A stretch of DNA of 34,911 nucleotides, taken from a virus. Positions 1 through 34,911 of this stretch are shown in pieces. The position numbers were made by a program, and so were the translations under genes. The notes under the pieces were generated by a model. The model was not told the DNA's origin. It ran no database searches and saw only the letters and a list, made by a program, of their open reading frames with translations. The DNA lies in the IMG/VR virus record IMGVR_UViG_3300044630_002511, positions 1 through 34,911 of that record, one strand, 5' to 3'. How positions within the stretch are numbered: position 1 is the first letter of the stretch; each line of letters starts with the position of its first letter.

Positions 1-1
1 T

Positions 2-1552
2 ATGAAGGGATTAATTATCGCACTCAACACTAACTACACTCCTGAAACTGATACTCTTTTTTACGGAAGAAGCAATGGAGCATACAGAATCGCAACACTG
101 TTAAGGGATAGAGGTCATAGAGTAGAAGTACTTGATTTCTTCAACTTTTGGACTGATGAACAATTGTTAGAGTATATAAATATTTTTCAAAAAGAAGAGG
201 GTATCATTGATTACGTAGGTATAGGGTATACGTTTTCTAGTATCGATATTACAAAATTAAATCGTATTATGGCGATGATCAAAGAGAACAATCCAAATTG
301 TAGATTTTTTGCAGGCGGTTACGGTGTGTTTGCCGGCACTTCTACTTTTCACCAAAATGACCACTCTGATTTAGTGACATTATATTTAAGGGGTTTTGCG
401 GATGGGGCCATTGAAGACTTAGAAAAATGGATAGAGACTGGTCGTTGGAATCTATTAACAAAAAATTCTTTACCTAATACCAGCGGTGTAATGAAAACAA
501 CAGTTGACTGCAACGAACATTATAAAAATTTTGACTTAAAAAGACTGCGCAATACATATGTACCCAGTGATAATATAGGTCCAGATGAACCGTTAATTCT
601 AGAAACCTGCAGGGGTTGTATTTTCAAATGCAAGTTCTGTTCATTTGAACTAATAGGAAAGAAAAAGTCTGATAACTATATCAGACTTAAAGAAGATATC
701 TTAGAAGAAATAGTTGACAACTACAAAAAATGGGGAACTCATAAGTATATAATTGCAGATGATACGTTTAATGATAACCCGACAAAGATAGATATGATGT
801 ATGAAATATCGCAGGAAGTTGACTTTGATTTAGAATTTTGGGCATTTTTGCGAGCAGATTTACTTCACAGTAGACCGGACGAGTTAGAGAAAATGGTTGC
901 GTTTGGATTAAAGAGTGTGATATTAGGTATAGAAACATTACATCCACCGACTGGAATGGCAATAGGAAAAGGGTTCTCGGGTGATAAACTAAAAAATTTA
1001 TTACTATCAGTTAGAAAAAGATCCCCTGACTTAAAAATTACCGGAACATTCATTGTGGGACTTCCGCATGAGTCAATTGACACATTCAGAGAAAACATTA
1101 AATGGGCGTTTGAAAGTGGCGTGTTTGATAACATCAGTGTAAATCAATTAGCAATTCCCTTAAAGGGAATAGCCAATAATCATCCGTTTAGTGAATTTTC
1201 ACACCGGTGGCCTGACTACGGTTATAGACCAATGTCGCCCGAGTCAATTGATCATTGGAACAAACAACTATCATTGAATTCATTATTAAATCATCGATTT
1301 GACTGGAAGCTAGATGGTCATCAATATCTATTGTGGGAAAATGAACACATGAATATGTTTCAAGCGGTTGAAGCAATGTATGAAGTATTATCAAAACACT
1401 ATCAGATGAACAAATGCGACTCTACGTTAACGTGTTTTTCAAACAGCTTTAATGGCCCCACAGTGTACGACAAAGATTCTTATAAAAACAAAATGCCAGC
1501 TTTGCGCAATCTTATTGATAAATATATTATAAAAAAAATGCAATACAAATGA
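2..1552 (+). CDS. Cobalamin-type radical SAM enzyme
   Basis: 516-residue protein. The radical SAM cluster motif CxxxCxxC is at C206, C210 and C213, inside the stretch CRGCIFKCKFC, with an extra Cys at 203. The N-terminal ~150 residues look like the Rossmann-type B12-binding domain of this superfamily (motifs RGHRVEVLDF near 37-46 and FAGGYG near 103-108), but the classic DxHxxG cobalamin ligand is not evident. The TIM-barrel part runs from about 195 to 400 (AFLRADLL, GIETLHPPTG, GTFIVGLPHES). Such enzymes do methylations, ring contractions and other radical chemistry; the substrate cannot be told from sequence. The ATG is at the window edge, so an earlier start cannot be excluded. The stop overlaps the next ATG (ATGA), so it is probably co-translated with the 2OG-oxygenase gene. 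Confidence 0.85.
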   Translation: MKGLIIALNTNYTPETDTLFYGRSNGAYRIATLLRDRGHRVEVLDFFNFWTDEQLLEYINIFQKEEGIIDYVGIGYTFSSIDITKLNRIMAMIKENNPNCRFFAGGYGVFAGTSTFHQNDHSDLVTLYLRGFADGAIEDLEKWIETGRWNLLTKNSLPNTSGVMKTTVDCNEHYKNFDLKRLRNTYVPSDNIGPDEPLILETCRGCIFKCKFCSFELIGKKKSDNYIRLKEDILEEIVDNYKKWGTHKYIIADDTFNDNPTKIDMMYEISQEVDFDLEFWAFLRADLLHSRPDELEKMVAFGLKSVILGIETLHPPTGMAIGKGFSGDKLKNLLLSVRKRSPDLKITGTFIVGLPHESIDTFRENIKWAFESGVFDNISVNQLAIPLKGIANNHPFSEFSHRWPDYGYRPMSPESIDHWNKQLSLNSLLNHRFDWKLDGHQYLLWENEHMNMFQAVEAMYEVLSKHYQMNKCDSTLTCFSNSFNGPTVYDKDSYKNKMPALRNLIDKYIIKKMQYK

Positions 1553-2064
1553 ATACCTTTTACGAATACGTTGATTTTCCTAAAGTTCCTAAGGAACTAA
1601 TAGAAGCTCCTGAGGTCATTTTTAAAAAACCTCCTATGACTTTAAAAATTCAACTAGACAGTCCAAACGATCCTGCAAAACGAAAACATTGGCCAGTGGC
1701 TATCAGTGATCATTTATATACCTGGTTAAAAGATAATATTTTTAAAGAAGAAATTCTAGTTTGGTATACTGTTTCGTCCGGTGAATTAGAAGCTCATAAA
1801 GATGTGCGGCAATATTGTTACAATTATATTTTGGTAACAGGCGGCGATGATGTGGTTACATATAAAAAACAAAATGATAAGATAGTTGAATATGTCAAGT
1901 TTGAACCTAAGCGTTGGCTCAAACTTGATAATCACGTACTACACGGAACATTTGGAGAGTTTAAAAACGGTCCTAGAATATTACTGCAAATAACACCCAT
2001 AGAATCGTACTCTCATTTAGACAGGGACGTTTTTCAAAGATCAATCGGTTACAAAACAGTATGA
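1549..2064 (+). CDS. 2OG-Fe(II) oxygenase-like protein
   Basis: 171-residue protein with the pattern of a non-haem Fe(II)/2-oxoglutarate dioxygenase: HxD at H83/D85 (EAHKDVR), the distal His at H132 (NHVLHGTF) and a candidate 2OG-binding Arg at R143 (GPRILLQITP). Spacing and strand-like surroundings fit the double-stranded beta-helix fold. Its start overlaps the radical SAM stop by ATGA, which implies translational coupling and perhaps one pathway. Its 3' end overlaps the 3' end of the opposing gene by 16 bases. The substrate is unknown. It is shorter than most characterised members, so only the catalytic core is present. Confidence 0.65.
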   Translation: MNTFYEYVDFPKVPKELIEAPEVIFKKPPMTLKIQLDSPNDPAKRKHWPVAISDHLYTWLKDNIFKEEILVWYTVSSGELEAHKDVRQYCYNYILVTGGDDVVTYKKQNDKIVEYVKFEPKRWLKLDNHVLHGTFGEFKNGPRILLQITPIESYSHLDRDVFQRSIGYKTV

Positions 2065-2804
2065 CTGCGCGGCTCTATGTTAATTAAATTTTGCAAGTCT
2101 AGTTGACCATGGGTGTCGATTATCAAATGCAAGCGGTTCTCTGTACTATTATTTTCTACCCGGTGTTTAATTCCGCTATTAAAAAAATAAATTGATCCGT
2201 CAGCTGGTATATTGAATCGGTAGTCTTGATTCTTATGAGTAAATCCCATTATAACATCATCGTTAGTTATCAACGGAATATGATATCTAGTAATGTATGA
2301 AGGGTCATAATCTACGTGCGGTTTAATATTAAACCCCGCAGTCAAATATGCTAGTCTTACCCTAGTGATAGTAGACTTAAACATATTTAATATATCAGCG
2401 AATGGTCCGACCGCATATTTGTTTCTCACCCCATAATTCAATTCATCTGCTTCGGGTAAATAACGGGAGTCCTTAGGATCCAATCGTTTTGTACGTTCAA
2501 ATATATTCGTTCCGTGAAGGCTGACTTTGTTGCTAGCTTTTGATTCGTCAAAGTCAGTCAAATATAGTTGCTTGTACAGTTCCCCTTCCATAATTGGTGA
2601 TTCAGATTCAGTAAAAAAGTTAGTCTTACAAAATTCATTACTCACAACAAATGCCTGGTGCTTACTTGATGCACTATATTTAATGTCATTATAAAGTGCA
2701 GGATCTAATAAATTATTGTTTTGGCAATGAGCTAACACCGTCGAAACATCTATTTTAAGATTACCTAGTTTAGCCACAAGGGGAAGTTGTTTTCTATTTA
2801 ACAT
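2049..2804 (-). CDS. Aspartyl/asparaginyl beta-hydroxylase-like dioxygenase
   Basis: 251-residue protein whose C-terminal half matches the Asp/Asn hydroxylase type of 2OG-Fe(II) enzyme: HxD at H163/D165 (IKPHVDYDPS), R173 in TRYHIPL, distal His H214 (GIKHRVENN) and R224 in ENRLHLIID. The first ~120 residues have no recognised domain. It is the last gene of the minus-strand operon that begins with the desaturase. It starts 5 bases after an exact TATAAATA box and 4 bases after the upstream gene's TAA, with no Shine-Dalgarno, so it may be translated by re-initiation or from a leaderless transcript. The fold is well supported. The target (peptide, sugar or lipid) is not known. Confidence 0.75.
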   Translation of the reverse strand: MLNRKQLPLVAKLGNLKIDVSTVLAHCQNNNLLDPALYNDIKYSASSKHQAFVVSNEFCKTNFFTESESPIMEGELYKQLYLTDFDESKASNKVSLHGTNIFERTKRLDPKDSRYLPEADELNYGVRNKYAVGPFADILNMFKSTITRVRLAYLTAGFNIKPHVDYDPSYITRYHIPLITNDDVIMGFTHKNQDYRFNIPADGSIYFFNSGIKHRVENNSTENRLHLIIDTHGQLDLQNLINIEPRSHTVL

Positions 2805-2808
2805 GACA

Positions 2809-3555
2809 TTATTTATATATTATAGGTATAATCAAATTAGTAAACTCAGTGTCAAACACAGTTCCTTTAGGAATATCTCCAAAGTCGTGATTGTCAAAAC
2901 AAGTAGTATTAGCTAGTCCTATTAGGTATTCAATTCCATTTTTATCATTGTGGTGTCTTTTATACTCGTAGTTTTTGCTTGCATATTTTCTACTAACATC
3001 TATACCTTGTTGAGTTTCACCATCACGCTTTAAATACATAAAATAACTGTGTTTTATTGTATGAGTATAATCGTATATGGCACAGTTCATGATGCAATCT
3101 TTTAAACCCATATATGTTTTAAGAGCAAACATTCTATCTGCTAAAGTTGACTTATCTTCTTCTAAAAATTTACCTTCTGGGTACGTTTTTTTATTAGTAT
3201 ACCATTCTTTAACATAGATACCGTTGTCATTTACTTTATTTGTCCACCAACTTGGCATTGCAAATGCGATTCCGTTTTTCTTTGTGTGGCGCATTGCATC
3301 TTTAAAAACTTCCTTGACTTGACCAGTATCATATAAACAATCTGACATTTTTGAATATTCTTCAAACCCGGGCAAGTGAAAGGTATATCTTAGTATGTTA
3401 TCCCCTTCATATCCCCAAGTAATTTCACAATCACTTGTAAATTCTTTAGTTGCGTCTTTCATTCTATCTAGCCACGTAGGGTCTAATTCATTGTGAAAGG
3501 GCACATTAGAATTTGGTCTAATAAAAATTTGTGAGCGTTGCATTAAGTATTTCAT
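2809..3555 (-). CDS. Uncharacterised protein
   Basis: 248 residues; I recognise no family. The sequence is rich in aromatic and charged residues, with no signal peptide or membrane segment. Several His/Asp-containing stretches (YDYTHTIKHSYF near 161-172, YKRHHNDKNG near 198-207, CFDNHDFGD near 219-227) could be metal-binding but form no known motif. It sits inside the ATGA-coupled operon of desaturase, aminotransferase and oxygenase-like genes, its ATG overlapping the previous stop, so it probably acts in the same pathway. The TAA lies inside the TATAAATA box placed before the next gene. Confidence 0.7.
   Translation of the reverse strand: MKYLMQRSQIFIRPNSNVPFHNELDPTWLDRMKDATKEFTSDCEITWGYEGDNILRYTFHLPGFEEYSKMSDCLYDTGQVKEVFKDAMRHTKKNGIAFAMPSWWTNKVNDNGIYVKEWYTNKKTYPEGKFLEEDKSTLADRMFALKTYMGLKDCIMNCAIYDYTHTIKHSYFMYLKRDGETQQGIDVSRKYASKNYEYKRHHNDKNGIEYLIGLANTTCFDNHDFGDIPKGTVFDTEFTNLIIPIIYK
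2810..2817 (-). promoter_or_regulatory. Exact T4-late-type TATAAATA box
   Basis: TATAAATA reads on the minus strand and ends 5 bases before the ATG of the hydroxylase-like gene. In T4 the late start site lies about 6 bases past this box, which would put transcription start at the ATG itself. No Shine-Dalgarno is present. The box also overlaps the stop of the gene before, so coincidence in AT-rich sequence remains possible. Confidence 0.45.
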
Positions 3556-4271
3556 AATAATTCAGTAATCCATTTCTTTCCAAGTTTCTGTTCAATCTCG
3601 ATCCCATCAAATACCATAAAAGCATATAAATGATTTTTATAATCTATATAGTGCGGTGAGCGTGACCCATCAAACATTATTGACATGATTTTTCCGTCTT
3701 TGGGCAATTTAAATGATGTGTACTCAATGTCAAGTTGTTTAATTCTTTTGTAATCTACGTAATATCTAGGTGGAAACAAATCTTGTTGACTATTGTACCA
3801 AAAGCCAACACTGTCTTCACATTGGTCATCAATGTATAATGGTACTGCAAAAGACCAAACGTTACAACCATCGCCATTCAGCAAACTATGCAAGTGCTTA
3901 ACCCCAATCTCTGCCCCCGTAATATTAGTGCTGAAAGTTATAAAACTGTTCTTGACTCCGGTGGTATTTTCTGAGACATAATCATTCACCCATTCAAACT
4001 TTTCTTTTATTAGACTATAGACTGTTGAGTTTTTAAACACATCATCAAAACTATCAATATTTGGAATAGTGTGAGGTGCATGTTTTGTAGGGTAACTTAG
4101 TATGTTAGGTTGTTCGCTGTTGTCAAGAGCTTCACGGTTGTGCTCCTCAATCGCCTTATTGTTTTTAATAAAATGCGATCTGGGAGTGAACTCTTTAAAC
4201 GCATGAAGAAGTTCTGGTCTGATTGCCATAAAATCTTCATAGCATAGCAGTTCTCTGTTGTATTCTTTCAT
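3552..4271 (-). CDS. Uncharacterised protein, possible DSBH fold
   Basis: 239 residues. The C-terminal half looks beta-rich and carries His residues placed roughly as in cupin or 2OG-oxygenase barrels: H126/H128 (GVKHLHSLL), H207 (SPHYID), then a hydrophobic strand HLYAFMVFDG. The canonical HxD and the 2OG-binding Arg are not clear, so this is a weak fold suggestion, not a functional call. Both ends are coupled to neighbours by ATGA overlaps (4268-4271 and 3552-3555), between the DegT aminotransferase and an unknown gene. An oxygenase or sugar-modifying cupin would suit that position. Confidence 0.6.
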   Translation of the reverse strand: MKEYNRELLCYEDFMAIRPELLHAFKEFTPRSHFIKNNKAIEEHNREALDNSEQPNILSYPTKHAPHTIPNIDSFDDVFKNSTVYSLIKEKFEWVNDYVSENTTGVKNSFITFSTNITGAEIGVKHLHSLLNGDGCNVWSFAVPLYIDDQCEDSVGFWYNSQQDLFPPRYYVDYKRIKQLDIEYTSFKLPKDGKIMSIMFDGSRSPHYIDYKNHLYAFMVFDGIEIEQKLGKKWITELL

Positions 4272-5344
4272 TGTAATAATGCCTTTTTTACTGTGCTTGC
4301 AATCAAATTAGCTTCATCATCTGACAAGTCACTTCTACAGGGAATATGAAGAATCTTATTAAAGTAACTTTCACTTGTTTTCTTATACATAGAAGCCCCA
4401 TCAAATGAACTAAATGCATCATTGAAGTAGACTGGTCTGTGGCTTGAATAAGACTTTATATTATTCTCGTCAAGTTGTTTCATGATTTCGTGTTTTGACT
4501 CGCTGAGGATAACAAACGTTTGATGATTTCCATTTAAGTTTAATCTTGCATCTTGCATTGAACCAAACTCGCTATCATAGAATTTTGCAATGTCTCTTGC
4601 TCTTTCAATAGTTTGCTCAAGTGTCCTCATCTTGTTTGATATCATTGCAGCATTGAGTGCAGTGTTTGATAACTTTAGCTCGGGTTCTAACACATTGAAA
4701 GACCCATATCCATATTGTCCGTCAACATTCACTAAACCACAGTATCGTTGACCTCGATACCAATCAGCATCTTCTCCGAAAATCATTCCGCCTTCGCCTG
4801 CAGTTAAGGGCTTACCGTAACTAAAACTTATCACGCTTGTATTTTTAGTTGCTGAAACTACGCACGAGCCATCGTCACGCTTCATACCAAAAGCAGGGGC
4901 AGCATCTTCAATTACCACTACATCATTGAACGTACTAACATCAACACACCGGTTGTTAATGTGACTGGGTACAATCGCACGAACCTTATAAGTCTCTAAC
5001 AGTTCATGCACACTTGACACATCCATCAAGCCGTACTGATCAACTCTAGAATATAAAGGAATTCCACCTGCTTTGACAATTGCACTTGCAAGACCAAAAA
5101 AGGTAATAGGAGGAATGATGACATACTCTCCTTGTAAGTTTAATCTTTTAAGTGCTAGATAGATACCGTTCGTACAACTACTTATAAAAACACTATCACG
5201 TGAAGTTTTCCTAGTAAAACGTTCTTCCAATGATTTGATATGTCTACTGTTTATTCCACCGAGAGTATCACTAGACTCAAACATACGAGCTAGACTTATC
5301 AACTCTTTCTTTATATCACCGATTGAATAAATTTGTGTTGTCAT
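4268..5344 (-). CDS. DegT/DnrJ/EryC1-type PLP sugar aminotransferase
   Basis: 358-residue fold-type I PLP enzyme of the DegT/DnrJ/EryC1/StrS family, which normally transaminates keto-sugars on nucleotide carriers. Visible signs: SSCTNGIYLALK near 55-66 for phosphate binding, PPITFFGLASAIV near 78-90, the PLP-ring Asp D147 in VVIEDAAPAFG, and the probable Schiff-base Lys K178 in SFSYGKPLTAGEGGM. The C-terminal segment (SYSSHRPVYFN) matches the family's substrate-side loop. Length is close to the usual 360-400. It is ATGA-coupled to the desaturase before it and the possible DSBH protein after it. The nucleotide-sugar substrate is not identifiable. Confidence 0.85.
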   Translation of the reverse strand: MTTQIYSIGDIKKELISLARMFESSDTLGGINSRHIKSLEERFTRKTSRDSVFISSCTNGIYLALKRLNLQGEYVIIPPITFFGLASAIVKAGGIPLYSRVDQYGLMDVSSVHELLETYKVRAIVPSHINNRCVDVSTFNDVVVIEDAAPAFGMKRDDGSCVVSATKNTSVISFSYGKPLTAGEGGMIFGEDADWYRGQRYCGLVNVDGQYGYGSFNVLEPELKLSNTALNAAMISNKMRTLEQTIERARDIAKFYDSEFGSMQDARLNLNGNHQTFVILSESKHEIMKQLDENNIKSYSSHRPVYFNDAFSSFDGASMYKKTSESYFNKILHIPCRSDLSDDEANLIASTVKKALLQ

Positions 5345-6084
5345 GTTCTCATGAGTTTAATTAAATAATACCCGATATCAATCTCATACCAGCGTTCACC
5401 TATATTTGGTCTAGACTGGAATCGATGATGATTATTGTGCCAACCCTCACCCCACATCACTATACCCAATAACGGATTATTGGTACTTTTGTCCGGGACG
5501 TTGTACCTGCGATATCCCAGTAACGTAGTGTGGCAAGCAGTATTGATTAAACTTCCTGCGTTCCAGAGAACGACTGCAGGAACAATATATAAAGTCATTA
5601 ATGCCCATGTTCCGCCCAATAAAAACATCAACAAGGCCCATGCTAAGTTGATATGTAGATAGTACCTATGAAATATCTGATGTCCCTTATCAGCAATTAC
5701 AGGACTTCTACGAATATTGATAGCACTGAACATTGACAAAAATTGTGCCCAAACGTAACCAAGAATTCTTGGGCTGTGCGGGTCACCTATCTTATCAGCG
5801 TTTCCATGATGTTGTCGATGGGCAGCCGTCCATGTGATTGAACTTCCAGTTAGTCCTACAGTTGCACAGAATGTACCAAAGTACTCAAAAAATTTATTAG
5901 TCTTGAAACTCTTGTGAGTTAGTAATCGATGGTAAGTAACGCTCATACCCACACACCCTGTAAAGAAGTATACAAGCAACACTAGTAAGAAATCGGTTAA
6001 GCTAGGCGATGAGAACAACCAAATTACTGCTAATATGTGTGCAATTAGTTGTAATACAAAAAGTTTTTTAGCAGTTAGATGCAT
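5341..6084 (-). CDS. Membrane fatty acid (acyl) desaturase
   Basis: 247-residue integral membrane di-iron desaturase of the delta-9 acyl type. All three histidine boxes are present: HRLLTH, HRQHH and HNNHH, with hydrophobic spans before, between and after them. I chose the ATG at 6084 because a good Shine-Dalgarno (GGAAGGA, 6091-6097) lies 6 bases upstream; the longer reading frames to 6138 or 6168 would run into the divergent + strand gene. A GATAAATA box sits just upstream (6101-6108). It heads the operon desaturase-aminotransferase-unknowns-hydroxylase, and its stop overlaps the aminotransferase ATG. It likely changes membrane or glycolipid acyl chains during infection, but an acyl substrate from a dedicated pathway is also possible. 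Confidence 0.88.
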   Translation of the reverse strand: MHLTAKKLFVLQLIAHILAVIWLFSSPSLTDFLLVLLVYFFTGCVGMSVTYHRLLTHKSFKTNKFFEYFGTFCATVGLTGSSITWTAAHRQHHGNADKIGDPHSPRILGYVWAQFLSMFSAINIRRSPVIADKGHQIFHRYYLHINLAWALLMFLLGGTWALMTLYIVPAVVLWNAGSLINTACHTTLLGYRRYNVPDKSTNNPLLGIVMWGEGWHNNHHRFQSRPNIGERWYEIDIGYYLIKLMRT

Positions 6085-6099
6085 AGCATGTCCTTCCAA

Positions 6100-6108
6100 G
6101 TATTTATC
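6100..6108 (-). promoter_or_regulatory. GATAAATAC box before the desaturase gene
   Basis: Minus-strand GATAAATAC lies in the divergent spacer, followed after a few bases by Shine-Dalgarno GGAAGGA and the ATG at 6084. It resembles the T4 late promoter and shares TAAATAC with boxes before iscU, metK, PAAR and the + strand gene at 6139. Confidence 0.45.
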
Positions 6109-6125
6109 AGGATGAAAACGTATTT

Positions 6126-6134
6126 TATAAATAC
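6126..6134 (+). promoter_or_regulatory. TATAAATAC box before the + strand methyltransferase-like gene
   Basis: An exact TATAAATA plus C on the + strand, 5 bases before the ATG at 6139. It repeats the spacing seen at 2810-2817 and predicts a leaderless transcript if it works like a T4 late promoter. It could also be coding sequence if the ATG at 6112 is used. Confidence 0.45.
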
Positions 6135-6138
6135 CCAT

Positions 6139-6690
6139 ATGAACTACGATGCATTCAGTCACGGCCAAATTAAAAGTAAACTATGGTTATGTGAAGAACT
6201 TGAAAAGCACATTCCGGCTAATAGCAATGTCAAAATATTAGGAAGCTGGTATAACGTACTCGCTTTTATGTTACTAACTAGGAACTCAACCAACTATAAT
6301 TCAATTGAAGGAGTTGATATTGACCCTGAGGTAAAAGAAATTGCGGATAAGATTTGCAACTATTGGTTATTTGAGAGTCAAATAGTTAGCAACATAATTG
6401 GTGATTCGAATAATGTTTCATATGAAGGTACTGAAGTTGTAATTAACTGTAGTCCCGAGCATATGAAAGATACTTCTTGGTACAAAAAAGTGCCTGACGG
6501 AACTTTAATGTGTATTCAATCGATTAATATATCTGATCCCTTATACCCCTGGTTCATCACAACTCCGCATTACAGTGTTGATGACATGAAATCAAAATAC
6601 CCTATGAGTAGTATTAACTACTGTGGTCAAATAAGAATCGACTACGGTTCATGGGGTTATGATAGATATATGCTTATCGGTATCAAATAG
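6139..6690 (+). CDS. Rossmann-fold methyltransferase-like protein
   Basis: 183 residues from the chosen ATG. The order of motifs fits a class I SAM-dependent methyltransferase: VKILGSWYNVLAF near 31-43 (a variant glycine motif), EGVDIDPEVKEIADK near 57-71 (acidic residue ending strand 2), VVINCSPEHM near 99-108, and a later strand VPDGTLMCIQS. Glycine motif I is degenerate, so catalysis is uncertain. The ATG abuts an exact TATAAATAC box (6126-6134) and has no Shine-Dalgarno. An in-frame ATG at 6112 is an alternative start that would add 9 residues. It is one of only three + strand genes here, and its 3' end overlaps the ahpD-like gene tail-to-tail by 8 bases. Confidence 0.65.
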   Translation: MNYDAFSHGQIKSKLWLCEELEKHIPANSNVKILGSWYNVLAFMLLTRNSTNYNSIEGVDIDPEVKEIADKICNYWLFESQIVSNIIGDSNNVSYEGTEVVINCSPEHMKDTSWYKKVPDGTLMCIQSINISDPLYPWFITTPHYSVDDMKSKYPMSSINYCGQIRIDYGSWGYDRYMLIGIK

Positions 6691-7231
6691 CGATCTTGCC
6701 GATTGCGTTAATAGTAGCCGCAATCTTACCTATATGGTGCAACTGTTGAACAGTCATACCCTCTTTCTTTAGTGCTTCATAATGGCTCTTGACACAGAAG
6801 TGGCATTTGCCGATTATACTTGCGGCTAGGGAGTACATCTCGAACTTTACTTTAGTAACTCCACCGTGTGTTGCGTATGCGTTCATACGTAGACCTGCTG
6901 GCAATCCTTTTAATGCTGGGTCATCACACATTTCAACAAATGGATACCAAATGTTGTTCTGACCCATTAATGCGGCTGCTGTCTTTGCGGCTTCACGTGA
7001 TTTTTCATCTGCAAACAGCGGACTGTTCATTTCAATTTCAAATGCTAGACCACCGTTACCTGATGCAAGTGCTGCTACATATGCTATTGCATGAGTATCT
7101 ACGGGGTCCAATGGACTACGATTGATAACTGCATCAACATTTAATTTAATATCTTTTGCGTGATCCGGAATACTTTCTTTCACGCTATCTACCCAATTTC
7201 CACCAATGGTGATCGGTGCTACTGTTTCCAT
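6683..7231 (-). CDS. ahpD: AhpD-like alkylhydroperoxidase / carboxymuconolactone decarboxylase family
   Basis: 182 residues, close to characterised AhpD (about 177). The redox and proton-relay motif is present as C143-H144-F145-C146 followed by H150 (GKCHFCVKSH), in the typical helical setting. AhpD reduces AhpC through this CxxC and is recharged by lipoyl proteins in characterised systems. The peroxiredoxin upstream at 12633-13178 has the C-terminal CPC motif of AhpD-dependent AhpC, which supports a working pair. The ATG is preceded by a strong Shine-Dalgarno (AAAGGAGA) embedded in the end of the HldD gene. It is the last gene of the peroxiredoxin-GlyA-heptose run, and its 3' end overlaps the opposing methyltransferase-like gene. 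Confidence 0.82.
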   Translation of the reverse strand: METVAPITIGGNWVDSVKESIPDHAKDIKLNVDAVINRSPLDPVDTHAIAYVAALASGNGGLAFEIEMNSPLFADEKSREAAKTAAALMGQNNIWYPFVEMCDDPALKGLPAGLRMNAYATHGGVTKVKFEMYSLAASIIGKCHFCVKSHYEALKKEGMTVQQLHHIGKIAATINAIGKIAI

Positions 7232-7232
7232 G

Positions 7233-8018
7233 TTATTCTCCTTTATGTTGCAAGCTTTCTAGTGTTTTTGACATGTCTGCACATGTGTACGATTGATAAC
7301 TGTCTCGTAATTTCTCTGGCATAGGAATATATTCTATGGCTTCTTTAGGTGCAATACTTAATGCAACATCTAAAAAACTTTTGGGGTTTCCTGTGCCTAC
7401 ATTCCAGACTCCTGACTCTTTAACTTCAAAGAAGTCTATGTGTGTTTGACATACTTTCTCTACAGGCACAAAGTCTCTTAGATAGTTCTCACTATTTTCA
7501 AACAATTTAATCTTGCCCGTTTCACGATACTGTTTAGCAAATGTATGATAAGGACTAGCTTGATCCTCTTTGTGATCTTCGTTAGAGCCGTGTACATTAA
7601 AATACCTGAAGCCCTGTATACGAATACCTTTAAGCGACTTTGGCTCTAAGTTACTAACATGACGTTCAAACAAATACTTTGTCCATGCATAGGGGTTTCT
7701 TGGGTCTACAGGTTGGTCTTCTTTGAAGTTTTCTTTGCGCATTCCATATACACTGGCACTACTAGAATACTGTAAGTCAACACCATGTTTTATGCATTGA
7801 TTCAATAACCATACACTGAAGTCAACATTTTGATGCATAATCTTTTCAATGTTGCGTTCGGTTGTGCTACTGTTTGCGCCCATATGAATTACCCAATCAT
7901 GCCCCTCAATTTCAGGAAGTGTCTCGCCCCATTCAAATGTAGTTACATTATGTTCTCGTAATGCGTTGAGCATATTAAATCCGATGAATCCTTTGTAACC
8001 TGTTAACAATATTTTCAT
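7233..8018 (-). CDS. hldD: ADP-L-glycero-D-manno-heptose 6-epimerase (HldD/RfaD type)
   Basis: 261-residue extended SDR enzyme. Features: NAD-binding GYKGFIG at 7-13, HMGANSSTTE near 45-54 (an HldD hallmark), SSSASVYG at 85-92, the YxxxK pair Y110/K114 in PYAWTKYLFE, and FRYFNVHG followed by the family's HK..QAS segment. HldD converts ADP-D,D-heptose to ADP-L,D-heptose, the activated core sugar of LPS. It is somewhat shorter than E. coli HldD (about 310). It is ATGA-coupled to the HAD phosphatase and sits downstream of both HldE halves, so pathway context agrees. Cytoplasmic. Confidence 0.88.
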   Translation of the reverse strand: MKILLTGYKGFIGFNMLNALREHNVTTFEWGETLPEIEGHDWVIHMGANSSTTERNIEKIMHQNVDFSVWLLNQCIKHGVDLQYSSSASVYGMRKENFKEDQPVDPRNPYAWTKYLFERHVSNLEPKSLKGIRIQGFRYFNVHGSNEDHKEDQASPYHTFAKQYRETGKIKLFENSENYLRDFVPVEKVCQTHIDFFEVKESGVWNVGTGNPKSFLDVALSIAPKEAIEYIPMPEKLRDSYQSYTCADMSKTLESLQHKGE

Positions 8019-8314
8019 TTGAAGAAATCCTCTGAATTGATGGCCTTGTCATCTACCCATACGTCATAGGGAGGTTTGCCCATACGAATTTCATCATACT
8101 TGCAACCCCAAGATGCTAGTTGACTGTGTGTTTTATCTGTCCAATCTTTACCACTATTGCCGCCACGTGCTGTCCAATAAATGACTTTGTTGCCTTGCTT
8201 GTACAACTCATTTATTTTTTCAATGCGGTCAAACATTGGCTTGCTGTTAGCATAATCGCTATTCTCAGAGATACATATGGTATTGTCTATATCAATCATG
8301 TATGTCTTTATCAT
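8015..8314 (-). CDS. Small HAD-superfamily phosphatase (possible GmhB role)
   Basis: 99 residues. HAD motif I is MIDIDNTIC (nucleophile Asp and the +2 Asp), motif II is YWTAR (Thr), and the C-terminal GKPPYDVWVDDKA supplies the Lys and the acidic DD. The protein has no cap domain. Placed between the HldE kinase and HldD, it is a natural candidate for removing the 7-phosphate of heptose-1,7-bisphosphate, the GmhB step. However, it is much shorter than GmhB and similar mini-HADs occur in many polysaccharide clusters. The GmhB assignment is inference from context; the HAD fold is secure. ATGA overlaps on both sides. Confidence 0.78.
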   Translation of the reverse strand: MIKTYMIDIDNTICISENSDYANSKPMFDRIEKINELYKQGNKVIYWTARGGNSGKDWTDKTHSQLASWGCKYDEIRMGKPPYDVWVDDKAINSEDFFK

Positions 8315-8670
8315 TTCTGACTATCCCCTTTTCTTACTCTATAATTGTCTTCTACGCTGTCAGGTGTAGAGACTTCTATTATAACACCTTCTTCTAAACA
8401 AATCACTTGATGAGGGAACAATGGCTTGTTACGCCACACGTCATTAGTTTCTAAAATTTCTTCATGCTCGGATGCATTTGTTGTGTCTATCCAAATTACT
8501 TTAAACTTGCCATTAAGTACAAACCAAGTTTCATCTTTATCTTTGTGAAAATGCATACTGAATTTAGCATCTTTGTTGAACTTGAGCACTTTGCCACAAT
8601 ACAAATCATTTGTAGCAAAAATAAACTCATGGCCCCAGCCCTTTTCTACAAAACCTTCTAATCTACTCAT
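8311..8670 (-). CDS. Cupin-domain sugar-pathway protein
   Basis: 119-residue single cupin resembling the C-terminal cupin of type II mannose-6-phosphate isomerase: the opening KGWGHEFIF, metal ligands in FSMHFHKDKDETWFVLNG (HxH...E) and a distal His in PLFPHQVICLEEG. It could isomerise or epimerise a sugar phosphate, or act as a sensor. It has a strong Shine-Dalgarno (GAGGAG about 9 bases before the ATG) inside the end of the kinase gene, and its ATG also overlaps the kinase stop by ATGA. No GmhA (sedoheptulose-7-phosphate isomerase) is visible here. Whether this cupin fills that gap is speculation. Confidence 0.75.
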   Translation of the reverse strand: MSRLEGFVEKGWGHEFIFATNDLYCGKVLKFNKDAKFSMHFHKDKDETWFVLNGKFKVIWIDTTNASEHEEILETNDVWRNKPLFPHQVICLEEGVIIEVSTPDSVEDNYRVRKGDSQK

Positions 8671-9434
8671 GGTATTAACTCCTCTATATTCGGGGCATAT
8701 ACACCAACATGTTGAACGGTGATCCCAGCAGCTTTGTTTGCAAATACGATTGATTTACGAATGTCTTTTGTGTCTAGGTACCTGTATACAAGTGCTGATA
8801 AAAATGTATCTCCGGCGCCACATACATCAATAACATTATCAGTAAGATCAGGGGTAATAGTATGACCCATGTACTCTGCACCCTTCTCACCCTTAGTAAC
8901 GATCAACCATTGATCTTCGGGTAGAGTTTTAGCTATGTTCTTTTCTAACTGATTGATTTTGATATAGCATCCATTGAATCTAGCTAAGTCTGTTTTCTTA
9001 GTGTCGATAAAGATAGGACCTTTAAACTCATTACGCAGCCATTCAATCAGTGTCGATGGTACAGTGCCTTTATTGTAGTCACTGACTACTACAGCGTCAT
9101 ATGAATTAAGCTCGGAAGTATCAATGAAAGAACCTAAGATTGGGGTGCATTTAGCATCATTGTCTATACGGATCAAGTGTTGTTTGCTACGCTCATCTAT
9201 TAGTCTTTTCTTTTCGCTACTTTCAGTATGATGGAACTTAACTTGACAGCCCAACGCTTCTAAGTTTCTAGCTACATTACCCGCCATGCCTTCTAACACT
9301 ATCTCATTGTTAGGTTGAAATATAGGAACTGGTGCTTCGGGGCTTAGTCTAGTAACTACACCGTATATATAAGTGTCTTTACAATTATCCCCGATTAATA
9401 ATATGTTGAATTTTCTTAGTGCTGGAGTATTCAT
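8667..9434 (-). CDS. hldE: D-heptose-7-phosphate kinase (HldE kinase half, PfkB family)
   Basis: 255-residue ribokinase-type kinase. The HldE signature RLSPEAPVPIFQ is at 29-40, GMAGNVARNL near 49-58, the family's DTKK near 144-147, VTKGEKGAEY near 179-188 and the catalytic GAGD at 206-209 (DVCGAGDTFLSALV). In E. coli HldE this kinase is fused to the N-terminal side of an adenylyltransferase; here it stands alone, and the adenylyltransferase gene precedes it. The start at 9434 is needed because strand 1 (FNILLIGDN) follows almost at once, so it genuinely overlaps the upstream gene by 50 bases in another frame. It phosphorylates heptose-7-phosphate at C1. Confidence 0.88.
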   Translation of the reverse strand: MNTPALRKFNILLIGDNCKDTYIYGVVTRLSPEAPVPIFQPNNEIVLEGMAGNVARNLEALGCQVKFHHTESSEKKRLIDERSKQHLIRIDNDAKCTPILGSFIDTSELNSYDAVVVSDYNKGTVPSTLIEWLRNEFKGPIFIDTKKTDLARFNGCYIKINQLEKNIAKTLPEDQWLIVTKGEKGAEYMGHTITPDLTDNVIDVCGAGDTFLSALVYRYLDTKDIRKSIVFANKAAGITVQHVGVYAPNIEELIP

Positions 9435-9777
9435 CTATTCTCTCAAATAAAACAACGGTAACGAATTCTTTACCTATAATTGGCAATGTTTTATAATCGC
9501 CGCCCTTGACCATGATATCACAGGTCTTTATTATATTAATCAAATCTTCATCAGTGTCAAAAATTTCTACACTATCAACAGCTTTAAGATTCTCCAACAT
9601 AACTCTACGTTCCACAACATTATTGATGGGTCTTGATGATCCTTTGAGTTTACGAACTCGTTCATCTGAATCAATCGCTACAACTAGGTGGTTGCCCAAT
9701 GATTTAGCAAAATTTAACATAGCTAAATGACCTAAATGAAGTACATCAAAAGTACCATTAACAAATATACGCTTCAT
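9385..9777 (-). CDS. hldE: Heptose-1-phosphate adenylyltransferase (HldE nucleotidyltransferase half)
   Basis: 130-residue cytidylyltransferase-like enzyme. The nucleotide-binding motif HxGH is H14-L15-G16-H17 in GTFDVLHLGHLAML, and the C-terminal YSSTKKI is the family's ISSTK-like motif. This corresponds to the C-terminal domain of E. coli HldE, which makes ADP-heptose from ATP and heptose-1-phosphate; other members use CTP with glycerol phosphate. The neighbouring kinase with the SPEAPVP signature makes heptose the best reading. I start at the ATG at 9777; the frame also opens with a TTG two codons earlier. No strong Shine-Dalgarno is visible. Its last 50 bases encode the kinase N-terminus in a second frame. 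Confidence 0.85.
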   Translation of the reverse strand: MKRIFVNGTFDVLHLGHLAMLNFAKSLGNHLVVAIDSDERVRKLKGSSRPINNVVERRVMLENLKAVDSVEIFDTDEDLINIIKTCDIMVKGGDYKTLPIIGKEFVTVVLFERIDEYSSTKKIQHIINRG

Positions 9778-9793
9778 TTGCAATCGTAAAAGT

Positions 9794-10207
9794 TCATTTT
9801 GTCTGTTCTCCTAACATTTTGTAACCTCGACCTGTAGGGTGTACCCCGTCAGCACTCATATGATTCTTTGGCCTAGGCAATACTGTATCACCATATTCTT
9901 TAGCAATGCGAATAATTGCATCGTGTGGAATAGGTTTACGGTCTTGACCTGGGTCGATCCAAAATACACGCTGACCCTTGACTGCTTCTCGCATTTTACG
10001 TAACTCAAGCTCAGTCTTAACACCCTTGTGGTCGTTGGCTCCGAGACTAATGATTATAGTTTGAGCAGGTTGGGCAGAAGCTTTGACCAAATAGTCCTTG
10101 TTCCATTGCCAACTGTTCCAACCACCCTTTGCATAGCTTACACATTCTTTGCGAGCCATTGCTGTACCTACAGCAATACTATCACCTATAATTAAACACT
10201 CAAGCAT
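9794..10207 (-). CDS. Compact SGNH/GDSL hydrolase
   Basis: 137 residues, small for the family but with all SGNH blocks: nucleophile Ser in IIGDSIAVG (block I), Gly in YAKGGWNS (block II), Asn in SLGANDHKG (block III) and the Asp/His pair in SADGVHPTGRGY (block V). These enzymes act as esterases or as acetyl esterases/acetyltransferase partners on sugars. Between GlyA and the ADP-heptose genes, a role in trimming acyl groups on a glycan or exopolysaccharide is plausible. No signal peptide, so it acts in the cytoplasm or on the virion. Shine-Dalgarno AGAGG lies before the ATG. Confidence 0.85.
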   Translation of the reverse strand: MLECLIIGDSIAVGTAMARKECVSYAKGGWNSWQWNKDYLVKASAQPAQTIIISLGANDHKGVKTELELRKMREAVKGQRVFWIDPGQDRKPIPHDAIIRIAKEYGDTVLPRPKNHMSADGVHPTGRGYKMLGEQTK

Positions 10208-10209
10208 TT

Positions 10210-11355
10210 TTAACCTCTTAAAATCTTAATCATACGATGAGCTAAGTCACAAAACCATTGTTCGTCATGACCACGGGTTGTTTCTGCGGCCACACCGATA
10301 CGTACACCTGATGTTTCAGCAAAGCTACGAGTTTCACCCGGCACACCATTTTTGTTCACAGTAATACCATTTACTTCAAGCTTATCGGCATATTCACGCC
10401 CACTCATTTTCTCGTTGCGCAGATCAATCGTAAACATGTGGCATTTAGTGCCGCCACTGACAATATTGATGCCAGAATTAATAAAAGTTTCTGCCATAGC
10501 ATCAGCATTCAGTCTAATTTGTCTGGCATAATCTTTGAACTCTGGTTGCAGTGCTTCATAGAAACACTGTGCCTTGCCTGCAATGATATGCATTAGTGGG
10601 CCTCCCTGTGTGCCTGGAAATACAGCACTGTTAAGTTGTTTTGAAAAACTTAGATCATTCCACAATATCAGACCACCGCGTGGCCCTCGCAGACCTTTGT
10701 GCGTTGTAGTAGTGACAATATCTGCATAAGGGAAAGGACTGGGATACTCTCCTCCCACAATTAATCCTGAATAATGAGCCACATCTGATAGTAGCAGTGC
10801 TCCAACTGAATCAGCGATCTCACGAAATCTAGCCCAATCAATGATTTGACTATAGGCACTAGCGCCAGCAATAACTAGTTTGGGCCTTGTATCCCATACT
10901 AACTGTGCCACTTTATCATAGTCGATAAAACCCTGCGGATCGACCCCGTAACTGTGACTGAAAAACCAGTTGCCGCTGACGTTGACTTTAGCGCCATGAC
11001 TCAGATGTCCTCCGCTGGCCAAGTCCATGCCCACCACTGTGTCTCCCATGTTCAAGAATGCTTTGAACACTGCTAGGTTGGCATTGGCACCTGAGTGTGG
11101 TTGCACATTGGCAAACTCACATCCGAATAGTTTAGTAGCGTATTCGATAGCAATGTTTTCAATTTCGTCTACGTTGGCACAGCCGTTGTAGTAACGCTTA
11201 CCAGGCAAACCTTCAGCATACTTGTTGGTCAATATGCTACCACATAGCTTCATAACTTCTTCACTAGTATAGTTCTCACTAGCAATAAGTTCAATGGTAC
11301 TGTTCTGTCTAATGCCTTCGTTGAGAAGGGCTGTATCAATTCTTGGATCAATCAT
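10210..11355 (-). CDS. glyA: Serine hydroxymethyltransferase
   Basis: 381 residues (bacterial GlyA is usually about 415). Clear family motifs: IELIASENYTSEEVM near the N-terminus, GKRYYNGC near 52-59, HSGANANLAVF near 87-97, DVAHYSGL near 191-198 and the PLP lysine K220 in TTTHKGLRGPRGG; the C-terminal part retains SGVRIG and TTRGH. It interconverts serine plus THF with glycine plus 5,10-methylene-THF, which feeds dTMP and methyl-group synthesis. I start at the ATG at 11355 (Shine-Dalgarno AAAGGA just upstream), overlapping the aldolase gene by 8 bases. The C-terminus is slightly shortened compared with cellular enzymes. With MetK in the same window it suggests phage support of one-carbon metabolism. 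Confidence 0.95.
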   Translation of the reverse strand: MIDPRIDTALLNEGIRQNSTIELIASENYTSEEVMKLCGSILTNKYAEGLPGKRYYNGCANVDEIENIAIEYATKLFGCEFANVQPHSGANANLAVFKAFLNMGDTVVGMDLASGGHLSHGAKVNVSGNWFFSHSYGVDPQGFIDYDKVAQLVWDTRPKLVIAGASAYSQIIDWARFREIADSVGALLLSDVAHYSGLIVGGEYPSPFPYADIVTTTTHKGLRGPRGGLILWNDLSFSKQLNSAVFPGTQGGPLMHIIAGKAQCFYEALQPEFKDYARQIRLNADAMAETFINSGINIVSGGTKCHMFTIDLRNEKMSGREYADKLEVNGITVNKNGVPGETRSFAETSGVRIGVAAETTRGHDEQWFCDLAHRMIKILRG

Positions 11356-11989
11356 GATGTCCTTTGCTAGCCAATACAATTTTACAAATGTGCTCTAATC
11401 TTTCAATATGTTCATAGGCACGCCATGGACTAGTGTCGATTGCCACAACACCATGTCCTTTAATTCCCACAATGTCATAGGCAATATTTCCGTAGTCATC
11501 TAGTTTTAATTTTTCAAAACACTGATCGGCAAGCTCTTGACTGATAGGAGGTACATCACCTACGTTTGGTGCTACTTTAGTATACCTATTGAGTTCTGGG
11601 AAAGCATCGCTGATTGTGCTCAAATCAATGCCGGCGTGCATGGCTGCAATACAATATGTTGGATGAACGTGTACTACTACTCGTACTTCACCATTGTGTT
11701 GTCCCATTTGTTTTTGTAAACCAAAGTGCAGGGGTATTTCTCCACTGGGCTTTAGATTCTTACTAATGTCGGTGTAAGGTAGATCAATCCAGTTCCATCG
11801 ATCAACTGGTTGAAACATAATACCAATCTTTTTAAACTGATCGGGCTGAAGTGTTTGCTTACGCACACCACTAGGTGTGATGTAAAAATGATCACGGTCG
11901 TGATGACGAATGCTTACATTGCCGTCACGACTAGTAATCCAATTGCGCTTATAAGCGTCTACTAAAATATCACAAATTGTTTCTAGCAT
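11348..11989 (-). CDS. Class II aldolase/adducin-family protein
   Basis: 213-residue zinc enzyme of the fuculose-phosphate aldolase / ribulose-5-phosphate 4-epimerase / methylthioribulose-1-phosphate dehydratase fold. Metal ligands H107 and H109 in VVHVHPTYC, a third His H179 in IKGHGVVA, and the general acid/base Glu E84 in PSGEIPLHFG; the N-terminal RDGNVSIR (21-28) matches the family's GN.S phosphate loop. The specific reaction is undecided: sugar-phosphate aldolase fits the neighbouring sugar genes, while methylthioribulose dehydratase (methionine salvage) would fit MetK. A Shine-Dalgarno (AGGAA) overlaps the previous gene's stop. The 3' end overlaps glyA by 8 bases. Confidence 0.82.
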   Translation of the reverse strand: MLETICDILVDAYKRNWITSRDGNVSIRHHDRDHFYITPSGVRKQTLQPDQFKKIGIMFQPVDRWNWIDLPYTDISKNLKPSGEIPLHFGLQKQMGQHNGEVRVVVHVHPTYCIAAMHAGIDLSTISDAFPELNRYTKVAPNVGDVPPISQELADQCFEKLKLDDYGNIAYDIVGIKGHGVVAIDTSPWRAYEHIERLEHICKIVLASKGHHD

Positions 11990-11997
11990 TTAAATTC

Positions 11998-12633
11998 CTA
12001 TTCGTACATCACAGTGCTTGTATCTCCCAAAGCCCATTTAGGATTAGTTTCTACTACATACTTTTTTGTGCATACTTTAAAGTCCGGAAATAGCATTTCT
12101 TTTGGATTACTAGCCGCATCTAAGAATATACAACGATTGTTAGGTTGTGCTGCATACTGACCGTTTTCTAACTCAATGAAATTGAAACTTTTATGATCTT
12201 CGGGCCATTCTGCATAACTTGTATCGATAATATTCAAATCGGGCGCACTGTGATCTACTGTGAAAAGATAATTACCTTGATAAAAGTTTTTGTCTTTTGA
12301 ATAAAATTTACAACTGAGATTTCTTAAAAACGCCTTCTGTACAATTGTGAAATCATAGCTAAAGCAATCCCAAATTTGTAGTGTATCTAATTCTAAAAAC
12401 TTTGTTTTATCTAAATTAGTATTTCTACTAACAAATGCATGTAGTGGTAGTTTATCATATAACGCCCCGTAACGAGGCAAATATGCTTCAATCCTAAACG
12501 CTTGACTGCGTAAACTTTTGATACTTACCCAAATACATGGCTCATACTCACCGTGATCCTTTTGAAAATCATAAAGAAACTCACGGCGAATATAACAATG
12601 CACCGGTGGCAAATTTGCTACCAAATGAGACAT
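11998..12633 (-). CDS. Uncharacterised conserved-looking phage protein
   Basis: 211 residues without a recognised domain. Mixed alpha/beta composition, several Cys (HCYIRREF, LSCKFYS, RCIFLD, FKVCTKKY) not in a zinc pattern, no membrane segment or signal. The ATG overlaps the AhpC stop by one base (TAATG), so its translation depends on the peroxiredoxin gene, and it runs into the aldolase gene 8 bases later. Nothing in the sequence assigns a role; position suggests co-expression with the AhpC-GlyA operon. Confidence 0.7.
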   Translation of the reverse strand: MSHLVANLPPVHCYIRREFLYDFQKDHGEYEPCIWVSIKSLRSQAFRIEAYLPRYGALYDKLPLHAFVSRNTNLDKTKFLELDTLQIWDCFSYDFTIVQKAFLRNLSCKFYSKDKNFYQGNYLFTVDHSAPDLNIIDTSYAEWPEDHKSFNFIELENGQYAAQPNNRCIFLDAASNPKEMLFPDFKVCTKKYVVETNPKWALGDTSTVMYE

Positions 12634-13178
12634 TATAGTGTCTCACCACCTATTGGGCGTGAGCATGGGCACAATTCGCCGGTTTGCAATGCGTCAAGAA
12701 TACGCAATGTTTCGTCTGGATTACGACCAACGTCCAAGTTGTTAACTGTAACGTGTTGGATAACGTTCTGTGGGTCAACAATGAATGTAGCACGTAGTGC
12801 CGCGCCTGCAGGACCGTAGAAGATACCCAATTGACCTGCAAGTGATAATTCATCACGTGCAACGTCTGCGAATGACCATGAGTTTGTTTTCTTCAAGTCC
12901 TCATGTGCATTACGCCATGCTAGTTTACAGAACTCATTGTCTGTACTACCGACCAGTAACACAGCATCGCGGTCACTGAAATCACCAACCAACTTATCAT
13001 ATGCCACGATCTCCGTAGGACATACAAAAGTAAAGTCCTTAGGATAGTAAACGATAACTTTCCATTTTCCTTCAAAGCTCTTCTCCGTAATTGTTTCAAA
13101 TGCATTGTCCGGTACCAATGCTCCTGGCTTAACGCCTGTAACCGCAAAACTTGTAATTTTATCGCCGATTGTTTTCAT
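12633..13178 (-). CDS. ahpC: AhpC-type 2-Cys peroxiredoxin
   Basis: 181 residues. The peroxidatic Cys is C53 in DFTFVCPTEI, the conserved Arg is R129 in ALRATFIVD, and the C-terminus carries ELCPCSRP with C170 and C172. The three-Cys CPC layout is characteristic of AhpC proteins recycled by AhpD rather than AhpF, and an AhpD homologue is encoded at 6683-7231. It reduces H2O2 and organic peroxides in the cytoplasm. It is the first gene after a 115-base gap and has a strong Shine-Dalgarno (AAGGAGA) plus a structured leader with a TATAAT box and a hairpin, so it probably heads its own transcription unit. High similarity of motifs to bacterial AhpC suggests acquisition from a cell. Confidence 0.93.
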   Translation of the reverse strand: MKTIGDKITSFAVTGVKPGALVPDNAFETITEKSFEGKWKVIVYYPKDFTFVCPTEIVAYDKLVGDFSDRDAVLLVGSTDNEFCKLAWRNAHEDLKKTNSWSFADVARDELSLAGQLGIFYGPAGAALRATFIVDPQNVIQHVTVNNLDVGRNPDETLRILDALQTGELCPCSRPIGGETL

Positions 13179-13212
13179 TGTGTTCTCCTTGTGTGTAATG
13201 AATTATTTTTAT

Positions 13213-13232
13213 GACTTGCAATAGGGCAAGTC
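13213..13232 (-). promoter_or_regulatory. Hairpin in the ahpC leader
   Basis: Perfect 7-bp inverted repeat GACTTGC / GCAAGTC with a 6-base loop, 35 bases before the ahpC ATG. It begins right where a transcript from the TATAAT at 13241-13246 would start, so the mRNA would carry a 5'-terminal stem-loop. It has no following U-run, so it is not an intrinsic terminator. Roles could be mRNA protection or an operator. Confidence 0.5.
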
Positions 13233-13240
13233 TCTACAGT

Positions 13241-13277
13241 ATTATAACTGTTATTGTCGATATAGTATAGCCTATAT
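13241..13277 (-). promoter_or_regulatory. Candidate ahpC promoter with upstream dyad
   Basis: Minus-strand TATAAT (13246 to 13241) is a perfect -10 hexamer. The -35 position holds TATACT, a poor match. It overlaps an AT-rich dyad ATATAG-N6-CTATAT (13260-13277) that could be an activator site replacing the weak -35. It lies in the 115-base gap before ahpC, which otherwise holds only the hairpin and a TAAATA at 13281-13290. Confidence 0.4.
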
Positions 13278-13293
13278 ATGATGCTATATTTAC

Positions 13294-14043
13294 TTATTTA
13301 CCCTTAAATATCCTATCAATGAAATAAGTGCAATCTGTTTCACCGTCAGCAATAAATTCAGTGTGCATATTGTATAGTTCGTTGAATGTTAGCCCATTCT
13401 TGTCTATATAATGATGATTTCCAATGCCTTTTTCGATATCGGTTGGGCTAACTTTATGTTGAATCTGTAGTCTACGCTGCACCATTTCTTTACCCACAAT
13501 AGCATTAGCATAGTGAAATATCATAACGTCTTCTGTAGTGGGCGGCCAATAGTGTCTGCCCACTGGATATTTTATATCATTGTAATTGTGCAGACTTCTA
13601 CCCTGGTGAGCAACAGGATTATCATAATACGAGATGCCCGTGTTTACTTGCTCCCAAAGTGGTTTAGTTCTATTGAATGTTCCACAGGGATCCCACTTAG
13701 TGAATCTTATACCTGGAATAATGTGTTGCTGTCGTTCGGGGCGGTTGTTCATTAAACTTTTTACATTACCAACTAGGAACTCAGCAGTAGTCAATGTTAT
13801 TCTCCAATCAGGAATCTGACTCTCATAAAACATTACTTCAAAATCACATGCGGCTGCGTCAAAATAAGTATGCATTGAGGGCATTACTTGCCAAGTAGGA
13901 CATATCTTTTTGCAAATCTCAACTGAATGGTCAGTACTGCCATAATCAATAAGAACGCCATGGTCAAACATCTTTTTGTGATGTTCTAGCCACCATGGCA
14001 ATAGATGTTCTTCATTGTAGAAATGAGTGAGTACCGTTCTCAT
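13294..14043 (-). CDS. Family 2-like glycosyltransferase
   Basis: 249 residues resembling the Glyco_tranf_2_4 type of GT-A enzymes: an N-terminal FYNEEHLLPWWLEHHKKMF near 8-26 and the acidic stretch VLIDYGSTDHS at 30-40, followed by repeated His-rich motifs (VAHQGRSLHNY, VGRHYWPP, MIFHYAN). A DxD metal site is not obvious after residue 40. It is ATGA-coupled to the sugar C-methyltransferase upstream, which supports transfer of a modified sugar. It is the last gene of the epimerase-methyltransferase-transferase cassette, followed by the 115-base ahpC leader. Confidence 0.7.
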   Translation of the reverse strand: MRTVLTHFYNEEHLLPWWLEHHKKMFDHGVLIDYGSTDHSVEICKKICPTWQVMPSMHTYFDAAACDFEVMFYESQIPDWRITLTTAEFLVGNVKSLMNNRPERQQHIIPGIRFTKWDPCGTFNRTKPLWEQVNTGISYYDNPVAHQGRSLHNYNDIKYPVGRHYWPPTTEDVMIFHYANAIVGKEMVQRRLQIQHKVSPTDIEKGIGNHHYIDKNGLTFNELYNMHTEFIADGETDCTYFIDRIFKGK

Positions 14044-15272
14044 TCGTTCGAATCCAATATAACTTGCATTTTAGGAAAGTACTTTACAAAAACAGTGGGC
14101 TCGTGATATTTGTCTTTTATACGATTTCTAATTTCGTTAAAGAAATTCCAAGACAATGGAACCCATACTATGTCACGACCTTTAGCTATACGTATGATTG
14201 TGTCTAGTGATTCAATCTTGATTTTTCTACCCGGGGTAAGTAAACCTTGTTTCAATGGATTATCATCTACGATATAGTCTAAATCAATCTTGCCAAAGTT
14301 TAATAATGTATTGCCCTTCGCTGCGGCGCCATAACCTACGATTAAAGAGCCACTATACCTATTCAATTCATCTTTCAATTCGGTCACAACTCTAATAGCA
14401 GTATCAGTAAAATTCTTAACTACTGCTAGTGTTTGTTTAGGTTCTTTATCTATCAACGATTTTGTGTTATCATACTTAGGATCAGTAGTCAACACAAATA
14501 CATAACTGGTGCCATGTATATCTGTCTTGAATGCATTCTCTAGGTACATACCTAATTGATTTGCTAATGTTCCCATAGACCTGACATTGAAGAAAGATAT
14601 ATGCTCATGGTAGATCGTGTCAAACTGACCATATGCAACCATGTCTGCTTGACTTGTTTGAATGAACAATCTACCAGTGTTAGATAATCTATCCTTGCAA
14701 ACTCGTAAAAACTCTTTGGGATAAGTGTTGTGCGCAAATACATTTTGAGCAACAATCACATCATATCTATCTGCTCCTAATCTAGCAACTGAATTCTCAT
14801 TGAAGTAATCACATATTACTGTATGATTCGTGCTGCTTAGTCCATATAAGTTTTGTGCAGGGTCTATACCATATGTTTGATGCCCATACTTCTTAAATGC
14901 ATCTAACTGTGAGCCATCGTTACATGCAATGTCTAAAACCTTATAAGGTCCTGTAACAGGAATAACATCAGTGACTATTTCAACAAACTTATCAAAATAG
15001 TCTTTCAATGTTTGAGTTGTACCGCTGACATAAAGATAGTTCTTGAATAGCAAGTCAGGATTAACGCCGTGGGTCAATTGCAAGTGTGTACAATTGTTGC
15101 AGTAGTTAAGTGCAAGTGGATAAAATTCTTCAACTTCTTCTGTATCTTTAAGATAAGAATTTGCTAACGGTTGATCATGTAAATCTAAAACAGTAGTGAG
15201 GTTTTCACTACCACAACATAAGCATTTGTCAAGATAAGTAATACTGGAAAGTTCTGTCATTGTCTCTAACAT
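14040..15272 (-). CDS. Sugar C-methyltransferase (TylCIII/NovU-like)
   Basis: 410 residues with the three-part structure of NDP-keto-sugar C-methyltransferases. A zinc-binding N-terminus has C17/C20 in CLCCGSEN, QPLANSYL near 34-41, and C58/C61 in CNNC. A central SAM domain shows VLDIACNDGSQLDAF near 112-126, YGIDPAQN and IYHEHISFF. The C-terminal domain has VGYGAAAKGNTLLNF and a DDNPLKQG-type segment. These enzymes methylate a carbon of a 4-keto-6-deoxy nucleotide sugar. The ATG at 15272 makes a 44-base overlap with the epimerase; an in-frame ATG at 15260 is equally possible. ATGA-coupled to the glycosyltransferase after it. Zinc and SAM residues look intact. Confidence 0.88.
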   Translation of the reverse strand: MLETMTELSSITYLDKCLCCGSENLTTVLDLHDQPLANSYLKDTEEVEEFYPLALNYCNNCTHLQLTHGVNPDLLFKNYLYVSGTTQTLKDYFDKFVEIVTDVIPVTGPYKVLDIACNDGSQLDAFKKYGHQTYGIDPAQNLYGLSSTNHTVICDYFNENSVARLGADRYDVIVAQNVFAHNTYPKEFLRVCKDRLSNTGRLFIQTSQADMVAYGQFDTIYHEHISFFNVRSMGTLANQLGMYLENAFKTDIHGTSYVFVLTTDPKYDNTKSLIDKEPKQTLAVVKNFTDTAIRVVTELKDELNRYSGSLIVGYGAAAKGNTLLNFGKIDLDYIVDDNPLKQGLLTPGRKIKIESLDTIIRIAKGRDIVWVPLSWNFFNEIRNRIKDKYHEPTVFVKYFPKMQVILDSNE

Positions 15273-16128
15273 CGAAATTTATATAGTGTCTATTTTGTAA
15301 TAAACCCATGATTAAGCTATCAATTGTGTCTTTGAATTGAAAATCAGTGGCACTGCAAAACTTTTCAGTGCTCAGTTCAAAATCATACGCTAATGCATCA
15401 TTGGGTAGTTCTATTATAGTAGAGTTGGTTGCATTTGCAACAGCATTAGCAATTGCACCTACTGTACTATTGAATGATGCTAAATTATACTGACCTGGTG
15501 CAACATCAGTATCTATTAACATGTTTAATGCTCTAGTAACATCATTTATACCTAGAATTGCACGACGGATTTGAATGTTCTTTACTTTGACTGTGTTAGA
15601 TTCAATAGCCGACTTAACCATAGAATTAATCATAAGGTCATTCCGAGTGTTTGGACTAGCACCGTTTACTGTACCAAATCTTAATCCTACAATGTTTTTA
15701 CCTTCACCGATATACTTGTTAGCGATAAGATCAACTGTGATTTTTTGCAAGTCATAGTGATTCAATACATTGAAATTTATGTCAGAATTTTCATATGAAA
15801 TGCCCGTTGTCTTACCATAAACACTGGCACTTGAGGCATATATTAGTTTTTGATTAGGCTTTAATTTCTCGCACAAATTTCTAAAGTAATCAACATTGTT
15901 TATCCAAGACCTTACTGGACTATATTCACACACAGGGACGCTACTATGCCCTGCTAAACAAACTATAACATCAGATTCAGATGGGTCGAAAGTGTTGTAG
16001 TTTTGTCCAGTAGAATAACCTAGATTGGCATTGAACAAACACAGATCCACACTGTGTATTTCATGTGTAGTACCGTGGTAGAACGATGATCCTATGTATC
16101 CGTTTCCACCTATCAACAATACTTTCAT
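15229..16128 (-). CDS. NAD(P)-dependent sugar epimerase/dehydratase (extended SDR)
   Basis: 299 residues. Rossmann motif GGNGYIGSS near 8-16, strand YASSASVYG near 97-105, catalytic Tyr/Lys pair in YDLQKITVD, and a later LRFGTVNG segment that follows the family pattern (R.FNVYG). It acts on a nucleotide-activated sugar; the exact chemistry (4-epimerase, dehydratase or reductase) cannot be read. It is ATGA-coupled to the preceding small Cys-motif gene and overlaps the C-methyltransferase by 32-44 bases, so epimerase, methyltransferase and transferase form one cassette, probably for a branched deoxysugar. Confidence 0.82.
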   Translation of the reverse strand: MKVLLIGGNGYIGSSFYHGTTHEIHSVDLCLFNANLGYSTGQNYNTFDPSESDVIVCLAGHSSVPVCEYSPVRSWINNVDYFRNLCEKLKPNQKLIYASSASVYGKTTGISYENSDINFNVLNHYDLQKITVDLIANKYIGEGKNIVGLRFGTVNGASPNTRNDLMINSMVKSAIESNTVKVKNIQIRRAILGINDVTRALNMLIDTDVAPGQYNLASFNSTVGAIANAVANATNSTIIELPNDALAYDFELSTEKFCSATDFQFKDTIDSLIMGLLQNRHYINFDVRDNDRTFQYYLS

Positions 16129-16427
16129 TCGTCTTCCGCAATCGGCAGTCCATTACTGTGTTTATCTGTAGTCTTTTCAACATCTTGAAACAAACGTTTT
16201 TCTTGTGCAGTTCGTTCTTTGAATATCTTACGTGGGTTTCCGCACATCATACAACCCGGTTGTCCACAATCCATTGCATGATGTTTTGCTAAACGATGCG
16301 GTTCTTTTATTGCTTTGTCTTTGTTAGATAGACCATGCTGTTTTGCAATTTGTAATTGCTTCCTCACTGCAACTTCATCTTTATACCTGCGCTTAGAGTT
16401 TAGAAATTTTGCAAGTTCGTTAGCCAT
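16125..16427 (-). CDS. Small protein with Cys-rich CGNPRK motif
   Basis: 100 residues, strongly basic in the first half and acidic at the end. The core HHAMDCGQPGCMMCGNPRK (near 49-67) holds three Cys (C54, C59, C62) and two His that could form a zinc or Fe-S site. I recall similar CGNPR-containing small proteins in phages and bacteria but know no function. It overlaps the iscU 3' end by 8 bases and the epimerase by ATGA. Its position directly behind IscU raises the possibility that its Cys motif receives a cluster; this is inference only. Confidence 0.72.
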   Translation of the reverse strand: MANELAKFLNSKRRYKDEVAVRKQLQIAKQHGLSNKDKAIKEPHRLAKHHAMDCGQPGCMMCGNPRKIFKERTAQEKRLFQDVEKTTDKHSNGLPIAEDE

Positions 16428-16803
16428 TGTGTTTCTTTCTATAGTCTTCTACTGCTGCCTTTATGGCATCTTCGGCAAGGATCGAGCAGTGGATTTTGAC
16501 CGGGGGGAGACTGAGTTCTTCCGCGATTTGTGAGTTTCTAATTGTTGCAGCCTGGTCGAGGGTCTTTCCTTTAACCCATTCTGTGACAAGACTTGAGCTA
16601 GCAATCGCTGACCCGCACCCATACGTTTTAAATCTAGCATCTGTTATAACTCCTGTAGATTCATCTACTTTAATTTGTAATTTCATTACGTCCCCGCAAG
16701 CAGGGGCGCCGACCATTCCAGTTCCTACACTGTCGTCAATCTCAAACTTACCCACATTTCGTGGATTTTCATAGTGGTCAACTACTTGTGCGCTATAAGA
16801 CAT
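16420..16803 (-). CDS. iscU: Iron-sulfur cluster scaffold IscU
   Basis: 127 residues, the length of cellular IscU. All ligands are in place: C36 (GAPACGDVM) with D38, C63 (TYGCGSAIASSS), H105 and C106 (VKIHCSILAEDAIKAA). The HscA-chaperone recognition motif LPPVK is intact at 99-103. It should assemble [2Fe-2S] clusters with a host cysteine desulfurase and hand them on through host HscA/HscB. Shine-Dalgarno AAAGGAG lies upstream of the ATG, preceded by an ACTAAATAC box (16822-16830). No IscS, IscA or ferredoxin gene is visible nearby. Customers within the window could be the radical SAM enzyme or the adjacent Cys-motif protein. Confidence 0.95.
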   Translation of the reverse strand: MSYSAQVVDHYENPRNVGKFEIDDSVGTGMVGAPACGDVMKLQIKVDESTGVITDARFKTYGCGSAIASSSLVTEWVKGKTLDQAATIRNSQIAEELSLPPVKIHCSILAEDAIKAAVEDYRKKHNG

Positions 16804-16821
16804 TTCATGATCTCCTTTACT

Positions 16822-16830
16822 GTATTTAGT
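16822..16830 (-). promoter_or_regulatory. ACTAAATAC box before iscU
   Basis: Minus-strand ACTAAATAC followed by AGTAAAGGAGATC and the iscU ATG. It shares the TAAATAC core and the box-to-Shine-Dalgarno spacing with the metK, desaturase and PAAR boxes. Confidence 0.4.
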
Positions 16831-17392
16831 AAACGTTAGGATCAGGTTGTATAACTACCCAGCCCAAAGTTAGTAAGTCTGCCCGAATTTCATCTGTTAC
16901 TTGACTTTCGGGAACATACTTGTTTTTACGATGGTTGTATCCTTCTTGTTGTGCAGGAGTAAGTTCGTTGTATTCTTCATCATTCAATATGTTAGTGATT
17001 CCAGAACAATACCAATTGATGTAGTCACCCTCTTCACGCATGTTAGCGATTATGCCGCCAGCACTGCGCCAACTAGCACTCCATGTTTGACCTTGTAATA
17101 ATGGCCATACATCATTCTTTGTGAAATCGTTATTGCAGATTGCGGCATACAAGTTTTGTGCGTATACTTCACTAGCTTTCGCTTTGTCGCAAATCCACTT
17201 ACAAGAACGAAGGTCATACTCCATATTGTTCTTACGCCATTCGTCAGTTTGTTCTAACTCGCGGCGTTGTTCTTCCCAAGATTTGTAGAAGTCGATCATG
17301 CCTTCAGCATCTTCGGCTGTTGTAGTACCTTCTTCTACTTGCTTGAGTTTGTTCTGAATATGAAATGTTCCTCGTTCTGGACTAGAGTTCAT
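16826..17392 (-). CDS. Uncharacterised phage protein
   Basis: 188 residues, acidic and helix-rich, especially residues 1-60 (KLKQVEEGTTTAEDAEGM, EEQRRELEQTDEW). Trp- and Cys-containing core (RSCKWICDKAKASEVYAQNLY, TWSASWRSAGGI, INWYCSG). No recognised domain, signal or membrane segment. The ATG follows the metK stop after 3 bases (TAAATCATG) without a Shine-Dalgarno, which suggests coupling to metK. It ends 22 bases before the iscU ATG, with a TAAATAC box spanning the stop region. Confidence 0.7.
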   Translation of the reverse strand: MNSSPERGTFHIQNKLKQVEEGTTTAEDAEGMIDFYKSWEEQRRELEQTDEWRKNNMEYDLRSCKWICDKAKASEVYAQNLYAAICNNDFTKNDVWPLLQGQTWSASWRSAGGIIANMREEGDYINWYCSGITNILNDEEYNELTPAQQEGYNHRKNKYVPESQVTDEIRADLLTLGWVVIQPDPNVY

Positions 17393-17395
17393 GAT

Positions 17396-18496
17396 TTAGA
17401 ATAGATTTATTTCTTCCCAAGGAAGATTTGGTTTACCAAAATGACCGTAGTTAGTGGTTTTACTATATATGGGCCTAAATAAATCAAAACGATCAATGAT
17501 ACCTTTAGGCGTCAAATCAACATTATCTTGAACCCACTTTGTCAAGTCTCGACCTTGTGCCGCATCCGCTGTTTCAATGTAAAAGCTCATAGGTTGTGCT
17601 AAGCCAATTGCATAACTAATTTGCACAGTTGCCCAATCTGCTTTGCCGCTAGCTACGATGTTCTTAGCAATGTAACGCATCATATAGGCCGCTGATCTAT
17701 CCACTTTCGTAGGATCTTTACCACTGAATGCGCCGCCACCATGAGGGCTATAACCACCGTAAGTGTCTACAATGATTTTGCGACCAGTGAGCCCAGTATC
17801 ACCATCAGGACCACCAATAACGAAACGACCAGTAGGATTAATAAAAAATTCAGTATCATTGTCTAGATATTCTCTAGGTAAGATTGCACGAATAACTTCT
17901 TTGATTGCTACACGTAATGCGTTGATATCAACATCATCAGTGTGTTGAGTAGAGCAAACAACTTTGGCAATACGTTTTGGTTTGCCGTTATCATCATATT
18001 CAAATGTTACTTGACTCTTAGCGTCAGGACCTAAGCAAGTCATCGTGCCATTCTTGCGCAATTCTGTTAGTTTTTCAACGATACGATGCGACCAATAGAT
18101 AGCACTTGGCATGTAACTCTCAGTCTCGGCGCAAGCGTATCCAAACATTAAACCCTGATCTCCTGCACCAAAGTTATCTGTACCTAAAGCAATGTCAGCA
18201 CTTTGACCGTGCAATAGGTTAGTAACTTTTAATTTTCTCCAATCGAATCCTTCTTGTTCATAGCCAATAAGTTTTACAACTCGGCGAATCGCACTATCAA
18301 CTTGAAGATCGTGTAATGCACCCTTGTACTCACCTGCGACAACAACATGATTGGTGGTAACCAATGTTTCACATGCACATCTCTGTGCAGGATCTCGGCT
18401 TTCCATAATCAAATCTAAAATAGCATCACTAATAGCGTCTGCTACTTTGTCTGGATGTCCCTCGCTCACACTTTCACTTGTAAATAAATAACTCAT
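17396..18496 (-). CDS. metK: S-adenosylmethionine synthetase
   Basis: 366 residues (E. coli MetK 384). Signature motifs: SEGHPDKVADAISDAILD near 12-29, GAGDQGLMFGYAC near 112-124, and the P-loop-like GGGAFSGKDPTKVDRSAAY near 249-267. It makes SAM from methionine and ATP. The window also encodes a radical SAM enzyme and at least four methyltransferase domains, so a phage SAM supply is coherent. Shine-Dalgarno AAGGAAA sits before the ATG, and an AGTAAATAC box lies just upstream (18512-18520). It begins 36 bases after the membrane-protein gene, so it may be transcribed both from upstream and from this box. Confidence 0.96.
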   Translation of the reverse strand: MSYLFTSESVSEGHPDKVADAISDAILDLIMESRDPAQRCACETLVTTNHVVVAGEYKGALHDLQVDSAIRRVVKLIGYEQEGFDWRKLKVTNLLHGQSADIALGTDNFGAGDQGLMFGYACAETESYMPSAIYWSHRIVEKLTELRKNGTMTCLGPDAKSQVTFEYDDNGKPKRIAKVVCSTQHTDDVDINALRVAIKEVIRAILPREYLDNDTEFFINPTGRFVIGGPDGDTGLTGRKIIVDTYGGYSPHGGGAFSGKDPTKVDRSAAYMMRYIAKNIVASGKADWATVQISYAIGLAQPMSFYIETADAAQGRDLTKWVQDNVDLTPKGIIDRFDLFRPIYSKTTNYGHFGKPNLPWEEINLF

Positions 18497-18511
18497 ACTT
18501 TTCCTTAGTGA

Positions 18512-18521
18512 AGTATTTACT
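18512..18521 (-). promoter_or_regulatory. AGTAAATAC box before metK
   Basis: Minus-strand AGTAAATAC about 15 bases before the metK ATG, with Shine-Dalgarno AAGGAAA between them. It falls in the 35-base gap between the membrane-protein gene and metK, so it could give metK a start of its own. Confidence 0.4.
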
Positions 18522-18531
18522 GATGGTTAGA

Positions 18532-18843
18532 TCACTTGAAAAATATCAATGCCATTGCAGTTGCTTGCAACAAGAAACCTACACCAATCGTAATGATGTT
18601 AAGCAAATCTCTGGTCAACACTGCTTTGAAGAACAATAAGCCAAGCGTAGTCCAAATCATCAGCACTAGATCCACTGCAGGTGGTTTATCAGTTAAGCCG
18701 GTCATTAGAGCAAAAAATGACGGGATAGTTGCACAATGTAGTGAAATGTTCGCTAGCCACCCTAGGGTTTCTGCTGACATTTTACCCAATTTGTTAGCAA
18801 AAAAGTCTTTGATATATTCTATTGTTTGAAGCATGTAGCTCAT
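18532..18843 (-). CDS. Small three-helix membrane protein, candidate holin
   Basis: 103 residues with three predicted membrane helices: about 27-49, 56-74 and 80-102, with a short amphipathic N-terminus (residues 5-22) carrying Lys residues. Size, three-TM topology and ATGA coupling to the SleB-type endolysin immediately upstream are what one expects of a class I holin. I do not recognise a named holin family, so the function is inferred from context. An alternative is a phage membrane protein unrelated to lysis. Confidence 0.68.
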   Translation of the reverse strand: MSYMLQTIEYIKDFFANKLGKMSAETLGWLANISLHCATIPSFFALMTGLTDKPPAVDLVLMIWTTLGLLFFKAVLTRDLLNIITIGVGFLLQATAMALIFFK

Positions 18844-19406
18844 GATCGTACCTTTGTTTTGTAAAAAATGTGAGTTCCCACTTTAGTAATACGCTCATGC
18901 GGCCAGCGTGGGTTTACATAATCCGCATGATAAAAGAGAGCATCCTGTAAAGAATCCAATCTAAAACCTTCTAACAAGACCTTCTTAGCGACTGCATAGC
19001 TATCAGCATATGAATCTTTATTGATAGGTCTTGTTCTATGTGCGCTGTCACAGTACCAACTAAATTGGCATACTACTTTTTCCATGACAACATTCTTTTG
19101 ATAAACTACTCCGCATACACCTGTACCAAATCGACCATCATCAACTCGGTTCAATGTTACTTGAGCTACTGCAACTTTACCTTCGAATGGTTCATTGCCT
19201 GCTTCTCGGTAAATGTTTAGAGCCAAACATTCTAGTATTCTGTCTACATTCTTTATGTTTACATATGACTTATGTTCTTTGGCGATTCCTAAAATTCCCC
19301 CTGCGTTTGTAGTACTCTGTAGTTTATACGTAGTAACTACATTTACTATTAATAAAATAAAAAACAGACCCAAAAGCCTATTAAATGTTTTTATAGTTGT
19401 TTCCAT
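18840..19406 (-). CDS. SleB-like cell-wall hydrolase, signal-anchored endolysin
   Basis: 188 residues from the ATG at 19406 (the frame opens two codons earlier at a TTG). A single N-terminal membrane segment covers about 9-26 (LLGLFFILLIVNVV), then a SleB/Hydrolase_2 domain with catalytic Glu E68 in NIYREAGNEPFEGKVAVAQ and the conserved VCQFSWYCD near 112-120. SleB-type enzymes are lytic transglycosylases. The uncleaved-looking anchor suggests a signal-anchor-release style endolysin or a periplasm-facing enzyme. Shine-Dalgarno AAGGAAG precedes the ATG, and a near-consensus sigma-70 promoter lies 58 bases further upstream. The gene is coupled to a candidate holin. Confidence 0.85.
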   Translation of the reverse strand: METTIKTFNRLLGLFFILLIVNVVTTYKLQSTTNAGGILGIAKEHKSYVNIKNVDRILECLALNIYREAGNEPFEGKVAVAQVTLNRVDDGRFGTGVCGVVYQKNVVMEKVVCQFSWYCDSAHRTRPINKDSYADSYAVAKKVLLEGFRLDSLQDALFYHADYVNPRWPHERITKVGTHIFYKTKVRS

Positions 19407-19429
19407 TTTCAACTTCCTTTCTTAAAAGA

Positions 19430-19444
19430 TACCTAGAGTAGGTA
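19430..19444 (-). promoter_or_regulatory. Short hairpin in the endolysin leader
   Basis: Perfect 6-bp inverted repeat TACCTA-CTC-TAGGTA, a tight stem-loop between the predicted start site (about 19457) and the Shine-Dalgarno of the SleB-type gene. Not followed by a U-run. May stabilise the mRNA or tune translation. Confidence 0.4.
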
Positions 19445-19463
19445 AAAATACTTAGATGCTACA

Positions 19464-19492
19464 AGTATAGCACCAAAACGAATTTGTATCAA
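19464..19492 (-). promoter_or_regulatory. Near-consensus sigma-70 promoter for the endolysin gene
   Basis: Minus strand: -35 TTGATA (19492 to 19487), exactly 17-base spacer, -10 TATACT (19469 to 19464). Each hexamer matches the consensus at five of six positions. It sits in the 93-base gap between the virion-protein stop and the endolysin ATG and would give a leader of about 50 bases. This implies that host RNA polymerase alone can transcribe the lysis and metK-iscU genes. Confidence 0.65.
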
Positions 19493-19505
19493 CAAAAACG
19501 GTTAA

Positions 19506-22500
19506 TTAGTCTATCCAGCAGTCACAATTGCACTTCACGACTTCATTTATAGCTTCCTGTACGTTTAAGGTAGATGGTAATAATACGGAAGATGTATATG
19601 CTGTGTTTAATGTCGCGGGTAACAAGTTTGATTCTTGTGATCCGGCAAGACTTCCTGGAAATTCCGGTGCGCCGGTGTCCAGTGGGCTAGCATCACCAGT
19701 TGGTATTCTTGTCCCTGTTTTGAATATACCAATCGGTTGTAGGTTGTTAGCGAATTTATCATCTGGTGAAAAGTTCTCTGTTGTCCCTGTTTGTAATGAG
19801 TTAGGGTCTGCGGCTGATGAGCCGAATAATGCAGGTCCTGTGCCATTGTTGTTTGGCCCTAATAAGCTAGTATTATTGGGGTCTGCTGTACTTGATTGAA
19901 CCAATGTGCCAATTGCTGGAACTTCGTTTATTGCAGTGACACTGGCTGTCTTCATGAATAGGTTTGTGTTTGGATCAAAGTAACCTTGAGGACTAGGCGA
20001 TGTCACATTACCAGTTTCATTATCAATTTGTAACATTAAGCTAGGCAAAGTAAACATAGTAGTTGGTGCAGTAGAATCACCGTTTATGCCATTCACTGAT
20101 ACACCGGCTTTTGATGTAGGGGTAGTTCCATTAGAAATTAAAACAGGTGCGACTGCAGGATTAGGTTGATCGGGAATAGAGGTATCGCTTGTTATACCAA
20201 GTTCTTGCAACTTTACTTGATTTCTGATTTGTCTACCCAATGCAATAATACTTTGGCCGCCGATAATAGCTAGATTAGCAATTGCTTCTAGTGTCTGACC
20301 ATACATATGAGGATATGTGTTAGTCGTAAAATTAGTCATAGAATCAACGAATGTTATCTGAGATGTTGGACTTAGATTTAACCAAGTATCTCTAATCTCA
20401 GCAACTGGTGAAATTCCATGATATCTAGCTCTTTGCTCAACTAATAATTGATTGCCAAACACATTATATACTGTGTTTAGTTTATTAATATCTGTTACTT
20501 TGGTTGTGCTTATTGAAGTAATCTCATCGTTAGCTTGTGTAATATATGCACTAACTACAGTGTTCATTCCAGGCCAGCCTGCAGTACCACTTGCTGTATT
20601 TGTTCCACCTGTTGCGATACTGCCATCAACTGCTACTGCTAATGTTGCAGTAGGAGGACATTGTATTATTGCAGTAGGTATAGTTCCAGTAGGAGTTCCT
20701 GCTGATGTTAATGTAACAGATGTGACTCTACCAAAAGTAGATATATTAGTAGGATCAGTTCCAATGGTACATGTTGCAGTTGCTCCCGAACCACCTGCTA
20801 TAGCAATAGTTGGTGCTGCCGAAGTACCTCTACCATATCCACCGCCTGCATCAGTTATTGTCACACCAGTTATAGTGTAGGTAGGACCGGCTGCGGTGGT
20901 ATATTGAACAGATAGTGTGGCACCTTCCCATGTAGTGGCAAGATACAATTGATTATAGATGTTAGATAACTTAGTCGTCTGGGCTGCAAGTATGTTCTTT
21001 TGTAGTTCATTCCAACTATAAGGTAGCCCTGACATACATCCAAAGAAATCGCTCATTGTATAAGTGCCTTCTGGACCGCTACCTAATGCGACTTTATCAT
21101 AAGTTTGCTGTGCAAGTGTTGTGTTGGTTGGAACATCAGTACCATTAACTAAATTCAAACCTACGTTACTTACTTCTATTGATGCAGCCACTTGTGCAAA
21201 TTTTTCAAAGCTAATATTTCTGATGTTAGGGATTTGAAGCATACTGAATGCAAATGCACCTGATGCTACACCAATGTCATCAGGTACCGCTTCTTGTAAG
21301 TATGAATTAAACCCAATAGGTAATATTTGAATGTTTGTTGTTATGTTGCCTATTGGTGGAGTACCAAACGGAGTGTTAGTTCCTATTTGTTTCGTTAAGT
21401 TAGGATTATTCAACCTAGAACTTACACCACCTTCTTCATATATAGGATAATACGTTTTGCTATTAGTAGGATTAGCAGTCGTGTTATACATCGGAACTGT
21501 CATTGATGCGTAACTGTTAGGGAACATCTTCTTCACATCTAACAAATCTGCTAGTGTTGTTAGACCTTTTGTTTTACAATTTAATGGAACTACAATGTCT
21601 ATTAAGTCTATACCTACTATAACTAAAAACGAACCGTATATCTGTTGTTCTTGTTGTTTTGTTACTGAAGTTATCTCACCTGAAGCGATACCCAATGCCT
21701 CATCAGGCGTCATGCCGGCTGACAATAACGCTAATGTCAATGACTGTGTTAATGCGTTGTACTTGTATATTGATTGCAACAAGGTAGAAGGTAAACCAAA
21801 CTTATTAAGCTTACTCAAGTCTATGACTTTACCCAATGTGACACAATCACGCCCAAATGTTGCTGTTGATAAATTCACACCAGTGATATCACCACTAGTG
21901 AGGTCGTTCATGTTACTGTATGTGCCTTTTAAGAAAGTAATGCTTCTACCTGCAATATTTATAAAAGGGTTATTAGATTCGATAAAGCCCTGTGCATTCA
22001 TAAATGAACTTACAAAGTCTTTATACTCTACAGTGGAGCTACTTGGAATGCCGTTCCAGTTATATTCGTTCCATGCTTGTAATGCATAGTTGCGCAAGAA
22101 TCCCCATTGAGTCACTGAGCCGTTTGCGTTAGTTAAGTCGTAGGGTAACCAACTAGCTTCTTGACCTTGACCTTCATCGTTATTTGGATAGTCAGGGTTT
22201 ACATCATTAGCGTACCCACTAGTCGCCGGTGTTCCGTTATCAGTCCACAAACTGCTAGGATCAGTTGCAGCATATGTAGGTGGTTTACTATTTCCTAATG
22301 CTGGACATACATCAATACCTATGCTAATCAAATCATCGTAGACTGATGTACCTGCGGGTGTCGTAGTTACTTGGCCCCTAGTATATGCATCATTAATTGC
22401 ATATGTTAAAAGATTCAAACATGTATTAGCAACTACTGTGCCGGGAGTGTAAGTTGCGTTTACTTTACTTACACCCATATAGGATGCTGCCACGGGATTT

Positions 22501-22574
22501 ATCTGAAATCCAGTGTTGTTGATTAGTGATCCAATTGCGTTAACGCCTAGAGGAGATTGTTTAGGTGAGGTCAT
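19506..22574 (-). CDS. Large virion (tail/baseplate-associated) structural protein
   Basis: 1022 residues from the ATG at 22574, which overlaps the PAAR stop by ATGA; a TTG two codons earlier would be less well placed. Rich in Thr, Asn, Ser, Gly and Pro, with no enzymatic motif found. Around residues 580-650 there is a Gly/Thr/Ala beta-type module (VTITDAGGGYG, IAIAGGSGATATCTI) of a kind that recurs in phage adhesins and tail fibres. The C-terminus ends with Cys residues (VVKCNCDCWID) that might bind metal. Co-translation with the PAAR spike tip points to the tail tip or baseplate. Specific identity is not established. Confidence 0.75.
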   Translation of the reverse strand: MTSPKQSPLGVNAIGSLINNTGFQINPVAASYMGVSKVNATYTPGTVVANTCLNLLTYAINDAYTRGQVTTTPAGTSVYDDLISIGIDVCPALGNSKPPTYAATDPSSLWTDNGTPATSGYANDVNPDYPNNDEGQGQEASWLPYDLTNANGSVTQWGFLRNYALQAWNEYNWNGIPSSSTVEYKDFVSSFMNAQGFIESNNPFINIAGRSITFLKGTYSNMNDLTSGDITGVNLSTATFGRDCVTLGKVIDLSKLNKFGLPSTLLQSIYKYNALTQSLTLALLSAGMTPDEALGIASGEITSVTKQQEQQIYGSFLVIVGIDLIDIVVPLNCKTKGLTTLADLLDVKKMFPNSYASMTVPMYNTTANPTNSKTYYPIYEEGGVSSRLNNPNLTKQIGTNTPFGTPPIGNITTNIQILPIGFNSYLQEAVPDDIGVASGAFAFSMLQIPNIRNISFEKFAQVAASIEVSNVGLNLVNGTDVPTNTTLAQQTYDKVALGSGPEGTYTMSDFFGCMSGLPYSWNELQKNILAAQTTKLSNIYNQLYLATTWEGATLSVQYTTAAGPTYTITGVTITDAGGGYGRGTSAAPTIAIAGGSGATATCTIGTDPTNISTFGRVTSVTLTSAGTPTGTIPTAIIQCPPTATLAVAVDGSIATGGTNTASGTAGWPGMNTVVSAYITQANDEITSISTTKVTDINKLNTVYNVFGNQLLVEQRARYHGISPVAEIRDTWLNLSPTSQITFVDSMTNFTTNTYPHMYGQTLEAIANLAIIGGQSIIALGRQIRNQVKLQELGITSDTSIPDQPNPAVAPVLISNGTTPTSKAGVSVNGINGDSTAPTTMFTLPSLMLQIDNETGNVTSPSPQGYFDPNTNLFMKTASVTAINEVPAIGTLVQSSTADPNNTSLLGPNNNGTGPALFGSSAADPNSLQTGTTENFSPDDKFANNLQPIGIFKTGTRIPTGDASPLDTGAPEFPGSLAGSQESNLLPATLNTAYTSSVLLPSTLNVQEAINEVVKCNCDCWID

Positions 22575-22852
22575 GGGCAAAACACATCAGGGCTTCCTTG
22601 TGCGATGCTATGTCCGCATGAGTTACCTGATCCTACTCTTAACACCGGGACACCCTCTGCAAATACTGTAGGGCTTCCTTGAGTTGTTGTAGCAGCATTG
22701 TGAGGAGGATGGGGTCTTCCAAAAGGAGAGTGTGGAGTTATTTGACTCACATGCAATCCTACTGGAATTCCATTGGCAAAAACAGTGCCGGAACCGCGCA
22801 TTATTGCGCCGCCTGCATTATTTTGGTCACCTTTTCTGCTAAGTTGTGGCAT
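22571..22852 (-). CDS. PAAR-motif spike-tip protein
   Basis: 93 residues, typical length for a PAAR repeat protein that caps the membrane-puncturing spike. Repeated elements GSGTVFANGIPVGLHVS, QGSPTVFAEGVPVLRVG and QGSPDVFCP form the beta-roll, and His/Cys residues (H34, H48, H51, C79, H81) can supply the tip metal site. Shine-Dalgarno AAGGGA precedes the ATG, and an AATAAATAC box (22872-22880) upstream fits a late promoter. It is the first gene of the virion unit and is coupled to the 1022-residue protein. T4 gp5.4 is the functional counterpart. Confidence 0.9.
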   Translation of the reverse strand: MPQLSRKGDQNNAGGAIMRGSGTVFANGIPVGLHVSQITPHSPFGRPHPPHNAATTTQGSPTVFAEGVPVLRVGSGNSCGHSIAQGSPDVFCP

Positions 22853-22871
22853 ATTATCCCTTGTTTATATA

Positions 22872-22887
22872 GTATTTATTATAAATA
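22872..22887 (-). promoter_or_regulatory. AATAAATAC late-type box within an AT palindrome, before PAAR gene
   Basis: The minus strand reads AATAAATAC (22880 to 22872), about 20 bases before the PAAR ATG with Shine-Dalgarno AAGGGA between. It is half of a perfect palindrome TATTTAT-T-ATAAATA (22873-22887), whose other half is an exact TATAAATA facing the + strand, where no gene follows. Likely the late promoter of the virion unit. Confidence 0.45.
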
Positions 22888-22989
22888 ATAGTGTAGTCCA
22901 CGAGAATCTGACCTCCCCGACTACTCTAACTGCTATTCATTAATGCGATATCACTTTGAGTATTGCAAACATAAACCCACTTAAAAACA
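22888..22989. other. Intergenic spacer with weak hairpin
   Basis: 102 bases between the PAAR promoter region and the LSm-like stop. I see a weak composite stem: GTAGTC (22893-22898) pairs with GACTAC (22919-22924), with GAG/CTC inside. No U-run, tRNA signature or ORF. It may slow read-through from the nrd unit into the virion unit. Confidence 0.35.
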
Positions 22990-23295
22990 TCAACCGAGGA
23001 TTAATTTCTTGTCTGGTACTTTAATACCAGTGGTCGCTTCCAAATATTTTAATTTGATGCTATCATCTGTCTCTGCATAGATAGCAACGCTATTAGTATT
23101 TAGTCTAAAAATACCCTTTGGTTCTGCGGTGAATACGCTAGGAATCATTTGCATACCCTGTTGTGTAGGCGCAATAGAAACGGGTTCTTCTAAGTGAATC
23201 CAATCATCACCTGATTGAACTACTTTTGCGATAAGTTCTTCACCTGAATTCAGTTTTAGTGTGTATACTTGATTGTTTTGTAGTGCTATTTGCAT
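22990..23295 (-). CDS. Small LSm/Sm-like fold protein
   Basis: 101 residues. The N-terminal ~45 residues (YTLKLNSGEELIAKVVQ, DWIHLEEPVSI) have the Sm1-like pattern of strands with the SGEE..AKV motif, which I recognise from small proteins common in marine T4-like phages. It may bind RNA or DNA, as Hfq-like proteins do, but the C-terminal part is not Hfq. The start is the ATG at 23295, sharing one base with the glutaredoxin stop (TAATG); the longer frame upstream is only glutaredoxin read out of frame. It is the last gene of the nrd run. Confidence 0.7.
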   Translation of the reverse strand: MQIALQNNQVYTLKLNSGEELIAKVVQSGDDWIHLEEPVSIAPTQQGMQMIPSVFTAEPKGIFRLNTNSVAIYAETDDSIKLKYLEATTGIKVPDKKLILG

Positions 23296-23525
23296 TAGTT
23301 GCTTTCTGTTAATTTTTGTTTGAGTTCGGTAAAACCACCGATTAGTTGTCCGTCTAAAAAGATTTGAGGTACTGTTCGTGCAGTTGGTACTGCATCCAGT
23401 AAATCTTCTTTTGTATAACCGTCTCCAATTTTCTTTTCTTCGAATTCGATTCCTTTTTGTTTTAATAATGCCTTTGCTTGGTCGCAATAAGGGCAGTGAT
23501 ACTTACTCCATACTATGGCTTTCAT
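23295..23525 (-). CDS. Glutaredoxin
   Basis: 76 residues with the dithiol active site C11-P-Y-C14 (SKYHCPYCDQ), the cis-Pro segment RTVPQIFLDG and the glutathione-binding GGFTEL. It reduces ribonucleotide reductase after each turnover, consistent with nrdA and nrdB upstream. The ATG at 23525 has an excellent Shine-Dalgarno (AAAAGGAGA, 6 bases away); the TTG-initiated longer frame lacks support. Coupled by TAATG to the LSm-like gene. Confidence 0.93.
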   Translation of the reverse strand: MKAIVWSKYHCPYCDQAKALLKQKGIEFEEKKIGDGYTKEDLLDAVPTARTVPQIFLDGQLIGGFTELKQKLTESN

Positions 23526-23536
23526 ATTATCTCCTT

Positions 23537-24430
23537 TTATTTTGTAGTTATTTGAATATTGCTCACACTCCAATATGAACTAGTGTTGTTGCATAATGCT
23601 CCCCAACCACAACTTCCATTCCACCATGGTGCGGAGCTAGGACCTGTAGGACTATAACCTTGCCAGAACGAGATTACAGGCCAATAACCATTTTTCATTG
23701 AAGTTGTTAGATCGGTCATGTCTAGTGTTTTACTGCCTTCGGCGCCAGCAGTAGACGAATCATATACTACAACACTAACTGATCCTTGTTGATATGTCAC
23801 AACCATTTTAGGTGTATCATATGTAAAGGTTGCAACCATATCGAATGGCTTGCTCATGTCAATGCCAGTAATGTCATGCAATCCATTAGCAGGATCATTC
23901 TTCATGTTTGCACTAGTAAAGCAACTATTATTGAGTGCTGTGTTAGCGTAAGAATACGCATATTTTTGTGGTGCAGAACTCCCGCCATCACCTAAATGCA
24001 TAGTAGTTTGAAACAATTTGTTACCATTAGTTTCCATGAAATCAATTTCTCTACAGTTCCATTGATTGCCATTGCCGCCGGAGTCACAATAATTACTACC
24101 AATTGGTTGTGTCGTTGGCTGTACAGGATTTGATACCATGTATATACTGGCGTTAACATAGTTGTTTGACAACTTGCTTAAATCTACTGTAGCTCTGAAC
24201 TCAGTAATGTTACTATAACTTTGTGTAGATACAATTCTACCTGCTTGGCATTGCGTACCTGAACCAAATGTTACAGAGTTACCACTGATGATTGGAGCAC
24301 CACCTGATGTACAATTTGCACTATAATCTAATACAAATGCCGGTGCGGATGATACTGTTTTTGGGGCTTCAGTTGTTTTAGTACAAGCTGATAATACTAA
24401 TAAACTTAGTATAACTAATAATTTTTTCAT
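23537..24430 (-). CDS. Predicted lipoprotein with GH16-type catalytic motif
   Basis: 297 residues. Lipoprotein signal peptide: MKK, hydrophobic core, lipobox LSAC with C16. The mature part appears beta-rich (concanavalin-like) and contains the GH16 catalytic pattern ExDxxE as E128-I-D130-F-M-E133 (REIDFMETNG), then TTMHLGDGG. GH16 enzymes cleave beta-glucans and galactans. Many Cys are scattered (C40, C61, C115, C126), compatible with disulfides in the periplasm. Shine-Dalgarno AAAGGAA before the ATG. It lies between nrdB and glutaredoxin, an odd place. It could act on host surface polysaccharide or serve as a carbohydrate-binding exclusion lipoprotein; fold assignment is by motif only. Confidence 0.72.
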   Translation of the reverse strand: MKKLLVILSLLVLSACTKTTEAPKTVSSAPAFVLDYSANCTSGGAPIISGNSVTFGSGTQCQAGRIVSTQSYSNITEFRATVDLSKLSNNYVNASIYMVSNPVQPTTQPIGSNYCDSGGNGNQWNCREIDFMETNGNKLFQTTMHLGDGGSSAPQKYAYSYANTALNNSCFTSANMKNDPANGLHDITGIDMSKPFDMVATFTYDTPKMVVTYQQGSVSVVVYDSSTAGAEGSKTLDMTDLTTSMKNGYWPVISFWQGYSPTGPSSAPWWNGSCGWGALCNNTSSYWSVSNIQITTK

Positions 24431-24441
24431 TTTTTTCCTTT

Positions 24442-25542
24442 TTAAATATTTGGTAGATCATCGTAGTTAACTGAATCACTCATTACGCCGATAACATAGT
24501 TTGTTGATTCGTTTTCTTGTAATGCTGTTTGTTTTTTGCTAGTGTCAGAATGTTTGTTGAACCATGGAATTGGAGTAGACTTTGGACTAGGATTCCAATA
24601 CTTAATACCAATTTCTTTCAATGCACTTGATGCAGTGTAATCAACAAAGTCTTTTAGAATGTTTGCATTGAGACCAATGACAGGACCGAACTTGAATAGA
24701 TAGTCTGCCCACTCTTTTTCTTCTCTGATTACATCAGTGTAAATTTGATTTACTTCTGCCTTACATTCTTCTGCAACTTTAGCAAAACGTTGATCCTCTT
24801 TAACAACTTGGTTAATCAAGTATGCAGTCCATGCTTTGTGCAACAACTCATCTTGTAAAATCAAACTAATGATGTTTCCATTACCAATGAAGATTTTGTT
24901 TTCAACCATCGCTAAACTTGTAGCAAAACTTACCATGAATCTAAATGCTTCTAATGCGTAACTAGCATGTAATGCCAAATAGATTGCTTTAATGTGTTCG
25001 TGTTCTGTTACTGCTTCGCCAATTTCTTTACGACAGTTGATAAGGTGCAAGGTATCATAGTACAAGCCAATGCTTGATGCCATACTAATGATAGGTTGTG
25101 TGTCATGTATTGTGTTGAATACATCTTTTGGTACATTGTAGATGTTACGAATGATGTGACTGTATGACTTGCTATGAATATTTGTTTCAAAGAATCCCCA
25201 GTTGTACATCAATGCTTCGACTTCAGGCAAGCTACACACAGGAGTAAACACTTGTGTAGGGCCTCGTCCTTGCAAGCTATCTAATGCTGTTTGTCGTAGT
25301 AGGTTACTAGTGAAGATGTGCTTGACGGCATCACTTGCTTCTTTGAAGTCATTGCTATCTTTTGTTAAGCTGACTTCTTCTGGTTGCCAAAAGAAACCAC
25401 GAGCAGTCGCATCGTAGTCAGCAATTTTTTTGTACTTGACTTCTTCAAATCGCTGAATTGTTACAGGACCTTCTGGATCCAAAAACATTTTACGTGATAG
25501 ATAGTCTGTCTTTTTGCTTAGGTTGTATTGTTGTTTACTCAT
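24442..25542 (-). CDS. nrdB: Ribonucleoside-diphosphate reductase small subunit (class Ia)
   Basis: 366 residues. Di-iron ligands and radical Tyr can be placed: D88 (TALDSLQG), E119 and H123 (FFETNIHSKSY), radical Tyr Y127, E199 (ALEAFRF), then E232 and H235 (LQDELLHKAW). The C-terminal YDDLPNI is the peptide that docks into the large subunit. The ATG at 25542 was chosen; the frame opens at a TTG 13 codons earlier that overlaps the SGNH gene more. One oddity: E119 and H123 are separated by three residues rather than two as in E. coli (E115/H118). It overlaps the SGNH gene by 8 bases and is separated from nrdA by that gene. Confidence 0.95.
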   Translation of the reverse strand: MSKQQYNLSKKTDYLSRKMFLDPEGPVTIQRFEEVKYKKIADYDATARGFFWQPEEVSLTKDSNDFKEASDAVKHIFTSNLLRQTALDSLQGRGPTQVFTPVCSLPEVEALMYNWGFFETNIHSKSYSHIIRNIYNVPKDVFNTIHDTQPIISMASSIGLYYDTLHLINCRKEIGEAVTEHEHIKAIYLALHASYALEAFRFMVSFATSLAMVENKIFIGNGNIISLILQDELLHKAWTAYLINQVVKEDQRFAKVAEECKAEVNQIYTDVIREEKEWADYLFKFGPVIGLNANILKDFVDYTASSALKEIGIKYWNPSPKSTPIPWFNKHSDTSKKQTALQENESTNYVIGVMSDSVNYDDLPNI

Positions 25543-26314
25543 GATTGTAGTTATTATAATATAATTTTCTAGGGCCGTCAATTTTTACATCAAAGAACCC
25601 AGTGTTATCCCACTTGCCTGTCTTGATTCGCTTGAACATCATGTTAGCAAAGAACAAGTTAAACTCAGGAACTAAATGCCCGCATAGTTTATCTGTTTCC
25701 ATTGCATTGAAGTTATCTGGGCTGATGTCAAATAAATCAAGCTGTCGTATCCACATTGTATGCATATGATTCAATGTTTTGTCTAGTTTATATTTTTTAT
25801 ATCTAGTATCGCTGAACGAGTCAGAAAAGCAAGGATAGAAAATCGTGTTAGTATTCATCGATTCCATTTTGTCCAACATTAATTCAGCCATATCGATATT
25901 GTATTGCCCATCCACTACTCTAAACCAAGCTGCAAGATCATCCAATCTTGAATTATCATTTTCTGACAATTCATCCTTCCATGTTTCTTTGAAGGAGTGC
26001 ACCTGTGATTCACAAGTAAAGGGCCAATCTCTTCCGTTATGTATCGACAGTGACAAACAGGTAGGGAACCTGTTTAAACTAGTGACTAGAAAAATGTTCA
26101 AATCATTGAGATGGGCAGACTCTGTGAATTTTTTATACGAGTAGTACAGCGATGAGCCACCCAACCCATGATGGGTGATCTTTGGCTCTATGTGTCTCAA
26201 ATCAGAATTTGAGTCATGTTTAAGTAACCATACTAATTGGTTGTACCAATTAGTAGGGACATCAAACCGTCCATTAGGTGTAGTATAACTATCACCGTAT
26301 ATGCCTATCTTCAT
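25535..26314 (-). CDS. SGNH-hydrolase-like protein
   Basis: 259 residues. Block I is clear (MKIGIYGDSYTTP), a block II-like Gly follows (GLGGSSLYYSY near 50-60), and a possible block III is at FLVTSLNRFP; a DxxH block V is not certain (CGHLVPEFN contains the best candidate His). Similar GDSY-containing proteins of unknown role are frequent in marine phages. The start is the ATG at 26314, overlapping the nrdA stop (ATGA); the TTG upstream is rejected. It interrupts nrdA and nrdB. Substrate unknown, with an acyl or acetyl ester on a glycan most likely by family. Confidence 0.72.
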   Translation of the reverse strand: MKIGIYGDSYTTPNGRFDVPTNWYNQLVWLLKHDSNSDLRHIEPKITHHGLGGSSLYYSYKKFTESAHLNDLNIFLVTSLNRFPTCLSLSIHNGRDWPFTCESQVHSFKETWKDELSENDNSRLDDLAAWFRVVDGQYNIDMAELMLDKMESMNTNTIFYPCFSDSFSDTRYKKYKLDKTLNHMHTMWIRQLDLFDISPDNFNAMETDKLCGHLVPEFNLFFANMMFKRIKTGKWDNTGFFDVKIDGPRKLYYNNYNHE

Positions 26315-28623
26315 AGCTTGCAATTCTCGCAGTCTTCTACATCGTCAAAGTCTATGACTTCCAGTGGACCCGATGTTTCTTCTGCTTTGCTACCAGCCTT
26401 ATTAATCAGCGAGTAATAGAATGTCTTAATGCCCCACATGTGAGATTGCATTAGATTCTTTGCAATTAGAGTAGTAGGTACTTTTCTATCTGCAAAGTGC
26501 GCAGGGTTGTAGAAGGTGTTAGTAGATATTGACTGGTCAACATATGCTTGAATAACTGCGGCAGTTTTCAAGTATGCATCGCAATCTTTCTGTTCCCACA
26601 TCATCTGATACTTGTTCTTCAACTTGTGATATTCAGGAACAACTTGAACGAAAGATCCTGCTTTACTTTCTTTTACGCTAATCAAACTCATTGGCATTTC
26701 AATACCATTAGTAGAATTAATTACAACACTTGACGATTCTACCGGAGCTACTGCCATTTGAGTAGCATTACGGACTCCACATGAGCGCATCATTCCACGT
26801 AGACCTTCCCAGTTAAGTTCTGGTTTAAAGTCTGCTAGTTCGTTCACGCCATTTGCTCTACGCTCCCAAGGGAAGATTCCTTGACCATACAATGTTTTAT
26901 CACTATCTACACACCTACCTCGTTCTTGTGCTAATTCAACACTAGATTCAGTCAAGTAATATGCTTGATGTTCTATCCAAGTTTTAACTTCTTGTAATGA
27001 ATCTTTCTCACCGTATTTAAGGCTACGTTTAGCATGCCAGTACGCTAAGTTTGTTATGCCAATGCCCAATGGGCGAATCTCGTCATTACTTAGTTTACTT
27101 TGAATACTCAAAAAGTCCTGATAATCGAGGATATTGTTAAGACTGCGGTGAAGAATACGGCAAGCCCTACGCATATCTTCTGGATTACGGAAAGCTCCCC
27201 AGTTAATACTACCCAATGTACATAATGCAATGCGACCATTAGGATCATCAAGACGTTTAAAAGACTTAGTAGGAAGTAGAATTTCACAACAAAGGTTACT
27301 CTGGTAAATAGTATGATACTCTGGATCAAATGGACCTTGATTCATCACGTTGTCAATGAATACTAGATAGATACGACCAGTGTCAGTGCGTTCTTTTAAG
27401 ATTCCTCCCTTAAAGACTTCTTCCGCAGACATAGTTTTTTTACGTAAATCTTTGCGTTTCTCATACTTGACATACAGTTCTTCAAACAGTTTGGTGTTAG
27501 AGTAAAAGGCTTCGTATAGATCCGGCACTTCGTTGGGATCAAAGAATGTTATGTTTTCTTTGTTTTTAAATCGTCTGAAGAAGAAGGCACTAAGCACAAC
27601 CCCATAATCCATATGACGGACTCGGGTTTCTTCTGTTCCTTGGTTGTTCTTAAGGACAATAAGATCATCAAACTGATGATGCCAAATAGGATAAAAAACT
27701 GTAGCACTAGCATTACGAATACCTCCTTGACTGCAACTACGCAGATCACCAAACCACTTTTTCAAGAAGGGTATCATGCCAGTATGCATAATTTCACCAC
27801 CGCGGATGGGACTGCCCAATGGGCGCAAACGACCTATCTCCAAACCAATGCCAGCACGTTTACTGGCATACTTTGCCATCATCTCACCGCTAGCAAATAT
27901 ACTATCCAGATCATCATCGCTCCTGATAAGCACACAACTACTAAATTGTTTTGTCGGAGTGCCAAGACCAGCAAGAACAGGTGTAGCAAGAGTAAAAAGA
28001 CCATCACTAGCAGCATTGTAATATTCCTTGATGTAACGCATTCTTGCGCTGTTGGGTTCTTCTTTATGAAACACAGTTGCTGCCGCAATCATATAACGAA
28101 CTTGAGGTGTTTCGTATGTTTGCTTCGTACTACGATTCTTTACTAGATATTTTTCAATCAGTTGCTCAATGGCGGCATAACTATAACTTTCGTCTTTAGA
28201 ATGGTCAAGAACATCATTCATCTTGTTCCAATCTTCTTCAGTATACCAGTCGAGAAGCTCACTAGTATAAAGGCCGGTGGCTACATTTGTCTTGACGATC
28301 TCGTAAAGGTGGGGAGGCTCATAGTCGCCATATACATCTTTGCGCAACATACTAAGTCGTTGCTTGCCTGCTACATATTGATAATTAGTGTGGCCTAAGT
28401 CAGGATTTGACTCTACATCAATCAAATCTACAATAGCCCTTAAGGTGATTTCATCGATTTCTTGTGTAGTGATGCCATCGTAAAAGTGTGGTTGAGCTTT
28501 GATTTCGATCATTGATTGACTTACATCAGCTATTCCTGTGCATATTTTTGCGATTTGTGCTTGCCATTTTTCAATCGTAAGTAGTTCTTTTTCACCCGAC
28601 CGTTTTATTACATATATCTTCAT
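26311..28623 (-). CDS. nrdA: Ribonucleoside-diphosphate reductase large subunit (class Ia)
   Basis: 770 residues, full length. N-terminal ATP-cone-like region (YVIKRSGEKELL, 4-15). Active-site cysteines C230 (FSSCVLI) and C468 (IALCTLGS), the N443/C445/E447 triad in SNLCCEILLP, the paired Tyr of the radical pathway in KTFYYSLI, and the C-terminal CENC that shuttles electrons from glutaredoxin. It converts NDPs to dNDPs together with NrdB. No intein or intron interrupts it. ATGA overlaps on both sides tie it to the unknown gene before and the SGNH gene after. Whether the ATP cone keeps dATP inhibition is not decidable here. Confidence 0.97.
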   Translation of the reverse strand: MKIYVIKRSGEKELLTIEKWQAQIAKICTGIADVSQSMIEIKAQPHFYDGITTQEIDEITLRAIVDLIDVESNPDLGHTNYQYVAGKQRLSMLRKDVYGDYEPPHLYEIVKTNVATGLYTSELLDWYTEEDWNKMNDVLDHSKDESYSYAAIEQLIEKYLVKNRSTKQTYETPQVRYMIAAATVFHKEEPNSARMRYIKEYYNAASDGLFTLATPVLAGLGTPTKQFSSCVLIRSDDDLDSIFASGEMMAKYASKRAGIGLEIGRLRPLGSPIRGGEIMHTGMIPFLKKWFGDLRSCSQGGIRNASATVFYPIWHHQFDDLIVLKNNQGTEETRVRHMDYGVVLSAFFFRRFKNKENITFFDPNEVPDLYEAFYSNTKLFEELYVKYEKRKDLRKKTMSAEEVFKGGILKERTDTGRIYLVFIDNVMNQGPFDPEYHTIYQSNLCCEILLPTKSFKRLDDPNGRIALCTLGSINWGAFRNPEDMRRACRILHRSLNNILDYQDFLSIQSKLSNDEIRPLGIGITNLAYWHAKRSLKYGEKDSLQEVKTWIEHQAYYLTESSVELAQERGRCVDSDKTLYGQGIFPWERRANGVNELADFKPELNWEGLRGMMRSCGVRNATQMAVAPVESSSVVINSTNGIEMPMSLISVKESKAGSFVQVVPEYHKLKNKYQMMWEQKDCDAYLKTAAVIQAYVDQSISTNTFYNPAHFADRKVPTTLIAKNLMQSHMWGIKTFYYSLINKAGSKAEETSGPLEVIDFDDVEDCENCKL

Positions 28624-29066
28624 TTTAACCCTATTTTTTTAATTATTGGCAAGGTGTCAAGTTCTTTGACAACTTTAAAATCTTGTAGATTGTTATTTAC
28701 TACCGTATTCGGCCAGTAATTAAGTATATATTTTGCGTGATCCACTAGTATAAGTGTCACATCTTCACTATTATAGTCTTTTGCTTGGACAAAAGCAATG
28801 TCTCGTATACCCAACAAATATAGTGTGTAAAACATACCCAAACCACGGGCTATAGGGCAGTAGTGATTTTCAGAGATCAATTCCCATGGATTAGGCCATT
28901 CATCTACTAAATCAGGATGTAGATAGTGATTAACTAATGGTGTTGATTGCCACCATTTGTCTACTTCTATACACTGCATTTTAATGTCTTTGTCTTCCAA
29001 AGACATTCTCATACGATACCACTGTTTAAAAATTGTATCATATGAATTTTGAAACAAATTTTCCAT
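28620..29066 (-). CDS. Uncharacterised protein
   Basis: 148 residues, aromatic-rich (DKWWQSTP, YLHPDLVDEWPNPWELIS, ENHYCPIARGLGMFYTLYLLGI). No known domain and no signal peptide; the LGMFYTLYLLGI stretch is hydrophobic but short. The second half has a beta/alpha pattern (DVTLILVDHAKYILNYWPN). The ATG overlaps the preceding stop by one base (TAATG) and the stop overlaps nrdA by ATGA, so it bridges the glycan operon and the nrd operon. Function unknown; co-translation after the heptosyltransferase-like half suggests a glycan role. Confidence 0.7.
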   Translation of the reverse strand: MENLFQNSYDTIFKQWYRMRMSLEDKDIKMQCIEVDKWWQSTPLVNHYLHPDLVDEWPNPWELISENHYCPIARGLGMFYTLYLLGIRDIAFVQAKDYNSEDVTLILVDHAKYILNYWPNTVVNNNLQDFKVVKELDTLPIIKKIGLK

Positions 29067-29518
29067 TATAGTGTGTCTACGCCAAACTTCTTTAATGCGT
29101 CAATTACTACATCAGGAGTAACAAAAGCTTCTTCGATAAACTCTGCTTGCTCCCAAATCCAAAACTGTTTTTCTCTTAGGTATTTTCTATCTTTGAGCAA
29201 GTTAATATTTTCAGGGTGACCAAAAATATTAGGATCAGACTGCCCAAACACAACTATTCCCGGTTTACCTAAATCCCAGCAAAAGTGTTGTATGAAGCTA
29301 TCGCAACTTAGCCAAGTCTTGCATTCTTTAACAAGCTTCTCTAGTTCATATAGAGGTAGATTCTTTCTAAAGTCAGATACTAACTGTGTTTCCCCATCAA
29401 CACCTACTTGAATTACTGGTTCATTAACGTGTTTAAGTACTTCTTCCCAATAGGGATAATTCTTAGGGTGTTTAGCACCATTACGCATAAACTTAGAATA
29501 GGGTGAAATTATAATCAT
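29066..29518 (-). CDS. C-terminal half of a GT9 (heptosyltransferase-like) fold
   Basis: 150 residues. The pattern matches the nucleotide-sugar-binding C-terminal domain of family 9 glycosyltransferases: an opening strand IIISPYSK, YPYWEEVLKHV, the strand PVIQVGVDGE, the LPLYELEKLVKEC helix, and the diagnostic CDSFIQHFCWDLGKP followed by VVFGQSDPNIFGHP (compare the family's NDSG..HLA..LGKP and LFG.T.P). The N-terminal acceptor domain is missing from this gene. A matching segment lies at the end of the GT2 gene at 30003-30983, so the two products may associate. Donor probably ADP-heptose, by family and by the hld cassette. Confidence 0.72.
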   Translation of the reverse strand: MIIISPYSKFMRNGAKHPKNYPYWEEVLKHVNEPVIQVGVDGETQLVSDFRKNLPLYELEKLVKECKTWLSCDSFIQHFCWDLGKPGIVVFGQSDPNIFGHPENINLLKDRKYLREKQFWIWEQAEFIEEAFVTPDVVIDALKKFGVDTL

Positions 29519-30006
29519 TTTGTTGCTTCAAGATTTAAAAATATATGTTTTGTGTCAGGTCTTACATAACTAGAGTTTGGTTCGCATCTAACTAAGTTTT
29601 GAAAACCAGCCCAAGTCATAGTCTTTTGTAGTTCAAACTCAGTGTAAAGAAATTTATGAATCAATCCAGGATTAATCCAACCAGTTGAAAATAAATGTCC
29701 GTATAGATTCCATCTTCCATCTTGATCGGCTTTGATGAATTCTTTACATGACTCTAAAAAATCAGGAGTTTCAATCTTTATCTTAGCGCCTGGCTTTAAT
29801 ACTCTATTCCATTCTTTCAATACATCATGTGCATGTAGGTAATCAAAGTGTTCAATTACATGATATGCTCTGATTTCATCTACTGAATTATCCATATAAG
29901 GCAATTTAGCAATATCGTATCGTTCATCCGCACGTTCGGCATATAAGTCTATGTTAATAAACCCATCAATGTAATCACCGCCGCAGCCTAAATTTAACTT
30001 AATCAT
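29515..30006 (-). CDS. Class I SAM-dependent methyltransferase
   Basis: 163 residues. SAM motif I is KLNLGCGGDYIDGFINID (3-20), motif II includes the Asp of NIDLYAERAD, AYHVIEHFDYLHAHDVLKEW is the typical post-IV helix of Methyltransf_11-type enzymes, and LKPGAKIKIETPDF is strand 5. Length is near the minimal fold. It is coupled by ATGA on both sides, between the two GT9-like parts, so it most likely methylates the glycan being assembled. The exact acceptor atom is unknown. Confidence 0.85.
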   Translation of the reverse strand: MIKLNLGCGGDYIDGFINIDLYAERADERYDIAKLPYMDNSVDEIRAYHVIEHFDYLHAHDVLKEWNRVLKPGAKIKIETPDFLESCKEFIKADQDGRWNLYGHLFSTGWINPGLIHKFLYTEFELQKTMTWAGFQNLVRCEPNSSYVRPDTKHIFLNLEATK

Positions 30007-30983
30007 AAAGACACATTATAAAACTTTTTGTAGGCATCTTCAAGCGAGCCTTTCCAATTCCAACGATCCATATGTGCATAAACGTTGTATTCGGTTATCT
30101 CTCCAAATAATGCTTGTGCTTCGGCAATACTACGTCCAGGAATGATTTCTGGATAGCAAGTAAAGAGCACAGGATTCTTAATGTGCGGGAGAACCTTCTT
30201 AAAAACAATATGGTCACCCATACCACAGTCTAAGATAACAATAGTTTGATCCTTGAAATTCATTATGTTTTGAAAGATGCGTTCGTCATGCTCAAACATA
30301 GCATGTACACCATCTCTAATGCCACCAACTTTGTTCTTCAAATGCCAAGTAATAGCATCAGGTACAACATAGTTTTTGTAACCTTTCTTAATCAAGTCAT
30401 AGGTAAACAATGTTTCTTCTCTGTGTGCGATACGTGATAGACTCAAGCAATAGTCAGCTACACCTGCTCTATATAAGAATGAACAGTGTAGGTGATCTAC
30501 TTCTTTCTTTTGATTGATTCGACCCCATTGTAAGTTAGGCTCACTGTATATATTATCAATTTTGCCGGTAGCGTTCACTTCACCCATGCTAGGTGGTGTC
30601 AATACAGACCCGCCAACTGCACCAACATTTTCTTCTGAGGTTGCATGTCTATATAATGTTTCTAACACATTACTTTCAGCAACCGTGTCATCATCTAAAC
30701 GCCACACCCACTTAAATCCCATGTGATTGGCTCGTTGGTGATTGTGATGTTGACCTTTCTTTTCAGCGTATAGCCATTCCCAAGATATTCCGCATTCACT
30801 AAGCATTTGTAACAAATAATTATAGTGTTGTATTTCACGAATATCTTTAGGTTCATCATTATCATCTTGAATGATAATGTGATCTGGTCTTTTGGTCTGT
30901 GTGATCACAGATGAAATTGCCATTGGCAATGTAGTGTCATATCTACCTTTGGTAGAAATTGAGCATAATATTTCTTTGTTCAT
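30003..30983 (-). CDS. GT2 glycosyltransferase fused to a GT9 N-terminal-like domain
   Basis: 326 residues. Residues 1-240 form a GT-A family 2 enzyme: CSISTKGRYDTTLPMAISS, the DxD metal site at D97-D99 (WRLDDDTVAES), the acidic pair in HREETLFTYDLIKKGY near 187-202. Residues 247-326 start a new domain (TIVILDCGMGDHIVFKKV, VLFTCYPEIIPG, VYAHMDRW) that looks like the beginning of a GT9 heptosyltransferase (GxGD...P). The remaining GT9 part is a separate gene at 29066-29518. The ATG at 30983 overlaps the previous stop (ATGA); the TTG upstream is rejected. Confidence 0.8.
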   Translation of the reverse strand: MNKEILCSISTKGRYDTTLPMAISSVITQTKRPDHIIIQDDNDEPKDIREIQHYNYLLQMLSECGISWEWLYAEKKGQHHNHQRANHMGFKWVWRLDDDTVAESNVLETLYRHATSEENVGAVGGSVLTPPSMGEVNATGKIDNIYSEPNLQWGRINQKKEVDHLHCSFLYRAGVADYCLSLSRIAHREETLFTYDLIKKGYKNYVVPDAITWHLKNKVGGIRDGVHAMFEHDERIFQNIMNFKDQTIVILDCGMGDHIVFKKVLPHIKNPVLFTCYPEIIPGRSIAEAQALFGEITEYNVYAHMDRWNWKGSLEDAYKKFYNVSL

Positions 30984-32971
30984 TTTTTCCAATGTTGATT
31001 AACGAAGGGTGCTTCACGATAATTGACTGGCTGTCCATTAGCGTCCCAATCCCAATAATAAATTTGCACAGAATCTAGTCTAGTGAATCCAAACTCAATT
31101 AACTTCTGTTCAAGAATATCTTTTCCTTTATGCTTAGGATGCAAGTCAGTATGTATCTCTAGCATAATTTCATTGATGCGAACCATATCTTTTTCGTCAG
31201 CATTCATGATAACATCATATTCTCCGCCCTCACAGTCAAGCTTTAATAGAATATCATGCCCTGCAATTTGACCCATGAGTTGAGAGAATGTAGCAGTTTC
31301 GACAACTTCATAGTTATCAGATACATTATACATGCTGTTTGCACCTGCGTTAGAGTTAAGACTTACTGGTAAAAACTCATTACCTTTTTCTGCTATGATT
31401 CGTTTGTGAGTTGTTATATTCTTCATTTGCATTCTATGAATGTTACGTAAGAAAGTATTGTAGGATGCGCTAATTGGTTCAACTGATATAACTTGCTTTG
31501 CACCTAGTGCGGCTGCATACAATGAGAATGCACCAATGTTTGCACCAATGTCAACTACTAGTCTATCTTTAACTTTTTCTTTAGTTAAGTGATATTGGTT
31601 AGCCTCAATAACTTCACGATACATTGCAGGGTCTTGTTCATTCAAAAATTTTAATGATTCTTCAATTGTTATTTCTTCTTTATCCCATATACATAACATC
31701 AGATTGATGTTCTCTTTATCTCCGCGATTGTGAGGCGTGTCACGTAATGTGCCGTCGGGTGCAATAAACTTGAACTTAAATCCAGGGAAGAAAGACTCAT
31801 CTAGATTGTGTATCTTGTGATGCGGGCCCCATAGTCCAGGTGTTTCGAGCATAGGGACAGTAATCATTAAACGTTTACAGTGCTTCTTTAGTTTTTCCAC
31901 GATTGCCAATCCATTATCTAAGTGTTCGATAACTTCAAACGCTATGATAGTATCATATTGGCCCAATTCATACGTGTTGATATCACCGTGTACGAACGTA
32001 ACATTATCACGCCATTGTTGGTCACGTGCTACTGGGATGATGCGCTTATCATAGTCTAGTCCAGTATACTCAATACCCTCAGGTAAGAACTGTAATCCGT
32101 ATCCACTAGAGCAACCTAACTCAAACACATTGTTTCCTAGAATGTTTTGTGCGGCCCAACTGTAGCGTGTAATTTCACGTGGCGCAATCTCATCACCTTT
32201 AAAGAACACAGCACGTTCCCAATAGTTACTTAGTCGCCACTGATACCAATGTGGGTTGTACTTTCTAGCAAGAGTCAATGAATTTGTTAGGAAGATATCT
32301 TCCCATTCAGGAACAAGTTCTTTGTCATGCACAGTGCCTTCACCTAAATGATAGATAGGGAAGTCACCGCAATACATGCCAACCGCTGCATTCCATTCTT
32401 TATCCACACACTCAAGTACTTGGAAACCGGCTCGTTCGCATTCAATACTAAACTCAGTATCTTCTCCACCGCCTGCACCATAGTCTAAACTCAATAATCC
32501 AATCTTGTCAAATACTCTACGATGGATCATTACACAGAAGAAGATAGCAAAGTCATGACCGGCTGGTTCTGATTCACTCTTAATCAAACAACTGATACCT
32601 GCTTTTTCGTTACCTATAAACACTGACTCTAATTGTGTTAGCCAACGATTCTTTTCTTGTGGCAACAACACAGTGTCATTGTTTAATAGTACAATTAGGT
32701 CAGTAGTTGCAACTTCAATACCTGCGTTACATGCTCGTGAATATCCTAAAGCTGCATCGTTCCAAACAACTTTTAAGTTTTCGCTTATGCCCAACAATGC
32801 ATAATGACTTTGAAGTTCAGTTACATATGCTAATGTTTCGTCTTTGCACCCATTTGCGCTTATGATAAGTTCGATGTTGGTTACATCTGTGTACTTGAAT
32901 ATTGATTCGACACATGGCTTTAGTAAATCATTACAATGATTGTATGTGGGTATGACTATGCTATATTTCAT
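30980..32971 (-). CDS. GT2 glycosyltransferase - methyltransferase - FkbM methyltransferase fusion
   Basis: 663 residues in three domains. 1-245: GT2, opening SIVIPTYNHCNDLLKPC, metal site in LLNNDT near 95-100 and a GGGEDTEFSIECERAG segment near 167-182. 265-430: class I methyltransferase with FELGCSSGYG (283-292), LDYD (305-308) and FEVIEHLDNG (345-354). 465-663: FkbM-type methyltransferase with VVDIGANIGAFSLY (472-485), SVEPISASYN (496-505) and KLDCEGGEYD (577-586). It probably adds a sugar and methylates the product at two positions. The ATG at 32971 has Shine-Dalgarno AAAGG; the longer TTG frame overlaps the paralogue upstream and is rejected. Confidence 0.9.
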   Translation of the reverse strand: MKYSIVIPTYNHCNDLLKPCVESIFKYTDVTNIELIISANGCKDETLAYVTELQSHYALLGISENLKVVWNDAALGYSRACNAGIEVATTDLIVLLNNDTVLLPQEKNRWLTQLESVFIGNEKAGISCLIKSESEPAGHDFAIFFCVMIHRRVFDKIGLLSLDYGAGGGEDTEFSIECERAGFQVLECVDKEWNAAVGMYCGDFPIYHLGEGTVHDKELVPEWEDIFLTNSLTLARKYNPHWYQWRLSNYWERAVFFKGDEIAPREITRYSWAAQNILGNNVFELGCSSGYGLQFLPEGIEYTGLDYDKRIIPVARDQQWRDNVTFVHGDINTYELGQYDTIIAFEVIEHLDNGLAIVEKLKKHCKRLMITVPMLETPGLWGPHHKIHNLDESFFPGFKFKFIAPDGTLRDTPHNRGDKENINLMLCIWDKEEITIEESLKFLNEQDPAMYREVIEANQYHLTKEKVKDRLVVDIGANIGAFSLYAAALGAKQVISVEPISASYNTFLRNIHRMQMKNITTHKRIIAEKGNEFLPVSLNSNAGANSMYNVSDNYEVVETATFSQLMGQIAGHDILLKLDCEGGEYDVIMNADEKDMVRINEIMLEIHTDLHPKHKGKDILEQKLIEFGFTRLDSVQIYYWDWDANGQPVNYREAPFVNQHWKK

Positions 32972-32979
32972 TTTTACCT

Positions 32980-33732
32980 TTAGACTGTATGTTTGTAGGC
33001 TTCGTACCAAGCCATGTTGTATTTTTGTGCTAGCTTCAATTCGTTGATTCTGAATGTGCGCTCCCAATCACTGACTAGTTCAGGATTGTGTACTGTGCCT
33101 TCGCCTTGATGCCATAATGGGAATGTTCCTACATGTATATTAGCTTCGTTGCTCCATACTAGGGGAACAGGTTGAACTACCTCATACCCTAAAAGCTGTG
33201 CGGCTGCACAGAAGTCAATATCTTCGTTGCCACCCTTTTCATAACGCTCATCCAAGTAACCTACTTTGTTCAGTACTTCTCTAGGGAACATCACACAGAA
33301 GAATACGCCAAAGTCCATGTTAGTAATAGGGGAATGTTTCTTTAATGAGCAAGAGATACCGCATTTGGGATTATCTTCGAATGCACTATTTAATAGTCGT
33401 AGCCAATCACCCCTGTGCTGACCAAGAAGAATAGCATCATTGTTTAGCATGACAAGTTTGTCACAAGTTGATACACGAATTCCGGCGTTTGTTGCTCTTG
33501 CGTATCCAAGCGCATCTTTATTCCATACAATCTTTAAGTGGTCTGATAGACCTAGATAGTCAAAGCTAGCTTTTAGTTTGTCCAAATATTCAGATGTGTT
33601 GTCTGTGCAACCATTGGCACTTATAATAAGTTCAATGTCAGTTAGATGAGAGTATTTTAACAGTGCTTCTATACACGGTTTTAAGAATTTGTCGCAATTG
33701 TTGTAGGTAGGTATAACGATACTATATTTCAT
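32980..33732 (-). CDS. GT2 glycosyltransferase, paralogue of the next gene
   Basis: 250-residue single-domain family 2 glycosyltransferase. It begins SIVIPTYNNCDKFLKPC, has the metal-site strand VMLNNDAILL near 94-103, and KGGNEDIDFCAAAQLLGYE near 166-184 as the catalytic-base region; HQGEGTVHNPELVSDWER ends the domain. It aligns nearly end to end with residues 1-245 of the downstream fusion protein, so the two arose by tandem duplication. Its ribosome-binding site and start codon form the 3' arm of a perfect 17-bp hairpin that begins right after the fibre-gene stop. This implies that its translation is switched. Confidence 0.9.
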   Translation of the reverse strand: MKYSIVIPTYNNCDKFLKPCIEALLKYSHLTDIELIISANGCTDNTSEYLDKLKASFDYLGLSDHLKIVWNKDALGYARATNAGIRVSTCDKLVMLNNDAILLGQHRGDWLRLLNSAFEDNPKCGISCSLKKHSPITNMDFGVFFCVMFPREVLNKVGYLDERYEKGGNEDIDFCAAAQLLGYEVVQPVPLVWSNEANIHVGTFPLWHQGEGTVHNPELVSDWERTFRINELKLAQKYNMAWYEAYKHTV

Positions 33733-33779
33733 TTAATGTCCCTTCTACTATATATGACTTTATAGAAGGGACATTAAAT
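33731..33779 (-). promoter_or_regulatory. Perfect 17-bp hairpin sequestering the GT2 ribosome-binding site
   Basis: On the minus strand ATTTAATGTCCCTTCTA (33779 to 33763), a 15-base loop, then TAGAAGGGACATTAAAT (33747 to 33731). The 3' arm contains the Shine-Dalgarno GAAGGGA (33745-33739), and its last two bases are the AT of the start codon at 33732. The 5' arm begins one base after the fibre-gene TAA. No U-run follows, so it is a translation switch rather than a simple terminator. Confidence 0.75.
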
Positions 33780-33780
33780 T

Positions 33781-34911
33781 TTATGCGTAAGTAGCGTTCA
33801 ATGTATACCAGTTTGTAGCATTCATCGCAATAAATTCTACACATCCACCAACTGGTAGTGAGTAAGCAACGTTAACTGCGGCAGCATTGATAGAATCTGA
33901 TGTATTTGGATACACGCTCAGTGCATTTGCGCCGCCGTTTCTCACAATAACCCGTAACCCTGCGTCTGCTGTCGGTAGTAAAACACCAGTACTTGCACCA
34001 ACTGTGGTAACGTTGTTGATAGCTGTTACTATAACAGTAGCTGTACCTTGAGTAGCTCCGGCAGCGGTTATTGCATCAGTTGTACCAAAATCAAAATAAG
34101 TAGAACTTAACACTCCGGTACTAGCATTAAAAGTTAATCTAGTAGTGGTAGCTTTTGCTGTTTGATTAGAACCAGTAGCACCAACCATGACAGGATATAA
34201 TGCAGCAGTTGCTACATCTTGTGCCGCATTAATTGTAGTGCTAGGACCTGCTTGTCCTGAAGTTCCACTCCAACCTGAAGTTCCACTCCAACCTGATCTA
34301 CCACTTGCCCCACTCCAACCTGAAGTTCCACTCCAACCTGAAGTTCCACTCCAACCTGATCTACCACTTGCCCCACTCCAACCTGATGTTCCGCTGATGC
34401 CTGACACGCCTGACCATCCACTTGTACCACTGATACCTGATGTTCCGCTTATACCTGTTGTACCTGACCATCCACTTGTACCACTGATACCTGATGTTCC
34501 GCTTATACCCGATGTACCACTGATACCAGTAGTACCACTCCAGCCTGATGTACCACTAAAGCCTGATCTTCCACTGATACCAGTAGTACCTGAGATACCT
34601 GAGGTACCACTAACACCCGAAATACCTGTAGTACCTGACCAACCTGATGTTCCACTAAAGCCTGATGTACCACTGACACCAGTAGTACCACTATATCCAC
34701 TTACACCGGTTATGCCGCTAAAGCCTGATATACCACTAAAGCCTGATCTTCCACTGATACCAGTAGTACCTGACTGTCCACTAACACCTGATGTACCTGA
34801 AGTTCCACTGAATCCTGATGTACCACTAAATCCACTAGTACCTGATAATCCAGATGTACCAGATGTACCTGAAGTTCCACTGAATCCACTAGTACCTGAT
34901 AATCCAGAGGT
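33781..34911 (-). CDS. Collagen-like repeat fibre protein (5' end beyond the window)
   Basis: The reading frame is open from the right edge to the TAA at 33781, giving 376 visible residues; I checked every codon from 34408 to 34911 and found no stop, so the GTG-initiated 208-residue version is only a fragment. About 220 residues are Gly-x-Ser/Thr triplets ([24 protein letters not shown]) lacking Pro except at the end, a phage collagen-like stalk. The last ~150 residues (from [14 protein letters not shown]) form a Thr/Ala/Val-rich beta domain ending [10 protein letters not shown], probably the receptor-facing or trimerising head. Likely a tail or capsid fibre. Directly precedes the glycosyltransferase operon. 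Confidence 0.85.
34244..34911 (-). repeat. Collagen-like 9/18-bp periodic repeats
   Basis: Coding repeats of Gly-x-Ser/Thr triplets with an 18-base (6-residue) higher period, running to the window edge. Third positions vary between units, except in the locally identical block at 34256-34381. Confidence 0.85.
34256..34381. repeat. Perfect 63-bp tandem duplication in the fibre gene
   Basis: Bases 34256-34318 and 34319-34381 are identical: two CCTGAAGTTCCACTCCAA units, one CCTGATCTACCACTTGCC and a 9-base piece. It is in frame (21 residues). Exact identity in a degenerate repeat array indicates recent expansion by slippage or recombination. Confidence 0.9.

Follow-up and report, generated by a model that had tools for sequence, protein, structure and literature searches.

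A covarying hairpin over the ribosome-binding site of a glycosyltransferase gene in uncultured T4-type phages, with a candidate late promoter in its loop

Long transcripts of bacteriophage T4 gene e form a structure whose 5' part is missing from late transcripts, and the late ones are translated; soc and gene 49 appear beside e and I-TevI in a list of genes whose start sites carry an inhibitory RNA structure (PMC3014915). The T4 genes I-TevI, I-TevII, I-TevIII and segB, and mobE of phage Aeh1, likewise combine a hairpin that sequesters the ribosome-binding site (RBS) with a late promoter (PMC2988022). When folded in the same way as the locus described here, T4 gene e carries its Shine-Dalgarno (SD) sequence in the 3' arm and TATAAATA in the loop, 13 nt upstream of the ATG, and T4 soc forms a hairpin over its SD. 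Our locus resembles gene e in having the RBS in the 3' arm and a candidate late box in the loop, unlike soc, whose canonical box lies upstream of the stem, 29 nt before the ATG. It differs from gene e in its longer stem (17–18 bp), in its off-consensus box, CATATATA, in the gene that it precedes, which encodes a glycosyltransferase (GT), and in its upstream gene, which is probably late rather than early or middle.

The locus lies on the minus strand of a viral record from IMG/VR (IMGVR_UViG_3300044630_002511), analysed over a stretch of 34,911 nt that we call the window. The 3' part of a collagen-repeat tail-fibre-like gene (33781..34911) is followed by the first GT gene (32980..33732), which encodes a 250-aa protein of the GT2 family (Pfam PF00535, E=7.7e-17; PHROGs). 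Its ATG, 48 nt from the fibre stop, is the correct start codon, since translation from it yields MKYSIVIPTYN, the N-terminus conserved in GT2 proteins. Next comes a second GT gene fused to methyltransferase domains (30980..33067, minus strand; the ORF starts at 33067, and homology to the first GT begins at about 32973). This second gene is a tandem copy, with 74% DNA identity between 32840–32973 and the start of the first GT, and its two fused domains are Methyltransf_23 and FkbM. From the gene order one might speculate that these enzymes modify the Ser/Thr-rich collagen-like fibre. Elsewhere the window holds ferredoxin-like, NifU-like and class Ia ribonucleotide reductase subunit genes (11998–12633, 16420–16803, 24442–25581 and 26311–28623).

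Between the fibre and the first GT, the minus strand encodes a hairpin of 17 perfect pairs plus one U.G pair. Its 5' arm, ATTTAATGTCCCTTCTA (33779–33763), begins one base (A, 33780) past the fibre stop codon TAA (33783–33781). A 15-nt loop (33762–33748), whose end bases 33762 and 33748 are able to form the extra U.G pair, leads to the 3' arm, TAGAAGGGACATTAAAT (33747–33731). This arm holds the SD region as read from the sequence, AGAAGGGA (33746–33739), which is predicted to be paired in long RNA, and the AU of the GT AUG (33732–33731). Sequence and folding thus confirmed the perfect 17-bp stem over the SD and start codon that a first-pass annotation of this DNA had pointed out. The 121-nt hairpin region has a minimum free energy of −32.7 kcal/mol (z = −5.2), and none of 200 shuffles was as good. 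Among perfect stems with loops of 3–25 nt it is the longest in the 34.9-kb window, at 17 bp against 11 bp for the runner-up; the maximum in 30 first-order Markov sequences of window length was 12 bp, and a 17-bp stem is far beyond chance. A search of Rfam returned no family above its gathering score, the only match being mir-3914 (27 bits against a gathering score of 97). A sigma-70 promoter in the hairpin region was also considered and set aside, the promoter matches there being at chance level only.

We found relatives of the GT on 20 viral contigs, all but one at 76–95% identity; a further scan brought in more distant ones, with identities of about 60% or less. The GT had no tblastn match among 50,697 GenBank phage records, and neither DNA nor protein comparison revealed a relative among GenBank phages. 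Uncompensated loss of pairing in close relatives was the observation that the first-pass annotation had named as fatal to its proposal; instead, pairing is kept by compensatory changes. As counted in five ungapped close leaders, 7 of 19 pairs have changed on both sides, 97.9% of cells are paired, and none of 500 shuffles matched this; with the partner slid by one base, pairing in these leaders fell to about 50%. Across 15 distinct hairpins, arms folded with their own partners gave a summed energy of −288 kcal/mol, against −161 kcal/mol (sd 19) for swapped arms, and 0 of 20,000 permutations did as well. These substitution patterns indicate that the stem is maintained by selection on pairing, and since the SD always lies in the 3' arm, the pairing is very probably selected in RNA. 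As in the genes grouped with e, soc and I-TevI, then, predicted structure and covariation place the SD and start codon in a paired state in read-through RNA. The bare loop sequence, searched for in viral contigs, turned up mostly in unrelated places; the hairpin occurred at GT orthologs only.

The gene in front of the hairpin is less constant. L004 and L009 have the same hairpin, preceded by an 87-aa ORF in L004 and by a fibre gene in L009, and in L013 the upstream gene is a 208-aa ORF; judged from these arrangements, the hairpin travels with the GT, not with the fibre. This speaks against a role mainly in the upstream mRNA, as a 3'-end stabiliser, an RNase III site or a terminator of the fibre unit, with burial of the RBS as a by-product. 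Such a role would suit a stem of 17–18 bp directly behind the fibre stop, but not a hairpin that stands behind unrelated genes, moves with the GT and always has the SD in its 3' arm. Moreover, the hairpin lacks the G+C-rich stem with U-tract of an intrinsic terminator, the U-tract being absent, and the region contains no terminator-like match. We regard this explanation as very unlikely. As a separate observation, L004, L009, L011 and L012 share one hairpin behind differing upstream genes, which suggests that the GT and its leader have been exchanged by recombination.

In one of two switch models of the first-pass annotation, a ribosome that finishes the fibre gene covers the 5' arm and unfolds the stem, which would couple translation of the GT to that of the fibre. 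The stem does begin one base past the fibre stop in the window and in most close relatives, as coupling of this kind would have it. A ribosome at a stop codon covers roughly 9 nt beyond it. With those 9 nt masked, however, the window keeps a hairpin of −13.0 kcal/mol with the SD paired, so that a ribosome at the upstream stop would not free the SD. The geometry is not conserved either: the 5' arm lies 12–21 nt past the stop in L004, L009 and L013; the masked stretch misses the stem in L004 and L013; and the upstream gene or its distance differs in L004 (87-aa ORF), L013 (208-aa ORF) and L044–L048 (terminator). The 48 nt between the fibre stop and the GT ATG also count against coupling. These results disfavour the model, which we consider very improbable.

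The other model, of the T4 e/soc type, calls for late transcription as in T4, and the phages are of that type: Gp23 passed the cut-off in 4 of 20 records and in 9 of 16, many of them fragments. A gp55-like protein (phrog_234 match) is encoded in G024 and G029, of which G024 carries this GT hairpin; the window record is itself a fragment. Among 7-mers in front of genes, ATAAATA shows the strongest enrichment, 40 vs 2.7 overall and 36 vs 1.15 at 12–26 nt upstream. Both a gp55-like protein and TATAAATA-like boxes, the marks of T4-type late transcription, are thus present in relatives. Paired SDs were found in 18 of 74 late-box genes vs 29 of 300, an excess that is partly due to the GT orthologs themselves and hence is no independent proof. 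A cyanophage context was considered and dropped, a psbA-type gene being absent from 9 relatives. Within the window, the region upstream (18497–18556) of a phrog_1569 gene (17396–18496) has a late-type box, GTAAATAC, which sits within a short inverted repeat (AAGTGA...TCACTT) that recurs in phrog_1569 orthologs.

In an alignment of the 15 distinct hairpins, TxATAxxTA is invariant in the loop, 15–17 nt before the ATG; the box-to-ATG distance of the group's other late-type boxes peaks at 16–19 nt. The window's version, a candidate T4-type late promoter element, is CATATATA (33756–33749, minus strand), common to its group, while other relatives have CATAAGTA and one has AATAAGTA. A pure silencer would let the loop drift. 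CATATATA is a single deviation from NATAAATA; the listed late promoters of T4 include single deviations, and the use of variants is documented in vitro at least (PMC2988020). In G030, one fibre-family gene has ATAAGTA where its homologs have ATAAATA, a hint that the ATAAGTA variant may work as a late box. The late-promoter matrix of the group gives CATATATA and CATAAGTA about 0–2 bits, which 2–4% of all positions reach, and the canonical ATAAATA is present in no GT ortholog.

Such poor scores would suit a silencer without an internal promoter, opened by a phage RNA-binding protein, by an RNase cut in the loop or by temperature. The loop would then be a protein or RNase site, and an RNA-binding site would also explain its conserved sequence; the strong, covarying stem fits this account as well. 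Against it, the conserved loop resembles a late TATA-type box at late-promoter spacing, and canonical boxes occupy such loops at HNH genes of the same phages. There, stems surround 4 of 52 canonical ATAAATA boxes, against 0.65 expected and a maximum of 3 in 40 shuffles; in three of these four cases the gene that follows is HNH endonuclease-like. Two of these genes match Pfam HNH (L030, G005:26837, and L206, G024:12974, both minus strand), and the third has an HHILP motif recognised by eye and no Pfam match (L031, G005:56596, minus strand). A further RBS hairpin with canonical ATAAATA in its loop, before a Pfam HNH gene, was found apart from the four-stem scan (L027, G012:62321, plus strand). 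These uncultured T4-type phages thus have an arrangement like that of T4 and Aeh1 at their HNH genes. The GT locus probably shares the device with the T4 and Aeh1 homing endonucleases. Its gene differs in kind from theirs, since the GT is no mobile endonuclease and stands first in a cluster of glycosyltransferase and methyltransferase genes.

The next kin of the close group bear on the promoter in another way. In L044–L048 the GT ATG is preceded by an intrinsic terminator, AAGCGCACTTCGGTGCGCTTTTTT, whose end lies about 60 nt away; this terminator was identified by eye and by folding, and a pattern scan of L047 listed none. With a terminator upstream, the promoter in these contigs should lie within the hairpin segment, which again counts against a silencer that has no promoter inside; we consider that alternative unlikely. 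The hairpin is weaker here, at about −14 kcal/mol in L044 and L047 (−14.6 and −13.8), and nearly gone in L048 (−5.8 kcal/mol), which would fit a stem that serves to silence read-through, a point that rests on this one clade. Two features here weigh against a silencer with a promoter in its loop: the near loss of the stem in L048 and, in L044–L047, another candidate box, TATAAATT, located at the base of the 5' arm. Regarding gene content, a strong terminator at about 60 nt ahead of the GT is seen in L051 as well as in L044–L048; the gene ahead of the GT appears to be gp23 in L044–L046, L048 and L051, and in L047 an HNH-like gene and an ORF of 138 aa lie in between. A loop-type box before gp23 was examined as possible further support and discarded: at the spacing that CATATATAGGAGA has in G012, the SD would not be transcribed, and no such box precedes other gp23 genes.

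Taken with the covariation, the conserved loop box at late spacing and the HNH genes, the T4 e/soc/I-TevI-type model is the better supported of the two switch models. What the first-pass annotation had proposed holds for burial of the RBS and the analogy to T4, but not for the promoter it named: TATAAAGT does lie at 33764–33757, but it is absent from the relatives and its matrix score is at best 0.7; the conserved CATATATA/CATAAGTA box lies immediately downstream.

On balance, the mechanism that we consider probable is translational silencing of the T4 type, with a promoter located within the silencing hairpin. Read-through mRNA from the fibre gene would fold into the 17–18 bp hairpin, hiding the SD and start codon, and the GT would go untranslated from this message. 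A phage-modified RNA polymerase would start a second mRNA at the loop box (33756–33749). Placing +1 at the start distance of T4 late promoters, this RNA would begin near 33743 with a predicted 11-nt leader, AGGGACATTAA (33743–33733, minus strand), without the 5' arm and with the SD at its 5' end, and would be translated. Across the relatives the predicted leaders measure 10–12 nt, and all 15 begin with a purine run that resembles an SD. Folding puts the cost of exposing the RBS at 22.8 kcal/mol in the long RNA and at 0.5 kcal/mol in an RNA that starts 6 nt past the box.

The fibre gene upstream is itself probably late, since ATAAATA precedes its orthologs, and with late boxes there the early/late logic of T4 gene e does not apply directly. 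Simple early silencing is unlikely as the purpose of the hairpin. With the silencer and its internal promoter as proposed, the GT's own, probably weak, late promoter would determine GT output, independently of the fibre message. In T4 the device is known to keep late genes silent on early and middle messages. Tentatively, the hairpin and promoter together might here act as an insulator between two late units, so that the fibre message yields no modifying enzyme and a weak late promoter of the enzyme's own is its sole source; of the possible purposes we find this the likeliest, though as a possibility it is rather less likely than not to hold.

Reviews describe this control device for homing endonucleases and for T4 lysozyme, Soc and gene 49. 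The present findings, backed by covariation, probably extend it to a cluster of glycosyltransferase genes; the T4-type phages that carry the cluster are known here from metagenomes only. The twist compared with the known cases is that the device sits behind a structural gene that is itself probably late. In phages without transcript data, RBS hairpins of this kind may point to late promoters.
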